A stretch of 64,000 nt of DNA from Bombella pluederhausensis (GTDB lineage: Bacteria > Pseudomonadota > Alphaproteobacteria > Acetobacterales > Acetobacteraceae). Below, one piece after another: positions 1-64,000 of the stretch. The first letter of the stretch is position 1. Each line of letters starts with the position of its first letter. The stretch spans positions 310,001 through 374,000 of the forward strand of contig NZ_JANIDY010000002.1 in NCBI RefSeq assembly GCF_026385525.1. The letters run 5' to 3'. Both the position numbers and the translations under genes were made by a program. The notes beneath the pieces are model-generated. The model ran no database searches. It saw nothing but the letters and a program-made list of their open reading frames with translations, and was not told the DNA's origin.

Positions 1-2519
1 CCCGGTGCGACATTGAAGGAAATGGTCGTGGCCGGGAACTGCCCGAAATGGGTGATGAGCAGTGGCGAGACAAGGCGGCTGATGCTGGTTACCTGAAGGA
101 GCGGTACAAGCCCGGATGTGGGCTGGCGGGATGGCCCGCTGGTGCTTCCACCTGCTTCGGAGGAAATGCCGGGAAGATAGAGCTGGGAGAGGCTGCTCTG
201 GTTTTTCTGGAAACGTGGGTCGGCTTCCAGAATGACACGATACTGGTTGGACTGCGTGTAGATGGTGGATACCTGCCTTTGACCAAAACTGTCATAGAGC
301 AGGTTATCGACTGTCTGCGGCGTGATGGAATAGCGGGCACCGTTGGTGCGGTCCAGCGTGAGCATGGCCGTCAGCCCGTCCGCCTGAAGGTCGGAGGTGA
401 CGCCGCTCAGGGAGGGTTCATGTTTCAGGGCATCAAGGAAACGGGGAACCCAGAGTGAAAAATCGTCATAATCGGGCGTTTCCAGCATGAACTGGTACTG
501 CATGGCCGAGACGGAGGATTCCAGCGAGAGGTCCTGCACGGGCTGAGTATAGAGGCGGACACCCGGCAGCACCGTGGCGGCTGCCTCCAGCCGGGCCTGA
601 ATGGCGGTGAGGGAGCTGGTGCGCTTATTCTCTGGTTTTAGATTGATGAGGAACCGGCCTGAATTGAGGGTCATGTTCTGACCATCAATGCCAATGAAGG
701 ATGACAGGCTGACAATATCCGGGTCTTTAAGCAGCAGGTTGCCCAGCTCGGCCTGTCGTTTTTTCATGCCTTCAAAGGAAATATTGGCTGGCATGACAGA
801 AATGCCCTGTATGACTCCCGTGTCCTGCGGTGGGAAGAAGCCTTTGGGAATGGACCATGCCAGCAGGCAGGTAACGATGATGCTGGCCAGTGTAGCGGCC
901 AGCGTGAGCGGCTGGTGTCGCAGAACAACGGAGAGGGCACGGTCATACTGGCCGATGCACCAATCCATGAGGCGGTTGGCATGCCGGGCGAAGCGGGCCA
1001 GCCTGCCCGTCTGCACTGTTGGGCTCTCCTTTCCAATAGCGGCCTCGCTCAGCATGCGGGCGCACATCATGGGAACGAGCGTGATGGAGACAAGGGCCGA
1101 GATGGAAATGGTGATGGCCAGTGTCATGGCGAATTCATGGAACAGCCGTCCCACGACATCACTCATGAAAAGCAGAGGGATAAGAACGGCAATCAGCGAT
1201 ACGGTCAGGGAGATGATGGTGAAACCGATCTCCTTGGCCCCTTTCAGGGCGGCGCTGTAGCGGTCCTCTCCGGCTTCCACGAAGCGGGAAATATTTTCAA
1301 TCACCACGATGGCATCATCCACCACGAAGCCGGAGGCAATGGTGAGGGACATCAGGGACAGGTTATCCAGCGAGAACCCCAGCAGATACATCGCCGAGAG
1401 CGTGCCGATCAGCGACAGGGGAACGGAGAGGCCGGGGATGATGGTGGCTGGAATGTTGCAGAGAAAGACAAAGATCACGCCTACCACGAGCAGCATGGCC
1501 AGCATGAGCTCGAACCCCACATCATTGACGGAGGCACGGATGGTAGTGGTGCGGTCTGTCAGCGGGATGATATCGATGCCCGGAGGGAGGTCCTGTTTCA
1601 GCCGGGGCAGGATGGCCCGCACATTGTCTGCCACGGAGATGACATTAGCGCCGGGCTGCCGCTGGATGTTGAGGATGAGGGCCGGCGTCCTGTTAGCCCA
1701 TGCGGCAAGCTGGTTGTTTTCGGCGCCTTCCACAACACGTCCGACATCCCGCAGGCGGATCGGCCCGTTATTCTGATAGGCGATGACCTGATTCATGAGC
1801 TGATCGACAGATTGTATCTGCCCGTCAATGCGCAGGGACGTGGCGTGTTGGGGGCCATCGAATGTTCCGGTTGGGGAATTGACGTTCACTGTGCCGATGA
1901 TGGTCCGCACTGTGTCCAGCGCCATGCCGTAGGAAGTCAGTTTGGGGATGTTGATCTGCACCCGATAGGCCTTGCGGTTACCACCGGAAAGCGTGACCAG
2001 ACCGACCCCGGAAATCTGACTGATCTTCTGGACCAGCCGTGTGTTGACGTAATCTTCCACTTCCGGGAGGGGCATGGTGCGGGAGGTGATGCCCAGTGTC
2101 ATCACGGGGGTATCTGCCGGATTGACCTTGGCATAGATCGGAGGAGCCGGAAGGTCGCTGGGCAGGAGAGAGCCCACGTTATTGATGGCAGCCTGCACTT
2201 CCTGCTCGGCAATATCCATCTTCATGCTCAGGCCGAACCGTAGCGTGATGACGGACGCCCCGCCAGAGGACTGGGACGTCATCTGGTCCAGCCCGGCCAT
2301 CTGCCCCAGCTGTGTCTCCAGTGGAGCCGTGACAGACGTGCTCATTACGTCCGGGCTGGCACCGGGATAGAAGGTGGAGACGGTGATGGTAGGATATTCC
2401 ACTTCCGGCAGAGCCGAGAGTGGCAGGAAGTGATAGCCCAGAATGCCTGCCAGCATGAGGGCCAGCATGAGCAGGCTGGTGGCAACGGGACGTTCGATGA
2501 AGATGCGTGAAGGATTCAC
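1..2519 (-). CDS. RND efflux pump inner-membrane subunit, MdtB/MdtC type (3' end outside window)
   Basis: This is the inner-membrane proton/drug antiporter of a tripartite multidrug efflux system. About 839 codons are visible and the C-terminus lies beyond the left edge. The start of the protein reads NPSRIFIERPVATSLLM, followed by PEVEYPTITV, GASPDVM and QSSGGASVITL, which are hallmarks of MdtB/MdtC. The transmembrane stretch VVDDAIVVIENI holds the aspartate pair of the proton relay. I chose the GTG at 2519 because an in-frame stop lies at 2577-2579 and no ATG falls between; GGAAG sits ten bases upstream. It follows the adaptor gene by about 60 bases in the same direction, so the two are probably one operon. 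The family is secure; the substrate is unknown. Confidence 0.9.
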   Translation of the reverse strand, partial: MNPSRIFIERPVATSLLMLALMLAGILGYHFLPLSALPEVEYPTITVSTFYPGASPDVMSTSVTAPLETQLGQMAGLDQMTSQSSGGASVITLRFGLSMKMDIAEQEVQAAINNVGSLLPSDLPAPPIYAKVNPADTPVMTLGITSRTMPLPEVEDYVNTRLVQKISQISGVGLVTLSGGNRKAYRVQINIPKLTSYGMALDTVRTIIGTVNVNSPTGTFDGPQHATSLRIDGQIQSVDQLMNQVIAYQNNGPIRLRDVGRVVEGAENNQLAAWANRTPALILNIQRQPGANVISVADNVRAILPRLKQDLPPGIDIIPLTDRTTTIRASVNDVGFELMLAMLLVVGVIFVFLCNIPATIIPGLSVPLSLIGTLSAMYLLGFSLDNLSLMSLTIASGFVVDDAIVVIENISRFVEAGEDRYSAALKGAKEIGFTIISLTVSLIAVLIPLLFMSDVVGRLFHEFAMTLAITISISALVSITLVPMMCARMLSEAAIGKESPTVQTGRLARFARHANRLMDWCIGQYDRALSVVLRHQPLTLAATLASIIVTCLLAWSIPKGFFPPQDTGVIQGISVMPANISFEGMKKRQAELGNLLLKDPDIVSLSSFIGIDGQNMTLNSGRFLINLKPENKRTSSLTAIQARLEAAATVLPGVRLYTQPVQDLSLESSVSAMQYQFMLETPDYDDFSLWVPRFLDALKHEPSLSGVTSDLQADGLTAMLTLDRTNGARYSITPQTVDNLLYDSFGQRQVSTIYTQSNQYRVILEADPRFQKNQSSLSQLYLPGISSEAGGSTSGPSRQPTSGLVPLLQVTSISRLVSPLLITHFGQFPATTISFNVAP

Positions 2520-2579
2520 AGGCTCATGGCTTCCGGGCAGCAGGCAGGGAAAGGGTGAGATGTGTGGGCTGCGTCTTCA

Positions 2580-3791
2580 TCAGCGCTGGTGCGGGGTGTC
2601 TGACCCGGCCTGTGCAGGGGGGAGCGTTGAGGCCGGTCCAGCAGCGATGACGACCCGGCTGCCGGGGCGCAGATGGTTGATGCCATCCGTCACAACCCTG
2701 TCCCCTTCCTGAAGGCCGGAGAGAATGACTGTGTCATGGTCATCACTATGGCCTGTCCGCACGGCACGGTTGGTCACGGTCATGTCCTTCTGCACGACAT
2801 AGACGAAGGCACCATCAGGGCCTGTCTGTATGGCGTTGCCGGGTACGACAAGAGCATTCTCCAATGTCTGCACCAGCAGATGAACATTGACGAACTCGTT
2901 AGGAAAGAGCCGTTCATTATCATTGGGGAAAATACCACGCAGGCGCACGGTCCCTGTGGCTGTGTCGATCTGGCTGTCCAGAGCGTTGACGACCCCGATG
3001 GCAAGTTTGTGCGTGTTGTCGCTGCTCCATGCTTCAACGCTCAGGTTGGGATGGGCATTCAGCTGTTCCTGCACGTCTGGCAGATTATTCTGTGGCAGGG
3101 TGAAAATGACGGAGATGGGTTGCATCTGTGTCAGTGTTGTCAGTCCGCCAGACTGGCCAACCGTGACATAATTGCCGACATCCAGTGCACGGATGCCAAC
3201 ACGTCCGTTCACCGGCGCAATAATGTGGCAGTACATGACATTCAGCTCCGCATTGCGGACATTCGCCTCATCAAAGGCGACCTGACCTTCAAGCTGCTTG
3301 ACGGTGAATTCCTGATCCCGTGCCAGCATGGCAGATGTGGAGTTCTGTCTTATCAGGCGCTGGTAACGGGCATTGTCCACGCGGGCCTTGGCCAGCTGGG
3401 CACGGTCGGCAGCCAACGTGCCCTGATACTGGTGCAGTGTGGCTTCATAAGGTCGGGGGTCGATGAGTTCCAGTATGTCCCCACGGCGGACATGCTGCCC
3501 TTCCTGATAATAGACGGCCAGTATGTGCCCGCTGACACGGGGGGTTATGGTCACGTTGGTGATGGGTACGACCGTACCCAGAAGCTGGAGCATGACCGGC
3601 ATGTCAGCCCTGTGTGCGGCTTCTACAGCAACGGCCTGCGGGGCATCACTATGGCTGTGTACTGCCTTTTGGTCATTGCCGAACAGGCGCAGCGTGATGA
3701 TGGCAAGGACGACCAGCAGGAGCGCTCCGATGATCCACCATGTCCTTCCCTTTCTGGTATGGCTTTTTTCTACAGATGGGGCAGCGCTCAT
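2580..3791 (-). CDS. RND efflux periplasmic adaptor (membrane fusion protein), MdtA-like
   Basis: This 403-residue adaptor links an RND pump to an outer-membrane channel. An N-terminal membrane anchor (about residues 16-34) is followed by the lipoyl-like half motif around VTPRVSGHI-type residues (here ITPRVSGHILAVYYQEG), a long coiled-coil hairpin (about 100-170), the second lipoyl half (IIAPVNGRVGIRALDVGNYV) and a C-terminal beta barrel. I placed the start at the ATG at 3791 rather than the upstream 3896 because this gives a normal MdtA N-terminus directly before the anchor, with GAGAG upstream. It is the first gene of the efflux operon and lies downstream of a long palindrome at 3861-3888. 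No outer-membrane channel or regulator gene is visible here. Confidence 0.9.
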   Translation of the reverse strand: MSAAPSVEKSHTRKGRTWWIIGALLLVVLAIITLRLFGNDQKAVHSHSDAPQAVAVEAAHRADMPVMLQLLGTVVPITNVTITPRVSGHILAVYYQEGQHVRRGDILELIDPRPYEATLHQYQGTLAADRAQLAKARVDNARYQRLIRQNSTSAMLARDQEFTVKQLEGQVAFDEANVRNAELNVMYCHIIAPVNGRVGIRALDVGNYVTVGQSGGLTTLTQMQPISVIFTLPQNNLPDVQEQLNAHPNLSVEAWSSDNTHKLAIGVVNALDSQIDTATGTVRLRGIFPNDNERLFPNEFVNVHLLVQTLENALVVPGNAIQTGPDGAFVYVVQKDMTVTNRAVRTGHSDDHDTVILSGLQEGDRVVTDGINHLRPGSRVVIAAGPASTLPPAQAGSDTPHQR

Positions 3792-3860
3792 GGTGGCGGG
3801 GCTCTCCTGCAAGAGGGTCCGGTACGGACAGATCACATTATCGACATAATGCCGGGAAGA

Positions 3861-3888
3861 CTGGCGCATAGTAGAGATTATGCGCCAG
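3861..3888. promoter_or_regulatory. Inverted repeat upstream of the efflux operon, putative operator
   Basis: Two perfect 10-base arms, CTGGCGCATA (3861-3870) and TATGCGCCAG (3879-3888), are separated by 8 bases. The site lies 70 bases upstream of the adaptor start in a 281-base gap that otherwise holds only promoter-sized sequence. The size and placement fit an operator for a TetR- or MarR-type dimeric repressor. A hairpin in the leader RNA is the alternative. Confidence 0.5.
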
Positions 3889-4072
3889 AAATGCACCTTA
3901 ACATTCTGTAGTTATGAAAATGCGGCCTTATCATGTTCAGGAAGCGGCCAGCCTCTTGAAGAATGGCCAAGCGGGCTGCATATCTTCTGCACGGTGGCTG
4001 TCATGCGGGTGCATGGGGGTCATTACGGCAAAACTGATGCACAGCGCATAGGCGCTGACGGGAGAGATGGAC

Positions 4073-4360
4073 ATGGTTGATACAGTTTCTATGAAGGCTG
4101 AAGGTCTGGTGCAGGAAGCCAAAGGCCGTGTGAAGGACGCTGTCGGCGCAATCTCCGGTGACGCTGCCATGCAGGCCGGTGGCAAGATCGACCAGCTGAG
4201 CGGTCGTGCCAAGCATGAGTTCTCCGACCTCTATGACGCTAATGAGAGCCGCCTTGAAGCCGTGACGGCTTTCATTCAGGAGCGTCCTTTCGTGTCTCTG
4301 GGGATCGTGTCCCTCGTTGGGCTGGTGATCGGGCGTCTCCTTTTCAGAAAGCGTGGCTGA
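4073..4360 (+). CDS. CsbD-like stress protein with C-terminal membrane segment
   Basis: This is a small 95-residue protein. The N-terminal part (KAEGLVQEAKGRVKDAVG, then a repeat-like GGKIDQLSGRAKHEFSD) matches the amphipathic-helix pattern of CsbD/YjbJ proteins. The C-terminal part has a hydrophobic helix (FVSLGIVSLVGLVIGRLLF) ending in RKRG, as in DUF883/ElaB-type membrane-tethered proteins. I prefer the ATG at 4073 over 4067 because GGAG at 4061-4064 is then eight bases away. The function in this family is poorly known; it is often stress induced. The next gene starts about 35 bases downstream on the same strand. Confidence 0.75.
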   Translation: MVDTVSMKAEGLVQEAKGRVKDAVGAISGDAAMQAGGKIDQLSGRAKHEFSDLYDANESRLEAVTAFIQERPFVSLGIVSLVGLVIGRLLFRKRG

Positions 4361-4394
4361 TAGATTAGAGGCAGAGGAGGCCAGAGAGGGGTTT

Positions 4395-5159
4395 ATGCAG
4401 TGGTATTACGAGCGTGATGGTCAGCAGGTGGGGCCGGTATCACAGACTGAGATGGTCCGGCTGATCGTTCATCGCCGTATTCTTCCGCAAACCCTTGTCT
4501 GGCATCCGACCTTTGGGGATGAGTGGCGCCCTGCCAGCAAGGCGGGGCTTGTAGCACCATCCGCCGGTGTGAAGATTCTGTTTTCCACCGGCAAACGCCC
4601 GGAGGCGGGCCCTACCCCCTCGCAGGAAGCCGGGAAGACGAAGATTTCCTCACTCTGGGCATGGCTGATGCTGGTGCCGGGTGTGCTGGACCTTCTTTTG
4701 CTGCTCGCCGGGCAGAGATCGCACTGGGCGATTACGCCGGGCCGCCCGCTGACAGGCATCTGCATTTACATCATCCTGTTCCTGACGATCTTCAAGGATC
4801 GCCAGACGCTGGCCCGTGGTGGCGTTAAGCCTCCATCCTTCTGGTGGTGGCTGTTTCTGCCGGGCTATTTCTGGTGCCGCCGCAAGGTGATGAAACGGGG
4901 CATCGGGCTGTTCATTTGTTGCCTGTTTCTGGGCTTTCTGGAAGCCTCCATTCTTCTTTCCGATCCTCCGCCCGGTTTTGAGATGATCCTGTCGCAGAAG
5001 CAGGTTGAGAAACCTGTGGCTACCACACCGCCACCGCAGGCAGCGCCAGAGGCCCCCCAGCAGGCACAGCCTGCTCCCGAAACGGGGAAAGGGCCTGCCG
5101 ATGGGGATGATGGATCATCCTCTGATACCTCACCGTCTGAGGAGCAGGTGCAACTTTGA
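4395..5159 (+). CDS. GYF_2 (DUF4339) domain membrane protein
   Basis: The 254-residue product begins with a GYF_2 domain: MQWYYERDGQQVGPVS, then VWHPTFGDEWRPAS. This domain is usually a cytoplasmic peptide-binding or scaffold module fused to membrane proteins. Two or three hydrophobic segments follow (around AWLMLVPGVLDLLLLLAG, ICIYIILFLTIF and IGLFICCLFLGFLEAS). The tail is rich in proline, glutamine and acidic residues and looks disordered. The start is set at 4395, where an AGAGGGG ribosome-binding site precedes the ATG and the domain begins at once; a longer frame starts at 4353. No specific function can be assigned. Confidence 0.7.
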   Translation: MQWYYERDGQQVGPVSQTEMVRLIVHRRILPQTLVWHPTFGDEWRPASKAGLVAPSAGVKILFSTGKRPEAGPTPSQEAGKTKISSLWAWLMLVPGVLDLLLLLAGQRSHWAITPGRPLTGICIYIILFLTIFKDRQTLARGGVKPPSFWWWLFLPGYFWCRRKVMKRGIGLFICCLFLGFLEASILLSDPPPGFEMILSQKQVEKPVATTPPPQAAPEAPQQAQPAPETGKGPADGDDGSSSDTSPSEEQVQL

Positions 5160-5232
5160 GTTATGGGGCGTTTGGCCCCGCATATAGGTATTTGCCTATT
5201 TTTTAGGCAGGTATAGCAATCTTTTTTTGCTT

Positions 5233-5286
5233 GACTCATTTATTTTAAAAAAAGGCTTTTCTTTCGACTCGGAGTGATTCAGAATC
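5233..5286. promoter_or_regulatory. Cluster of four GANTC methylation sites before rnhB-ccrM
   Basis: Within 54 bases there are four GANTC sites: GACTC at 5233-5237, GACTC at 5266-5270, GATTC at 5276-5280 and GAATC at 5282-5286. They lie 50-100 bases upstream of rnhB, whose operon encodes the GANTC methylase. Upstream, 5160-5232 holds two weak hairpins (around GGGGC...GCCCC and TGCCTA...TAGGCA) and T-rich tracts, possibly the end of the previous transcript. A TTGACT element overlaps the first site, but I see no convincing -10 at proper spacing. Confidence 0.55.
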
Positions 5287-5334
5287 GGCACAGATGAATG
5301 ATGTGCCGTGTGAGGCGAGCGGAAGAAGGACCCC

Positions 5335-5970
5335 ATGCCGGATTATAGCCTTGAAGAACAGTATGATGGGCTTGTAGCCGGTGTGGATGAGGTCGGCCGT
5401 GGCCCGCTGGCGGGGCCTGTTGTGGCGGCGGCGGTGGTTTTCCGCAGGCCGCCTTCGGCCTTCTTGGCTGGATTGCTGGATGATTCCAAAAAACTGACGG
5501 TCCGGCGGCGGGAAAAAGCCTATGCGGCCCTGCTGGATGATGACACGGTCTGTGCCGCTCTGGGAGCGGCCTCTGTGCCAGAGATTGACCGCCTGAATAT
5601 CGGGCAGGCCTGTCATCTGGCCATGCAGAGGGCCATGCATCGTCTGGCGGAGGAGCTGGGTACATGGCCGGTCGCTGCCCTGATTGATGGCAACCGTGCC
5701 CCACAACTGCCCTGCACTGTGCAGACGGTCGTCAAGGGGGACAGCAAAAGCCTCTCCATTGCGGCGGCGTCCATTCTGGCCAAGGTCGTGCGGGACAGGC
5801 TGATGGCTCGTCTTGCTGTTCGGCATGGTGAGTATGGCTGGGAGCGGAATGCAGGTTACGGCACGGCACTTCATCTGACGGGATTAAAAGAGGAGGGGAT
5901 AACCCTTCATCACAGGCGCAGCTTTGCCCCTGTGAAGCAGATGATCGCAGCAAAGGTTCACGCAGCATGA
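5335..5970 (+). CDS. rnhB: Ribonuclease HII
   Basis: The 211-residue enzyme cuts the RNA strand of RNA/DNA hybrids and starts ribonucleotide removal from DNA. The N-terminal signature VAGVDEVGRGPLAGPVV carries the catalytic Asp-Glu pair. DDSKKLT, the conserved IDGNRAP and KGDSKSLSIAAASILAKV follow in the usual order. Its last bases overlap the start of ccrM by four bases (ATGA), so translation of the two is probably coupled. The rnhB-ccrM arrangement is common in alphaproteobacteria. The upstream region has four GANTC sites, which may place both genes under methylation control. Confidence 0.96.
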   Translation: MPDYSLEEQYDGLVAGVDEVGRGPLAGPVVAAAVVFRRPPSAFLAGLLDDSKKLTVRRREKAYAALLDDDTVCAALGAASVPEIDRLNIGQACHLAMQRAMHRLAEELGTWPVAALIDGNRAPQLPCTVQTVVKGDSKSLSIAAASILAKVVRDRLMARLAVRHGEYGWERNAGYGTALHLTGLKEEGITLHHRRSFAPVKQMIAAKVHAA

Positions 5971-7052
5971 AAGCGGATATGCCCCTTAACAGAATTTTGC
6001 ATGGGGAATGTGTGGAGGTGATGAAGACCCTCCCTGATGCCAGTGTGAACTGTGTGTTTGCGGACCCTCCCTATAACCTTCAGCTGCGTGGTGAGTTGCG
6101 CCGTCCCGATGAGAGCGTTGTGGATGGTGTGGATGATGACTGGGACAAGTTTGCCGGTTATGAGGCTTATGACACCTTCACCCGTGCGTGGCTGAGCGAA
6201 GCACGGCGTCTGCTGCATAAGGACGGGACGATCTGGGTAATCGGGTCCTATCACAATATTTTCCGTCTTGGTGCCATCATGCAGGATCTCGGGTTCTGGA
6301 TCCTCAATGACATCATCTGGCGCAAATCGAACCCGATGCCCAATTTCCGGGGGCGCCGTTTTACCAATGCTCATGAAACGCTGATCTGGGCCGCCCGTGG
6401 GCCGGAGAGCAAATACCGTTTCAACTATCAGGCCATGAAGGCCCTGAATGAAGACCTTCAGATGCGGTCGGACTGGTATCTGCCGCTCTGCACCGGCAAT
6501 GAACGGCTGAAGAACGATCATGGGTTGAAGCTTCATCCAACCCAGAAGCCGGAAAGCCTGCTGCATCGTACCCTGCTGGCGTCCACCATTGCTGATGATG
6601 TGGTGCTGGATCCGTTCTGTGGGACAGGCACTACGCCAGCCGTGGCCAAGAAGCTGGGGCGGCGCTATCTCGCTATTGAGCGCCACCCGGATTACCTGAA
6701 GGCGGCAGAAGCCCGTCTGGAGCGGGTGAATGTCCTGCCAGCGGAGCAGTTGGAGGTTACACCGGCCAAGCGGGAGCTACCTCGTATTCCATTCGGTTCG
6801 TTTGTGGAAAATGGCAGCCTGCCAGCCGGTACTGTGGTGTATGATCGCCATCGGCGCCTGAAGGCCCGCATTTCGCCGGATGGAACGCTGGTTTCTGGCC
6901 AGCATCGCGGGTCTATCCATAAGCTGGGGGCTTTGTTGACGAATGCGGCCTCCTGCAATGGCTGGACATTCTGGTATTTTGAGCGTGATGGCAAGTTCCT
7001 GCCGATTGATACGCTACGGCAGGAAACCTACGAGTTGCGCCGGAGTGCGTGA
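5967..7052 (+). CDS. ccrM: DNA adenine methyltransferase of the CcrM type (GANTC)
   Basis: This is a beta-class N6-adenine methyltransferase of 361 residues. The catalytic motif ADPPYNLQL (near residue 31) comes before the SAM-binding motif DPFCGTGTT (near 212), the order expected for the beta class. Motif WVIGSYHNI and the KPESLLHRTLLAST region match CcrM. Residues about 275-361 form the extra C-terminal RAMA-like domain seen in CcrM (GTLVSGQHRGSIHKLGALL). In Caulobacter this orphan enzyme methylates GANTC and helps time the cell cycle. No restriction partner is present, in keeping with an orphan regulatory methylase. Confidence 0.95.
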   Translation: MKADMPLNRILHGECVEVMKTLPDASVNCVFADPPYNLQLRGELRRPDESVVDGVDDDWDKFAGYEAYDTFTRAWLSEARRLLHKDGTIWVIGSYHNIFRLGAIMQDLGFWILNDIIWRKSNPMPNFRGRRFTNAHETLIWAARGPESKYRFNYQAMKALNEDLQMRSDWYLPLCTGNERLKNDHGLKLHPTQKPESLLHRTLLASTIADDVVLDPFCGTGTTPAVAKKLGRRYLAIERHPDYLKAAEARLERVNVLPAEQLEVTPAKRELPRIPFGSFVENGSLPAGTVVYDRHRRLKARISPDGTLVSGQHRGSIHKLGALLTNAASCNGWTFWYFERDGKFLPIDTLRQETYELRRSA

Positions 7053-7088
7053 TGGATGGAACGCTGAAGAAGGAAAGGTGATGGATGT

Positions 7089-7286
7089 ATGTTTGACAGA
7101 TATACCGGGCTGGTCATTGCGGCGATTGCCCTAATATTTGCTGGGCTGTTTCATGTCATCATCATGCGTCCGCAGCAGCGTTCCGTTTTCGTGGCCTTCT
7201 GTTGGGATGTGCTGGTGTTTCTCATCTGCCTTGTGGGGATTTCCATCATTTATTACAGCGCTCTACCGCTCATGGTCGTTGGCTGA
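7089..7286 (+). CDS. Small two-helix membrane protein, unknown function
   Basis: The 65-residue product has two hydrophobic segments, about residues 7-26 (GLVIAAIALIFAGLFHVIIM) and 36-60 (VAFCWDVLVFLICLVGISII), separated by a short RPQQRS loop. I do not recognise the family. It lies 36 bases after ccrM on the same strand and is followed at once by a strong terminator, so it is likely the last gene of the rnhB-ccrM unit. AAGGTG lies upstream of the ATG. Confidence 0.55.
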   Translation: MFDRYTGLVIAAIALIFAGLFHVIIMRPQQRSVFVAFCWDVLVFLICLVGISIIYYSALPLMVVG

Positions 7287-7307
7287 ACCAGAGTGTCATG
7301 ATGTGAA

Positions 7308-7352
7308 TGTAAAAAGCCCTTCCACAGCTTGGGCCGGGAAGGGCTTTTTACA
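7308..7352. terminator. Bidirectional terminator
   Basis: A perfect 16-base stem (7308-7323 with 7337-7352, core AAAAAGCCCTTCC/GGAAGGGCTTTTT) has a 13-base loop. It has T-runs on both strands and lies between the convergent small membrane gene and the ankyrin gene. Confidence 0.9.
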
Positions 7353-7375
7353 TTCTGGAGATTCAGAAGCCTGAG

Positions 7376-8089
7376 TTAGTGCGTTGCCGTAGCATTGGGC
7401 TGATGGGCAGTATGTGACACCTGACGGTGTGCTACAGGGTGGGTAGCGTGCCGCACCGGATGGGACACAGTTTTCTTCTGGGGGACGGGAGCGGCTGATG
7501 CTGGACCATTGAATCCCAGAAAGCCCACGGCAGGAATAGGATGGCCACGGTCTTCCACGATAGGAGCGGGGGCCTTTGCCGCAATGCCTGCCTGTCCCTC
7601 AATAGAGATATGGCCGTCTTCATCATCATGGCTTGCGCTGGTGATGAGTTTCCCATCCGGGTTATAGGTTCGCAGGGACAGAAGCTGGAACATGATGTCA
7701 TTACGACCCAGATCAATGGCGAGGTCGAGCGGTGTCTGGTCCAGCACGTTACGGGCATTGATGTCCGCACCACGGCTGAGGGCTTCCTTGGCGCCGATGA
7801 GAGACCCACGATTGACGGCATCAAAGAGGGCGGCTGTCGGGTTTACGTCCATGCGGGCATGGCTGTTGTCCCCATTGTCTGTATCGGCTCCGGGAAGGGC
7901 AGAAGGCGGAGCAGAACGGCGGGCATCCTTGCGGGCCTGAGCCTGTTTCTGTGCGTCCATGGCATCCTGTTCAGCCTCGGCCTCATCGGCAGACTGTGCA
8001 TGGGCCCTGTGAGGTATGACCGTGACGGAAACAGCCGCAAGACCAATGGCAAAAGCGAGACGGGGCAGGAATGAACTCAATGGGCGCAT
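7376..8089 (-). CDS. Secreted ankyrin-repeat protein
   Basis: The 237-residue product begins with a signal peptide (MRPLSSFLPRLAFAIGLAAVS, cleavage likely after AHA near residue 31). Acidic and charged linkers lead to about two ankyrin repeats: AALFDAVNRGSLIGAKEALS with GADINARNVLDQTPLDLA, then LGRNDIMFQLLS. The C-terminal quarter is rich in His, Pro, Val and Thr (repeated HPVxH-like units) and looks disordered. Ankyrin repeats bind other proteins; an exported version would act in the periplasm. It is a single gene, ended by the shared terminator at 7308-7352. Confidence 0.75.
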   Translation of the reverse strand: MRPLSSFLPRLAFAIGLAAVSVTVIPHRAHAQSADEAEAEQDAMDAQKQAQARKDARRSAPPSALPGADTDNGDNSHARMDVNPTAALFDAVNRGSLIGAKEALSRGADINARNVLDQTPLDLAIDLGRNDIMFQLLSLRTYNPDGKLITSASHDDEDGHISIEGQAGIAAKAPAPIVEDRGHPIPAVGFLGFNGPASAAPVPQKKTVSHPVRHATHPVAHRQVSHTAHQPNATATH

Positions 8090-8212
8090 GATCGGGAACA
8101 GTGCCTTCTCTTCTACCAGCTATGGGGACGGAGCCGAATATATCATCTCAAGCAGTGGCAGGGCCTGTCAATTTCGCAAAAGTACAGGCCACAACACAGG
8201 ATTATTGCTGTT

Positions 8213-10318
8213 CTATCGTCCTTCACGCCACCAGCCAAGGCCCATCATGGTAAGAATAAGGATGAGAGCCAGCCATCCCGGTAGAAACGCCGTGCTTGTA
8301 CTACCTGTGGCAAGAGGGGCTTGATGGAGTGGAAGGCCAGCCCAGTCCGCTCCATGCAGGCTACGGCCTTCCTTTATCTGTTTTATCTCTGGTACGCCGC
8401 CGGACCCCAGCCAGAATACACCACCACCAGATTCAGCAACTAATGAGGACAGTCCGGTCGCCGTACTGCGAAGGTCCTGATCTTCCAGCGGGTTGGTGTC
8501 TGGCAGGGCAACGGTGGTGTTCAGTTCGCCCTGTTGGATGGTCCATATCTGTCCGGCCTGTTCGGGAAGGGCGGGCAGGGTCATGTTGCCAGACCAGAGG
8601 CCTTGATGGTCAGCTTCTGGTGAAAGGGTTAAAGATGTGTGATGGCCATCGGGTCCAATGATGTCGGCTTGCACGTCATGCAGCGGGGTCAGGCTGGTGC
8701 GGGTAACGGTTAGGCGCCCTTGTTCGATATGGGCATCTAGCTGGTTTTCTTCCAGTTCTGGCTCTTTCATCAGCCAGTGGGAGAGGCGGCGCAGCAGCTC
8801 AGCCTGCGGGCCGCCACCTTTTTCCCCACGGGACCAGAGCCATATCTGGTCAGAGAGCAGCATGGCCACACGGCCCTGTCCTCGTTTGTCCAGAACAAGC
8901 AGGGGCGCACCGGACGGTGTGGCAAGCAGAGTACGCCCCTGTGTCTGATCGGTACGGAGCATTCTATACCATGGGCCCCAGTCTTTTCCCCACGGGCCAT
9001 TTTCTGGCAGGGCCTGCGTGACGGGATGAGATAGTCCCAAAGCCGTGCGTTTTGGTGAGAAAGGCTGTGAAATGATGGCATTATCAGCCGGAATATGGGC
9101 CGGAAGGACAGAACCAACAGGCGTATCCTGCAATGTGCCCGGCTGTGTCATCTCCGGCCCGCCGACAACGAGCAGCCCACCTCCCTTGCGGACATAGTTG
9201 GCGATGTTCTCCAGATAGCTTTCCGGCAGGATGTTCTGATTGCGGAAGCCATCAAGAATGATGAGGTCAAAACTATTGATCTTCTGAGCGAACAGCTCAT
9301 GAGTCGGGAAGGGGATCAGGGCGAGATCGGAGAGGGGGGTGTCATCTTCCGTATCTGGGGAGCGCAGAATGGTGAAGTGGACCAGATCAACGGATGGATC
9401 TGCCTTCAGCAGAGTACGCCAGACACGGGCGCCCTGATTGGGCACGCCGGAAACCAGCAGAACCCGCAGCCTGTCCCGTACGCCCTGAAGCCGGATGATC
9501 GTGCTGTTGTTCCGCAGGGAAGCTTCGCCCGGTAGGGGGGATGCTGTGAGTTCTTTCAGGGTGATCCCCGCATGGGTGACGGGAACATCCAGTTCCACAG
9601 GCTGGCCGCTCTGTGTATGGGTTAGGACGTTTGTCTGGCCATCCGGCTGATGCTCCAGAATATCTACTGGTTGACCGCCAGAGGTGCCCAGATCATCAAC
9701 CTGCACACGGATATGCGCCGTCTGACCGATGATGACATAGGGTGGCGCAGTGAGCACCCTCAGCCGCCGGTCTGTTTCTTCCCCTTTGGCGGAGAGCAGG
9801 AGATGCAGGGGAATGATACGGCCTGTTGCATCCTTGAGGGACGGCGGAAGCTGGCCGGGAATGTCATGGTCCATCCCGTCCGTGAGCAGGAAAATACCTG
9901 CCGGATTGTTCAGGGACAGGGCAGCATGATCCATGGCTTCAAAGAGGCGTGTGCCCTGTCCGTTCCCACCCGGCACGTCAAGCTGATGGAGTGTCAGACC
10001 GTGCAGTGCCTGCCCCTGTTTCATCAGGGTGGTGCGGGCCTGTTGCACGAGCTTCTGCCGTTCTCCAATTTCCATGGAAGGGGACATATCCACCACGAGG
10101 AGCGCATCCTGTGGCTGGGTCTGCATATGTGGGTGCGTCAGGCGGGGGTTAGCCAGCCAGAGCAGCCCCAGAAGCAGGGCACCTGTCCGCCAGAGAACAC
10201 CTCGGCTGCCTCGGGTGGCTCCATACAGCCCCAGCAGCAGGGAGAGAACGGCCAGCACGATCAGCAGCCAGAGAGGAAGAAGGGGCGCCCAGATGAGGGA
10301 CTGAAGAATGCCCGTCAT
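8213..10318 (-). CDS. Membrane protein with von Willebrand-like and glutamine-amidotransferase-like domains
   Basis: The 701-residue protein has two N-terminal membrane helices (residues about 10-62) and one near the C-terminus (AFLPGWLALILILTMMGLG). After the helices comes a von Willebrand factor A-like core: LLVVDMSPSMEIGERQ supplies a DxSxS metal-site motif and FLLTDGMDHD a second acidic strand. Around residue 360, IILDGFRNQNILPESYL and GGGLLVVGGPEM resemble the amidotransferase-like fold found in this family, without the catalytic triad. It overlaps the previous gene by four bases (ATGA) and is the last gene of the MoxR operon. The biochemical role is unknown; a cell-envelope complex is likely. 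Confidence 0.8.
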   Translation of the reverse strand: MTGILQSLIWAPLLPLWLLIVLAVLSLLLGLYGATRGSRGVLWRTGALLLGLLWLANPRLTHPHMQTQPQDALLVVDMSPSMEIGERQKLVQQARTTLMKQGQALHGLTLHQLDVPGGNGQGTRLFEAMDHAALSLNNPAGIFLLTDGMDHDIPGQLPPSLKDATGRIIPLHLLLSAKGEETDRRLRVLTAPPYVIIGQTAHIRVQVDDLGTSGGQPVDILEHQPDGQTNVLTHTQSGQPVELDVPVTHAGITLKELTASPLPGEASLRNNSTIIRLQGVRDRLRVLLVSGVPNQGARVWRTLLKADPSVDLVHFTILRSPDTEDDTPLSDLALIPFPTHELFAQKINSFDLIILDGFRNQNILPESYLENIANYVRKGGGLLVVGGPEMTQPGTLQDTPVGSVLPAHIPADNAIISQPFSPKRTALGLSHPVTQALPENGPWGKDWGPWYRMLRTDQTQGRTLLATPSGAPLLVLDKRGQGRVAMLLSDQIWLWSRGEKGGGPQAELLRRLSHWLMKEPELEENQLDAHIEQGRLTVTRTSLTPLHDVQADIIGPDGHHTSLTLSPEADHQGLWSGNMTLPALPEQAGQIWTIQQGELNTTVALPDTNPLEDQDLRSTATGLSSLVAESGGGVFWLGSGGVPEIKQIKEGRSLHGADWAGLPLHQAPLATGSTSTAFLPGWLALILILTMMGLGWWREGR

Positions 10319-13065
10319 GGTGCCTCACTTTCATCTGTTCCATCCGTGCCGCTATCGTCTCCGTTTTTGAGGCGTTTCAGCATTTCAGGGTAATGGCGCT
10401 GGTCGTTTTTATAGTTGCCTGTCAGTGCGTAGATGATGGTGTTGAAGCCAAAGCGGTACGCCAAGGTACGCTGGTTTTCGCCATCGGGGATGACGGCAAA
10501 AGGATGTTCCCCATTTGAATCAACGGCCCATGCATGCGCCCAGTCGGCATTGCCGATGATGACAGGGCTTACATCCTCGCTCTCATCATTACCCTGCCGG
10601 GCCACATAAACAGGCTGCCCAGCAATCCGACCAGGGAAGTCATGCAGCAGATAGAAGGTGTGGGAGAGGGTATGCTGTTCATTGAGGGTGGTGAGGGGCG
10701 GGATGGGCAGCCCCTCGGTTGCGGCCTTGAGAGCCGCACGGGTGGCGTGACCGTCTGTGCCGTCCATGTCGCTTCCGGCTCCCATCTCATCAATCAGGAT
10801 CATGCCATTATGCTGGATGTAGTTTTTCAGGGCGGCCCGTCCGGCGTCATCCAGATGGGTTCCGGGTGTAATGGGCCAGTAAAGAAGTGGATAAAAGGCC
10901 AGATCATCCTGTCCCGGTATGATCCCTACGGGGCTGTCCAGATGGGTGGTGCTGCGCTGGTTGAGAAAGCGGGTCAGCCCTTCCAGTCCCTGCTGGACAG
11001 CATCATCCGTGGCGCTGTCGCCTGTCTGGATGTGCGCCAGCCGGATGGCCAGAGCGGCGGGCGGAACGGTCTGCGGGGCTGGTGACGTCTGGTCTGTCGT
11101 GGCGGCCTGCAAGGGGGTTACGCCCAACAGGCTGAGACCCAGCACGAGGGTGGCCCGCCGTGAAAAACGGAACAGACCGAAACGGGCAAGGGACAGGCAG
11201 AGGTCAAGCAGGATCAACCCCAGCGCTGTCAGCATGAGGGCGGGCCAGAGCGGACGTTCCAGCACGGCCTGTCCCGCAGGCTTGACCTGACCAAGGGGAG
11301 CTTCGTCAACCAGCGGGGGCTGATGGTCCGACAGATTGAGCGGGTAATGTTGAGCCGCTCCCCCATAGAAACCGGCAGGATGAAGCGCATCAACGGATTG
11401 TTCTGATGCCCTGAGAAGGGGCCGGACCGCAGGAGAGGGAGGAACGAGCGTTTTATCGGTCTTCAGTATCCGCCATGGGGCAAGGCTATCTGATGCGGCA
11501 TGAGCTGCATCATCCTTTTTCTGGAGGACGGGCGTGTGGGTAATGAGACGTTCCATCATCTGGGGGAACAGGCCGGAGAGAGGCAGGCTGGACCAGTCCG
11601 CCGTTGGCGTGATGTGAAAGAGAACGATAAGGCCGTTCCCTTCCTGCCGGACTGTTACCAATGGCGTGCCGTCCGTCAGAGTAGCCCAGACGTGATGAGA
11701 TAGATCATCTGTAGGTTGGGCAAGAAGCTGCCGGGAGATGGTGGCATCATCCGGAATGGTCAGCCCAGTGAAAGGTGTGTCCGCCGGGAAAGGCGCCAGT
11801 TTCTGTGGGTTGCCCCACGACATCGGGCCGCCGAGCTGCCGCATGCCAGAGAGCAACGGTACGGGGAGAAGGGCGGCTTCATCCTCTTTCATGCCCTGTT
11901 GGCTCTGATGGGCAAGGTCTGGTCCAGCAAAGCGGATCAGGATACCGCCTTTACGCACCCAGCCGAGCATGTCACCCAGTGAGGAGCCGGAGAGGGTTCC
12001 ATCTGTGGCAATGATGATGTCGGGATGGCGGGGTAGTAGGCTGTCCAGAGACCCTTCCTGATAGGGGGTGATGGCTTGTATGGCTCGTGTCAGATAGAAG
12101 TTGCTGCCTGTCAGGGGTGTATCATCGCCGCTCGTGCGGAGCAGGCCCACCCGGTGCTGTTCTGCTTTGCCGGGTAGAAGAACCATACCCGCTGGACCGG
12201 GAACGGAGGGAAGGCTGAAGGCATCGAGATAGTCCGAGTCAGGCAGGGCTAGCCAAGTGCCGGTGGGGAGGGTACTGTTGGTCTGTGTGGTGAAGTGCCC
12301 GTCTTTTTCCAGTCTCATGCCCAGCAGGCGGAGTGTCTGTTTCGGGCAGTCAGGAAGTGTTTCTGCTTGTGCGGTCAGCTGACGACTCTGCCGGATGGAC
12401 AGGCGGATGAGATCGCAGCGGGGCCAGCGTATGTCATCAGTGCGATGGGCAGGGCGCAAGGCTGTGCGCAGGGCGTCATCGCCTGTCTGGGCGATACCGT
12501 CAGACAGGGCGATAATGGTGGTATCGTGCAGCTCTGGCGTCAGTTCCTGTATCTGCCGGGCGAGAGCCTGCCGGTCTGCGGGCCATGGATGAGGGGAAAG
12601 GCCGGTGAGGAACTGGTGCAGGGCCGTGCGGTCGGCTGGTCTGAAGGGGCGAGGCATATGGCCATCTGAATCTGGTGTATTCAGGAGCAGGGTGATATGC
12701 CCGCCAGAGCGGAGTGTGGCTTCCCCAAGAGCAAGGGCATTCTGTTTCCGTTCGTCCCAGTGAGGGATGGCAGACCAGTCATTATCCAGAATGAGGACCA
12801 GCTTCTGCGGTATCTGGGTATTCTGTTGGGGAATATAGAGCGGGCGGGAGAAGGCCAGAACAAGCAGGGCCAGCGCTGCTATCCGTAGGAGCAGAAGCCA
12901 GAGCGGTGTACGAGCAGCATCCTGCCGAACGGGTGAAAGTGTACGGAGCAGGATGAGGGATGGAAAACGCTGCTGCCGGGGTTGTGGTGGAATGGCCCGG
13001 ACCAGCCACCATAAGGCAGGCAGAACAAGCAGGAACAGAAGCAGGTAAGGGGAAAGAAGAGTCAT
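10315..13065 (-). CDS. BatA N-terminal / DUF4159 membrane protein
   Basis: The 916-residue protein starts with the BatA-type N-terminus: helix MTLLSPYLLLFLLVLPALWWLV, a short basic stretch, then a second helix ending at the SRPLYIP pair. A von Willebrand-like region follows (LVLILDNDWSA, IIALSDGIAQ). Further helices near residues 640-690 precede a C-terminal DUF4159 domain, recognised by IRLAHIQTGDSATDDAV, DDLAFYPLLYWPI and the acidic IDEMGAG. It overlaps its neighbours on both sides by four bases. In this MoxR-linked class the proteins are thought to form an envelope assembly or chaperone complex. That role is inference. Confidence 0.85.
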   Translation of the reverse strand: MTLLSPYLLLFLLVLPALWWLVRAIPPQPRQQRFPSLILLRTLSPVRQDAARTPLWLLLLRIAALALLVLAFSRPLYIPQQNTQIPQKLVLILDNDWSAIPHWDERKQNALALGEATLRSGGHITLLLNTPDSDGHMPRPFRPADRTALHQFLTGLSPHPWPADRQALARQIQELTPELHDTTIIALSDGIAQTGDDALRTALRPAHRTDDIRWPRCDLIRLSIRQSRQLTAQAETLPDCPKQTLRLLGMRLEKDGHFTTQTNSTLPTGTWLALPDSDYLDAFSLPSVPGPAGMVLLPGKAEQHRVGLLRTSGDDTPLTGSNFYLTRAIQAITPYQEGSLDSLLPRHPDIIIATDGTLSGSSLGDMLGWVRKGGILIRFAGPDLAHQSQQGMKEDEAALLPVPLLSGMRQLGGPMSWGNPQKLAPFPADTPFTGLTIPDDATISRQLLAQPTDDLSHHVWATLTDGTPLVTVRQEGNGLIVLFHITPTADWSSLPLSGLFPQMMERLITHTPVLQKKDDAAHAASDSLAPWRILKTDKTLVPPSPAVRPLLRASEQSVDALHPAGFYGGAAQHYPLNLSDHQPPLVDEAPLGQVKPAGQAVLERPLWPALMLTALGLILLDLCLSLARFGLFRFSRRATLVLGLSLLGVTPLQAATTDQTSPAPQTVPPAALAIRLAHIQTGDSATDDAVQQGLEGLTRFLNQRSTTHLDSPVGIIPGQDDLAFYPLLYWPITPGTHLDDAGRAALKNYIQHNGMILIDEMGAGSDMDGTDGHATRAALKAATEGLPIPPLTTLNEQHTLSHTFYLLHDFPGRIAGQPVYVARQGNDESEDVSPVIIGNADWAHAWAVDSNGEHPFAVIPDGENQRTLAYRFGFNTIIYALTGNYKNDQRHYPEMLKRLKNGDDSGTDGTDESEAP

Positions 13066-13964
13066 GCCCGCCCCCGTAGGAAGTGATGACAGTCCGCCAG
13101 AACAGGCAGGGCTGGCTGGTTCGTGACATGGAAGCGGAAGAACGGTTTCAGGCTCGGTCCGGCTGTTCTGAGCTGGTCGAAATGCGCCGTCAGGCGGGCC
13201 TGATAGGCGTCATGCAGGCTTTCCGTAGCGGGAAGGGTCAGTTCCGGTTCGTTCTCGCAGCTGGTGAACTGGACAGACCCGCTGAAAGGTAGATGACGCT
13301 CCTGCGGGTCCAGCACAGCAAGCAGGGCAGTGCGGCCGGGATGGGTGGTCAGGCGGGCAAGGCAGTGCTGCATCACGTTGTCATTCCAGAGGAAGTCACT
13401 GACCAGCAGGAGGGTCGCATGGGGTGGGATACCGGCAAAATTGGGTAAGGCTGTTTCTGAGGGAAGCTGCATAAGGGCATGAGCCAGCTTAGGCAGTGCC
13501 TGATGACCGGAAAAGCGGGTGCGTGAACCGGGAAGACCAATAGTTTCCCCGCCTAACAGGGCCGCCTGCCCAAGGGCGAGGGCATCGCTCAGTGCTGTTC
13601 TATATTTGCTGGGTAAGGAATCAGACGACCGCCAGCGCATGGATGCAGAGGGATCAACCCAGATGAATAGTGACCGGGGTGTGTGCTGTTCCTGTTCCCG
13701 CACCCAGAGCAGTTCAGGCTCTGGTGAACGGGCGGACTGCTTCCAGTCGATGAGGGAAGCCGGTTCTGTCGGCTGGTGGGGGCGGAACTGCCAGAATTCA
13801 TGCCCATCTCCGGCTCGCCTGTTGCCATGCGGTCCGCTGCGCAGCTGTCGGGCCAGCCCACGGGCGGACAGGACCAGCTCTGGCAGAGAGGCAAGTTGCG
13901 GGGACGCATCATGCTCCTTACGGGAGGTGAAAAGCCGCTGGAAGAAGGAGGGGGATCTGGCCAT
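13062..13964 (-). CDS. DUF58 protein
   Basis: The 300-residue protein carries the DUF58 core. The basic motif near residue 65, FRPHQPTEPASLIDWKQSAR, matches the family's R-Y-x-P-x-D-x-x-R-x-I-D-W-x-x-S-A-R pattern. A von Willebrand-like strand with FIWVDPSASMRW and a later LLLVSDFLW follow. There are no clear membrane helices. DUF58 genes nearly always sit next to MoxR ATPase genes, as here: moxR ends 35 bases before this start. The stop overlaps the next start by four bases. Confidence 0.9.
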   Translation of the reverse strand: MARSPSFFQRLFTSRKEHDASPQLASLPELVLSARGLARQLRSGPHGNRRAGDGHEFWQFRPHQPTEPASLIDWKQSARSPEPELLWVREQEQHTPRSLFIWVDPSASMRWRSSDSLPSKYRTALSDALALGQAALLGGETIGLPGSRTRFSGHQALPKLAHALMQLPSETALPNFAGIPPHATLLLVSDFLWNDNVMQHCLARLTTHPGRTALLAVLDPQERHLPFSGSVQFTSCENEPELTLPATESLHDAYQARLTAHFDQLRTAGPSLKPFFRFHVTNQPALPVLADCHHFLRGRA

Positions 13965-13999
13965 GTCCGCTTTCTGAAACCGCCGTGATGGAGCAGGGC

Positions 14000-15037
14000 T
14001 TAGCCGAGGCGCTTCAGTTGCCCGGCGATAAGCTGTCTGGCATCTACGCCCTGCGTTTGGGCAGCAAAATTGATTCCCAGACGATGCGCCAGAACGGGCT
14101 CAGCCAGTATACGGACATCTTCCAGTGATGGGGAAAGCCGCCCGTGCAGCATGGCCCGTGCCCGGCTGGCAATCATCAGGGCTTGAGCGGCACGGGGGCC
14201 GGGGCCATAATCCAGTGCATTGCGGACTTCGTCACTGGCGGTTTCATCCTGCGGGCGCAGGCCCCGGACAATGTTCAGAATGGCCTCAATGACCGTTTCT
14301 CCCACAGGCAGGGTGCGAACGAGCTTCTGGGTCGTGAGGAGGTCGGCAGTGGAGAATAGCCGTTCGGGTTTCCGCTTTGTGGCTCCGGTTGTCTGGAGCA
14401 GCATCCGCCGTTCGGCATTCCGGGCGGGGAAGTCCAGCGGAATACGCATCATGAAGCGGTCCAGCTGAGCTTCCGGCAGGGGGTAGGTGCCTTCCTGTTC
14501 AATGGGGTTCTGGGTTGCCAGAACATGGAAGGGCTTTGGCAGGGCCCATGTCTTGCCCCCCTGCGTGACATGCCCTTCCGCCATGGCCTGAAGCAGGGCG
14601 GACTGGGTGCGGGGGCTGGCACGGTTGATCTCATCGGCCAGAACAAGCTGGCCAAAAAGCGGGCCGTGGAGAAAGCGGAAATGCCGCTTCCCTTGTTCAT
14701 CCTGTTCCAGAATTTCCGCCCCGGTGATGTCGGAAGGCATGAGGTCCGGCGTGAACTGGATTCGGCTGTCTTCAAGCCCCAGAACATGGGCGCAGGTATT
14801 TACCAGCAGCGTCTTGCCCAGACCGGGAGCTCCGAGCAGCAGAGCATGTCCCCCGCCCAGCAGGGTCGTCAGGACGTTCTCGATGACCGCCTCCTGACCA
14901 AGGACGATCTGGCCGATTTCCTGCGTGAGCGCTTTTAGCCGGGGGGCCAGCCCATCGAAGGTAAGGACGGTTTCGTCATGGTGAAGTGCCTCACCCTGAG
15001 GGGAGGCTGAGCCGGATGCGGAAGGGTTCTGGGTCAT
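14000..15037 (-). CDS. MoxR-family AAA+ ATPase
   Basis: The 345-residue AAA+ ATPase is the first gene of the four-gene operon. Walker A is LLGAPGLGKTLL, Walker B is LVLADEINRA, sensor 1 lies in LATQNPIEQEGTYPLPEAQLD (cited as two parts: LATQNPIEQEG and TYPLPEAQLDRF), and sensor 2 lies around GPGPRAAQALM. Members act as chaperones that mature or activate partner proteins carrying von Willebrand domains; two of the three downstream genes carry such domains. The first 30 residues are a disordered extension. The 213-base gap upstream, shared with DUF1285 on the other strand, should hold both promoters. Confidence 0.92.
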   Translation of the reverse strand: MTQNPSASGSASPQGEALHHDETVLTFDGLAPRLKALTQEIGQIVLGQEAVIENVLTTLLGGGHALLLGAPGLGKTLLVNTCAHVLGLEDSRIQFTPDLMPSDITGAEILEQDEQGKRHFRFLHGPLFGQLVLADEINRASPRTQSALLQAMAEGHVTQGGKTWALPKPFHVLATQNPIEQEGTYPLPEAQLDRFMMRIPLDFPARNAERRMLLQTTGATKRKPERLFSTADLLTTQKLVRTLPVGETVIEAILNIVRGLRPQDETASDEVRNALDYGPGPRAAQALMIASRARAMLHGRLSPSLEDVRILAEPVLAHRLGINFAAQTQGVDARQLIAGQLKRLG

Positions 15038-15250
15038 TACAGGTTCTGAAACAGAGGATTAGGGGCTTTTAACAGGCCGGGATCATCCCCAACTCTGGGG
15101 CAGGCGGGTAAGCTACCATGTAAAACCCTCCTTGAAAAAGGGAGTGTTGCAGGAAAGTGGCGCACCCATGTGTGACCTGCCGGTATCTGGTTCTGGTCTG
15201 ACGGATGATGGACTGGTGGTTATGTGTAGCGAGGCAGCAGGGAGGATATC

Positions 15251-15859
15251 ATGAGCATCAAGCCTTATGAGAGACCGATACCCCCTCTTGAAGGGCCGGA
15301 TGAGGCCGTGATGTCCGAGGATGAAATGGTCATCCATCTGCCTTTCCATATTCGGCGTGATGGGACGTGGCTGTATCGGGGCACGCCCATCCGGCGCAAG
15401 GCCATGCTCTGCCTGTTTGCTTCCTGCCTCGACCGGGATCATCAGGGCCGGTACTGGCTGCGGACACCGACCGAGGCAGGGGTCATTCAAGTGGATGATG
15501 TGCCATTCCTCGCTGTGGAACTGGATTTCAGGGGTTGTTCGGAGCGGAATCAGACGCTTTGCCTGCGGACTAATCTGGATGAAGTGTTCTGTGTTGATGC
15601 TGAGCACCCCCTGTTGTGCGACTGGGACCGTCCGGCTGACGGGGCGATCGTGCCTTACATCCATATGAGGACGGGAGCCGGTGGCCAGCCCATTCTGGCC
15701 CGCATCAGCCGTGCCGTGCTGTTCGAGCTGGCGGCTCTGGCTGTTCCGGGCTGTGTGGGCGGGGAGCCGTGTATGGGGGTCTGGAGCCGGGGGATGTTTT
15801 TCCCTCTGTCCCGCCTGCCGGATGATACTGTGGATGATATTGAGGAACCATGCGAGTGA
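15251..15859 (+). CDS. DUF1285 protein
   Basis: The 202-residue cytoplasmic protein matches DUF1285: MVIHLPFHIRRDGTWLYRGT, IRRKAMLCLFASCLDRD, YWLRTPTEAGVIQVDDVPF and NLDEVFCVDAEHPL are the conserved blocks. GGAGG lies just before the ATG. The family's biochemical function is not established. The 3' end overlaps the cca start by 10 bases, so the two are co-translated. This DUF1285-cca pairing is typical for alphaproteobacteria. Confidence 0.88.
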   Translation: MSIKPYERPIPPLEGPDEAVMSEDEMVIHLPFHIRRDGTWLYRGTPIRRKAMLCLFASCLDRDHQGRYWLRTPTEAGVIQVDDVPFLAVELDFRGCSERNQTLCLRTNLDEVFCVDAEHPLLCDWDRPADGAIVPYIHMRTGAGGQPILARISRAVLFELAALAVPGCVGGEPCMGVWSRGMFFPLSRLPDDTVDDIEEPCE

Positions 15860-17097
15860 CTGCCCTGAACCCGGAGCCCGCTATCCTGTTGGCAGCTTTG
15901 TCTGACATTCCGGGTCATACGGGGCTGGACCGTATCTGGAAGGCTCTGCCACAGGCCCGGCTGGTGGGGGGCTGCGTGCGGGACCTGCTCTGTGGCCGTG
16001 AAGTGCATGACCTCGATCTGGCCAGTCCCTTCCCACCGGAGGACGCCCAGAAACGGCTTGAGCAAGCTGGGGCCAAGGTGATTCCAACTGGTCTTGAGCA
16101 TGGAACTATTACGGCGGTGATCGACCATCATCCTTATGAGATCACGACCCTGAGGCGTGATGTCAGTACCGATGGTCGCCATGCGGTCGTGGCGTGGACG
16201 GATGACTGGAAGGAAGACGCCCAGAGGCGGGATTTCACAATCAACGCCATGTCGTTGGATCAGGACGGGCAACTCTACGATTATTTCGGTGGTCTGGATG
16301 ATCTACGGGCAGGGCATGTTCGGTTTGTCGGTCAGGCGGCACAGCGTATTGAGGAGGATGCTCTGCGGTGCCTGCGTTTTTTCCGCTTCTTTGCCCGTTA
16401 TGGTCAGGGCGAACCAGACAAGGGGGCCTGTCAGGCCATTGCCCGGCTGAAAGATATGATGACCCGTCTTTCAGTTGAGCGTGTGGCGATGGAGCTGCTG
16501 AAAATCCTGTCCGGACCACAGCTTCTACGGACGCTGGAGTTGATGGAGGAAACAGGCAGCCTTGCCGTGCTTCTGCCGCATCATGCGCCTCTGTCGGCTC
16601 TGAAGCGCCTGCTGGCCTGTGGTGATCCGTCCGAGCCACTGCACAGGTTGGCGGTTCTGTACCCGCCCGGTGGCGCTGACGGGCAGGGACTGGCCGAGAT
16701 CGGTGCCTATCTGAAGCTTTCCAATGAGAGCCGGGCCGTACTGGCGGCTCTGGCAAAGCCGAAGCCGGAACTGGCAGCCACACTGGATGATGATGGGTTG
16801 AGGCGGGTTCTTTTCCAGCAGGACAGGTCCATTCTGCTGCTGTGGAGCTGGCTGGTTCAGGCGAGAGAGCTGGGGCGGCCTGATGCTGGATGGGATGAAT
16901 TGCGGCAGCGTCTGGAGGCATTGGAGCAGCCCGTATTCCCTCTGGCGGGGCGGGACTTGATTGTGCTGGGCGTGAAGCCGGGGCCGGAAATGGGCCAGTG
17001 GCTGAAGAAGGTGCAACATTGGTGGCTGGAGCAGGGATGCCGCCCCGATGCTGAAGCGTGCCGGGACTGGCTTACCGGGCAGCTTTCACCCCGGTAA
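15850..17097 (+). CDS. cca: CCA tRNA nucleotidyltransferase
   Basis: The 415-residue enzyme adds or repairs the CCA end of tRNAs. The class II nucleotidyltransferase head shows ARLVGGCVRDLLCGREVHD then LDLAS, with the two metal-binding aspartates. Next come TLRRDVSTDGRHAVV, the RRDFTINAMS motif and a QRIEEDALRCLRFFRFFARYG stretch (here cited in parts: RIEEDALRCLRFFRFF). A helical tRNA-binding tail follows. GAGG precedes the start. It begins inside the end of the DUF1285 gene and is followed closely by an ABC exporter gene. Confidence 0.95.
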   Translation: MRVTALNPEPAILLAALSDIPGHTGLDRIWKALPQARLVGGCVRDLLCGREVHDLDLASPFPPEDAQKRLEQAGAKVIPTGLEHGTITAVIDHHPYEITTLRRDVSTDGRHAVVAWTDDWKEDAQRRDFTINAMSLDQDGQLYDYFGGLDDLRAGHVRFVGQAAQRIEEDALRCLRFFRFFARYGQGEPDKGACQAIARLKDMMTRLSVERVAMELLKILSGPQLLRTLELMEETGSLAVLLPHHAPLSALKRLLACGDPSEPLHRLAVLYPPGGADGQGLAEIGAYLKLSNESRAVLAALAKPKPELAATLDDDGLRRVLFQQDRSILLLWSWLVQARELGRPDAGWDELRQRLEALEQPVFPLAGRDLIVLGVKPGPEMGQWLKKVQHWWLEQGCRPDAEACRDWLTGQLSPR

Positions 17098-17119
17098 GGA
17101 GCCTGCTAGAACGGCCTGC

Positions 17120-18892
17120 ATGGCACAGAAGACAGACAGGCAGCCTGAAAACAGGGCAGCGCAGGACACGACTTTTTCCCTGATGCGGCGGCTCTGGCGG
17201 GAGGATATTGCCCAGAACAGGCTCCGTCTGCTGGTGGTGTTCGTGCTGACGGTTGCCATGGCCCTGCTGACAGCGGCCTATCCGCTCGTCATCAAGCGGG
17301 CGATCGACATGTTCACGGCGCACGATCCCCGCATCCTGTATCAGATTCCCCTGCTGGTGGTGGCGGTCACGGGGGCCAAGGCACTGGCGCAGTATGGGCA
17401 GAATGTCTGTGTGCAGGCATTGGTTCTTCAGATCGTGCGGCGTCTTCAGGAGCGCATGTTTACTCATGCTCTGAATGCCGATGTCTCCCGTATCGAGAAA
17501 GAAGCTCCGGCTCGCTGGGCAGCCCGCTTTACGACAGATGCCCTTGCTATGCGGGAGGCCCTGACACGGTCGGTCAATGCGCTGGGGGATGTCATCACCA
17601 TCATCGGGCTTGTGGCCTCCATGATCTGGACAGACTGGGAACTGAGCCTGATTGCGGTCGTGCTGTATCCGCTGGCCATTATTCCCGTGCAGAAGCTGGG
17701 GCGGCGTGTGCGCCGGGCTTCTGGGGGGATGCAGGAGCAGGTTGGTGAAGCCTCGGCCTTGCTGACGGAAAGTTTTTCTCTATCCCGGCAGATACGTATT
17801 TACCGGATGGAAGCGCATGAACATCAGCGCATTGGTTCGGCTCTGGACAGGCTGCATGATACGTTTTTCCGCATTGCGAGTAACCGGGCCCGTCTGGACC
17901 CGATGCTGGAAGTGATTGGTGGTGTGGCGATTGCCTTCGTGCTGGGGTTTGCAGGCTGGCGGGCGGCGATGGGGGGCGCCACATTGGGGGATTTTACAGC
18001 CTTCATTGCGGCCCTGTTTGCGGCGTCTCGTCCTTTGCGGGCCTTGGGGTCGCTGAATACCTCCATGCAGGAAGGTCTGGCTGGTTTGGGGCGCATCTTT
18101 GCCGTGATTGATGAGCCTGCCACGGTGAAAGAACATGCCGATGCTCGCCCTCTGCCAGAAGGGCCGGGGCATCTCGTGTTCAGGAATGTGTCCTACCGTT
18201 TTGAGGACGGGCATTACGCTCTGAAAAACATTTCTCTGGATGTGAAACCGGGGCAGAGCATTGCCCTTGTTGGGCCGAGCGGTGCAGGGAAATCCACCAT
18301 GCTGGCCCTGATTCCTCGGCTGTTTGATGTGACGGAAGGGGCGATTACGCTGGAAGGTGTTGATGTGCGTTCCCTTACGCTGGCCAGCCTGCGGGATCAT
18401 CTGGCCTATGTCAGTCAGGAAACTGCCCTGTTTGACATGAGCGTGCGGAAGAATATCCAGCTTGGCCGTCCCTCAGCGACACGGGAGGAAGTGGAGGCGC
18501 TTTGCCAAATGGCGGCACTGGATTTCGTGCATGATCTGCCAGAGGGGCTGGAGACGGTCATCGGCACCGGTGGACAGAGGCTCTCAGGGGGGCAGAGGCA
18601 GCGTATTATGCTGGCCCGTGCCCTGCTGCGTAACCCCCGATTGCTGCTGCTGGATGAAGCCACCAGTGCGCTGGATTCAGAGAATGAAGCCCGTGTGCAG
18701 GAGGCTCTGGCCCAGCTCCGGCAGGGGCGGACAACGCTCATCGTGGCCCATCGACTTTCCACCGTGCAGAGTGCCGATCATATCGTGGTGCTGGATCAGG
18801 GCCAAATTGTCGAGATGGGCACCCACACCCAGCTCATGGCCAAGACCGGGCTTTACGCCCGGCTGGTGAAGGCTCAGGCCTTGGGAGAGTAG
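17120..18892 (+). CDS. ABC exporter, fused permease and ATPase (MsbA/HlyB class)
   Basis: The 590-residue half transporter works as a homodimer in the inner membrane. Six membrane helices span about residues 30-320. The ATPase domain has Walker A GPSGAGKST, signature LSGGQRQR, Walker B LLLLDEATSALD and the H-loop IVAHRLS. The start is the first ATG after the cca stop; AAGGAG at 17096-17101 is rather far upstream (18 bases). A longer in-frame start at 17048 lies inside cca. It could export lipids, as MsbA does, or small compounds; the sequence does not settle this. It ends three bases from the stop of the convergent orphan gene. Confidence 0.9.
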   Translation: MAQKTDRQPENRAAQDTTFSLMRRLWREDIAQNRLRLLVVFVLTVAMALLTAAYPLVIKRAIDMFTAHDPRILYQIPLLVVAVTGAKALAQYGQNVCVQALVLQIVRRLQERMFTHALNADVSRIEKEAPARWAARFTTDALAMREALTRSVNALGDVITIIGLVASMIWTDWELSLIAVVLYPLAIIPVQKLGRRVRRASGGMQEQVGEASALLTESFSLSRQIRIYRMEAHEHQRIGSALDRLHDTFFRIASNRARLDPMLEVIGGVAIAFVLGFAGWRAAMGGATLGDFTAFIAALFAASRPLRALGSLNTSMQEGLAGLGRIFAVIDEPATVKEHADARPLPEGPGHLVFRNVSYRFEDGHYALKNISLDVKPGQSIALVGPSGAGKSTMLALIPRLFDVTEGAITLEGVDVRSLTLASLRDHLAYVSQETALFDMSVRKNIQLGRPSATREEVEALCQMAALDFVHDLPEGLETVIGTGGQRLSGGQRQRIMLARALLRNPRLLLLDEATSALDSENEARVQEALAQLRQGRTTLIVAHRLSTVQSADHIVVLDQGQIVEMGTHTQLMAKTGLYARLVKAQALGE

Positions 18893-18895
18893 GGA

Positions 18896-19546
18896 TTAGG
18901 GCAAGGGTCTCAGGGTGAAAGGTACTTCTGATGAGAGCTCACCATTCTTATAGAAGTCTCTCCAGAAGATATTGTAGTATCTCTGGTCTTCATAATTACC
19001 GTCAAACTCATTGATATCTTTATAGTAATTTGAGTAAAAATTGTAATTAATATCTTCTGGAGTGAGAATGTTATATTTTTTTAGAAAATATTCTTTTTTG
19101 CGATGGCGTTTTGTTCGTTTGTTTACGCTATGTCTTGAAATGTGGTGATTGTTCAGGAGAAAGTCTATCCCACTTTCCGATAGAAAAACGCCAATCTGTA
19201 TTCCCGGTAATTCCGGCTCTGGAATGAGGCAGTAGGGTAAAAAGAAGGAAAACTCTTTCTGGATTTCTTTTGACACTTCCAGAAACATAGAGAATTTCCA
19301 TAATATCCGTTCAATACAGAAGGACACTAAGGGGGCGTTCTCTGGTTTTCTGGTGTCCAGTAGATCGAACATGTATAAATGAAAGTATATTTTATCATAG
19401 ACACAGTTCGAAGGTTCTTCCCTGATTTCACTCACTATTGAGTCCAGATCAATGGCAGAATAGTAAATGAGATCAACGCATTCCTTGAATGCCTTGTTTC
19501 TGGCTTTTTTTCCTTTCTTTCGGAAGGGTGGCTCATTGAGTGACAT
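18896..19546 (-). CDS. AT-rich orphan protein, unknown function
   Basis: The 216-residue product is rich in Lys, Asn, Tyr, Phe and Ile (for example EDINYNFYSNYYKDINEFDG) and unlike its neighbours in base and codon use: the DNA is clearly AT-rich in an otherwise GC-rich window. There is no signal peptide or clear membrane helix. A basic patch RHSVNKRTKRHRKKEY lies near residue 145. I recognise no domain. The start codon is five bases after the rppH stop and GAGGA inside rppH is a fitting ribosome-binding site, so it is probably translated from the ctpA-rppH transcript. The composition suggests horizontal acquisition. Confidence 0.65.
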   Translation of the reverse strand: MSLNEPPFRKKGKKARNKAFKECVDLIYYSAIDLDSIVSEIREEPSNCVYDKIYFHLYMFDLLDTRKPENAPLVSFCIERILWKFSMFLEVSKEIQKEFSFFLPYCLIPEPELPGIQIGVFLSESGIDFLLNNHHISRHSVNKRTKRHRKKEYFLKKYNILTPEDINYNFYSNYYKDINEFDGNYEDQRYYNIFWRDFYKNGELSSEVPFTLRPLP

Positions 19547-19551
19547 ATGAC

Positions 19552-20049
19552 TTAGTCCTCAGATGCTGCCTTATAAATGGCGAGAATGTCCGGCAGGAGC
19601 CGTTCATAGACGTCCTTCTTGAAGCCCAGATTATACTTGCCGCTTAGCACGTCTTCCGGTGGTACCCAGCGCCATGTGGTGAATTCGATTTCCTCGAACG
19701 TATCCAGCCTGATATCGCTGTCCTGACCGGTGAAGCGGAACAGGAACCACTGCTGCTTCTGACCCCGATATTTCCCGTGCAGGGCCTTGCCGATGAGATT
19801 GTCGGGCAGGTCGTAGAGGAACCAGCCATCACGTTTGCCAATCATGATGGCATTGTCAGTGCCGATTTCCTCTTTCATTTCCCGCCAGACAGCCTGTTCT
19901 GGTTCTTCACCTTCATCAATGCCCCCCTGAGGGAACTGCCAGATGTCATCCGGCAGGTCCGCACGGCGGGCCATGAAGATTTCCCCTTTCTCATTAAAGA
20001 GGACGATACCGACATTAGGGCGATAAGCCAGTGTTTCACGCAGGGTCAT
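19552..20049 (-). CDS. rppH: RNA pyrophosphohydrolase
   Basis: The 165-residue Nudix hydrolase removes pyrophosphate from 5' triphosphate ends of mRNA and so starts decay. YRPNVGIVLFNEKGEIFMARR opens the fold (cited as YRPNVGIVLFN and FMARRADLPDDIWQFPQ), followed by the Nudix box from GGIDEGEEP to REMKEEIG. The later QQWFLFRF and KYNLGFKKDVYERL match RppH. The start at 20049 (MTLRETLAYRPNVG) is preferred over an upstream frame at 20184, which overlaps ctpA. AAGAAG lies upstream within the ctpA end; ctpA stops four bases before this start. Confidence 0.94.
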   Translation of the reverse strand: MTLRETLAYRPNVGIVLFNEKGEIFMARRADLPDDIWQFPQGGIDEGEEPEQAVWREMKEEIGTDNAIMIGKRDGWFLYDLPDNLIGKALHGKYRGQKQQWFLFRFTGQDSDIRLDTFEEIEFTTWRWVPPEDVLSGKYNLGFKKDVYERLLPDILAIYKAASED

Positions 20050-20053
20050 GGTC

Positions 20054-21571
20054 TTACTTCTTTGCCTTTGCCGCATTGTCATCCTTGCTTTCTGTAGAAG
20101 CTGTTTCATGAGCCTGCGGAGGGAGTTGCGGATGGGCGAGCAGGGCAGCTTCATGGGCAGCATCAGCGCCGCCAGCCTGTGCATTGATGAAATGCAGCGC
20201 CTGCTGAAGCTGGAAGTCCGTTTCCGGCTTCATGGGGTCGAAGGCGGGCCATTTAGCAGGGGGCAGCCGTTCCACGGTTTTGGTAAAAGCGGGCAGGTCT
20301 GTCCGTGGGGTCTCCTTGGGCAGCTTGCCATCCGTGTTGGTGATAGTGTGGGCGAGGTCTGCCTCATGATAGGTAAAGAGGGTATCATCATCCCGGCTGG
20401 CCAGTACGGGTACGTCTGGCGTAATGCCCAGCCCCTGAATGGACCGACCTGATGGTGTGTAATAACGGGCGGTTGTCAGGCGGATGGCTCCCTGATCCGC
20501 AATAGGAATGATCGTCTGGACAGACCCCTTGCCGAAGGTCCGGTCACCCATGATGATGCCCCGGCGATGGTCCTTCAGCGCACCGGCCACGATCTCACTG
20601 GCCGAGGCCGAGCCCGCATTGGTCAGGACGATGATGGGCAGACCGTGGGTGATGTCCTTGCCGACACCGTCCCAATGCTGATTACCTTCCGGGTGGCGGC
20701 CCCGGATGGAGACGATCTCACCTTCCTTGATGAAGTCACGGGCCACGGCGATAGCCTGATCCAGCTTCCCGCCGGGATCAGAGCGGAGGTCAAGCACAAG
20801 GCCGTTCAGGGTCTTGCCGGGCGTCTTGGCAGCGGACTGGACCAGCTTGTTATAGGCCTTACGCATTTCCTTCTCGAGGGAATCATCAAACTCGCTGAGG
20901 CGGATATAACCCGTCTGCCCATACATGGCGGAACGGACGATCTGCACATGGATGATCTCCCGTGTGAGGGTATAATTCTGCTGCTTGCCGGTCTTGGGGC
21001 GCAGGATGGTCAGGATGATCTGTGTTCCCGGCTTGCCCCGCATCTTGCGGACGGCCTGATCCAGCGTGAGGTCGGCAATGCTTTTATTGTCCACCATGGT
21101 GATGACATCGCCGGACTGGATGCCCGCCCGGGCTGCCGGTGTGCCGTCAATGGGGGAGACGACCCGGACATGACCGGCTTCGCCCTGAACCTGCAGTCCC
21201 AGCCCGCCGAACTGACCGGCCATTTCATCCTGCATGTCCTTCAGCTGCTGGGCATCCATAAAGGATGAATGCGGGTCCAGATTGCTGATCATCCCGTCAA
21301 TGGCATTGCGGATGAGCTTCTTGTTGGGCAGCGGAGACACATATTCCGAGTGGGCAATGTCCATCACCGTGCCAAGCAGTGTCAGCATACGGACGGTCTC
21401 GGCATTGTTGCTGTCGGTGTTGGAGGCCGGGGTGCCGTTACTGTCCTTGTGTGCGGCTTCCTGTGCCCAGGCGGGGGGAATGAGTGCCGGGCGGCTGGCC
21501 ATGAAGGCACCAGAGGCAACACCCATCGCTGAACAGGCAAGACCCAGCATAAGGCCAGTGCGGAAGTTCAT
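20054..21571 (-). CDS. ctpA: Carboxyl-terminal processing serine protease (S41)
   Basis: The 505-residue exported protease has an N-terminal signal or anchor (MNFRTGLMLGLACSAMGVAS), a PDZ domain (about 110-190, GGLGLQVQGEAGHVRVVSPI then ARAGIQSGDVITMVD) and the S41 catalytic core. The catalytic serine lies in GSASASEIVAG and the lysine in RTFGKGSVQTI, 25-30 residues later. These proteases trim periplasmic proteins, including cell-wall enzymes and their regulators. An EnvC-like cell-wall factor is encoded just upstream, though a likely terminator separates them. It forms an operon with rppH. Confidence 0.94.
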   Translation of the reverse strand: MNFRTGLMLGLACSAMGVASGAFMASRPALIPPAWAQEAAHKDSNGTPASNTDSNNAETVRMLTLLGTVMDIAHSEYVSPLPNKKLIRNAIDGMISNLDPHSSFMDAQQLKDMQDEMAGQFGGLGLQVQGEAGHVRVVSPIDGTPAARAGIQSGDVITMVDNKSIADLTLDQAVRKMRGKPGTQIILTILRPKTGKQQNYTLTREIIHVQIVRSAMYGQTGYIRLSEFDDSLEKEMRKAYNKLVQSAAKTPGKTLNGLVLDLRSDPGGKLDQAIAVARDFIKEGEIVSIRGRHPEGNQHWDGVGKDITHGLPIIVLTNAGSASASEIVAGALKDHRRGIIMGDRTFGKGSVQTIIPIADQGAIRLTTARYYTPSGRSIQGLGITPDVPVLASRDDDTLFTYHEADLAHTITNTDGKLPKETPRTDLPAFTKTVERLPPAKWPAFDPMKPETDFQLQQALHFINAQAGGADAAHEAALLAHPQLPPQAHETASTESKDDNAAKAKK

Positions 21572-21593
21572 GGTCGGTCTATTCCTTAATGTT

Positions 21594-21627
21594 AAAAAAC
21601 AGGCAGCTCTGCCAGTAGCTGTCTGTT
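21594..21627 (-). terminator. Probable terminator after the EnvC-like gene
   Basis: Arms at 21598-21608 and 21617-21627 give an 11-base stem with one A-C mismatch on the minus-strand transcript, an 8-base loop and a run of six Ts after it (plus-strand A's at 21594-21599). It sits between the EnvC-like gene and ctpA. Confidence 0.55.
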
Positions 21628-21734
21628 AATGATCGGCATTACAGAGCACCCGGCCCTGAAAACAGGATGGCGACAGCTTACAGTGTTTTCAGCGAGGGTG
21701 AAACTCCCAAGGAGTTCATGATGTCTTTGCGGCT

Positions 21735-23045
21735 TTAGAAGAAGCGGGCCGGGTCCATGAGGGTCGTGCCCTGACGGAGCTGCACGAAAAGGAGCGGATC
21801 ATGGGCGGGCATCTGGCCGATCAGCCCTCCTTGACGGACGGATTGGCCGCTCTGGAGGCGGATTGAGCCTAACCCTGCCAGAACGAGCCGCTGTTTCTGT
21901 CCGCAGTCCAGAATGACCATCGGGCCGAAAGAGCGGAATGCCCCGCTAAAGAGCAGGCGCCCTGTACAGGGGGCTGTCACAGGGGCCGATGGAGCGGTCT
22001 GGTAGGTGAGCCCTGTGGCAGGTCCGGCTTCGGTGGGCTGCGCCCAACGTGTGACGATACGGCCCTGTACGGGGGCTCGTGCGGTGCCACGTTTCAACCC
22101 GTTGCCGGGATTGAAACTGCGGGCCTGCTGGTCAAGCTCCTGTTCCTTGTGGCGCTGATGAAGCTTGTGCAGGCGGGCTTTTTCAGCCTGTAGGCGGCGG
22201 CGTGTTTCGGCTTCCTGCTTGGCCAGAATGGTGATGATGGCGGTTAGAGCCTCTGTACTTTGACGGGCCTGCGTCAGTAGGGTCTGCTGCTTCAGGAGGG
22301 CCTGCTGGGCTTGTTCTGAATCCTTGGCGGCCTGTTCGGCACGGTTTTCTGCTTCGCTCTGGCTGGTTTGGAGGCGAGTTTCCTGTGCAGCGATGGTACG
22401 ACTCTGGTCTTCAAGGCGGTTCTGTTCCCTGTGCAGGCGCTTCTGCTGAAGGAGAGTGCGCTGGAGCTCCTGCTGGTTCTGCTGGTGGCGCAGGGCGAGT
22501 AGGGCAAGGGGCACTGAAGGGCTGATGGCCGGATTGTCCGGAGGCATGAGCAGGGTCAGTTCGGGCGCGGCATCAAGCTGCTGGAGGGCAGGGACACGGG
22601 CGGCTTCGTCCAGAAGAACGGATGTTTCTTTGTTTTTAAGCCGGTCATCACCGTTGCTGATCTGTTCAAGTTGAGCAGAAACTTTGGCGAGGCGTTTTTC
22701 AACAAGGTCGTGTTGTCGTGCCAGTTGTGCCTGTTTCTGGCGCAGGAGCGTTAGTTGGCGGGTACTGAGATGGGCTTGCGCTTCAGCCCGACGGGTTTCT
22801 TCTTCTTTCTGCTGGAGCAGGCGGGCCTTTTGCGCCAGAAGCTGCTGGAGATTCAGCCGTGCCGCTCGTGCCTTGCGGATGCCTGCCTCCGTTGTGGGAA
22901 TAGGCGTGTCGGTATCCCAGAACGTGCCGGGTGCATCAGCAGGTGCTGCTGCATGACCTGCCTGCCCATGGGTGAGAAGCATGGCCATCAGACAGGGCAG
23001 GAGCCGGTTGCCGACACGGACGGTGCTGGATCGCTTCAGGACCAT
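21735..23045 (-). CDS. EnvC-like murein hydrolase activator with degenerate LytM domain
   Basis: The 436-residue periplasmic protein has a signal peptide (LLPCLMAMLLTHGQAGHA), long coiled coils from about residue 55 to 320, rich in Gln, Leu, Arg and Ala, and a C-terminal LytM (M23-like) domain of about 110 residues. In that domain the zinc ligands are missing: no H-x3-D before the CTGRLLFSGAF strand, LVLAGLGS in place of the usual YxHL, and LLFVQLRQG in place of LHFExR. Known EnvC activators are degenerate in this way and switch on amidases at the septum. The start at 23045 gives a proper signal peptide; a frame from 23243 overlaps msrB and is unlikely. Confidence 0.85.
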   Translation of the reverse strand: MVLKRSSTVRVGNRLLPCLMAMLLTHGQAGHAAAPADAPGTFWDTDTPIPTTEAGIRKARAARLNLQQLLAQKARLLQQKEEETRRAEAQAHLSTRQLTLLRQKQAQLARQHDLVEKRLAKVSAQLEQISNGDDRLKNKETSVLLDEAARVPALQQLDAAPELTLLMPPDNPAISPSVPLALLALRHQQNQQELQRTLLQQKRLHREQNRLEDQSRTIAAQETRLQTSQSEAENRAEQAAKDSEQAQQALLKQQTLLTQARQSTEALTAIITILAKQEAETRRRLQAEKARLHKLHQRHKEQELDQQARSFNPGNGLKRGTARAPVQGRIVTRWAQPTEAGPATGLTYQTAPSAPVTAPCTGRLLFSGAFRSFGPMVILDCGQKQRLVLAGLGSIRLQSGQSVRQGGLIGQMPAHDPLLFVQLRQGTTLMDPARFF

Positions 23046-23224
23046 GATTCCGCCTGAGAATCCCTTTCTGGATGGTGTGGTGCAGGGCTTGAAAAATGCA
23101 TCTGGTGCTATGAGATCAGCCACACAGGGGGAAGAAGCCCGTCTTTTGTGGCGGAGAACGGGCTGTCTGTCCAGCCGGGAGCGGCAGGGTGCCATGACAC
23201 TTCGAAACAGGAAAGAAAAACAGG

Positions 23225-23638
23225 ATGGATATGAAGCAGCCAAAACAGGAACAGGTCCCGCATTGCAGTTGTGGCCCTTTGAATGAAGCGCAGAAGCGTG
23301 TCCTGCATGGTCATGGGACAGAACCGCCGGGCTCTAGCCCTCTGAATCATGAAAAACGGCCCGGCCATTATGACTGTGCGGCCTGCGGGAAGCGTCTGTT
23401 CAGTTCTGAGGCCAAATATGAGAGTGGCTCAGGCTGGCCGTCCTTCTTCCGAGCTGTGCCGGGAGCTGTGGGAGAGCGTGAGGATCGCAGCCTTGGCATG
23501 GTGAGGGTGGAGATTCACTGTTCAGGCTGTCATGGCCATTTGGGTCATGTCTTCCCGGACGGCCCCCCACCGACAGGGCTGCGCTATTGCACAAATGGTC
23601 TGGCCCTGCATTTCGTGCCGGATGAAGAAAAGGACTGA
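23225..23638 (+). CDS. msrB: Peptide-methionine (R)-S-oxide reductase
   Basis: The 137-residue enzyme repairs oxidised methionine of the R form. Two CxxC pairs (CAACGKRLF and CSGCHGHLGHVF) bind structural zinc. The motif GSGWPSFF and the catalytic cysteine in LRYCTNGLAL are in place; the usual RYCxNS is RYCTNG here. The gene is divergent from the EnvC-like gene and ends before a strong shared terminator. Two starts two codons apart (23225 and 23231) are possible. Confidence 0.94.
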   Translation: MDMKQPKQEQVPHCSCGPLNEAQKRVLHGHGTEPPGSSPLNHEKRPGHYDCAACGKRLFSSEAKYESGSGWPSFFRAVPGAVGEREDRSLGMVRVEIHCSGCHGHLGHVFPDGPPPTGLRYCTNGLALHFVPDEEKD

Positions 23639-23644
23639 TACAGA

Positions 23645-23685
23645 AAAGGAGAGGCTCTGTCTGTATGGGGCAGAGCCTCTCCTTT
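23645..23685. terminator. Bidirectional terminator
   Basis: A perfect 15-base stem (AAAGGAGAGGCTCTG at 23645-23659 with its complement at 23671-23685) has an 11-base loop. T-runs lie on both strands. It lies between convergent msrB and ilvA. Confidence 0.9.
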
Positions 23686-23705
23686 GTTACGGTATGGCCT
23701 GAAAC

Positions 23706-24926
23706 TCAGTCCCGTTCGACATGGTAGTGACGGGAGAGCTCACGCTCGATCTCAAGAGCATGTTCCGTGTCACGGGCTTCAATCATCACCACAAGTTCGG
23801 CTGTCTGTACGGAAGGTGCTGCAAAGAGGCGGTGATGGGAGACCTCGATGATGTTCCCGCCATAGCTGCCAATCTTCTCAGAGATGGCGGCCAGCAAACC
23901 GGGGCGGTCGGGAATCTGGAAGATCAGACGCAGGATGCGCCCTTCCCGCAGCAGGGAGCGGAGAATGACATGGGCAAGGATGCGGGCATTGATGTTGCCA
24001 CCCGAAATAGGGAAGCCCACCTTCTTGCCCTTGAAGAAATCATGATTGGCCAGAATGGCGGCGAGTGGTGTGGCTCCAGCTCCTTCGCCTACCTGACGGG
24101 CCTTTTCAGCCAGTGTCGTGATGGCGCTCTCGACCTGAAGCTCATTGACGACAAACACGCCATCAATATTCTTCCCGATGACATCCAGACAGTGATGGCC
24201 CGGCTGAACAACGGCAATACCTTCGGCAATGGTTGACCCGCCGGGGACGGAGCGGAGTGGCTCCGGATAGGCACCTAGCGGGGAGTAGTTTTCTACCTGC
24301 ACACCATAGAGCTTTGTCTTCGGGCTGAGTTCTTTCAGCACCGTGACAAAACCGGCCATGAGGCCGCCCCCGCCGATCGGCACCACGATGGCATCCAGAT
24401 CAGGCGCATCCTCAATCATCTCAAGGGCGCAGGTGCCCTGTCCAGCAATGACAGCGGGGTCATTGAATGGATGGATGAGGGTCTGGCCTTCTTCCTGACG
24501 GATTTTTTCTGCCGTCTGCACGGCTTCGTCAAAATTTTCACCAGCGAGCACGACCCGTGCGCCCCAGCTCTGGGTGGCGGCTACCTTGGTGGCAGGGGTG
24601 AAGCGGGGCATCACGATGGTGGCCTTCATGCCCAGCAGGCTGGCCTGCCGCCCCACACCCTGAGCATGATTGCCCGCTGAAACGGTGATGACACCGTGCT
24701 TGCGTTCTTCAGGCGTGAGCATGGCCATACGGTTGGCAGCACCACGCTCCTTGAAGGAGCCAATGGCCTGAAGGTTTTCCAGCTTGATAATAATCTCTGC
24801 TTCCGTCAGCCGGGAAAGGGCCACATTGCTGATTGTGGGGGTGCGGGCAATGGTGGCGGCAATGCGCTTCTGGGCGTCTTTGACGTCGTTGAAGGTCAGG
24901 CTGGTCGTGGAAGCAGAGTCTGGCAT
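23706..24926 (-). CDS. ilvA: Threonine ammonia-lyase
   Basis: The 406-residue PLP enzyme converts threonine to 2-oxobutanoate, the first step of isoleucine synthesis. The PLP lysine lies in IGSFKERGA (K59); VSAGNHAQGVG and PIGGGGLMAG bind the cofactor phosphate and substrate. Residues from about 325 form an ACT-like domain (FQIPDRPGLLAAISEKIGSYG then VVMIEARD), as in short threonine dehydratases; this could allow allosteric control. The ATG shares one base with the greA stop (TAATG), so it is translated right after greA. Confidence 0.93.
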   Translation of the reverse strand: MPDSASTTSLTFNDVKDAQKRIAATIARTPTISNVALSRLTEAEIIIKLENLQAIGSFKERGAANRMAMLTPEERKHGVITVSAGNHAQGVGRQASLLGMKATIVMPRFTPATKVAATQSWGARVVLAGENFDEAVQTAEKIRQEEGQTLIHPFNDPAVIAGQGTCALEMIEDAPDLDAIVVPIGGGGLMAGFVTVLKELSPKTKLYGVQVENYSPLGAYPEPLRSVPGGSTIAEGIAVVQPGHHCLDVIGKNIDGVFVVNELQVESAITTLAEKARQVGEGAGATPLAAILANHDFFKGKKVGFPISGGNINARILAHVILRSLLREGRILRLIFQIPDRPGLLAAISEKIGSYGGNIIEVSHHRLFAAPSVQTAELVVMIEARDTEHALEIERELSRHYHVERD

Positions 24927-25399
24927 TATTTGTAGATCACTTTCAGAACTTCATAGGTGCGGTCCCCGCCCGGTGCAGGGACAGAAACGCTATCCCCAGC
25001 TTCCTTCCCGATGAGCGCTTTGGCAAGGGGGGAGGAGATGGAAATGCGATGCTGTTTAATGTCAGCTTCGTGAGCACCGACAATCTGATAGGTGCTTTCC
25101 TTGTCGGTCTCCTCATCCACCAGCTCGACCGTGGCACCGAACTGGATGCGGTTGCCGGAAAGGGTTGTGGGGTCGATCACCTCCGCCGTGGAGATCAGGC
25201 TTTCCAGCTCCAGCACACGCCCCTCGATGAAAGACTGGCGCTCCCGTGCGGCATGGTATTCGGCATTTTCGGAGAGGTCCCCGTGGGAGCGGGCTTCAGC
25301 AATGGCCCGGATGACAGCGGGGCGTTCCTCTGATTTGAGCTGACGCAGCTCATCCTCAAGGCGCTTCAGTCCTTGGGCGGTCATGGGGCTTTTCTGCAT
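24926..25399 (-). CDS. greA: Transcription elongation factor GreA
   Basis: The 157-residue factor rescues arrested RNA polymerase by stimulating transcript cleavage. An N-terminal coiled coil ([20 protein letters not shown] and [17 protein letters not shown]) carries the acidic tip pair in GDLSENAEY. The C-terminal FKBP-like domain has [15 protein letters not shown]. The start at 25399 gives the standard MQKxPMT N-terminus with GAGG nine bases away; upstream in-frame ATGs lack this. It lies behind carB after a 138-base gap with two hairpins and ends overlapping ilvA. Confidence 0.95.
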
Positions 25400-25434
25400 G
25401 GAGGGCATCCTCACACTGGTAATAGAGATGAATG

Positions 25435-25526
25435 GCATACCGCCCCGCCCCCTTCCGCATGGAGCAGAAAAGGGCGGGGCGGCATACGCTGTGGCAGACA
25501 GGATAAACAGCACATCGCGCGTGCTG
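25435..25526 (-). other. Hairpins in the carB-greA gap
   Basis: On the minus-strand transcript, a 6-base hairpin (arms at 25521-25526 and 25508-25513) is followed by a long GC-rich stem. That stem is 16 base pairs with two G-U pairs (25472-25487 with 25435-25450, core CCGCCCCGCCC) and a 21-base loop. There is no T-run after it, so it is not a standard terminator. RNA processing or transcript stabilisation between carB and greA is possible. Confidence 0.45.
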
Positions 25527-25537
25527 CAAGTCCTCTC

Positions 25538-28792
<3,255 letters not shown>

Positions 28793-28795
28793 GGT

Positions 28796-30175
28796 TCAGG
28801 CTCCTGCCTTGCTGGTTGTGCGGGCTGCGGCGCGGCGGTCCATGACGGCAACAAACCGCTCGAAAAGATAGAAACTGTCAGTCGGGCCGGGGCTGGCTTC
28901 CGGATGATACTGGACGGAGAAGGCTTCTTTCACGGTGGAAGCAAGCCCTTCGTTGGAGCCGTCAAACAGGCTGACATGTGTCACTTTGACGGTATTGGGC
29001 AGGGACTTCTCATCCACGGCGAAACCGTGATTCTGGCTGGTGATTTCCACCCGGCCCGTTGTGAGGTCTTTCACAGGCTGGTTGGCACCACGATGGCCAC
29101 GGTCTAGCTTGTAGGTCGTGCCGCCCAGTGCCCGTGCCAGAAGCTGATGGCCGAGGCAGATGCCAAAGACGGGGATGTCGGCATCCATGACGGCCTGAAT
29201 GGCCGGGACAGCATAGACGGCTGTAGCGGCAGGGTCTGCCGGACCATTGGAGAGGAAGACGCCTTCCGGCTTCAGGGCGAGGATTTCCTCACCCGTGGCG
29301 GTGCCGGGGAGAACATGGACATCACAGCCAGCGGCCACGAGGCTGCGGAGAATGTTGTCCTTGGCACCATAATCCAGAGCCACGACACGGCGCTTCACAG
29401 CCCGTTCGGGGCGGGTATTGTGCCATGTGGTCTTGGTCCATTTGCGGGCGGGCTGGGCGACTTCCTTGACGAGGTCCATCCCTTCCAGACCCGGCCAGTC
29501 TGCGGCTTTCTTGCGCAGGGCAGCGAGGTCGAAACGGCCATCTTTCGGGTAGAACAGAAGGGCATTCTGTGGCCCTTTGTCCCGTAGAAGACGGGTGATG
29601 CCTCGTGTATCCACACCGCTGATGCCGGCCCGTTTGTGTGCTTTCAGCCAGTCCTGCAACGGCTTGGCGGAGCGCCAGTTGGCCGGGGCGGTGACATCTT
29701 CTTTCACCACGAGGCCAAGGGCGGCCATGGTCGGGGCTTCGTCATCATCCTTGTTGGTGCCGACATTGCCGATATGGGGGAAGGTGAAGGTGATGATCTG
29801 CCCGGCAAAGGACGGGTCTGTCAGTGTTTCCTGATAGCCGGTCATGCCGGTGGAGAAGCAGAGCTCACCTACGGCACCGTCATTGAAGGCACCGAAACCA
29901 CGGCCCCAGAAGTGGGAGCCATCGGCCAGCACGAGCACGGCTGTTGCGCCTTTGGGGGGCATGTCATCGTTAGGATGGGTCATGGCGGATGTCTCCTCTG
30001 ACGTCTCGTTCAGGTCGGCCAGGGTGATCCCCGGCACATGAAGCAGGGCGGGCCAATGTTTGGTGGGTACCATACCAGCCTGACGCCATTTGCGCACGGC
30101 CTCGGTCGTAACCCCGGTAAGCTGGGCGATCTCAGCCGCACCGCCCGCTTTCTTTATGAGTGAATCAACGTTCAT
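28796..30175 (-). CDS. carA: Carbamoyl-phosphate synthase small subunit with N-terminal helix-turn-helix-like extension
   Basis: The glutaminase subunit passes ammonia to CarB. The standard CarA part begins near residue 77 (ATAVLVLADGSHFWGRGFG) and has the class I amidotransferase triad: FGICLGHQLLA with the nucleophilic cysteine, and QYHPEASPGP. Residues 1-60 are extra: SLIKKAGGAAEIAQLTGVTT then AVRKWRQAGMVP and LLHVPGITLADLNE look like a small Cro/YdaS-type DNA-binding fold. A second start at 29983 (MTHPNDD) has its own strong AGAGGAG site, so a short CarA without this domain could also be made. From memory, HTH-like domains at CarA N-termini have been noted elsewhere; I could not verify this. 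Two palindromes lie upstream. Confidence 0.93.
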   Translation of the reverse strand: MNVDSLIKKAGGAAEIAQLTGVTTEAVRKWRQAGMVPTKHWPALLHVPGITLADLNETSEETSAMTHPNDDMPPKGATAVLVLADGSHFWGRGFGAFNDGAVGELCFSTGMTGYQETLTDPSFAGQIITFTFPHIGNVGTNKDDDEAPTMAALGLVVKEDVTAPANWRSAKPLQDWLKAHKRAGISGVDTRGITRLLRDKGPQNALLFYPKDGRFDLAALRKKAADWPGLEGMDLVKEVAQPARKWTKTTWHNTRPERAVKRRVVALDYGAKDNILRSLVAAGCDVHVLPGTATGEEILALKPEGVFLSNGPADPAATAVYAVPAIQAVMDADIPVFGICLGHQLLARALGGTTYKLDRGHRGANQPVKDLTTGRVEITSQNHGFAVDEKSLPNTVKVTHVSLFDGSNEGLASTVKEAFSVQYHPEASPGPTDSFYLFERFVAVMDRRAAARTTSKAGA

Positions 30176-30252
30176 ATATTTGCTGCTCTGCCTCGTGCCC
30201 TGTCGGCCTGATATGTGGTTGGGCTTTCATTTTCATAAACCAGCAAGGGTCT

Positions 30253-30273
30253 TATGGGAAGTTTTTTCCCATA
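30253..30273. promoter_or_regulatory. Palindrome copy 1 between carA and yqeY
   Basis: Perfect 8-base arms TATGGGAA (30253-30260) and TTCCCATA (30266-30273) flank GTTTT. The 17-base core TGGGAAGTTTTTTCCCA recurs exactly at 30305-30321, 50 bases away. The pair lies in the 258-base divergent gap upstream of the HTH-CarA gene and fits a double operator. Confidence 0.6.
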
Positions 30274-30304
30274 TGCGGCATTCATCACGGTGTCCTGGAA
30301 AGGG

Positions 30305-30321
30305 TGGGAAGTTTTTTCCCA
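30305..30321. promoter_or_regulatory. Palindrome copy 2 between carA and yqeY
   Basis: This is an exact second copy of the core TGGGAAGTTTTTTCCCA, with 6-base arms here. It is about 130 bases upstream of the carA start and about 110 bases upstream of yqeY on the other strand, so it could affect either gene. Confidence 0.6.
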
Positions 30322-30433
30322 GATGTGTGGTCGATCCATGATGACTGCCCTCATATCGACAGGATGGAGCTGGACTGTTACCTCTTACGCTCCTGTGTAG
30401 AGATTATAAACTCATAATTAAGAGAGAACCATC

Positions 30434-30886
30434 ATGTCGCTCCGTACCCGTATCATGGATGATCTCAAGGCCGCCATGAAGGCCGGTCAGTCCGAGCGTG
30501 TGGCGCAGATTCGTGCCATTTCTGCCAAGATCAAGGACCTTGATGTCGCAGCCCGTGCCAAGAGCGGTGAGGTGAGCGAGGAGGACATCCTTCTGGCTCT
30601 GCGTTCCATGATCAAGACACGCACCGAGTCTGCCACCATGTATCATCAGGGCAATCGTCCTGAGCTGGCCGCAAAGGAAGAAGCCGAGATTGAGACCATC
30701 CGTGCCTATCTCCCGGCCGAACTTTCCGAGGAAGCCCTGAAGGAAGCCATTGCCGAGGCCGTGAAGGAAACGGGCGCAGAAAGCATGAAGGATATGGGCA
30801 AGGTGATGGGCGTCCTGAAAGGGCGCTTCGGTGCTGCACTGGATGCAGGCCGGGCCAGCGGTCTGGTCAAGGCGCATCTTGGCTGA
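30434..30886 (+). CDS. GatB/YqeY domain protein
   Basis: The 150-residue protein matches YqeY: LRTRIMDDLKAAMKAG, LALRSMIKTRTESATMY, AEIETIRAYLPAELSEEAL, and the closing KDMGKVMGVLKGRFGAALDA with GRASGLVKAHL. This domain also forms the tail of the tRNA amidotransferase GatB and binds tRNA; the standalone protein's role is not settled. It is divergent from carA and followed by a good terminator. In many alphaproteobacteria this gene lies just before dnaG-rpoD; here two transporter genes come between. Confidence 0.9.
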   Translation: MSLRTRIMDDLKAAMKAGQSERVAQIRAISAKIKDLDVAARAKSGEVSEEDILLALRSMIKTRTESATMYHQGNRPELAAKEEAEIETIRAYLPAELSEEALKEAIAEAVKETGAESMKDMGKVMGVLKGRFGAALDAGRASGLVKAHLG

Positions 30887-30918
30887 TTGCTGTTCCAGCT
30901 TTTACGCTGGAATGTGAG

Positions 30919-30954
30919 AAACCCCGTCCGGTTCTATTCCGGGCGGGGTTTTTT
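30919..30954 (+). terminator. Terminator after yqeY
   Basis: A 13-base stem with one G-U pair (AAACCCCGTCCGG at 30919-30931 with 30939-30951), a 7-base loop, then a T-run to 30954. It may also serve the convergent EamA gene through the A-run on the other side. Confidence 0.88.
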
Positions 30955-30958
30955 CATG

Positions 30959-31912
30959 TCAGTGATAGGAGTGAGAGGCTTCGTTGTTCTTGTGGGCACG
31001 GACACAGGCCAGAACGCCACTGACCGAGAGCAGGAAGGCCGCAGCCTCCCAGATGGTGGGCAGACGCTGTTCCCAGAGGAAGCCATAGATCAGTGAGAAC
31101 AGTGTTTCGAACAGGATCATCTGCCCGACCATTGTCAGGGGTAGCAGATGGGTCATGCGGTTCCAGAACGCATTGGCGATGGTGGAGGAGAACAGTCCCA
31201 CGCCACAGGAGATGAGAAAGAACCGTGCCCAGCCGGTTGTGGGCAGATGGGCGGGCCAGAAAAAGGCCGCCGGCAGAAGAATGATGAGCGAAAGAACGCC
31301 AGCCACAACGCCGGTCAGCAGGTTCCATTCGCCGCTCGTGATGTGCTCCAGCTTTTTCAGCCAGTCGGAATTGATGACGTTGAAAAGCGTCCAGCCTAGC
31401 AGGGAGCCAATGGCCATCAGCAGGCCGACAGCCTGCAACAGCGGACCGGTATGATGCAGGGCGGAGCCCACGAAAAAGTTCTGCCACGAGATGCAGAGAA
31501 TGCCCGCCGTACTGAGCAGGATGGATGGAATGAGCTGGCGGAATGTGACGACCGCATTATGGCGGCAGATACCGGCCAGCGTCACCGTGACGGGAATGAA
31601 GCCAATGATGAGGGAGGGCATGGCCACACCGCTCAGCTGGATGGCGACACCCATCATGCTGTAATAGCCCACGCTCCCCAATATGGCGAGGAGCACCAAT
31701 GCCCGGAAGGCTTTGAAGGTGATGTGGGGCAAGACCTTGCTCAGCCGTGGGAGCAGGATCAGTAGAGAGACGACCCCAAAGGTCAGGTAACGTAGTGTTG
31801 CAAGCTGAAAGGGCGTGAAGGGAGCGACCAGTTCCGGGGCAAGGAAGGTGATACCCCAGAAGGCTCCCGCCATGGCACCATAGGCGGTGCCAATGAGAAT
31901 GGACCGTGTCAT
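30959..31912 (-). CDS. EamA/DMT-family transporter, copy 1
   Basis: The 317-residue inner-membrane protein has about ten helices in two EamA repeats, as in drug/metabolite transporters. It begins MTRSILIGTAYGAMAGAFWG and contains LAPELVAPFTPFQLATLRY in the first repeat. The second repeat ends with NRMTHLLPLTMVGQMILFET and a final helix AAAFLLSVSGVLACVRAHK. It is clearly a paralogue of the next gene upstream (31998-32936) at both protein and DNA level. The substrate is unknown; amino acid or metabolite export is common in the family. It lies 85 bases downstream of copy 2 on the same strand. Confidence 0.88.
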   Translation of the reverse strand: MTRSILIGTAYGAMAGAFWGITFLAPELVAPFTPFQLATLRYLTFGVVSLLILLPRLSKVLPHITFKAFRALVLLAILGSVGYYSMMGVAIQLSGVAMPSLIIGFIPVTVTLAGICRHNAVVTFRQLIPSILLSTAGILCISWQNFFVGSALHHTGPLLQAVGLLMAIGSLLGWTLFNVINSDWLKKLEHITSGEWNLLTGVVAGVLSLIILLPAAFFWPAHLPTTGWARFFLISCGVGLFSSTIANAFWNRMTHLLPLTMVGQMILFETLFSLIYGFLWEQRLPTIWEAAAFLLSVSGVLACVRAHKNNEASHSYH

Positions 31913-31997
31913 GCAGGCTCGTTTTTTGGTTATTAATGTATGTGATTAGAGCCTGTGTTGTCGGTAACGCCCGTTCCGTCAAGGGGAAAAGGCGTGT

Positions 31998-32936
31998 TTA
32001 GCCGTGTTTTGCTGGCCCATGTGCCCGGACACAGGAGATCACGCCACTGATGGCCAGAATGATGGCGCAGCTCTCCAGCAATGTTGGGAAACGCTGTTCC
32101 CACAGGAAGCCATAGAACAGGGAAAAGAGCGTCTCGAACAGGATCATCTGCCCGACCATGGTCAGGGGCAGCAGGCGTGTCATGCTGTTCCAGAACGCAT
32201 TGGCCACTACTGAGGCCAGAAGACCCATGCCGCAGGCAATCATGAAGAAATGGACCCAGCCCGTAGTGGGCAGATGCTGCGGCAGAAGGAAGGCCAGAGG
32301 GAGCATCAGTAGGGCCAGCGCCCCGGTGACAAGGCCAGTCAGCAGGTTCCAATCATTGTTGGAGACATGATCAAGCTGTTTCAGCCAGTTGGCGTTTTTC
32401 ACGACAAAGCCCGTCCAGCTCAGCAGGGCAGCCGCAGCCATGAGAAGGCCGAGTATCTGGAGGAGAAGGCTGCCATGGTTCTGTGAGGAGGCATTATGGA
32501 AGTTCTGCCAGGCAATGCAGACAATCCCACCGGCGCTGAGCAGCATGGAAGGGACAAGCTGGCGGATGCTCACAACTGAATCCTGCCGCAGGGCGCCTAC
32601 GACTGTCACGGTGACCGGAATGAAACCCACGATCAGGGAGGGCATGGCCACACCACAGAGCTGCACTGCCGTGCTGAGCAGGCTGTAATAGACGATGTTA
32701 CCCATGAGGCTGAGCCCCAGCAGCCCCCACCATTCAGCAGCGCCCAGATGGGGCAGCAGCTTCTTCAGCCGGGGAGCGAGAAGAACCAGAGCGATGATCC
32801 CATATGTGACAAAGCGGACAGAAGCGAGTTGCAGCGGAGCAAAGGGGCCAATCAGTTCTGGTGCGAGGAGGGATAGCCCCCATAGGGCCCCCGCTGCGGC
32901 ACCACATGCAATGCCGATGAATGTGGAACGTGTCAT
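31998..32936 (-). CDS. EamA/DMT-family transporter, copy 2
   Basis: The 312-residue protein has the same ten-helix layout as copy 1 and shares long stretches with it: LLAPELIGPFAPLQLASVR, MPSLIVGFIPVTVTVVGALR and LLPLTMVGQMILFETLFSL. The two arose by tandem duplication. It is the upstream copy and its promoter should lie in the 130-base gap shared with dnaG. Together the pair interrupts the usual yqeY-dnaG-rpoD order on the opposite strand. Confidence 0.88.
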   Translation of the reverse strand: MTRSTFIGIACGAAAGALWGLSLLAPELIGPFAPLQLASVRFVTYGIIALVLLAPRLKKLLPHLGAAEWWGLLGLSLMGNIVYYSLLSTAVQLCGVAMPSLIVGFIPVTVTVVGALRQDSVVSIRQLVPSMLLSAGGIVCIAWQNFHNASSQNHGSLLLQILGLLMAAAALLSWTGFVVKNANWLKQLDHVSNNDWNLLTGLVTGALALLMLPLAFLLPQHLPTTGWVHFFMIACGMGLLASVVANAFWNSMTRLLPLTMVGQMILFETLFSLFYGFLWEQRFPTLLESCAIILAISGVISCVRAHGPAKHG

Positions 32937-33066
32937 GAAAGGCCCGCTCTCTGCTCTGTGGTAAGGTAAGGGTGATCTCCTTGTGTGTTGAGGCTGTGGC
33001 CTGTTTCGTCAAGGGGGAATTGGGGTATATCTTCCTTTTTGTGGGGGAGAATGTCACAGTGCGATC

Positions 33067-34920
33067 ATGGCTATAGATACTGCGTTTCTTGATGAGCTGC
33101 GCCAGCGGACATCCCTGACTTCTCTATTCAGCCGGCGTAACAAACTTGTCCGGTCCGGGCGGCACTGGAAGGCATGCTGCCCTTTTCATGGTGAGAAGAC
33201 GCCTTCGCTCTATATTTATGACGATCATTATCACTGCTTTGGCTGTGGGGCGCATGGCGATGCGATCAGCTATGTCATGCAGAGTGAAGGGTCAGGCTTT
33301 CGGGAAGCGGTGGAGCGACTGGCCAGTGAAGCCGGTATGGAAGTCCCCGCTGATGATCCTCAACAGGTTGAGAAGGCCCGTGTCCGGCAGACATTATATG
33401 ATGTTATGGATGAGGTTCAGGCCATCTATCGCCACCGTCTCTACCAGCCGGAAGGTCGTGCCGGGCTGGAGTATCTCCAGAAACGGGGCCTGACGGAGGA
33501 GACGCTGGAGCGTTTCGGGCTGGGCTGGTCCGGTGATGGGCGGTTCCTTCTGAAGGCTCTGGAGGGGAAGAACATCACGGCGGAGACGCTGGTGCAGGTC
33601 GGGCTGATGCGGACAGATGATGCCGGACGCCCCAGAGGGGAGCTGTTCTTCAACCGTGTCACTTTTCCCATTCGGGACAGGAAGGGGCGGATCATTTCCT
33701 TCGGGGGGCGTGTTCTGGGGGATGGGCAGCCCAAATATCTGAATGGGCCGGAGACGGACATATTCTCCAAGCGGCGGACGCTTTTCAATATCGATCAGGC
33801 TCGGCAGGCTATCCATAAGGGCGCAAAAGCCGTTGTGGTAGAAGGCTATATGGATGTCATCGCCATGGTGCAGGCGGGCTTTGGTGGGGCCGTGGCCCCG
33901 CTGGGCACGGCTCTGGGAGATGCTCAGTTAGAGCTGCTCTGGCGGATGACGGATACGCCCATCATCTGTTTCGATGGTGACGGGGCAGGGCAGCGTGCGG
34001 CTCTGCGTTCCTGTGAGGTGGCATTACCTTTGCTGAAGGTCGGGCGAAGCCTGCATTTCTGCCGTCTGGAAGGAGGGGATGATCCGGACTCTCTCATCAG
34101 GCGGGAGGGGAAGGAAGGCATGGAGGCCCGTCTTTCCAGCGCTCGCCCGATGGAGGTAGAGCTGTTCAGTCTGCTGACGGCGCAGGAGCGTGACCCAACA
34201 CCGGAACGGCGTGCGGCTCTACGGAAGAAGCTCTATGAGCTGAGCCAGATGATTCCGGACAAGCTGCTGGCTACTGAATATAGCAGCACGCTGAATGAGA
34301 TGTTCTTTGCCCGGTATCGCCGCCAGAAGCCGGGGCGGGGAGGCTATGGGGTGTCAGGTGCCAGCACGGTCCCGGTCATTCCTGTATCGGGCGTGCGGAC
34401 GGTGGCGGAAGGAAGTGGAGAGAGGCTGAACATCCTGACAGCCATTCTTCTGCAATATCCTGAAATCCTGCCAGGTATTGACCGGGAATATAATGCGCTT
34501 TCCCTGCCGGAACCTCTATCATCTATTCGTACGGCCCTATTGAGTTGGGCAGATGAGTGCACGGGTGCTTTGACAGCGGAGAGCTGTCAGGCATGGATGG
34601 CAGAGCACGGTCTGGCAGAAGCGGTGCGGCAGGTTTGCAGCAGCCCTATGCCTCGCCAGATTCGCATGGAAGATGGCGATGACCGCATGAGAGAAGCCAT
34701 GAAGCTCTGGTGGCATTTTTATGCGCTGGAGAATCTCAGGGCGCTTCAGGAAAATGTGGAGGAGGAGGTGCGCAGGACGGTGGATATCTTGTTCCGTTCC
34801 TCATCCGAATCGGACGAAGCGACCCGGCGGACCCTTCTGGTGGCCATGCAGGCCCGGCAGAATGTTCTTTTTGCCTTGCGGCGGGGTGAAAACCCCGCTC
34901 TTGAGGAGAAGGAAAGCTGA
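33067..34920 (+). CDS. dnaG: DNA primase
   Basis: The 617-residue primase makes RNA primers at the replication fork. The N-terminal zinc finger is intact (CCPFHGEKTPSLYIYDDHYH, then CFGCGAHGD). The Toprim core has AVVVEGYMDVIAMVQAG and IICFDGDGAGQRAALRS with its acidic metal ligands. The C-terminal third is the helicase-binding region and is poorly conserved, as usual. It lies 149 bases upstream of rpoD on the same strand, the classic macromolecular-synthesis pairing. Confidence 0.96.
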   Translation: MAIDTAFLDELRQRTSLTSLFSRRNKLVRSGRHWKACCPFHGEKTPSLYIYDDHYHCFGCGAHGDAISYVMQSEGSGFREAVERLASEAGMEVPADDPQQVEKARVRQTLYDVMDEVQAIYRHRLYQPEGRAGLEYLQKRGLTEETLERFGLGWSGDGRFLLKALEGKNITAETLVQVGLMRTDDAGRPRGELFFNRVTFPIRDRKGRIISFGGRVLGDGQPKYLNGPETDIFSKRRTLFNIDQARQAIHKGAKAVVVEGYMDVIAMVQAGFGGAVAPLGTALGDAQLELLWRMTDTPIICFDGDGAGQRAALRSCEVALPLLKVGRSLHFCRLEGGDDPDSLIRREGKEGMEARLSSARPMEVELFSLLTAQERDPTPERRAALRKKLYELSQMIPDKLLATEYSSTLNEMFFARYRRQKPGRGGYGVSGASTVPVIPVSGVRTVAEGSGERLNILTAILLQYPEILPGIDREYNALSLPEPLSSIRTALLSWADECTGALTAESCQAWMAEHGLAEAVRQVCSSPMPRQIRMEDGDDRMREAMKLWWHFYALENLRALQENVEEEVRRTVDILFRSSSESDEATRRTLLVAMQARQNVLFALRRGENPALEEKES

Positions 34921-35069
34921 AATATATCAGGTGGTATAGGGGTGGATTTGCCGACATAAAACGGGCAATCGCAAGTTTATGCTGTTTCGGTCCTTGACTT
35001 GGAGGGCCGGATTAACCACTTCCAAGCTGCCCCATTACTGGCTTTCGAGTAAAGTTGACGGAGAGACGC

Positions 35070-37013
<1,944 letters not shown>

Positions 37014-37022
37014 TCCGTTTTG

Positions 37023-37052
37023 CCGGTAAGGGCCTCAGGCCCTGCCGGTTTT
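37023..37052 (+). terminator. Terminator after rpoD
   Basis: The stem CCGGTAAGGGCC / GGCCCTGCCGG (one bulge, one G-U) starts at 37023 and is followed by TTTT. The rest of the 192-base gap to rpsF should carry the ribosomal-protein promoter. Confidence 0.75.
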
Positions 37053-37205
37053 CCTTGCCTTCAGGCCGTTTTCGTGCTTGAAGGTCGCTTTCCCTGCCGT
37101 GCGCTATGGCGGCGCAACGGCTATACCCGGCACTTCCCTATCGGGGGAGTGCGTTCAGGCCAGCGCTGGGCTGGTCCGGGTTGACCTTATCCGAAGGGAG
37201 TTTTC

Positions 37206-37658
37206 ATGCCACTTTATGAGACCGTGCTGATTGCACGTAATGATGTCTCTCAGGCTCAGGTTGAAACCCTGGTCGAGAACATCTCCGGTATTCTTGGCGA
37301 GCACGGCGGTACCATCCGCAAGCGTGAGTTCTGGGGTCTGCGTACCCTTGCTTACCGCATCAAGAAGAACCGCAAGGGCCATTATGTCCTGCTGGGGATC
37401 GAAGCCCCGGTTGAGGCCATGAACGAGATGAGCCGTCAGATGGGTCTGCATGACGATGTTCTGCGTCTGCTGACACTCCGTGTTGACGAGATTGACGAGA
37501 CACCGTCTCCGATCCTGTCCCGCAAGGACGACCGTGGTGACCGTGGGTCCCGTGGTGGTGCTTCCCGCAGCGGCGGGCGTTATGAGAGCGGCCGCGGTGG
37601 CCGTCGTCATAGCGATTCCTCAGAGACGCGCGATCACAACGCGGCTGCAGCGGAGTAA
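37206..37658 (+). CDS. rpsF: Ribosomal protein S6
   Basis: The 150-residue protein of the small subunit begins MPLYETVLIARNDVSQAQVE and keeps the core FWGLRTLAYRIKKNRKGHYV and DVLRLLTLRVDE. The last 45 residues are a long tail rich in Arg, Gly, Ser and Asp, as in many alphaproteobacteria. It starts the rpsF-rpsR-rplI operon; a GAAGGGAG ribosome-binding site precedes it. Confidence 0.97.
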   Translation: MPLYETVLIARNDVSQAQVETLVENISGILGEHGGTIRKREFWGLRTLAYRIKKNRKGHYVLLGIEAPVEAMNEMSRQMGLHDDVLRLLTLRVDEIDETPSPILSRKDDRGDRGSRGGASRSGGRYESGRGGRRHSDSSETRDHNAAAAE

Positions 37659-37664
37659 GAAACC

Positions 37665-37949
37665 ATGTCAGAGACAAACACGACACCGGCAGTCAGCCCT
37701 GCTTCCCGCCGTCTGGCCGTTGGGGCACGCCGTCCCTTCTATCGCCGCCGGAAATCCTGCCCGTTCTCCGGTGCTAACGCTCCGAAGATCGACTATAAGG
37801 ATGTGCGCCTTCTGAGCCGCTTCCTGTCCGAGCGTGGCAAGATCGTTCCCAGCCGCATCACGGCAGTGTCGGCTAAAAAGCAGCGTGAACTGGCGCAGGC
37901 GATCAAGCGCGCCCGCTTCCTCGCCCTGCTCCCTTACGTTGTAAACTGA
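37665..37949 (+). CDS. rpsR: Ribosomal protein S18
   Basis: The 94-residue protein pairs with S6 on the small subunit platform. [20 protein letters not shown], then [19 protein letters not shown] and [20 protein letters not shown] are the family core. It begins six bases after rpsF ends and 10 bases separate it from rplI. Confidence 0.97.
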
Positions 37950-37959
37950 GGAGCACGAC

Positions 37960-38580
37960 ATGTCCCAGACATCACTGATTCTGCTTCAGCGCGTGGAAAA
38001 CCTTGGCCAGATGGGCGATATCGTCCGTGTGAAGCCGGGTTATGCCCGTAACTTCCTGCTGCCGAAGGGCAAGGCCCTCCGTGCAACGGCTGCAAACCGT
38101 GCCCGCTTCGACAATGAGCGTGCCCAGCTGGAAGCCCTGAACATTCGCAAGCGTGAAGAAGCTGAGCGCCTTTCCGAGCGTATGCACGGCCTGAGCGTGA
38201 CGCTGATCCGTCAGGCTGGTGACAGCGGTAGCCTCTATGGCTCCGTGACGCCGCGTGACATCGCTGCTGCTGCTACGGCTGCTGGTCTGACCATCGCCCG
38301 TCAGCAGGTTGTGCTGGACGAGCCGATCAAGGTTCTTGGTCTGGTGGAAGCCCGTGTCATCCTGCACCCGGAAGTCTCCATCCAGATCACGGTCAATGTG
38401 GCCCGTTCTGAGGAAGAAGCCGAGCGTCAGGCTCGTGGCGAAGTCATCGGTCAGGAAGAAGAGGAGGATAATATCCTCGGTGAGCTTCATGCCGAGCGGG
38501 CTGCTGAAGAAGCTGCTGCCGAAGCCGCCGCTCTGGCAGCTGAAGGCGAAGTGGCTGAAGGCGCTGGCCACGAGGGCTGA
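37960..38580 (+). CDS. rplI: Ribosomal protein L9, long form
   Basis: The 206-residue protein has the usual L9 N-domain ([33 protein letters not shown]) and the C-domain with [13 protein letters not shown]. About 50 residues beyond the end of the normal 150-residue form make an acidic Glu/Ala-rich tail ([20 protein letters not shown] onwards). Such tails are common in alphaproteobacteria. A strong terminator follows. Confidence 0.96.
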
Positions 38581-38613
38581 TCTCAGATCATCCTCACTGG
38601 ACTTGATCCAGAG

Positions 38614-38647
38614 AAACCCGGCAGATTACGATCTGCCGGGTTTTTTT
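38614..38647 (+). terminator. Terminator after rplI
   Basis: A perfect 13-base stem AAACCCGGCAGAT / ATCTGCCGGGTTT (38614-38626, 38631-38643) is closed by a TACG tetraloop of the stable UNCG type, followed by seven Ts. Confidence 0.93.
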
Positions 38648-38828
38648 ATGTCTGCTCTGAGCGTGTGGTCAGGAAAGCACGGTCTGGTGCAGCCTGTTTC
38701 TCTCTCCATATTTCCCTATGGCTAAGGGACTTGTCATATTCCTGAACTGTGTCAATGATTGATGCATGAGGATATGGGCCATCCATGGAGATGCGCCTGT
38801 CCTGATCCGGGCGAGGATGAAACAGCGC

Positions 38829-40061
38829 ATGAAATCAGTTCTTGATACTTTGCTAAGACGTTTTATTTACTTTGGTAGCCTGACGGTCACATATAGTGAC
38901 GGTACGGTGCAGCATTATCAGGGAGAAAAGCCGGGACATGAGGCGGCTGTCCGCATCCTGACACCTGCTGCGGAGCGCGCGCTGGCTCTTAAGCCCGCTC
39001 TAGCCTTTGGTGAAGAATATATGAATGGCACGATCGTTCCAGATCACTGTTCTCTGGAAGATGTGATGTGGACCATCATCCCGAACGTAGAGCGTGGCGG
39101 CCTGTTGAGTGAGGATATTAGCGGTAAGTTACGCTATATCAGCCGTGTGCTGCGCCCGCTGAACTCTCTCAAGCGTTCTCGTAGCAATGTTGCTCATCAT
39201 TATGATCTCAATGGCAGCCTGTATGAGCTGTTTCTGGATAAGGACAGGCAATATTCCTGTGCCTATTTTGAGCATGATGGCATGTCGCTGGATGAGGCTC
39301 AGATTGCCAAGAAGCGCCATATTGCTGCCAAGCTGAACCTGAATCAGCCGGGGCTTGAAGTTCTGGATATTGGCTGTGGCTGGGGTGGCATGGCCCTGAC
39401 CCTTGCCCGTGACTACGGCGTGAAGGTAACGGGCATCACGCTTTCCGTGGAGCAGCTTCAGGTAGCCCGCAAGAGAGCGCAGGATGAAAAGCTGGACCAT
39501 CTCGTTTCATTCGAGTTGCAGGATTATCGGACGCTGAAGAAGCAGTTCGACCGTATCGTGTCTGTTGGCATGTTCGAGCATGTCGGGGTGCGGCAATATG
39601 AGACTTTCTTCAATCACATCAAACGGCTTCTGAAGCCGGAAGGTGTGGCGGTGATCCATTCCATCGGGCGGATGGACGGGCCGGGCATGACCAACCCGTG
39701 GATATCGAAATATATTTTCCCCGGCGGCTATTCTCCGGCATTGAGTGAGACGCTGGCTGCGCTGGAACAGACAGGACTCTGGCTGACGGATTGCGAGGTT
39801 TGGCGCCTGCATTACGCCAAGACACTGGCACACTGGCGGCAGCGTTTTGATATCAACCGGGAAAAGATACGGGCCCTGTATGATGATCGTTTCGTGCGGA
39901 TGTTCGAGCTTTACCTGCTGGCGAGTGAGCTGGCCTTCCGCATTCAGGGGCATATGAACTTCCAGCTTCAGATCACCCGTGACATTGAGGCCGTACCGCT
40001 GACCCGTGACTACATGTTTGCGGCTGAAAATGCCCAGCGTGTGAAGGATGAAGCGAAATAA
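38829..40061 (+). CDS. cfa: Cyclopropane-fatty-acyl-phospholipid synthase
   Basis: The enzyme adds a methylene bridge from SAM to unsaturated fatty acids in membrane phospholipids, a common acid-stress response. The SAM site is LDIGCGWGGMALTLARDYGV and the preceding HHYDLNGSLYELFLDKDRQY block (here cited as HYDLNGSLYELFLD) and SVGMFEHVG match the family. The C-terminal part has WRQRFDINREKIRALYDDRF. The start is uncertain: the ATG at 38829 matches the usual N-terminus and has GAGG 12 bases upstream, while in-frame ATGs at 38817 and 38766 also exist. It is a single gene with a terminator on each side. Confidence 0.94.
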   Translation: MKSVLDTLLRRFIYFGSLTVTYSDGTVQHYQGEKPGHEAAVRILTPAAERALALKPALAFGEEYMNGTIVPDHCSLEDVMWTIIPNVERGGLLSEDISGKLRYISRVLRPLNSLKRSRSNVAHHYDLNGSLYELFLDKDRQYSCAYFEHDGMSLDEAQIAKKRHIAAKLNLNQPGLEVLDIGCGWGGMALTLARDYGVKVTGITLSVEQLQVARKRAQDEKLDHLVSFELQDYRTLKKQFDRIVSVGMFEHVGVRQYETFFNHIKRLLKPEGVAVIHSIGRMDGPGMTNPWISKYIFPGGYSPALSETLAALEQTGLWLTDCEVWRLHYAKTLAHWRQRFDINREKIRALYDDRFVRMFELYLLASELAFRIQGHMNFQLQITRDIEAVPLTRDYMFAAENAQRVKDEAK

Positions 40062-40071
40062 CAGGCCATGA

Positions 40072-40104
40072 AAAACGCCCCTCACACGTCATGAGGGGCG
40101 TTTT
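40072..40104. terminator. Bidirectional terminator
   Basis: A perfect 13-base stem AAAACGCCCCTCA / TGAGGGGCGTTTT (40072-40084, 40092-40104) has a 7-base loop and T-runs on both strands. It lies between convergent cfa and rsmA. Confidence 0.92.
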
Positions 40105-40106
40105 GT

Positions 40107-40958
40107 TCAGGCCGTCTTTGTCTGTTTCTGAAGGTGGCAGCGGGCGAGGCTGTCAAACTCGGCAATGGAGAGAGTTTCGGCCCGTCTGGTCGGGTCAATG
40201 CCGGTTTCTTCCAGCAGGATGTTCCCTTTTATGGGTTTCAGGGCGGCCCGGAGCATCTTGCGGCGCTGCCCGAAAGCGGCGGCTGTGACCTGTTCCATGG
40301 CTTTGAATAATGCTGGAGAAGGCTGCTCGGCATGGGGGATGATAAGGGCCACGGCTGAGTGAACCTTGGGCGGTGGGGAGAAGGCCCCCGGCGGTAGGGT
40401 CAGGGCAATGGAGCAGTCAGCGCACCATTGTGACAGAACGGCTAGGCGGCCGTAAGCGGATGTGCCGGGGGCGGCGCAGACCCGTTCTGCCACCTCCTTC
40501 TGAAACATCAGTGCCATGCGAGACCATTGCCCAGCCTGTCGCAGCCAGGCAACCAGAAGCGGCGTGGCGACATTATAGGGTAGATTGGCAATGATCTGCC
40601 GAGGGGCCGGTGTAAGCTGGGCAGCATCCAGTTTTAGTGCATCCTGCCGGACGATGTGAAGCTGCTCAGGATAATAGGCCTGAAGTTCTTCCAGTAGTGG
40701 CCATGCCCGTCTGTCAATCTCGACAGCCTGCACGCTTCTGGCGCCGGACTGTAACAGGGCACGGGTCAGCCCTCCCGGCCCTGGCCCGACTTCTACAACG
40801 TGATAGTCAGCTAGATTGCCACCAAGGGCGGCAATCCTCATGCAGAGTGTGGGGTCAAGCAGAAAGTGCTGGCCAAGCGCCTTGAGGGCATCCAGCCCGT
40901 GCGTGTGGATGCTCTCCCGCAGGGAAGGGAGAGGCGGCAGGTCTGTCTTGGCGTTCAT
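40107..40958 (-). CDS. rsmA: 16S rRNA dimethyladenosine methyltransferase
   Basis: The 283-residue KsgA/RsmA enzyme dimethylates two adjacent adenosines near the 3' end of 16S rRNA. The SAM motif is VVEVGPGPGGLTRALL; the catalytic NLPYNVATPLL (N-L-P-Y) is intact; GAFSPPPKVHSAVALI is the C-terminal signature. The start shares one base with the surA stop (TGATG). In many proteobacteria pdxA lies between surA and rsmA; it is absent here. Confidence 0.96.
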   Translation of the reverse strand: MNAKTDLPPLPSLRESIHTHGLDALKALGQHFLLDPTLCMRIAALGGNLADYHVVEVGPGPGGLTRALLQSGARSVQAVEIDRRAWPLLEELQAYYPEQLHIVRQDALKLDAAQLTPAPRQIIANLPYNVATPLLVAWLRQAGQWSRMALMFQKEVAERVCAAPGTSAYGRLAVLSQWCADCSIALTLPPGAFSPPPKVHSAVALIIPHAEQPSPALFKAMEQVTAAAFGQRRKMLRAALKPIKGNILLEETGIDPTRRAETLSIAEFDSLARCHLQKQTKTA

Positions 40959-42358
40959 CAGTGGGACAGTACGGTTTTGGCAGCCGGACGGATTTTGATG
41001 ATGGCATGGCGGCGCAGAGACCGCTGAAGCTGCTGGGAAGCCTGTTCAACACGTTCATTCATCAGCTGGTCGGCAATCTGGCCGGGTGTCTGCTGGGCAA
41101 GATTGCGTTCCTCACGGGAGCAGACCATGAGGAGGGCAATACCATCCGGGGCAACCAGCGGACGGGAGACATGGCCGGTAGGAATCTTGTCCACGACCTG
41201 CTTCATCTGCGGGGCAAGGCGCTCGGCAATCTGGAGCCCCGGATTGCTGTGGCGGCTGTTGCCCAGAGAGTTGTTCAGCGCTTCCATTTCGTCACAGCTC
41301 TTGATGGTCTGGGACGCATGCAGGGCCTTCTGGAGGGAGAGCTTCTGCTGATCGGTCGGTTCGGAAGGGTTCAGCGGGGCGCTGAAGGGGAAGAAGGCCT
41401 GCCTCATATTGAGCAGTGTCCCCATCTGCTTACCGATGGTTCGGCGGGCATGAACGGTGATGATCTCATAGCCACCCGGCACCTTGATGGGGTTGGAGAT
41501 GGCATTTTCCGGCATCTTTTTGACGATAGGAAGAACTTCCGGCTCGATATTGTCTTCCTGCATCCAGCCACGGGACCCACCCTGAAGGGCAGACTGATCC
41601 TGAGAGAACTGGGCTGCCACGATGGGGAAGGGAGCCCCGTTGCGAAGCTGATTGATGATGGTTTTTGTAAAGGCCAGCTCATTTTCATCATGCCGTGGGT
41701 CCACCACGGGAATGAAGATTTCACTGATGAAATATTGTGGCCGTCCTGCTTCGGCCTGTAGGGCCTGTTCACGCTGGGTGATTTGCAGGGGGGTCACACG
41801 GCTGCGGGCTCCGAGGTCCTCACGCAGAACCTGCATCCAGCCGATCTGGACACGAAGCTGGTCGATCAGTGTGGTGAGGGAAATACCATCAGCCTTCAGG
41901 CGGTTGCGCAGGGCATTCTGCGGCATACCGTTGCGGGCCTCAATATTGCTGATGGCCTCGGCAATCTGTTCAGGTTCGATATTGATGTGACGGCTGAGGA
42001 TTTCCTGCATTTTCAGCCGCTCGTCAATCAGCTGGTTAATCAGCTGATTGCGCATGCGGGCCATAATCTCCGGGCTGACAGGCAGACCTGTGGAGACCAC
42101 GAATAGCCGGGCTCTGTCCTCCACGTCACGCTGGGTCAGTATCTGGCCATTTACGATGGCAATGATCTGGTCCTCGGTGTTGGCAGTCGGAAATTTCACA
42201 TCGGGCTGAGTTGTGTCCGCTGCCGGGGCTTCCTGTTCGCTCGGTGCTGGTGCCTGCCTGTGGTGAGGTCTTGCCATGGCATTCCCGGCAGTCAGCAGGG
42301 CTGCGCAGGCTGTCAGGGATAGTAAGGCAGAGCGTGAGAAACGGGAGGAGAAGGACAT
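40958..42358 (-). CDS. surA: SurA-like periplasmic peptidyl-prolyl isomerase/chaperone
   Basis: The 466-residue protein helps fold outer-membrane proteins such as LptD. A signal peptide (SRSALLSLTACAALLTAGNA) is followed by a SurA N-domain (EDQIIAIVNGQILTQRDVED, LINQLIDERLKMQEI), one clear parvulin domain (about 210-310, PQYFISEIFIPVVDPRHDEN, ... GGYEIITVHARRTIG) and a degenerate second one. The ATG at 42358 is preferred because it starts the signal peptide; a longer frame overlaps lptD. It follows lptD by seven bases. Confidence 0.9.
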   Translation of the reverse strand: MSFSSRFSRSALLSLTACAALLTAGNAMARPHHRQAPAPSEQEAPAADTTQPDVKFPTANTEDQIIAIVNGQILTQRDVEDRARLFVVSTGLPVSPEIMARMRNQLINQLIDERLKMQEILSRHINIEPEQIAEAISNIEARNGMPQNALRNRLKADGISLTTLIDQLRVQIGWMQVLREDLGARSRVTPLQITQREQALQAEAGRPQYFISEIFIPVVDPRHDENELAFTKTIINQLRNGAPFPIVAAQFSQDQSALQGGSRGWMQEDNIEPEVLPIVKKMPENAISNPIKVPGGYEIITVHARRTIGKQMGTLLNMRQAFFPFSAPLNPSEPTDQQKLSLQKALHASQTIKSCDEMEALNNSLGNSRHSNPGLQIAERLAPQMKQVVDKIPTGHVSRPLVAPDGIALLMVCSREERNLAQQTPGQIADQLMNERVEQASQQLQRSLRRHAIIKIRPAAKTVLSH

Positions 42359-42365
42359 AGTCAGG

Positions 42366-44813
42366 TCAGTTTCCGAACGTACCGAGAGATTTGAGTGAAA
42401 TACTGAAGCCGAAAGAGAGGTTTGGTCGCCGCCCACCGATACGGGTGTTCTGACGGGAAACATAGATGTTTGTTGTTATACAGTCATTAGAATAGCCGAT
42501 CGTACCACCATTCGCCACAAATTCCTTACGGGACAGGCTGCGCCGTGTGTAATAGGCGAAATGGACGGATTTCCACCGGCCCGTGACACCACCGCTGATC
42601 TCGCTTGTCCGGTTCAGGTAAGGATTATTGAGGAGAGAGCTGAGGCGGCTATCATGCGGTGAGTAGTAATAATAGTACGAGGTGATGGGCTCATAGACAT
42701 ACCCTGCCATGACACGGAAAAAGGGCAGCCCGGCAGAGACGAGACCTTCACCATAGTCAAAACTCTTGCTGTAAGGGTTGAAGCGCCCTCTGGCTGTCAG
42801 GTCGAAATAGCGTGACGGTGTCATCTGGATACGCCCGACAGGGTCGGAGAAGGTATGATTGACGCCAGAATAGACCATATAGGCTGGCCCGCCCTTGTTC
42901 GGGTGCTCTATGAAGCTTTCCCCGATCAGCATGTCGATGGAGCGGCCGTTCCAGCTCCAGTTTTGATGGATGCCGACATTAGCACGCAGGCCGCCATCCA
43001 GACGGTCGGTCCCCATATAGCGGTTGAGGGCAAAAAGGGTTGTATCATTCAGCTCGTATGCGAAGCTGTCTTCATTAGGCAGCTGCCGGTGCAGGGCGTT
43101 ACCTGTATTCGGGGCGGCAATCAGCTGCACGATGGGTTCGAAAACCTGCGTGCCGTGCCCTTTGGCAAAGCTGCGGAGGAAAGGCCAGCTGACCTTGGCC
43201 GCCACGGTCGGCTGAGCCTGCCCCTGAACATGGGAGCCGGACTGCTCATAGAGTGGCTGCTCATGCATACGGGTGGAATGGTAGATCATGGAGTCAACAC
43301 GGGCTGTCAGAAGCCACTGCTGTCCCCAGCTGTTTGTCCATGGGCGGTCCCATTGAAGGGCCAGCTCCCCACGCTGGTCATTAGCGCCACGCTCACGCAG
43401 GACAACGAAGTCGGTCGTATGAACGCTCAGACGCCCGCCAAGAGCATCCGGCTCGCCTTGGAACTCATAGGTGAAGCGGGGCAGGGAATAAGGGAGCTCC
43501 CTGTTGTTGATGATCCCCTGATTCAGTCCCTGATAGACCTGTGTGTCCAGCCGCAGATAGGAGCCGACACCAAAGCCTTCCAGATAGGCATTGGAATTGA
43601 GGGTATCGTTACCATAGCCCGGCAGGCTGTAGTCACGCATGTAGTTGGCGGATGTAGCACGATTGGCATTGAAGCCTACCCGCCAGTGCGGGGAGAGATT
43701 AAACTCGCCACGGCTGGCGATATAGGCCTGTGCACCATGTTCCTTACCGCCATTACTGAGCTCGCCGAACGCATTATAGAAGGGACGCTTGCGTAGGGTA
43801 TCGTCCGCCACACCGCCCTCAAAGCGGATGTAACCGTTATTGAGGCGGTTACGATAAACGGTGGAGAGCTGGGGGCCGGATTTCGTGGAGACCAGCGGCG
43901 TGAAGGTGGCATCCTGATGGCCGTCAATAACCCAGTAATAAGGCAGGCTGAAGACCGTCCCCAGATAATGGTCATGAGGCTTGATGTTAAGGTTCAGCAG
44001 GCCGCTATGCCGTTCCGAACTGGGGTCGGTGACGGGGAGATAGGGAAAATAGAAAACGGGAACGCCCATGATGTGCAGCCATGCACGGTCGAATTCCAGA
44101 TTCTGGTTGTCTTTATCCTGCGTAACCCCATGGGCTTTCAGGTCCCATGTTGGCGGGCGGTCGGGATGCTGGGCACAGACGGGGCAGGCCGTGTAAACAG
44201 GATTGGCGAAATCCATGACCCGGCCATTGCTGCGGCGCATACCGCTACTGGCCAGCTTGGCGTCATTGGGCATATTCACATAAAGCTGGGAGCTGACAGC
44301 ATCTTTCATCCCATGGGAGAGTTCCAGATGGTCGGCATAGGCTGTAGTGCCATCGGGCTGTGTCAGCGCCACATGATGGATTGCTTCTATGACACCGGCG
44401 GCTCTGTCATAGGTGACCTTATCGGCCCGCATGGTCTGGTCGCCCTGCCAGAGGCGCACATTACCTTCCAGAACAAGAAGGCCTGTTCTGTCATAGCTTT
44501 CATGATCCGCCAGATAGGTAACCGGCTCCGAGCTGGAGACCTGCCCATCAGCAGAGACATCAGGCTTTGTCCGTGGCGGCAGGGTGCGGGCGTTCTGTGG
44601 GGGCTTCAGTGATGAAGGAACATTGGCCGTCTTAGCCTGTGCCGCACTGTCCTGAGGGGGCTGTGTGGAGGTCTGTGCAGGGGTTGGTGTCTGGGCTGAG
44701 GCTGCTGGAATGACATGCAGCAAGGCCCCCAGGGTACTCCCGGCAAGGGCCTGGCTAAGCAGTGACCGGGGCTTTCCAATACGGCGGAATGGAAAGTCAT
44801 CAGACAGTGGCAT
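42366..44813 (-). CDS. lptD: LPS-assembly protein LptD
   Basis: The 815-residue outer-membrane barrel inserts lipopolysaccharide into the outer leaflet. A signal peptide (ALAGSTLGALLHVIPAASA) leads to a Pro/Thr-rich linker, a periplasmic OstA-like domain (about 110-200, YDRTGLLVLEGNVRLWQGDQ) and a large beta barrel ending in aromatic strands (SFGFSISLKSLGTFGN). A CPVCAQHP motif near residue 205 is the likely N-terminal disulfide site. It shares one base with the lptG stop and lies just upstream of its chaperone gene surA. Confidence 0.94.
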   Translation of the reverse strand: MPLSDDFPFRRIGKPRSLLSQALAGSTLGALLHVIPAASAQTPTPAQTSTQPPQDSAAQAKTANVPSSLKPPQNARTLPPRTKPDVSADGQVSSSEPVTYLADHESYDRTGLLVLEGNVRLWQGDQTMRADKVTYDRAAGVIEAIHHVALTQPDGTTAYADHLELSHGMKDAVSSQLYVNMPNDAKLASSGMRRSNGRVMDFANPVYTACPVCAQHPDRPPTWDLKAHGVTQDKDNQNLEFDRAWLHIMGVPVFYFPYLPVTDPSSERHSGLLNLNIKPHDHYLGTVFSLPYYWVIDGHQDATFTPLVSTKSGPQLSTVYRNRLNNGYIRFEGGVADDTLRKRPFYNAFGELSNGGKEHGAQAYIASRGEFNLSPHWRVGFNANRATSANYMRDYSLPGYGNDTLNSNAYLEGFGVGSYLRLDTQVYQGLNQGIINNRELPYSLPRFTYEFQGEPDALGGRLSVHTTDFVVLRERGANDQRGELALQWDRPWTNSWGQQWLLTARVDSMIYHSTRMHEQPLYEQSGSHVQGQAQPTVAAKVSWPFLRSFAKGHGTQVFEPIVQLIAAPNTGNALHRQLPNEDSFAYELNDTTLFALNRYMGTDRLDGGLRANVGIHQNWSWNGRSIDMLIGESFIEHPNKGGPAYMVYSGVNHTFSDPVGRIQMTPSRYFDLTARGRFNPYSKSFDYGEGLVSAGLPFFRVMAGYVYEPITSYYYYYSPHDSRLSSLLNNPYLNRTSEISGGVTGRWKSVHFAYYTRRSLSRKEFVANGGTIGYSNDCITTNIYVSRQNTRIGGRRPNLSFGFSISLKSLGTFGN

Positions 44814-45934
44814 CAGCCATCCTCCAAATGCAGCAGCAATGCTGCGGCAAGACACAAACCGGCACCCGCCGGGCCCCATGCAGCGGGGAACGGGGGCAGA
44901 GCTCCAGACTTTCCCAGCTGCTCGGCTATTTTGGAGACCGCAAACAGGGCAAAACCAGCGGTGACCCCAATGCCCAACATGCGCATGATCCCGCCACGCC
45001 CGGCAGGGCGCATGGAAAAACCAGCAGAAACCAGCGTCATGGTGACGGCAAGCATAGGAAGGGCCAATAGCCCCTGAAAGTGGAGACGATAAGGTATCGT
45101 GGAAAAACCGGAATGACGCAACAGTTTAATCACGCCCGGCAAGACCCAGAGTGAAAGAGTATCGGCGGGAAGGGCCCGTAGTTTTAAGGTTTCCGTAGTA
45201 AATTCAGAGGGTAAAAGCACTTCATCCTGTCGCTGGGGGTGGTGACTGTCGGAGAGAATGAGCACATTGTGGAGTCTCCAGATTCTGTCAGAAAGCACAG
45301 CTTCAGCGGCTTCCATCCGGTTGCGGAGCGTCATGTCGCTGTTCAACTGAAAGATGGTGATGTTTCGCCCTGTTAGAGTGTTCCCTTGGCGCTGGAGACT
45401 GCCAAGATGAAAGATGACATCCCCATGTGCAGATGAGCTGTGGCTGCTGTCTCTGATCCAGAGATCAGAAAAATGGTCTTCATCCGTATTATGCTGTCCC
45501 CGCAGCCATGTTTTGTCCAGTTTTACGGCAAGCCCATAGCTGTAGGAGGAGAGCGGAGAGAGCCCCGCACTGACGATCACCCCCAGCAAGGCCGCACAGA
45601 AGGAAGGGCTGATGAGTACCTGCCATGCGGAAATACCCGCCGCACGGGTCACGACCAGTTCTGAAGACCGGGCAAGGCGAGAGAAGCAGATCATGCCGCC
45701 GAGGAGGATGGCGAATGGCACGATATAGATCACATAATAAGGGATATGCAGGGCGGTGATTTCCAGCACCCGGGAAAGCCCGGCCTCCGGGTGGGCGGCG
45801 GCACGGCGGAGAAGGTCGATGAAATCGAACAGGGAGATCAGGCCGGTCAGGGCCAGCAGGGTCAAGCAGGTTGTCAGGGTGAATCTGCGGCCTGCATAGC
45901 GGGCAAGAGTGAAGGAAAAACCGGAATGCACCAT
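44813..45934 (-). CDS. lptG: LPS export permease LptG
   Basis: The 373-residue YjgP/YjgQ-family protein is one of two permeases of the LptB2FG transporter that extracts LPS from the inner membrane. Six helices lie in two groups of three (about residues 10-120 and 275-370) around a periplasmic jellyroll domain. YVIYIVPFAILLGGMICFSRL and LARSSELVVTRAAGISAWQV are conserved blocks. It overlaps lptD by one base and follows lptF by 15 bases. lptB is not in the window. Confidence 0.93.
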   Translation of the reverse strand: MVHSGFSFTLARYAGRRFTLTTCLTLLALTGLISLFDFIDLLRRAAAHPEAGLSRVLEITALHIPYYVIYIVPFAILLGGMICFSRLARSSELVVTRAAGISAWQVLISPSFCAALLGVIVSAGLSPLSSYSYGLAVKLDKTWLRGQHNTDEDHFSDLWIRDSSHSSSAHGDVIFHLGSLQRQGNTLTGRNITIFQLNSDMTLRNRMEAAEAVLSDRIWRLHNVLILSDSHHPQRQDEVLLPSEFTTETLKLRALPADTLSLWVLPGVIKLLRHSGFSTIPYRLHFQGLLALPMLAVTMTLVSAGFSMRPAGRGGIMRMLGIGVTAGFALFAVSKIAEQLGKSGALPPFPAAWGPAGAGLCLAAALLLHLEDG

Positions 45935-45949
45935 GCCTGAAAGGTTTCC

Positions 45950-47131
45950 TTACTGTGCCGGGGAGGAGCTGGTTTGTTCGGTAGAAGAACCCAGCCTGTA
46001 GTGACGGGTCGCATCCCGTAGAAAGAGTGCGGCCCCTACCAGAATAGGTAGAAGAACGGTTCCCCAGAGAAGGGGGACGAGGGCAGGATTTCGCTCTGCC
46101 AGATTTTTGAGCATCAGGGAGAGGATCATCAGCCCCACAACATTCAGGACGGCAACTGTGGGGCGAATGATGTTGCCATGTTTGCTGAAGCGCCCACGCA
46201 GAACACAGAGCAGACCAATCATGCCATAGGAGAGGCAGGCCAGCGGGCCGGTGAGGCGTGTCCAGCCTTCGATGAGCAGCTTGTTGCGTGTATGTGTGGA
46301 AAGATCACCTTGCGGGTGGAACAGTTGCGCCATGGTCAGTTCGGCCACATCCGGGCTGAGGGCCTGATCGTGCGGAGAGCCGAAATCAAGCGTCTCCAGC
46401 TGAAAGAGTAACGTGCTGAGTTCTCCGGTCCGGCGGTTGAGGGTCTGGCGGGAACCATTATGCAGGATGAGGCGCAGTGCATCGCCATGAGGTTCTGTTA
46501 GTCCGTCTTCGGCAAGAATGGTGACCGGATTGCTGGGTACCCGGTTATCTTCAATCATGATGCCGCCAAAACTTTCATCGCTGTGGTGTTCCCGGATATA
46601 GACGGTCATGGCCTTGGAGACGGGGGTGAAGACGCCTTCTTCCAGCAGGAAGGCAGCCGCCCGGTTGCGGATTTCCAGCTCATAGCGGTGGAAGTGATGA
46701 TAGGCGAGCGGCGCCCCCCACAGGCTCAGCCCATAGCTGAGGAGTGTGGCCAGACCGGCACAGACCAGCCCGGGACATGCCAGCCGCAGGGGGGATAGCC
46801 CGGTCGCCTGAAGGATGGTCAGTTCCCGATCTCCCGCCAGCCGTTGGTAGAACCACAATATGACGAGGAAGCAGGTGACCGGCAGGATGACATTGATGAA
46901 GGAAGGCAGCATCAGCAGCGTTAGATGAAGAAAGGCCAGCAGGGAGAGCCCATGCTGAACGATCATGCCGATGAAATGCAGGGACTGTGTCAGCCATATC
47001 AGGGCTGTGGCCCCGCCTGTCAGGACCGCCAGCCCAATGAGGAGATGGCGGAGAATATAGCGGTCCCTTAACGGGCATAACCTCTCAAGTCTGGCGAAAT
47101 GGTCGGTCCTGTTCAGTTGCTGCCCAGCCAT
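45950..47131 (-). CDS. lptF: LPS export permease LptF
   Basis: The 393-residue partner of LptG has the same two-times-three helix plan. The first helix block has LIGLAVLTGGATALIWLTQS and LPSFINVILPVTCFLVILWF, followed by LAGDRELTILQATGLSPLRL, the coupling-helix region facing the LptB ATPase. A periplasmic domain spans about 130-260. It begins one base after the sua5 gene ends, so cysQ/sua5/lptF/lptG/lptD/surA/rsmA may form a long unit. Confidence 0.93.
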   Translation of the reverse strand: MAGQQLNRTDHFARLERLCPLRDRYILRHLLIGLAVLTGGATALIWLTQSLHFIGMIVQHGLSLLAFLHLTLLMLPSFINVILPVTCFLVILWFYQRLAGDRELTILQATGLSPLRLACPGLVCAGLATLLSYGLSLWGAPLAYHHFHRYELEIRNRAAAFLLEEGVFTPVSKAMTVYIREHHSDESFGGIMIEDNRVPSNPVTILAEDGLTEPHGDALRLILHNGSRQTLNRRTGELSTLLFQLETLDFGSPHDQALSPDVAELTMAQLFHPQGDLSTHTRNKLLIEGWTRLTGPLACLSYGMIGLLCVLRGRFSKHGNIIRPTVAVLNVVGLMILSLMLKNLAERNPALVPLLWGTVLLPILVGAALFLRDATRHYRLGSSTEQTSSSPAQ

Positions 47132-47132
47132 G

Positions 47133-48182
47133 TCAGGCTGAAGGTGATGCCGGCTCTGCCGGGCGGGGTGCAGCGGCCCGTTTCAGCCGGTCCTTCAGGG
47201 CTCGACCCAGCCCGTTTTCTGGTAGGGGCGCTACGGCAATGGTGGTCAGGCCATGGCGGGTAGCGGCACGGTCAAGCTGGCGGAGCCCTGCAAAAAGACG
47301 GCGTGCGGCTTCCTCCACGTTCCCGCTGTGGCTGAGATTGACGCTGAGTGCAGGCGTGGCACCTTCTGCCGTCTGTTCCCCGAAGGTCAGGAAGGCTTCA
47401 TGAGGCTGAATATGTGTGGCGTTCAGCCGTACAGGCAGGGAGGGTGCATAATGGGAGGTCAGCTGCCCCGGTGCGGAAGGGCGGTGGTTCTGACCATCTG
47501 CAGTTTCATGATCGGCCACGGTGATAGGGCCGCAGACTTCCTGCAATTCTTCCAGCGTGACACCGCCGGGGCGGCGAAGGACGGGGATGGTGCCTGTCAG
47601 GTCCAGCACGGTGCTTTCCAGCCCAACCTGGCAGGGGCCGGTATCCAGCACGGCATCAATCCGGCCTTCCAGTTCATCCAGAACATGGTGGGCGGTGGAG
47701 GGGCTGACCCGGCCAGAGCGGTTGGCGGAAGGAGCCGCAATGGGCTGATCTGTCAGGCGGAGCAGTTCTTCCACCGCCCGTCCTTTGGGAACACGCACGG
47801 CCAGCGTATCCAGCCCGGCCGTGACAGCGGGGCAAAGGCGACTTTCCGCATGGCGGGGCAGAATGAGTGTCAGCGGACCGGGCCAGAAACGCCGGGCGAG
47901 GTCATAGGCCATGTCCCGCAGAGGAATAGCCATGTCGGCTTCTGCAAAAGCGGCTTCAGCGGCGGCAAAATGGCTGATGAGCGGATTGAAGGAAGGCCGC
48001 CCTTTGGCCTGAAAGATGCGTTCCACTGTTTTCTGGGCTGTGGCCAGTCCTCCCAGTCCATAGACCGTCTCTGTCCCGAAGGCGACAAGCCCTCCCTGTC
48101 GGAGCAGACGGGCAGCCCGCCGGATTCCGTCATAATCCTGATCGAGCCGTTCGGTGCGATGGTGGGGAGCGGGGTGGGGCAT
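47133..48182 (-). CDS. L-threonylcarbamoyladenylate synthase (Sua5/YrdC)
   Basis: The 349-residue enzyme makes threonylcarbamoyl-AMP from threonine, bicarbonate and ATP for the t6A modification of tRNAs. The YrdC domain fills about residues 20-210 (GGLVAFGTETVYGLGGLAT, KGRPSFNPLISH, RVPKGRAVEELLRL, APSANRSGRVSPSTAHHV). The remaining part is the Sua5-type C-terminal domain (PGQLTSHYAPSLPVRLNA), so this is the long two-domain form. It is on the same strand as lptF. Confidence 0.93.
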   Translation of the reverse strand: MPHPAPHHRTERLDQDYDGIRRAARLLRQGGLVAFGTETVYGLGGLATAQKTVERIFQAKGRPSFNPLISHFAAAEAAFAEADMAIPLRDMAYDLARRFWPGPLTLILPRHAESRLCPAVTAGLDTLAVRVPKGRAVEELLRLTDQPIAAPSANRSGRVSPSTAHHVLDELEGRIDAVLDTGPCQVGLESTVLDLTGTIPVLRRPGGVTLEELQEVCGPITVADHETADGQNHRPSAPGQLTSHYAPSLPVRLNATHIQPHEAFLTFGEQTAEGATPALSVNLSHSGNVEEAARRLFAGLRQLDRAATRHGLTTIAVAPLPENGLGRALKDRLKRAAAPRPAEPASPSA

Positions 48183-48231
48183 GGTGTAGTAGTACCGGTG
48201 TTATGAAGATAATGGAGGAAAGGCGGCGGGT

Positions 48232-49023
48232 TCAGTCGTTTGGATAGCCTGTGCAGAAGAAGGGTGGGTTGAGCCAGCCTTTCTTACTGTAGCGGAGGGT
48301 CTGGCCATGTTCATCCAGCAGGTGACCACCTGCAGCTTCCAGAATGGCTTGTGGGGCGGCTGTATCCCATTCCATGGTCGGGCCGAAGCGGGGGTAGAAA
48401 TCGGCCTTGCCTTCGGCAATGAGAATGATTTTTGCGGCTGATGCCATGCGGGTGACGGACTGGATATGACGGCCATCCAGCCATTTTTGAAGCAGGTCTT
48501 CCGATGTGTGATGAGAGGAGGTCACAACCCGGAGGCCCTCCTCACCCGGCGGGGCTGTTCTGATAGGATGGCGCTGCGACCCGATGAGCTGGAAGGCCCC
48601 TTGGCCGATCCCGCCTCCATAAATGCCCTGTCTGGCAGGCAGGGCTACGGCCCCCAGTACGGGGCGTTCATCACGGACCAGACCGATATTGATGGTGAAG
48701 TCATCGCCCCCTGTTGCAAAGCCCCGTGTGCCATCCAGCGGGTCAATCAGCCAGTAGCTGCTCCCGGCGGGGACATGGATGCCCGCCGCATGTTCTTCTT
48801 CGGCAATGGCGGGAATGTCCGGGCAGGCTTCCCGCAGGCGGGCAAGGATATGATCCTCTGATGCTTTGTCTGCCTCTGTCACGGGGGAGGAATCGGCTTT
48901 GATTTCGGTCTGGAACCCACGGCTGCGGATGTTCTGCACGATCTCGGCGGCTTCCGTGACGATATCCAGAGCCAGCGTCAGGAGGTCACGGTCTTGCGGG
49001 GTGGTGTCGGGGGAAGCGTTCAT
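48232..49023 (-). CDS. cysQ: 3'(2'),5'-bisphosphate nucleotidase (CysQ-like)
   Basis: The 263-residue inositol-monophosphatase-superfamily enzyme removes phosphate from PAP, a by-product of sulfur assimilation. The metal sites are in IPAIAEEEHAAG, YWLIDPLDGTRGFATGG and MEWDTAAPQAILEAAGG. The length is typical for CysQ. It starts at 49023, divergent from pepA across a 225-base gap in which I see no other clear element. Confidence 0.9.
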   Translation of the reverse strand: MNASPDTTPQDRDLLTLALDIVTEAAEIVQNIRSRGFQTEIKADSSPVTEADKASEDHILARLREACPDIPAIAEEEHAAGIHVPAGSSYWLIDPLDGTRGFATGGDDFTINIGLVRDERPVLGAVALPARQGIYGGGIGQGAFQLIGSQRHPIRTAPPGEEGLRVVTSSHHTSEDLLQKWLDGRHIQSVTRMASAAKIILIAEGKADFYPRFGPTMEWDTAAPQAILEAAGGHLLDEHGQTLRYSKKGWLNPPFFCTGYPND

Positions 49024-49248
49024 GGTGCTAGGTTACCGTATTATGGATCATTCGTCACTTCTGACCTTCTCTGTTATGGTGAGCGGACTGAAAAAGGGAA
49101 TGTGCTCATGCCGTAACAGTCATGTGAGGCTGGTGCGGTGGTCTGTGTTGGGCCATAAGTGCGGAACATTCCCCTTATGATGAGGCAGGTGCGTTACGCT
49201 GTCATGCCAATGGCACGGGCGCCTGCCCTGAGATGAAACAGGGTTGCT

Positions 49249-50766
49249 ATGACTGATATTTCCTTTGTTGCAGGCACTCATCCACAGGGTGGGATTCCTT
49301 CTTTTGCTATTTTGTTCTGTCACGGGGCAGCGTTTGCTCAAGGAGCGGTGTTTCGTAGCTGTGATGAAGCTCTGGGGGGTGCTCTGTCCCGTGCGGTTGC
49401 CCTGCGGGATTTTACAGGCAAGGCAGGGCAGTCTGTTAGCCTGATCGCTCCAGCAAAGGATGTGGCACAGTTTCATCTTCTGGGCTGTGCCCCTGCCGGT
49501 GATGAACCGCAGAGTGCTGCCACAGCGGCCCATCTCGCTGGTGGTGAGGCCGTGAAGCTGCTGAAGGCCAGCAGCATTGAGGCGGCTGAAGCTACTTTGC
49601 TGCTGGAGGCTGAACAGGCCCCGCTGGCGGCGGAGATTGCGCTGGGCGCCCGTCTGGGAAGCTACCGTTTCGATCGTTACAAGACCATTACGGGCAAAGC
49701 TCCTGCTCTGAAGTCTCTGCATATCGCCCTGCCAGACGCTGGACAGGTGACAGACGTCCAGACACGTTGGAAAGAGCTGGAAGGACTGGGTGAAAGCGTC
49801 TTCCTGACCCGGGACCTTGTGAATGAACCGGCCAATGTCCTTTTCCCGGAAGAATTTACCCGGCGTATCAGGGAGCTTGAAGCTCTGGGGCTGGAGATTG
49901 AGGTGCTGGACCGTGCCCGGATGGAGGCGCTGGGTTTTGGTGCTCTGCTGGGCGTGGCACAGGGGAGTGAGAAGGCGCCGTTCACTGTCATTATGCGCCA
50001 TAAAGGTGATGCCGGGTCTGACAAGGCACCGTTGGCTTTCATCGGTAAGGGCGTGACCTTTGATTCCGGGGGTATCTCCATCAAACCTGCTGCGGGCATG
50101 GATGAGATGAAGATGGATATGGGCGGTGCCGCTGCCGTTGTCGGTGTGATGAGTGCGCTGGCCCGCCGCAAGGCCCCGGTCAATGCCGTGGGTGTTGTCG
50201 GTCTGGTGGAGAATATGGTGTCCGGCGAGGCCCAGCGCCCGGGTGACATCGTGAAAAGCCATAGCGGCCAGACCATCGAGGTGCTGAATACCGATGCTGA
50301 AGGGCGTCTCGTTCTGGCAGACCTGCTTTCTTACACACGCCAGACCTTTAAACCGGCCCTGATGGTCAATCTGGCCACGCTGACGGGGGCTATCGTGGTG
50401 GCGCTTGGCAGCGATTATGCTGGCCTGTTCAGCAATGATGACCAGCTTGCCGGAACGCTGGCCAAGGCTGGGGAAGAAACGGGTGAAGCCCTGTGGCGTA
50501 TGCCCATGGGTGCGGCCTATAACCGCCGCATTGATTCCGACATTGCCGATATGAAGAATATTGGTGGCCGTCCGGGCAGCTCCATTCTGGCAGCCGAGTT
50601 CCTGAAGCGCTTCGTGGGGGATACGCCGTGGGCACATCTGGATATTGCCGGAACGGCATGGGCTGAAAAGGCAACCGCTATTACCCCGAAGGGGGCCAGT
50701 GGCTTTGGTGTACGTCTGCTGGACCAGTTCGTCCGGCTATATCAGGGGACAGCCTCCCAGCATTGA
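49249..50766 (+). CDS. pepA: Leucyl aminopeptidase (M17)
   Basis: The 505-residue cytosolic peptidase trims N-terminal residues from peptides with two metal ions. The metal ligands are in [29 protein letters not shown] and [16 protein letters not shown] (M17 signature NTDAEGRL). The N-terminal macro-like domain is less conserved. holC follows 100 bases later on the same strand, a common pairing. Confidence 0.95.
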
Positions 50767-50866
50767 GGCTGAATGATGGGCCAGCTCTGCAAAGGGCTGG
50801 TCAGGCTGGTTTCCATCTGCATCAGGAAGCTGTGGCTGATGGAGACCTTCTTGAAAGAGGCATGTC

Positions 50867-51364
50867 ATGCGGGAGCAGGCAGACGGACAGAGCAGAACGG
50901 AAGCCTATCAGCCACGGGAGATTCAGGTGGGGTTTTATCACCTCACACGGACTTCCTTTGAGGATGCTCTGCCTGCTCTGCTGGAAAGAACATTGGCAGG
51001 CGGTGAGCGTGCCGTGATCCGCTGTCATGATGCTGCGCAGGTGAAGGGGCTGGATGAGGCCCTCTGGACACCTCGTGCAGGCGTCTGGCTCCCTCATGGC
51101 AGCAAGGCGATGGGGAAGGCGTCCCGTCAGCCTGTCTGGCTGACCGACAGTGATGAGTGCCCCAATGGTGGCGCCTTCCTGTTTCGCATCAATGGTGCAT
51201 GGGATGGGCAGCTGACGGGTTTTAAAAGAATTTTTGATCTGTTTGATGGCCATGATGACACGGCAGTTCAGGAGGCCCGTCTGCGCTGGAAAGCCATGAA
51301 GCAGGCCGGGTATCACATGGCCTACTGGAAGCAGGAAGCCAGAGGCTGGACAAAATCAGGGTAA
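50867..51364 (+). CDS. holC: DNA polymerase III chi subunit
   Basis: The 165-residue clamp-loader accessory subunit binds SSB. VGFYHLTRTSFEDALPALLE, RAVIRCHDAAQVKGLDEALW and IFDLFDGHDDTAVQEARLRW match HolC. A GAAAGAGG ribosome-binding site precedes the ATG. Only eight bases separate its stop from the HyfB-like gene, so the hydrogenase-like genes may be read from the pepA-holC promoter. Confidence 0.9.
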   Translation: MREQADGQSRTEAYQPREIQVGFYHLTRTSFEDALPALLERTLAGGERAVIRCHDAAQVKGLDEALWTPRAGVWLPHGSKAMGKASRQPVWLTDSDECPNGGAFLFRINGAWDGQLTGFKRIFDLFDGHDDTAVQEARLRWKAMKQAGYHMAYWKQEARGWTKSG

Positions 51365-51372
51365 GAACCAGC

Positions 51373-52701
51373 ATGTCATTTCATGATCCGCTCATGGCTT
51401 GCCTGTTGGCACTGCTGATCGTCCTGCTCCTTGGGGATCGGTCCATCCGTGTGTTTGTCAGTGGCCTTTGGCGTTCGGTGCCTCTTGGTGTCTGGCGGCA
51501 GGGGGGCTGCTACATGGTAGGCATGGTTCTGGCCATGTTGGCACTGGGGGTTGCCTCTCATGCAGGGGCGGCTGCCTGTCTGGTCGCTGTAGCGCTTGTT
51601 CTTCTGGGGGGTGGAACAGTCTTTCAACCCGTCTGGGGTATACCGGCGCTGGTTGGCTATGCCCTTCTTCCTGCGGGTGCTGGTGGTCTCGGTGTGATGG
51701 CGACCTGCTTCTGGGCTGCGGGACGGGCAGCAGGCGAGCATGAGGTGGTTCGGCTTGTGGCGCTCATCCTGATGTTGGGGCTGGGGCATGAAATGGTCAT
51801 CCAGCAGCCGCTGATCTGGATGGTGGGGGGAAGTGTTCTGGCCGGGGTATGCCTGCTGGCGGGACTGGGGGAAGCACGGCTGTTCCTGTACCGATATTGT
51901 CGTCTGTTGCGGCCTGTATTGCTGCTGGGGGTCATGGAGGTGTCCCGTCAGCAGGGGATGGAGCTCGGAGTGGAGGGCGCTTTTTTTGCTCTGTTGCTGG
52001 ACCTTGCTTGCCAGTGTCTTGCGGCTATCTGGCCTCGCTCTGCCTTGCTTCTTCTTCCAGCGCCTCCTTTGCCGGGTTTTATTGTGGGCTGGGTAGGGCT
52101 TCACGCATCATTAGGGCTGAGCAGCAGTACGGAGGGCTGGACCGTCATGGGCTGTCTGCTGGGGGTGGCCATCATGGGGCTTTCCTTTGGGGATGGTGTG
52201 CGGGTTCTCAGTCAGGCCAGATTTTTCCTGCGGGACAGGCAGCCGAAGCATTGGGCAGGGGGGCTGTGTCTGGCTGCGGGTCTGCCATCCGTCTGTGGTG
52301 TGGTGGCAGGCTGGCTTGTCGGGCATGGGACTGGCTGGGCTGGTTGGCTTTACCGCCTTCCCGGTGGGGATGGCAGCGTGACAGCTCTGCCGCTTTTCTG
52401 GGGTGGGTTGTTTTTGTTTTGGGCTTTTGCCTCCGGGCGCAAAAGAGATGATGCCCATGCGGCTTTGACATCTGATGAGACTGAAGGAGGGGAGTTAATC
52501 CGACTTCAGGCTTATATGCAGGCACAGCCTGTTTTGCCACGCAGTATGAAACGGCTGATGATGCGAGGGCAGAGACAGGTTCGCACTGTTCGTTCTGTTC
52601 TTCTGGAGGGGCGGTCTTTCTTGCCAGTGCAGGAGCTGGGGGCCGTGTTCTGGTTGATGTTTCTGGGCGGCGTGCTGGTCGTGATGGGGCTGGCTCAATG
52701 A
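51373..52701 (+). CDS. HyfB/NuoL-like membrane subunit, shortened and diverged
   Basis: The 442-residue protein has about ten hydrophobic helices. Identification rests on the antiporter-like motif LLLPAPPLPGFIVGWVGLHA (residues 226-245), which corresponds to the LPPLNGFVSEW block of HyfB, and on its place at the head of a HyfB-C-E-F-G series. E. coli HyfB is about 670 residues; here the motif comes some 150 residues earlier than expected, so much of the first antiporter repeat is missing. I cannot find the usual helix-7 lysine before that motif. A charged loop near 380-410 precedes the last helix. It overlaps the next gene by four bases (ATGA). Confidence 0.6.
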   Translation: MSFHDPLMACLLALLIVLLLGDRSIRVFVSGLWRSVPLGVWRQGGCYMVGMVLAMLALGVASHAGAAACLVAVALVLLGGGTVFQPVWGIPALVGYALLPAGAGGLGVMATCFWAAGRAAGEHEVVRLVALILMLGLGHEMVIQQPLIWMVGGSVLAGVCLLAGLGEARLFLYRYCRLLRPVLLLGVMEVSRQQGMELGVEGAFFALLLDLACQCLAAIWPRSALLLLPAPPLPGFIVGWVGLHASLGLSSSTEGWTVMGCLLGVAIMGLSFGDGVRVLSQARFFLRDRQPKHWAGGLCLAAGLPSVCGVVAGWLVGHGTGWAGWLYRLPGGDGSVTALPLFWGGLFLFWAFASGRKRDDAHAALTSDETEGGELIRLQAYMQAQPVLPRSMKRLMMRGQRQVRTVRSVLLEGRSFLPVQELGAVFWLMFLGGVLVVMGLAQ

Positions 52702-53570
52702 TCGGATCGGCCCTGCTTTCCGTGCTCCATATTGTGCTGGAGCTGTGCCTTCAGTGCGGGGTGCTCTTGCTTCTGTTGCCTTTGATGTTCTGGCTGGAGG
52801 AGGATGTTCCGGCCCTGCTGGTCGGGCGGGCGGTGGCGCCGTTGAGGGAGCGGTACAGGCGCTTTGCGGCTTTCTGGCGGGAGATTCTGCGGACAGGCCT
52901 GCCGCTGGAAGATGGGCTGATGCTGGCGCTTGGTTTTCTGGCTGTGCTGTGTCTTGCGGGTTTATCGCTTGTCAGGGCTGATGTTGGAAGTGCGTTGGGT
53001 GCGTGGCTGGCGGACCCGTTGCTGATGGGAGGGATTCTGCTGGTGGGGGCCTTCTGGGCCGTGCCGGGGCGTTTCCGGGCGGTGCATGGGCGCTGCTGCT
53101 TTGCCCTGTGTCTGACAGAATGTTTCCTCGTGCTGGCAGCGCCGGGTGTAACGGGTCTTCAGGGGGTGCAGCGCCTTCTGCTGGCGGCACCGGGCTCCAG
53201 CCTTGCGGGGACATCCCTCTGCTGTGCCGCAGCATTGGCCCTGACAACATCCCTGCCAGATTTTCAGGTGCTGGCGGATGAGATGGTGAGTCGTGGGCGG
53301 CCTGCCAGCCGTCTGGCACGAGACCAGCGGCAGGTGATCGTGAGTATTCACCATGTAGGTTGGGCGCTTCTTCTGGGCGATCTTCTTCTGCCTGTCCTGT
53401 TCGGACTGGAAGGACCGGCGGGAGTGATCGGGCTGGTGATACGGTTTGGTGGGGGCAGTCTTCTTGTGGCTTTGGGGCGGTTGACGGGGATGAGCCGCAA
53501 CGGCCGGTTAGTGGCTCTTTTGCTGGGGTTGGCCGGGCTGATGGCTCTTGCCGGGAGGTTCGCCGTATGA
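52698..53570 (+). CDS. HyfC/NuoH-like membrane subunit, diverged
   Basis: The 290-residue hydrophobic protein has about eight helices. Two regions recall HyfC/NuoH: MFWLEEDVPALLVGRAVAPL (about 30-49), in the place of the ERRxLARxQxRxGP loop that contacts the peripheral arm, and SLPDFQVLADEMVSRGRPAS (start about residue 186), in the place of the acidic loop after PFDLxEAE. The glycine-proline of the first loop is gone and the acidic residues of the second are thinned. It is joined to both neighbours by four-base ATGA overlaps. E. coli HyfC is somewhat longer, about 315 residues. Confidence 0.62.
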   Translation: MIGSALLSVLHIVLELCLQCGVLLLLLPLMFWLEEDVPALLVGRAVAPLRERYRRFAAFWREILRTGLPLEDGLMLALGFLAVLCLAGLSLVRADVGSALGAWLADPLLMGGILLVGAFWAVPGRFRAVHGRCCFALCLTECFLVLAAPGVTGLQGVQRLLLAAPGSSLAGTSLCCAAALALTTSLPDFQVLADEMVSRGRPASRLARDQRQVIVSIHHVGWALLLGDLLLPVLFGLEGPAGVIGLVIRFGGGSLLVALGRLTGMSRNGRLVALLLGLAGLMALAGRFAV

Positions 53571-54100
53571 TGACCGGCTTTGCCTGTGCACTCGTACTGC
53601 TTCTGTTGACATTGGGGCGGGATGGCCGCTGGCTGCCGCTTTATGGGCTGTTCTGTGCAGCTATTGCGGCAACATCCGGCACGGGGGCGTTGGCTGTTTT
53701 GTGTGCCTTGCTGCTGCCTGTCTTCAATCTGCTGCTCTGGGGGATAGTCCGGCATTTTGCCGTTGGGCAGGGGACGATGTTTGCCGGTGGGCGGGGGATG
53801 ATGCCCGTGGTCATGACCCTGCTGCTCCAGTTTGTGCTGGCCTTCTTTGGGGCAGGGCTTGGGTTGGTGCCAACTTTTGGCATTGGGCTGGTTCTGGCCG
53901 GGCTGTGTTCGGCGGCCTGTGGAGTGGCTCTGGCCCAGTTCTGCGGGCTCATCATGGCGGTGGATGGCCTGATGGTCATGGCGTCTCTTTTGCCGTCATG
54001 GGGGCTGTTCGTTACGGCGGTGGCGCTCTGGGCGGTGATGGTGTTTCTGGCGCTGGTGCTGCTGCCAAGGCTGGCATGGTTGCGGGTGGAGGAAGACTGA
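53567..54100 (+). CDS. HyfE/NuoK-like membrane subunit, diverged
   Basis: The 177-residue protein has about six hydrophobic segments. Near its C-terminus, AQFCGLIMAVDGLMVMASLL (123-142) lines up with the QxxGxxxxENGxxLA block of HyfE, followed by a last long helix and a short charged tail. The glutamate-asparagine pair of that block is replaced (AVDG), which removes a membrane carboxylate kept in related complexes. The start at 53567 overlaps the previous stop (ATGA) and the stop overlaps the next start (TGATG). E. coli HyfE is about 216 residues. Confidence 0.62.
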   Translation: MMTGFACALVLLLLTLGRDGRWLPLYGLFCAAIAATSGTGALAVLCALLLPVFNLLLWGIVRHFAVGQGTMFAGGRGMMPVVMTLLLQFVLAFFGAGLGLVPTFGIGLVLAGLCSAACGVALAQFCGLIMAVDGLMVMASLLPSWGLFVTAVALWAVMVFLALVLLPRLAWLRVEED

Positions 54101-55308
54101 TGGCACTGGCGGCTGTCTCATTTTCATCAGGTCTGTTTGCCTCGCCGGTTCTGTTCGGGCTGTTCTGCTGGCCGTTTCTGGTGGTCTGGGTGCTGTGGGC
54201 ATCACGGCGGCCAGCGCAGGCGGGGCGCATGGCCCGTCTGGGATTTGGCCTGAGTCTTCTGGCTCTGCTGGGCTGTTCTTCTGGCATGACATGGGGGCAG
54301 GCTCTCTGTCTGGCTATGGAAGCCTGTGTTCCTGTTCTGCTGTTCAGCTTATGGACTGGGCCTGAACCTGCTCAGGAGAAAGCGTCTTTTAGAGAGGGGA
54401 TGGAAGCCTATCTGCCATTCTTTGTTACGGGCTGCGTCTTCATGGGGCTGCTTTTGCGGCCTCCTTTGGCGGCTCTGTTTTTTGATGGGGCTGGGACGGT
54501 CCTGCTGGCGTGGTGGGACGGTCGGGCGACACGGCGGGCCCTGCCTGCGTGGGAGATGGTACGCCTACGGTTGAGTGGTGTGATACTGGCTGGTCTTGGT
54601 CTGGCCGTGATGCCGGGTGGTGATGTCTTCTCCAGTCATGAAACGGCGATGCAGGTCGGGCAGGTTCTGGCCCTGACAGGGCTGTGCATGATGGCGGGTT
54701 TGGGTAGTGCCGTGTCCAGCCGGGCAGAGCTGGTCCTGCTGGATGTGGGGCTGCGTTTCGTGCCGCTATTCCTCATGACGCTGCTGGCGATGACGCCTTT
54801 CACACATCTTCTGATGGTCATTGCCGGTCTGCTGGCCATGGCGAGCCTGCTTCTGGCTCGGTCGGGGGTGTTCCCTCTGCTGCCATGGCTGACGGGGCTG
54901 GGACTGCTTGCGGCAGGAACCGGGCAGATGCTGTGCCTGTTGATGCTATATGTAGCGGCGCTGCTGGCAGCGGCGTTGCGTTTGGGATGTAACGGTTTTC
55001 TGCCATCAGGTCAGACGGTTCTGCCGGGCGGGTTGGCCCTGTTGCCCGTGCAGATGGTCCTGCCGGTTGTTATGGTGGTGCTGGTCGTGTTGGCGCCACT
55101 GCTGGACTGGTGGGCGCTGGCTGGTCTGCTGCTCTGTATGATGCTGGGGCTCTGGCAGCTGAAGCTTGAGACGATGCCGCAGAGCCTACTCATGGTCTGG
55201 CAGCGGGGAGGTCCGTTGATGCGGGGGCTCCTGTGTCTGTTGGGTCTGCTGGCGCTTCTGGCGGTGGCGTTTCTGGCATCGCCCGTATTGAAAGGATACA
55301 GCCCATGA
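54100..55308 (+). CDS. HyfF/NuoN-like membrane subunit, shortened, without membrane lysines
   Basis: The 402-residue protein has about eleven or twelve helices and sits where HyfF lies in hyf operons. It is far from known HyfF in sequence. There is no lysine between residues 94 and 355, although the antiporter-like subunits normally carry key lysines in helices 7 and 8 and a glutamate in helix 5. The GTKAGLAPMHxWLPDAH block of proton-pumping relatives is missing. E. coli HyfF is about 526 residues. The start at 54100 overlaps the previous stop; the true frame is open from 53548, but that start lies inside the previous gene. The assignment depends mainly on context. Confidence 0.55.
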   Translation: MALAAVSFSSGLFASPVLFGLFCWPFLVVWVLWASRRPAQAGRMARLGFGLSLLALLGCSSGMTWGQALCLAMEACVPVLLFSLWTGPEPAQEKASFREGMEAYLPFFVTGCVFMGLLLRPPLAALFFDGAGTVLLAWWDGRATRRALPAWEMVRLRLSGVILAGLGLAVMPGGDVFSSHETAMQVGQVLALTGLCMMAGLGSAVSSRAELVLLDVGLRFVPLFLMTLLAMTPFTHLLMVIAGLLAMASLLLARSGVFPLLPWLTGLGLLAAGTGQMLCLLMLYVAALLAAALRLGCNGFLPSGQTVLPGGLALLPVQMVLPVVMVVLVVLAPLLDWWALAGLLLCMMLGLWQLKLETMPQSLLMVWQRGGPLMRGLLCLLGLLALLAVAFLASPVLKGYSP

Positions 55309-56741
55309 TGACGGGTTCTGCCCTACCTGAAGGCGAGCGTATCGGGCTGTTCCATTATCGTGTCACGGCGGAAGGCTGGCAGCGCCTCTTGCAGCAGAAT
55401 GCCCGAATGATGACGTTTCTGGCTTTCTGGGCGAATGAAGAATGGGCCACGGCTCTGTTTCTATTGGAAGGCGAGCAGCCGCTTCTATTGAGCACGGCGG
55501 TGGAGCAGGGGCATTATCAGGCCGTGTCCCCCTATTTCCCAGCAGCTCAGTGGGGAGAACGAATTTCCAGAGACCTGTGGGGCGTGGAGGCATGGTCTGC
55601 GCTGGATGACAGTCCAGCTCTGGATGATGGTAGCTGGTCCCTGACAGCGCCTCTTTCCGCCAATCCTCTGCCTGTCGCAGAGGGAGGCGGTCAGCCTCTG
55701 CCACGCTGTCGGATTGAACCTTCCTGCACGCCTGTGCCGGGGCTGCTCGGTATTGATTATGTGCTCTCTGATGGCGTGATGCAGCAGGTGGATATACAGA
55801 TCGCCGCCGGGCATCGGGGGGTGTTGTCTCGTCTGATCGGGTTGACCCCGCAGGAGGCCATGCCTCTGGTATCCCGCATCTCTGCCAGCGGTTTCGTGTC
55901 TCATCCTCTGGCCTTTGTGCGTGCGCTGGAACAGGCCGAGAGCCGCCGGATAGACCCACGGGAACGGGACAGGCGTTTGATTCTGCTGGAAGTGGAGCGG
56001 ATGGGGCTGCATCTGTTCGACCTCGCCCAAATGGCCCATCAGGCGGGAGCGGGGCTTCTGGCCAGCCTGTATGACCATGCACGGGAAACTCTGGCGGAGG
56101 TCTGTACGGTTCATGGCCTGTCACGGCGTCTGACGGATAGTATCAGTCTGGAAGGTAAGAGCGGCGTGGAGGCCATCATTCCGTTTGTTCAGGCCGTTAT
56201 TCAGGGGATAAGGCCTCGGATGGAGCAGATCAGACCGCTTGCCCGTTTGTTCGATGGTCGCCTGAAAGGGGTTGCTGCCGTACCAACGGATGTAGCATGG
56301 GAGTATGCGCTTGGCGGTGTGATCGGGAGAGCCAGCGGGCGCTATCTGGACATGCGTTACATGGATGAAGGTGTGAGGCCGCAGGCGATGGGCGGGGCAG
56401 GGCGTCATGAGGGTGATGCGTGGGCCCGGAACCGCCAGTGTCTGGCTGAAATTGAGGAATCCCTGAAGATTCTGGAGCGCATGACCGCCGATTACGGGCA
56501 GGAGAGTGAAGGGCAAGCCGTTCCTCGCACGGATGAAGGGCTGGGTGTTGCGGAAGGGCCTCGGGGTGATGTCTGGTATCATGTCGTATTGAAAGAAGGA
56601 CGGCTGGCCAGTGTGCAGATACGGGACCCGATGCTGCCTTTACTGTCCGTTCTGGGGTCTGTTCTGGAAGGGCATGAGCCGGAGCAGCTTGGGCTTGTTC
56701 TGGCCTCTCTTGGGGTGTCTCCGGCTGGTGTGGCCCTGTAA
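55305..56741 (+). CDS. HyfG/HycE/NuoCD-like large subunit lacking NiFe cysteines
   Basis: The 478-residue soluble subunit fuses a NuoC-like domain (about 1-135) with a NuoD/hydrogenase large-subunit domain. Strong matches are IQIAAGHRGVLSRLIGLTP (165-183; HRGxExL in relatives), LILLEVERMGLHLFDLAQMA (225-244) and VAEGPRGDVWYHVVLKEG (415-432). The four cysteines that bind NiFe in group 4 hydrogenases are gone: RxCGxC is RISASG (191-196; S193 and G196) and DPCxxC is DPMLPL (441-446). It therefore cannot hold a NiFe centre. Ehr complexes and complex I also lack these residues. The start overlaps the previous gene (ATGA). E. coli HyfG is longer, over 550 residues. Confidence 0.85.
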   Translation: MMTGSALPEGERIGLFHYRVTAEGWQRLLQQNARMMTFLAFWANEEWATALFLLEGEQPLLLSTAVEQGHYQAVSPYFPAAQWGERISRDLWGVEAWSALDDSPALDDGSWSLTAPLSANPLPVAEGGGQPLPRCRIEPSCTPVPGLLGIDYVLSDGVMQQVDIQIAAGHRGVLSRLIGLTPQEAMPLVSRISASGFVSHPLAFVRALEQAESRRIDPRERDRRLILLEVERMGLHLFDLAQMAHQAGAGLLASLYDHARETLAEVCTVHGLSRRLTDSISLEGKSGVEAIIPFVQAVIQGIRPRMEQIRPLARLFDGRLKGVAAVPTDVAWEYALGGVIGRASGRYLDMRYMDEGVRPQAMGGAGRHEGDAWARNRQCLAEIEESLKILERMTADYGQESEGQAVPRTDEGLGVAEGPRGDVWYHVVLKEGRLASVQIRDPMLPLLSVLGSVLEGHEPEQLGLVLASLGVSPAGVAL

Positions 56742-56776
56742 TCCTGCTTTTACGGAAAAGGCTGGCCCGCCACACA

Positions 56777-56793
56777 ATGTTATATTATAACAT
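56777..56793. promoter_or_regulatory. Palindrome before the TonB-dependent receptor
   Basis: Perfect 8-base arms ATGTTATA (56777-56784) and TATAACAT (56786-56793) surround one central T, in an AT-rich 96-base gap. TATAAAAT just downstream could be a -10 element. The placement suits an operator, perhaps for metal or iron control of the receptor, but it is not a clear Fur, Mur or Irr box. Confidence 0.5.
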
Positions 56794-56837
56794 ATAAAAT
56801 AGAATTTAAGATTTATCATGCGCTGTGTGAGGGGTTT

Positions 56838-59702
56838 GTGCGGCTTATCAGACGGGGCATTGCCCTCATGCTGGGTGGAGGACTGATCTTTCCGGCCTTG
56901 TTGGTGTGTTCTGCTCAGGCAGAGGACCGCACAACGGTGAAACAGACAGTTCCCGAGACTTCTCATAAACCATCCCGTGAGACATCCGGGACTGGCCGGG
57001 CGCTTCAGGCGGCTCATGCCAGCGCCCAGCCCGTTGAAATGCTGACAGTCACAGGGTCTTTCCTCCAGGGTGGGCGGAAGACTTCACCCAATCCGGTGCA
57101 GACCATCACGGGGAAAGACATACAGCGCAGTGCCGTGACCTCTCTGGGGGATTATCTGCAACGGATGCCCTCCATCGGGTCCTCCGGTTCGCCGAACAGC
57201 ATGACGAATGGCGGCAAGGGAGCATCCTGCACGGACCTGCGCAATCTGGGGCAGGGGCGGGTTCTGGTGCTGATTGACGGGCATCGGGCACCGCTCAATG
57301 CCGGGTCTGAATGTGTGGACCTTAACACTATCCCTTTGCAGCAGATTGAGAAGGTGGAAATCCTCAAGGATGGCGGGTCTGGCCTGTATGGGGCGGATGC
57401 CGTTGCGGGTGTCATCAACATCCATCTGCGTCATGATCTGACGGGAAGCAACATCACCATGCGGGGGAGCATCACGCAGGTGGGGGATGCCCGGGGTGGA
57501 GAGATTTCCGCCTATCATGGCATGAATTTTGATGAAGGACGGGGCAATGTCACGATAGCGGGCAGTTACAGCACGACCGGACCTATCTATAACCGGGACC
57601 GTGGCTGGTCGGCCCTGCCACAGAATGATAATCCGGCCACGGGCAGCCCCAGTTACGGGTCATCCATCATTCCATCGGGTGTCCTTATCAACCCACAGAC
57701 AGGGCAGAAGATGGTGCCGGACGGGCAGGGTGGTTTCCGCCGTTTCACGAGTGGTGACCTCTATAATTTCGCCCGTTACTCCACGATTATGAACCGCCAT
57801 GATGATGGGACGGCCTCCATTGATGCCCATGAGCGTTTTTCCAGCTTTGTGACACTCTATGGAACCATGCGTTACAGCCATACGCTTGTAGGCCGCACCC
57901 AGTCCCCAGCCCCGATACAGGGGAGCGTGCCGCCTTCCACTTTGTCATCTTCATGGATACTGCCTGCGGCCAGCCCCTATAATCCGTGGGGGATGGATGC
58001 ATCTGTTATCAAACGGGCAGAGGATGTCGGGCCACGGCGCAATAACATCAATACGGATACGTGGACGTTCCTGCCCGGATTGAAAGGGAAGTTGGGTGCC
58101 GGATGGGATTATGATGCCTCCTACACCTATGGGCGGAGCCATCTGTCATCTCATACGCAGGATATGATCAATTATCGCAATCTTCTGGAGACGACAGGGA
58201 CGAAGCAGCTGGATGTGACCAATCCTCGCAGTGCCGTGGTGTACGATCCAAGCATCTGTCAGGCATCGCAGGGCTGCGTGTTGCAGAGCCCTTTTGCGCC
58301 TTATAGCCAGCAGGCAAAGGATTATATTCGTTTCACCCAGAGGGACCGGGCCACCTATCAGCTGCGGGACACGATGCTGCGTCTGCGGAACCCGCATCTT
58401 TTCGCTCTGCCGTGGCGTTATGCAGGGCCTGTCGGGGTGGCCATGGGCATGGAACACAGAGGCGAGCAGTTAAGCTATCATCCTGATGCGTTGGTGGCAC
58501 AGGGAGCATCCACAGGGGCAGCTGGTGCTTATACGGGCGGTGGTTTCACCGTGTCGGAAGGGTATGGCGAGATTCAGTTGCCTCTGCTGAAGCGTGCTCC
58601 GTTCGCACGGGACCTGACGGTCGATCTTCAGGGGCGTGTTTCTTCATACAGCCATTACGGCACACCGCTGAACTGGAAGACCGGCCTGCACTGGGCACCG
58701 GTTCAGGATGTAGCCTTTCGGGGGACGCTGGGTACGTCTTTCCGGCAGCCGGGCCTGTATGATGTCTATGGTGGTCAGACATTGAGTTATGCCTCAGCGT
58801 CCGACCCCTGCGCCCATGTCAGCAGTTATGGCAGTAATGCGGGGGCCGTGCGGGCACGCTGCCAGAAGGAGGGGATTAATCCGGCCAGTTTCACCTCCTC
58901 ACTGGTGGGGCAATTACCGACTCTTTCCGGTGGCAATCCACGGCTGGGGCCGGAATATGGACGCACGGCAACGGTGGGGATGGATATTACGCCCCGTTCC
59001 CTCAAATCATTACAGCTTTCCGTGGATTATTGGCATTATAGCTTGCGTGACATGATTTCGACCCTCAGCACGCAGACGCTTCTGGATGGGTGCTATACGG
59101 GCAGTGAGCCTGATTTCTGTAGTGCCATTCTGCCCCGGTCCAGTAGCGGGCAGATCACGGCCATTGAGGCCCTGCCGCAGAATATCGGTGCCCTGAAAAC
59201 GGATGGTCTGGATTTCAGCCTGCGCTACAGTCTGGCCTTGAGTGACAGGGATCAGCTGAGCTTCTATGAAAATACCCAGTATCTTCTGAGTTACAGGCAG
59301 AAGCTGACCCGTAACGGTAACTGGCAGAATTACACGGGCCGTCTGCTCTACCTGAATGGTAGCGGGCGACCACGGGAGCAGCATTACATCAGCACGACAT
59401 GGCGTCATGACCATATCAGTCTTATCTGGATGACCCGTATCATCAGCGGCATGAAGATGAATGACGGCCACTGGGACCTAGACCCGGCAACATCCGGGCG
59501 GACCCATGTTGGCGGAACGATCCTGCATGATGTGACGGTGACGAGCCGGTGGCATCAGTTCCAGCTGATGGGCGGTATCAGCAATCTTTTCAATCGCCGA
59601 CCGCCTTTCGTGCCGGACGGGGCCTTTAACACCGCCTTTTCTCAATATTCAGGCTATATCGCCGGAAGAAGCTTCTTCCTTCAGATGGGGGCTGATTTCT
59701 AG
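56838..59702 (+). CDS. TonB-dependent outer-membrane receptor
   Basis: The 954-residue receptor imports a bound substrate across the outer membrane using TonB energy. A signal peptide (IALMLGGGLIFPALLVCSAQA) is followed by a short Ser/Thr-rich linker, the plug domain (about 70-190: NPVQTITGKDIQRSAVTSLG, GQGRVLVLIDGHRAP, IEKVEILKDGGSGLYGADAV, AGVINIHLR) and a 22-strand barrel ending SFFLQMGADF with a terminal phenylalanine. I use the GTG at 56838 with GAGGGG just before it. The substrate is unknown; iron carriers, vitamin B12 and sugars are all possible. It splits the hydrogenase-like cluster. Its last 77 bases overlap the convergent lipid kinase gene. Confidence 0.92.
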   Translation: MRLIRRGIALMLGGGLIFPALLVCSAQAEDRTTVKQTVPETSHKPSRETSGTGRALQAAHASAQPVEMLTVTGSFLQGGRKTSPNPVQTITGKDIQRSAVTSLGDYLQRMPSIGSSGSPNSMTNGGKGASCTDLRNLGQGRVLVLIDGHRAPLNAGSECVDLNTIPLQQIEKVEILKDGGSGLYGADAVAGVINIHLRHDLTGSNITMRGSITQVGDARGGEISAYHGMNFDEGRGNVTIAGSYSTTGPIYNRDRGWSALPQNDNPATGSPSYGSSIIPSGVLINPQTGQKMVPDGQGGFRRFTSGDLYNFARYSTIMNRHDDGTASIDAHERFSSFVTLYGTMRYSHTLVGRTQSPAPIQGSVPPSTLSSSWILPAASPYNPWGMDASVIKRAEDVGPRRNNINTDTWTFLPGLKGKLGAGWDYDASYTYGRSHLSSHTQDMINYRNLLETTGTKQLDVTNPRSAVVYDPSICQASQGCVLQSPFAPYSQQAKDYIRFTQRDRATYQLRDTMLRLRNPHLFALPWRYAGPVGVAMGMEHRGEQLSYHPDALVAQGASTGAAGAYTGGGFTVSEGYGEIQLPLLKRAPFARDLTVDLQGRVSSYSHYGTPLNWKTGLHWAPVQDVAFRGTLGTSFRQPGLYDVYGGQTLSYASASDPCAHVSSYGSNAGAVRARCQKEGINPASFTSSLVGQLPTLSGGNPRLGPEYGRTATVGMDITPRSLKSLQLSVDYWHYSLRDMISTLSTQTLLDGCYTGSEPDFCSAILPRSSSGQITAIEALPQNIGALKTDGLDFSLRYSLALSDRDQLSFYENTQYLLSYRQKLTRNGNWQNYTGRLLYLNGSGRPREQHYISTTWRHDHISLIWMTRIISGMKMNDGHWDLDPATSGRTHVGGTILHDVTVTSRWHQFQLMGGISNLFNRRPPFVPDGAFNTAFSQYSGYIAGRSFFLQMGADF

Positions 59703-60603
59703 TCGGGCAGATGATCTGCAAAGGAGTGGGTGCGCTGGCGATGCAGCACGGTGTCATGCCGCGAAAATCACCGTCACTTTGTACTGGTACGGGCTTATTG
59801 CCAGAGCAGGTAATGGTCTGGCCTTTGATGTAAGAGACGGCAGGGTCTGGACATGGTTTGCGGCAGCAAAAGGCCAGTAACTGCCTGAGCAGGGCCAGAG
59901 GGTTTAGTCGGTGCAGCATGAAGATGGAAAAACCGGGTTCCTCATGATGGTTATGAGGGAACAACCTGAAAGGCCCGCCATAAAGCCGCCCTTTGGACAT
60001 GATGGTCAGGCAGGAGTGGTATGTCCTGCCATCCACGCAGGTTTCAAAAGCAGGGAAAGGATAGGCAAAGGGTAGGCGCAGCGCCGTCAGAGCATAGGCC
60101 AGTCGTCCGATACGCTTCTTGAGCGTAGAGGAAAGCTGCTGCACCACCCATCCATCCAGTCCTATACCGGCCATCTGAAGGAACAGGGTCGGGCTGGTCT
60201 GGCCTTCTGTGGTGAGCCATCCCGGCCAGAGTGTGCGGGTCTGCCCGCTGGCAATCAGGGTGGCGTTATGGGCATCAGAGAAGGGAATGTTCAGTTCCAG
60301 TGCCAGTACATTGGCGGAGCCGACAGGCCAGAGGGACAGCGGGCAGGGGTTTTCCATCATGGCATGGGCGATCTCGGCAATCGTCCCATCACCGCCTCCG
60401 GCAATGATGAAGTCTGTTTCTGGTGGGCGGTTCTGTACGATGTCCGCAGCATGTCCTTGGTAACGGGTCTTCGTGACTTGTACGGTCAATCCAGCCCGTT
60501 CCAGATGCTGCACGAAGCCAGTCAGTCGTTTTTCGGAATAATGCCCCGCAGTCGGATTGACGATGAGCAGGGCCTTGCGAGGGGTGGGGGATGATGCCGT
60601 CAC
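59626..60603 (-). CDS. Diacylglycerol/lipid kinase family protein (YegS-like)
   Basis: The 325-residue protein has the DAGK catalytic signature: LLIVNPTAGHYSEKRLTGF at the start, FIIAGGGDGTIAEIAHAMM with the GGGDGT nucleotide loop, and LWPVGSANVLALELNIP. The C-terminal beta domain includes CLTIMSKGRLYGGPFRLFP and the closing PVQSDGDFRG. Roughly the last 25 residues go beyond the normal end of the family and are read from the antisense of the receptor gene's 3' end. The enzyme would phosphorylate diacylglycerol or a related membrane lipid. It is divergent from the HyfI-like gene with 112 bases between. Confidence 0.88.
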   Translation of the reverse strand: MTASSPTPRKALLIVNPTAGHYSEKRLTGFVQHLERAGLTVQVTKTRYQGHAADIVQNRPPETDFIIAGGGDGTIAEIAHAMMENPCPLSLWPVGSANVLALELNIPFSDAHNATLIASGQTRTLWPGWLTTEGQTSPTLFLQMAGIGLDGWVVQQLSSTLKKRIGRLAYALTALRLPFAYPFPAFETCVDGRTYHSCLTIMSKGRLYGGPFRLFPHNHHEEPGFSIFMLHRLNPLALLRQLLAFCCRKPCPDPAVSYIKGQTITCSGNKPVPVQSDGDFRGMTPCCIASAPTPLQIICPTRNQPPSEGRSFFRRYSLNIEKRRC

Positions 60604-60715
60604 GGGGGTAGTTACTTCACTCTGGGCTGGAACAGGACGGACCTATATAGTGCCCGTTTTGAAACCTCTGTTACAGGTTTTTATCTCCCTTTGTTCTTGT
60701 GAGGGTCATTTCGCC

Positions 60716-61234
60716 ATGCAGCCTGCCCCCCTGACCATGATGCTTGCCTTTCTGGACGTGCAGAAATGGCGTCCCCGGCCTCTGAGGCGGCAGGGGCGGC
60801 GCATCCGTTTATTTACTCTGGAGGCAGGAAGCTGTGAGGGCTGTGCGATGGAGCTGGTATCTTTGGGGAGCAGCGCTTACCCGCTGGAGGGTAGTGGTTT
60901 TCAGCGGGTTCAACACCCGGAAGATGCTGACTGGCTGCTGGTTACGGGCTCTGTGATACGTTCCTGTGCCAGTGCGCTGGCCAGTGCGTGGGAGGCCATG
61001 CCCGCCGGGCGTAGTCTCGTGGCTGTGGGAGACTGTGCTTATAATGGTGGGCTATGGAAGAATAATTACGCCACGCTGGGCGGTCTTCATGCGCTCAGCC
61101 GGGTTTACAGTTCTATCCCCGGCTGTCCGCCGTCACCTTCTGCTATTCTTCAGGCGTTGGTGGAGCTGGCAGAAGGTGGTTCGTCCTCGACAGGCTCCCA
61201 GGCTTCTTCAGCTTCACGGCGCAGACGCCAGTAA
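60716..61234 (+). CDS. HyfI/HycG/NuoB-like small subunit
   Basis: The 172-residue protein is the Fe-S small subunit expected for the large subunit encoded 4 kb upstream. Cysteines fit the NuoB/HyfI pattern for one [4Fe-4S] cluster: C40 and C43 in EAGSCEGCAMEL, C107 in AVGDCAYNGG and C137 in SIPGCPPSPSAIL. IRSCASAL stands where relatives have the GPVTxx loop. The ATG at 60716 has GAGGG about ten bases upstream; a longer frame starts at 60557. E. coli HyfI is about 250 residues, so this is short. The last 85 bases overlap the convergent pssA gene, and the tail SSSTGSQASSASRRRRQ probably has no function. Confidence 0.82.
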   Translation: MQPAPLTMMLAFLDVQKWRPRPLRRQGRRIRLFTLEAGSCEGCAMELVSLGSSAYPLEGSGFQRVQHPEDADWLLVTGSVIRSCASALASAWEAMPAGRSLVAVGDCAYNGGLWKNNYATLGGLHALSRVYSSIPGCPPSPSAILQALVELAEGGSSSTGSQASSASRRRRQ

Positions 61235-62016
61235 GAGCGGCGGGACAGCGGAATCATGACGAGGTAGAGCAGCCCGGCTGCTGCCAGTGCACCCCATGGT
61301 TCTGCAATGAGAATGGCCGTGTAAGCCCCTGTCCCGACCAGCATCGGCAGGATGTACCGGGATGGCACCTTGAAATTCTTGAAGGACCAGATCGGCAGGG
61401 TGGAGACCAGAAGCAGGGCCGTGACAATCAGGCAGCCCGCTGCCAGCCACGGGGAATGAGCAAAATGCTCTATCCCTGTCAGATGGTTGCGTTTGGCTTC
61501 CAGCCCAAGGAAAACTGGGAACAGGGCCAGCCCAGCCCCTGCCGGTGCCGGAACGCCAGAGAAGAAATTGGCGGCATATTCCGGTGCTGTGTCATCATCC
61601 AGTGCCGAGTTGAAGCGAGCCAGACGCAACGCCATGCAGACAGTGAAGAAGATGAAGGGAATGAAGGCCAGACGCTGCGTGGCGGGGAGTGCCCAGAGCA
61701 TGAGGATGAAGGGCGGTACCACGCCAAAGCAGACGAAGTCCGAAAGACTGTCGAATTCTGCACCGAAGCGTGACGTGCCCTTCAGCAGGCGGGCGATGCG
61801 GCCATCCAGCCCGTCCATGCAGGCAGCCAGCAGCAGGGCCGCCGCTGCATGGGTGAAATGACCCGTCATGGAGAACTTGATGGCACTCAGCCCCGCACAG
61901 AGGCCGAGCATCGTCAGGATGTTCGGGACAAGCCGGTTGAAGGAAAGCCCATGAACCCGGCGCCGCTTGCGCCGGTATCTGTGCATGATGGTCGTGCCGG
62001 GAGATGGCTTCTGCAT
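61150..62016 (-). CDS. pssA: CDP-diacylglycerol-serine O-phosphatidyltransferase
   Basis: The 288-residue integral membrane enzyme makes phosphatidylserine. The CDP-alcohol phosphotransferase motif is intact: CMDGLDGRIARLLKGTSRFG followed by AEFDSLSDFV, with all the catalytic aspartates. About eight helices surround it. GAGGG lies eight bases before the ATG at 62016. It follows psd by ten bases in one operon. The C-terminal tail (EEAWEPVEDEPPSASSTNA) overlaps the end of the HyfI-like gene. Confidence 0.94.
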   Translation of the reverse strand: MQKPSPGTTIMHRYRRKRRRVHGLSFNRLVPNILTMLGLCAGLSAIKFSMTGHFTHAAAALLLAACMDGLDGRIARLLKGTSRFGAEFDSLSDFVCFGVVPPFILMLWALPATQRLAFIPFIFFTVCMALRLARFNSALDDDTAPEYAANFFSGVPAPAGAGLALFPVFLGLEAKRNHLTGIEHFAHSPWLAAGCLIVTALLLVSTLPIWSFKNFKVPSRYILPMLVGTGAYTAILIAEPWGALAAAGLLYLVMIPLSRRSYWRLRREAEEAWEPVEDEPPSASSTNA

Positions 62017-62026
62017 ATGATGGCCC

Positions 62027-62716
62027 TCAGAGCTTCGCTATGACCGTCTCGCCTCCGATCATCGTCTGCCCTTCCAGAACATCGGGGGTGACACCCGGCG
62101 GCAGATAGATATCCGTGCGGGACCCGAAGCGGATGAGACCAAAAAGCTCGCCAGCCTGTACCTGCTCACCTTCCTTCACATCACAGAGGATGCGGCGGGC
62201 CACAAGCCCAGCAATCTGCACAACAGCTACCTGACGGCCATCTTTAAGGGTTACACGCAGCTCGTTGCGTTCATTATGCTCAGACGCTTTATCCAGACTG
62301 GCATTGAGGAATTTGCCAGCATGATAGGCGATCTTGGTTACCGTCCCACTGACGGGCATACGGTTCACATGCACATCCAGCACGGAGAGGAAGGTCGAAA
62401 CACGCCAGACCGGCTCACTGCCCATCTCCAGCGCAGGCGGTGGCGCCACCATGGAGACGCCCGTCACACGTCCATCTGCACTGGAGAGGACGAGATTGTC
62501 ACCCTGCGGAGATGTCCGCCGTGGGTTACGGAAGAAGTACAGGCAGAAGCCGGTGAAAGCAAAGCCCGCTGTACCAAGTGCCCGTGTCAGCCGCCACGGC
62601 GTGGCTCGTCCCAGCACACCGGCCAGCAGGCCAATGCCAAGGAACGGTGTTGCCGCACGGTGCGGCGGAGCAAGGACGAGTTTGAAAGATTTGATCAGTG
62701 ACATGAGATTACTCAT
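62027..62716 (-). CDS. psd: Phosphatidylserine decarboxylase
   Basis: The 229-residue enzyme converts phosphatidylserine to phosphatidylethanolamine. It is the short archaeal-like type: [18 protein letters not shown] is the conserved core and [15 protein letters not shown] near the C-terminus has the Gly-Ser site where the protein cuts itself to form the pyruvoyl cofactor. Two N-terminal helices anchor it in the membrane. With pssA it makes up a complete PE branch. Confidence 0.94.
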
Positions 62717-62856
62717 ACGTCACCTGCCGGATGGGTCAAGTATTTCGTTATGAAGGGGGCTGTGGTTGCGGCTGTGGGGAAAAGGCCCCATCTTGAGGGT
62801 ATGGTGTCTGTTATCCCGCTGTTTTCTGCGGGATTTCCTGTAGAAGGAGAGAGCGT

Positions 62857-63564
62857 ATGAGTGTGGAGATCAGACCTGTTTCTGCGTTTCAGGATAATTA
62901 TATCTGGTTCGTCCGGCAGGGGGATGGCCCGTGGGTGGTGATTGATCCCGGAGAGGCGGGCCCAGCAGAGGCAGTGCTGGGAGCGGAGGCCCCGGCTGCC
63001 ATCCTTCTGACCCATCATCATGGGGACCATGTCGGCGGTGCTGAGGCCCTGAAGCAGCGCTATGATGTTCCTGTCTATGGCCCATCTGATGTGGCCGCTG
63101 TCGATCATCCTTTGAAGAATGGCGATGTGCTCTCCATTGCAGGGCTGACCTTTCATGTCATGGCGACACCCGGCCATACGCTGGACCATCTCTGCTATGC
63201 GCTGGAGGGAGAAAAGCCGGCCCTGTTTAGTGGGGATACGCTGTTCAGCGGGGGGAGTGGGCGTCTGTTTGAGGGCAGTGCGGAACAGCTTTTCACCAGT
63301 TTCCGTCAGTTTGATGATCTGCCGGATGATACCCTGCTCTGCCCCGGCCATGAATATACGCAGGGGAACCTGAAATTCATTGCGTCATTGGGGGAGAAGC
63401 CCCCAGCCCTTGAGGCCCGCATGGCAGAGGTTGCGAAGCTTCGGGCGGAAGGGCGGCCATCCGTGCCCGTGCTGCTGGGTGTGGAGCGGCGGACCAATCC
63501 CTTCCTCATGGCCCGGACACCGGAAGAACTGGCCCGCCTGCGGAAGCAGAAAGACCAGTTCTGA
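62857..63564 (+). CDS. gloB: Hydroxyacylglutathione hydrolase (glyoxalase II)
   Basis: The 235-residue metallo-beta-lactamase-fold enzyme splits S-lactoylglutathione in methylglyoxal detoxification. The metal motif is ILLTHHHGDHVGGAEAL. Later ligands lie in ATPGHTLDHLCY, FSGDTLFSGGSGRLFEG and CPGHEYTQGNLKF. GGAGAGAG precedes the start. A short hairpin (ATCCCGC/GCGGGAT, 62813-62834) lies just upstream. Confidence 0.94.
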   Translation: MSVEIRPVSAFQDNYIWFVRQGDGPWVVIDPGEAGPAEAVLGAEAPAAILLTHHHGDHVGGAEALKQRYDVPVYGPSDVAAVDHPLKNGDVLSIAGLTFHVMATPGHTLDHLCYALEGEKPALFSGDTLFSGGSGRLFEGSAEQLFTSFRQFDDLPDDTLLCPGHEYTQGNLKFIASLGEKPPALEARMAEVAKLRAEGRPSVPVLLGVERRTNPFLMARTPEELARLRKQKDQF

Positions 63565-63568
63565 CGGC

Positions 63569-64000
63569 TCAGGCGGTACGGATATCCAGTCCGATATCCA
63601 GAGCTTTCACGCTATGGGTCAGCCAGCCGAGTGAGAGAATGTCCACGCCGCTTTCAGCGATGCTGCGGGCGGTGTCGGGCGTGATGCCGCCGGAGGCCTC
63701 GGCAATGGCACGGCCTTCAATCATGTTCACGGCTTCCCGCAGCATGGCGGGGGTCATGTTGTCCAGCAGGTAGGCGTCTGGCCCATCAGGGCATTGCAGG
63801 GCTTCGGCAAGCTGGGTGAGGGAGTCCACTTCCAGCTCGATCTTCATGAGATGCCCGGCCCGTTGGCGGGCAGCGGCCAGAGCTGCGGGAATGTTGCTGC
63901 CAAACAGGGCCAGATGATTATCCTTGAGCATGATGGCATCATCCAGCCGGTGGCGATGATTGCTGCCACCACCGGCCCGGACAGCATATTTCTGTAAGGC
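63569..64000 (-). CDS. nadC: Nicotinate-nucleotide pyrophosphorylase (5' part outside window)
   Basis: The frame is open to the right edge, so only the C-terminal 143 residues or so are seen. The edge-proximal sequence LQKYAVRAGGGSNHRHRLDD, then AIMLKDNHLALFG, is the NadC signature; KIELEVDSLTQLAEALQ, DAYLLDNMTPAMLREAV and EASGGITPDTARSIAESGVD complete the quinolinate-binding barrel. NadC joins quinolinate and PRPP in NAD synthesis. It converges on gloB with four bases between stops. Confidence 0.93.
   Translation of the reverse strand, partial: ALQKYAVRAGGGSNHRHRLDDAIMLKDNHLALFGSNIPAALAAARQRAGHLMKIELEVDSLTQLAEALQCPDGPDAYLLDNMTPAMLREAVNMIEGRAIAEASGGITPDTARSIAESGVDILSLGWLTHSVKALDIGLDIRTA

Follow-up and report, generated by a model that had tools for sequence, protein, structure and literature searches.

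Gene organization of the locus

The window, a 64,000-nucleotide stretch of the Bombella pluederhausensis genome, encodes counterparts of HyfB, HyfC, HyfE, HyfF, HyfG and HyfI, present as open frames on the forward strand in the order B, C, E, F, G, I, the standard order recorded in the initial annotation of this DNA. The six genes and the two that interrupt them are as follows:

51373..52701, + strand: B, HyfB-like antiporter-type subunit, 442 aa, stripped; without a Pfam match and the weakest identity of the six
52698..53570, + strand: C, HyfC/NuoH-like subunit, 290 aa; iterated HMM and HyfC profile match
53567..54100, + strand: E, HyfE-like subunit, 177 aa; iterated HMM and match to E. coli HyfE (44%)
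54100..55308, + strand: F, HyfF-like antiporter-type subunit, ~402 aa, stripped; profile match (77.6%) and Foldseek
55305..56741, + strand: G, large subunit (HycE/NuoD-like), 478 aa, without NiFe ligands; Complex1_49kDa
56838-59702: TonB-dependent receptor, between G and I
59626-60603, - strand: diacylglycerol-kinase-like gene, between G and I
60716..61234, + strand: I, small subunit (HycG/NuoB-like), 172 aa, Cys 40/43/107/137; Oxidored_q6 and HycG

B, C, E, F and G form one block (51373-56741), in which neighbouring frames overlap: B-C, C-E and F-G share 4 bases each, and E-F a single base. I lies apart, with two genes separating it from G, so that the six genes are not contiguous. In Bombella and in genome G023, the locus is flanked by pepA-holC and pssA-psd-gloB; these flanks look like inherited gene order and were set aside as a clue to function. 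No partner enzyme was recognised when neighbouring genes were searched with Pfam, and no signalling domain was found in the cluster proteins with Pfam or NCBIfam.

The large and small subunits

G matches the Pfam family Complex1_49kDa (E 1.3e-12). The following positions of G bear on its former active site:

55875..55904, + strand: R191-H200 (RISASGFVSH), aligned opposite RVCGICGFAH of HycE
56103..56105, + strand: C267, a Cys typical of the stripped clade (27/30 rows within the clade, 1/8 outside)
56718..56729, + strand: S472-G475, aligned opposite CYSC of the HycE DPCYSC motif

The CGIC of HycE falls opposite S193-A-S-G196, which agrees with the earlier proposal that S193 and G196 replace the first NiFe cysteine pair. 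The second pair had been placed at M443/L446, a position that has to be corrected: HycE DPCYSC lies opposite G470-V471-S472-P473-A474-G475, which puts the lost cysteines at S472/G475. Despite this correction, the large subunit still lacks NiFe ligands, and Cys was found at the four NiFe positions in none of 38 large-subunit rows. Thirty of these rows belong to the stripped clade, including G011 and G023, whose B and F the iterated models failed to retrieve. Among the eight outside rows, five have demonstrated full-size B and F, G016 is smaller, and G021 and G163 are represented by the large subunit only. The large-subunit tree combined the family rows with E. coli and with two unclassified relatives that are distant. 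Also replaced in G are two features of NuoD with roles in quinone binding, its HPSTHG loop and its Tyr.

I matches Oxidored_q6 (Pfam, E 1.1e-22), and its best PDB alignment is with HycG (2.1e-19). The four cysteines noted previously, C40, C43, C107 and C137, align with those of HycG/HyfI and are kept in 81 of 81 small-subunit rows, although these rows are non-independent, with some species present twice. On these alignments, I retains the four ligands of one predicted [4Fe-4S] cluster. The small-subunit gene was present in all 17 genomes tested and unlinked from the operon in 12 of them.

HyfA and HyfH are absent from the cluster and the PF00384 molybdopterin oxidoreductase family from the window genome, in keeping with the earlier statement that no HyfA, HyfH or formate dehydrogenase gene is present. 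NuoG is a member of PF00384, and no NADH module was found in the window genome by this measure. HypD was found in 0/11 genus genomes, the window genome included. The genome does encode two Fer4_7 proteins, which are possible electron donors.

Identification of the membrane subunits

Neither Pfam nor NCBIfam recognises B, C, E or F, and when alignments built from Bombella alone were compared by hhalign with full-size HyfB/C/E/F, the probability never exceeded 1.8%. Detection was improved by iterating HMMs through intermediate genera, after which the models of C and E reached full-size C and E. The resulting values of 100% (C) and 99.7% (E) against full-size alignments are partly circular, as the iterated sets already held full-size members, and the independent tests of identity were therefore E. 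coli HyfC for C (98.6%), E. coli HyfE for E, and the full-size alignments for F and B. The F profile matched the full-size F alignment with no sequences in common; for B the collinear best template was full-size B, at 9% probability after iteration, with PPLNGFxSEW of B aligned opposite PPLPGFIVGW. In Foldseek searches, the listed matches above probability 0.8 were antiporter-like subunits for the B model and NuoL/NuoN for the F model, none with E <0.001.

It could be argued from the failure of Pfam, NCBIfam and direct hhalign to detect them, the low value for B and the Foldseek E-values that B and F are no antiporter-like subunits but membrane proteins of unrelated origin that share an operon with a NuoB/CD/H core. 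We regard this as very improbable, given that the gene order is the same, that F matches full-size F without shared sequences, that GTKAGL/CMMAGL and PPLNGFxSEW/PPLPGFxxxW align, and that antiporter subunits of complex I, Mrp or FHL make up the listed Foldseek matches above 0.8. The putative identities of B, C, E and F as Hyf-type subunits draw on sequence intermediates and models, with B the weakest link.

Loss of proton-route residues

Comparison of the stripped proteins with full-size and E. coli subunits identified the following positions:

52087..52089, + strand: B G239, opposite HycC E391; Glu in 0/27 stripped rows and 5/5 full-size rows
52102..52104, + strand: B H244, a His newly conserved in the stripped clade (60/63 rows, partly duplicate species)
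53960..53962, + strand: E V132, opposite the Glu of HyfE MENG; Glu in 0/30 stripped and 5/5 full-size rows
54691..54693, + strand: F Met opposite the TM7 Lys (GTKAGL to CMMAGL); Lys in 0/30 stripped and 5/5 full-size rows

In C, the position of HycD E138 holds Glu in 0/32 stripped rows against 6/6 outside; the HycD loop near E199-E206 is gappy and was left out of the counts. Judged from these alignments, key proton-route residues of FHL and complex I are gone in B, C, E and F, a loss that was previously unnoticed and is the unusual part of the complex. The losses in B are the least secure, because the B alignment is the least secure. In E. coli, H2 production fell by 98% on changing HycD E138 and by 45% on changing HycC E391, whilst E135A, H222A, K239A, H328A and K336A in HycC had no significant effect on it; the TM7 Lys is naturally missing from HycC (PMC9474812). 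Those latter losses alone are thus not proof of lost pumping.

Charged residues are also conserved in the stripped clade (B D210/H244/R180, F D216/R220 and C D106/D228), and the complex might be a rewired ion translocator that moves protons or another ion through them, coupled to the cluster. B H244 lies five residues beyond the lost Glu and B D210 aligns with HycC H328, in line with such rewiring. We nevertheless consider it unlikely, since the equivalents of HycC E391 and HycD E138 are lost, the charge counts include species entered twice, and the charges may serve subunit contacts.

Distribution and selection

The stripped form, whose membrane subunits escape detection by Pfam, is found in bee-associated and further acetic acid bacteria of one Acetobacteraceae clade that includes Bombella, Saccharibacter, Gluconobacter and others, with stripped F present in 49/395 genomes and 12/96 genera. 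The six-gene complex is apparently the sole member of its superfamily in these bacteria, because no Pfam-detectable complex-I antiporter subunit was found in 10 of 11 genus genomes or in 14 of 14 tested from four related genera. Frames for the cluster genes are open in all 11 genus genomes. A few stops were seen within matches in single genomes (e.g. G316 and G253 F).

Pairwise Nei-Gojobori dN/dS, calculated on single tblastn segments, was 0.02-0.22 for all six genes in six Bombella pairs, a range that leaves out the G006-G010 pair (dS <=0.07), where C gave 0.45 and I 0.32 with almost no changes. By these ratios purifying selection acts on each of the six genes, and the view that the complex is not random decay was upheld. 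The loss of catalytic and proton-route residues and the few stops would suit a decaying remnant without function, but this is extremely improbable in light of the open frames and was rejected on the dN/dS values, the spread of stripped F and the invariant small-subunit cysteines.

Relationship to known complexes

The complex was originally described as a NiFe-less relative of hydrogenase-4 and complex I of the Ehr kind with one predicted Fe-S cluster, and this description holds. Two of its supposed distinguishing marks found no support, namely that it is 'much smaller still' than Ehr and that the lack of HyfA/HyfH sets it apart: full-size B-C-E-F-G-I operons of other alphaproteobacteria also have six genes. 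Such contiguous operons occur in G027, from another alphaproteobacterial family, and in Acetobacteraceae G012, G014, G015 and G020. Published Ehr clusters comprise six or seven genes, among them Desru_3260-3265 with six (PMC3569383) and GSU0739-45 (PMC7894505). With Ehr it shares the absence of the NiFe cysteines, one small subunit, and putative HyfE-like and antiporter-like subunits (PMC3569383, PMC7894505, PMC10284858); it differs in that its stripped membrane subunits lack proton-route residues, and it is filed with Ehr by features, not by tree. Charge translocation by Ehr is suspected to occur via the antiporter-like subunits (PMC6349859), and another paper calls the Ehr role unknown (PMC10284858).

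The nearest full-size relatives are of the alphaproteobacterial six-gene 'hydrogenase 4' type (NCBIfam NF005086 for subunit B and NF005043 for subunit F), which has the same gene order, a NiFe-less large subunit and one cluster. In the five genomes named above, B is longer (626-681 aa), as is F (477-486 aa), and the Lys/Glu residues are present, whereas the stripped B (442 aa) and F (~402 aa) lack them. The complex resembles E. coli formate hydrogenlyase-1/hydrogenase-4 in that I aligns best, among PDB entries, with HycG, and in the profile matches of C to HyfC, of E to HyfE and of F to full-size HyfF, but it lacks the NiFe site, HyfA/HyfD/HyfH, formate dehydrogenase and HypD. Respiratory complex I (Nuo) has a similar NuoB-, NuoCD- and NuoH-like core but differs in its NADH module, missing from the window genome, and in the NuoD residues replaced in G. 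A literature search, with titles partly screened, found no description of such a complex in acetic acid bacteria; the accessible part of the Bombella intestini genome paper contains neither 'hydrogenase' nor 'complex I' and lists a type II NADH dehydrogenase (PMC5112900).

Possible function

Our tentative preference is for an Ehr-type alphaproteobacterial six-gene complex, further stripped in one Acetobacteraceae clade to a non-pumping, single-cluster membrane redox module. Its subunits would still assemble at the membrane, where the single cluster would relay electrons from a soluble donor, perhaps ferredoxin docked at the place of HyfH/NuoI, to an acceptor in or beside the former active-site pocket, and no protons would be pumped by the known route. 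The conserved charges elsewhere in the membrane arm and the HycC mutant data count against this non-pumping reading. A complex without turnover, whose cluster would signal the redox state or hold an assembly together, would be a redox or iron sensor or a membrane scaffold; with no known catalytic site left, one cluster and no neighbouring enzyme recognised as a partner, this is conceivable but rather doubtful, as six subunits, including two antiporter-like ones, seem costly and the Pfam and NCBIfam searches found no signalling domain.

The complex offers a natural experiment on which parts a complex-I-like machine can drop while still being selected, and it bears on the role of Ehr complexes. 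The culturable Gluconobacter oxydans carries the complex, which makes deletion strains feasible.

Gene arrangement and distribution

By composition, the complex encoded here is taken as an energy-converting hydrogenase-related (Ehr) complex, with six genes (B, C, E, F, G and I) akin to HyfB, C, E, F, G and I; G is the large and I the small subunit. The arrangement, in a Bombella-like genome of 2.0 Mb whose closest named relatives belong to Bombella, is as follows.

49249-51364, upstream flank, pepA-holC
51373-56741, five overlapping genes, in order B (442 aa), C (290 aa), E (177 aa), F (about 402 aa) and G (478 aa)
56838-60603, TonB-dependent receptor and diacylglycerol-kinase-like gene, convergent and overlapping each other
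60716-61234, I (172 aa), apart from G
61150-63564, downstream flank, pssA-psd-gloB

The DNA polymerase III chi gene ends 8 bases upstream of the start of B. Outside the genus, I was found in 26 named loci, and there its start falls within a range from 4 bases ahead of the end of G to 25 bases beyond it. Of the ten further genomes of the genus, four (G006, G007, G009, G010) lack the receptor but have the kinase. The G-I spacer is thus an insertion within the genus. The flanks are common to Bombella and the compared genome G023, and the locus therefore looks like an old chromosomal address. The small-subunit gene is distant from the operon in 12/17 genomes tested (loci L124-L128, L130 and L131; genomes G061, G011, G070, G316 and G329). 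In G021 (L039) the large- and small-subunit genes adjoin, and full-size-type B, C, E and F gave no match within 19 kb around the locus.

The large subunit was matched in 373/395 Acetobacteraceae genomes at E <= 1e-3; 22 of these matches, which do not reach 1e-10, could represent NuoD instead. Carriers known by name include Bombella, Parasaccharibacter, Saccharibacter, Gluconobacter (G. oxydans among them), Tanticharoenia and Acidomonas. The small subunit was matched in all 17 genomes tested. In the large-subunit tree, 30 rows form one clade (support 100/100) that holds every row used with reduced membrane subunits, here termed stripped, as opposed to full-size relatives with Hyf-type subunits of normal length. 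Stripped F of the Bombella-Gluconobacter type occurs in 49/395 genomes and 12/96 genera; an F detected by iteration alone is present in G070, G096, G294, G295 and G370. Searches with PF00361 found no antiporter subunit in 10 of the 11 genus genomes, the exception being G007; genera g68, g111, g75 and g84, represented by 14 genomes, yielded none. PF00384 was likewise absent from 10/11 genus genomes, its sole match adjoining the NuoD and antiporter genes of G007. This genome (L030), the only one in the genus with Nuo complex I, retains the stripped complex too.

The large and small subunits

G matches Complex1_49kDa (Pfam, E 1.3e-12) and, among PDB entries, MbhL, Nqo4 and HycE, and is 87% identical to its counterpart in B. 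dulcis and 85% to those in B. mellum and B. intestini; I matches Oxidored_q6 (Pfam, E 1.1e-22) and HycG (PDB, 2.1e-19). The initial annotation had placed S193/G196 and M443/L446 at the four NiFe cysteines. Alignment with HycE of E. coli formate hydrogenlyase-1 bears out the first pair, RVCGICGFAH corresponding to RISASGFVSH (R191-H200); the second lies about 30 residues too early, DPCYSC corresponding to GVSPAG with the cysteine positions at S472 and G475. No cysteine occupies any of the four positions in 38 large-subunit rows, and HypD was absent from all 11 genus genomes. HycE His188, in the beta1-beta2 loop, is retained in 6/8 rows outside the stripped clade vs 1/30 inside, and Asp529 is replaced in both. 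Cys267 of G (56103-56105) is present in 27/30 rows inside the clade vs 1/8 outside, conserved there although the NiFe cysteines are gone.

The small-subunit cysteines C40, C43, C107 and C137, also singled out initially, are indeed all kept in 81/81 rows, some species being represented twice.

The membrane subunits

B, C, E and F had no matches in Pfam, and NCBIfam gave a single irrelevant, sub-threshold match, to E. When Bombella-only alignments were compared directly with full-size sets by hhalign, the matching subunit never scored above 1.8%; with G018 included C rose to 14.8%, and an iterated HMM with 20 further loci reached full-size C and E from Bombella. Profiles of C and E scored 98.6% and 44% against E. 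coli HyfC and HyfE (hydrogenase-4), and that of F 77.6% against full-size F. The B profile reached only 9%, yet its best template was full-size B and the alignment was collinear. Foldseek searches with structure models (pLDDT 76.7 for B, 73.7 for F) gave no match at E < 0.001; among the 50 matches listed per model, five each had a probability > 0.8, all complex-I, Mrp or FHL antiporter subunits, and the highest TM-score listed for B was 0.50, to HycC. B is therefore called HyfB-like with reservation.

Residues of the membrane arm have been lost in the stripped rows. The TM7 Lys of HyfF and the Glu of the HyfE MENG motif are each found in 0/30 stripped vs 5/5 full-size rows, the positions of HycC E391, E135 and K239 are each kept in 0/27 vs 5/5, and that of HycD E138 in 0/32 vs 6/6 outside; at HycC K336 stripped rows have no Lys and four Arg. 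In E. coli, changes at HycD E138 and HycC E391 are reported to lower H2 production by 98% and 45%, whilst E135A, K239A and K336A are described as without significant effect and HycC as naturally lacking the TM7 Lys (PMC9474812), so it is E138 and E391 that carry the weight. Outside the stripped clade, the HyfE Glu is missing from G016 (L038) too, and the B of that lineage contains no lysine, perhaps a second, independent event.

Selection and conserved charges

Like gene content and the residue losses, selection is read here from sequence: across six Bombella pairs, dN/dS of the six genes is 0.02-0.22. These values are in or close to the range seen for holC, pepA, gloB and the kinase, and most of the six genes exceed pssA and psd. 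The stripped membrane arm is not featureless.

Conserved charged positions in stripped rows include (some species represented twice)
B: R180, D210, H244, D333
C: D106, D228, R249
E: D133, R168
F: R156, R158, D216, R220

Relation to known complexes and proposed function

Ehr complexes are encoded by Desru_3260-3265 in Desulfotomaculum ruminis, whose EhrL, unlike G, retains the four Cys (PMC3569383), and by GSU0739-45 in Geobacter (PMC7894505). Ehr function is termed unknown in one account (PMC10284858), and charge translocation is suspected in another (PMC6349859). In the full-size six-gene type (G027), B and F both pass the NCBIfam cut-off as subunits of hydrogenase 4; the present variant is set apart from that type by its stripped membrane arm. 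Our tentative preference is for a non-pumping membrane redox module built around one cluster. Its serious competitors, each less probable, are a sensor or scaffold role and, a little behind, a rewired ion path through the membrane arm. We infer that the complex would assemble and that a single cluster would form in it and carry electrons from a donor to an acceptor without pumping; the genome encodes two Fer4_7 proteins, and a ferredoxin is therefore a possible candidate donor.
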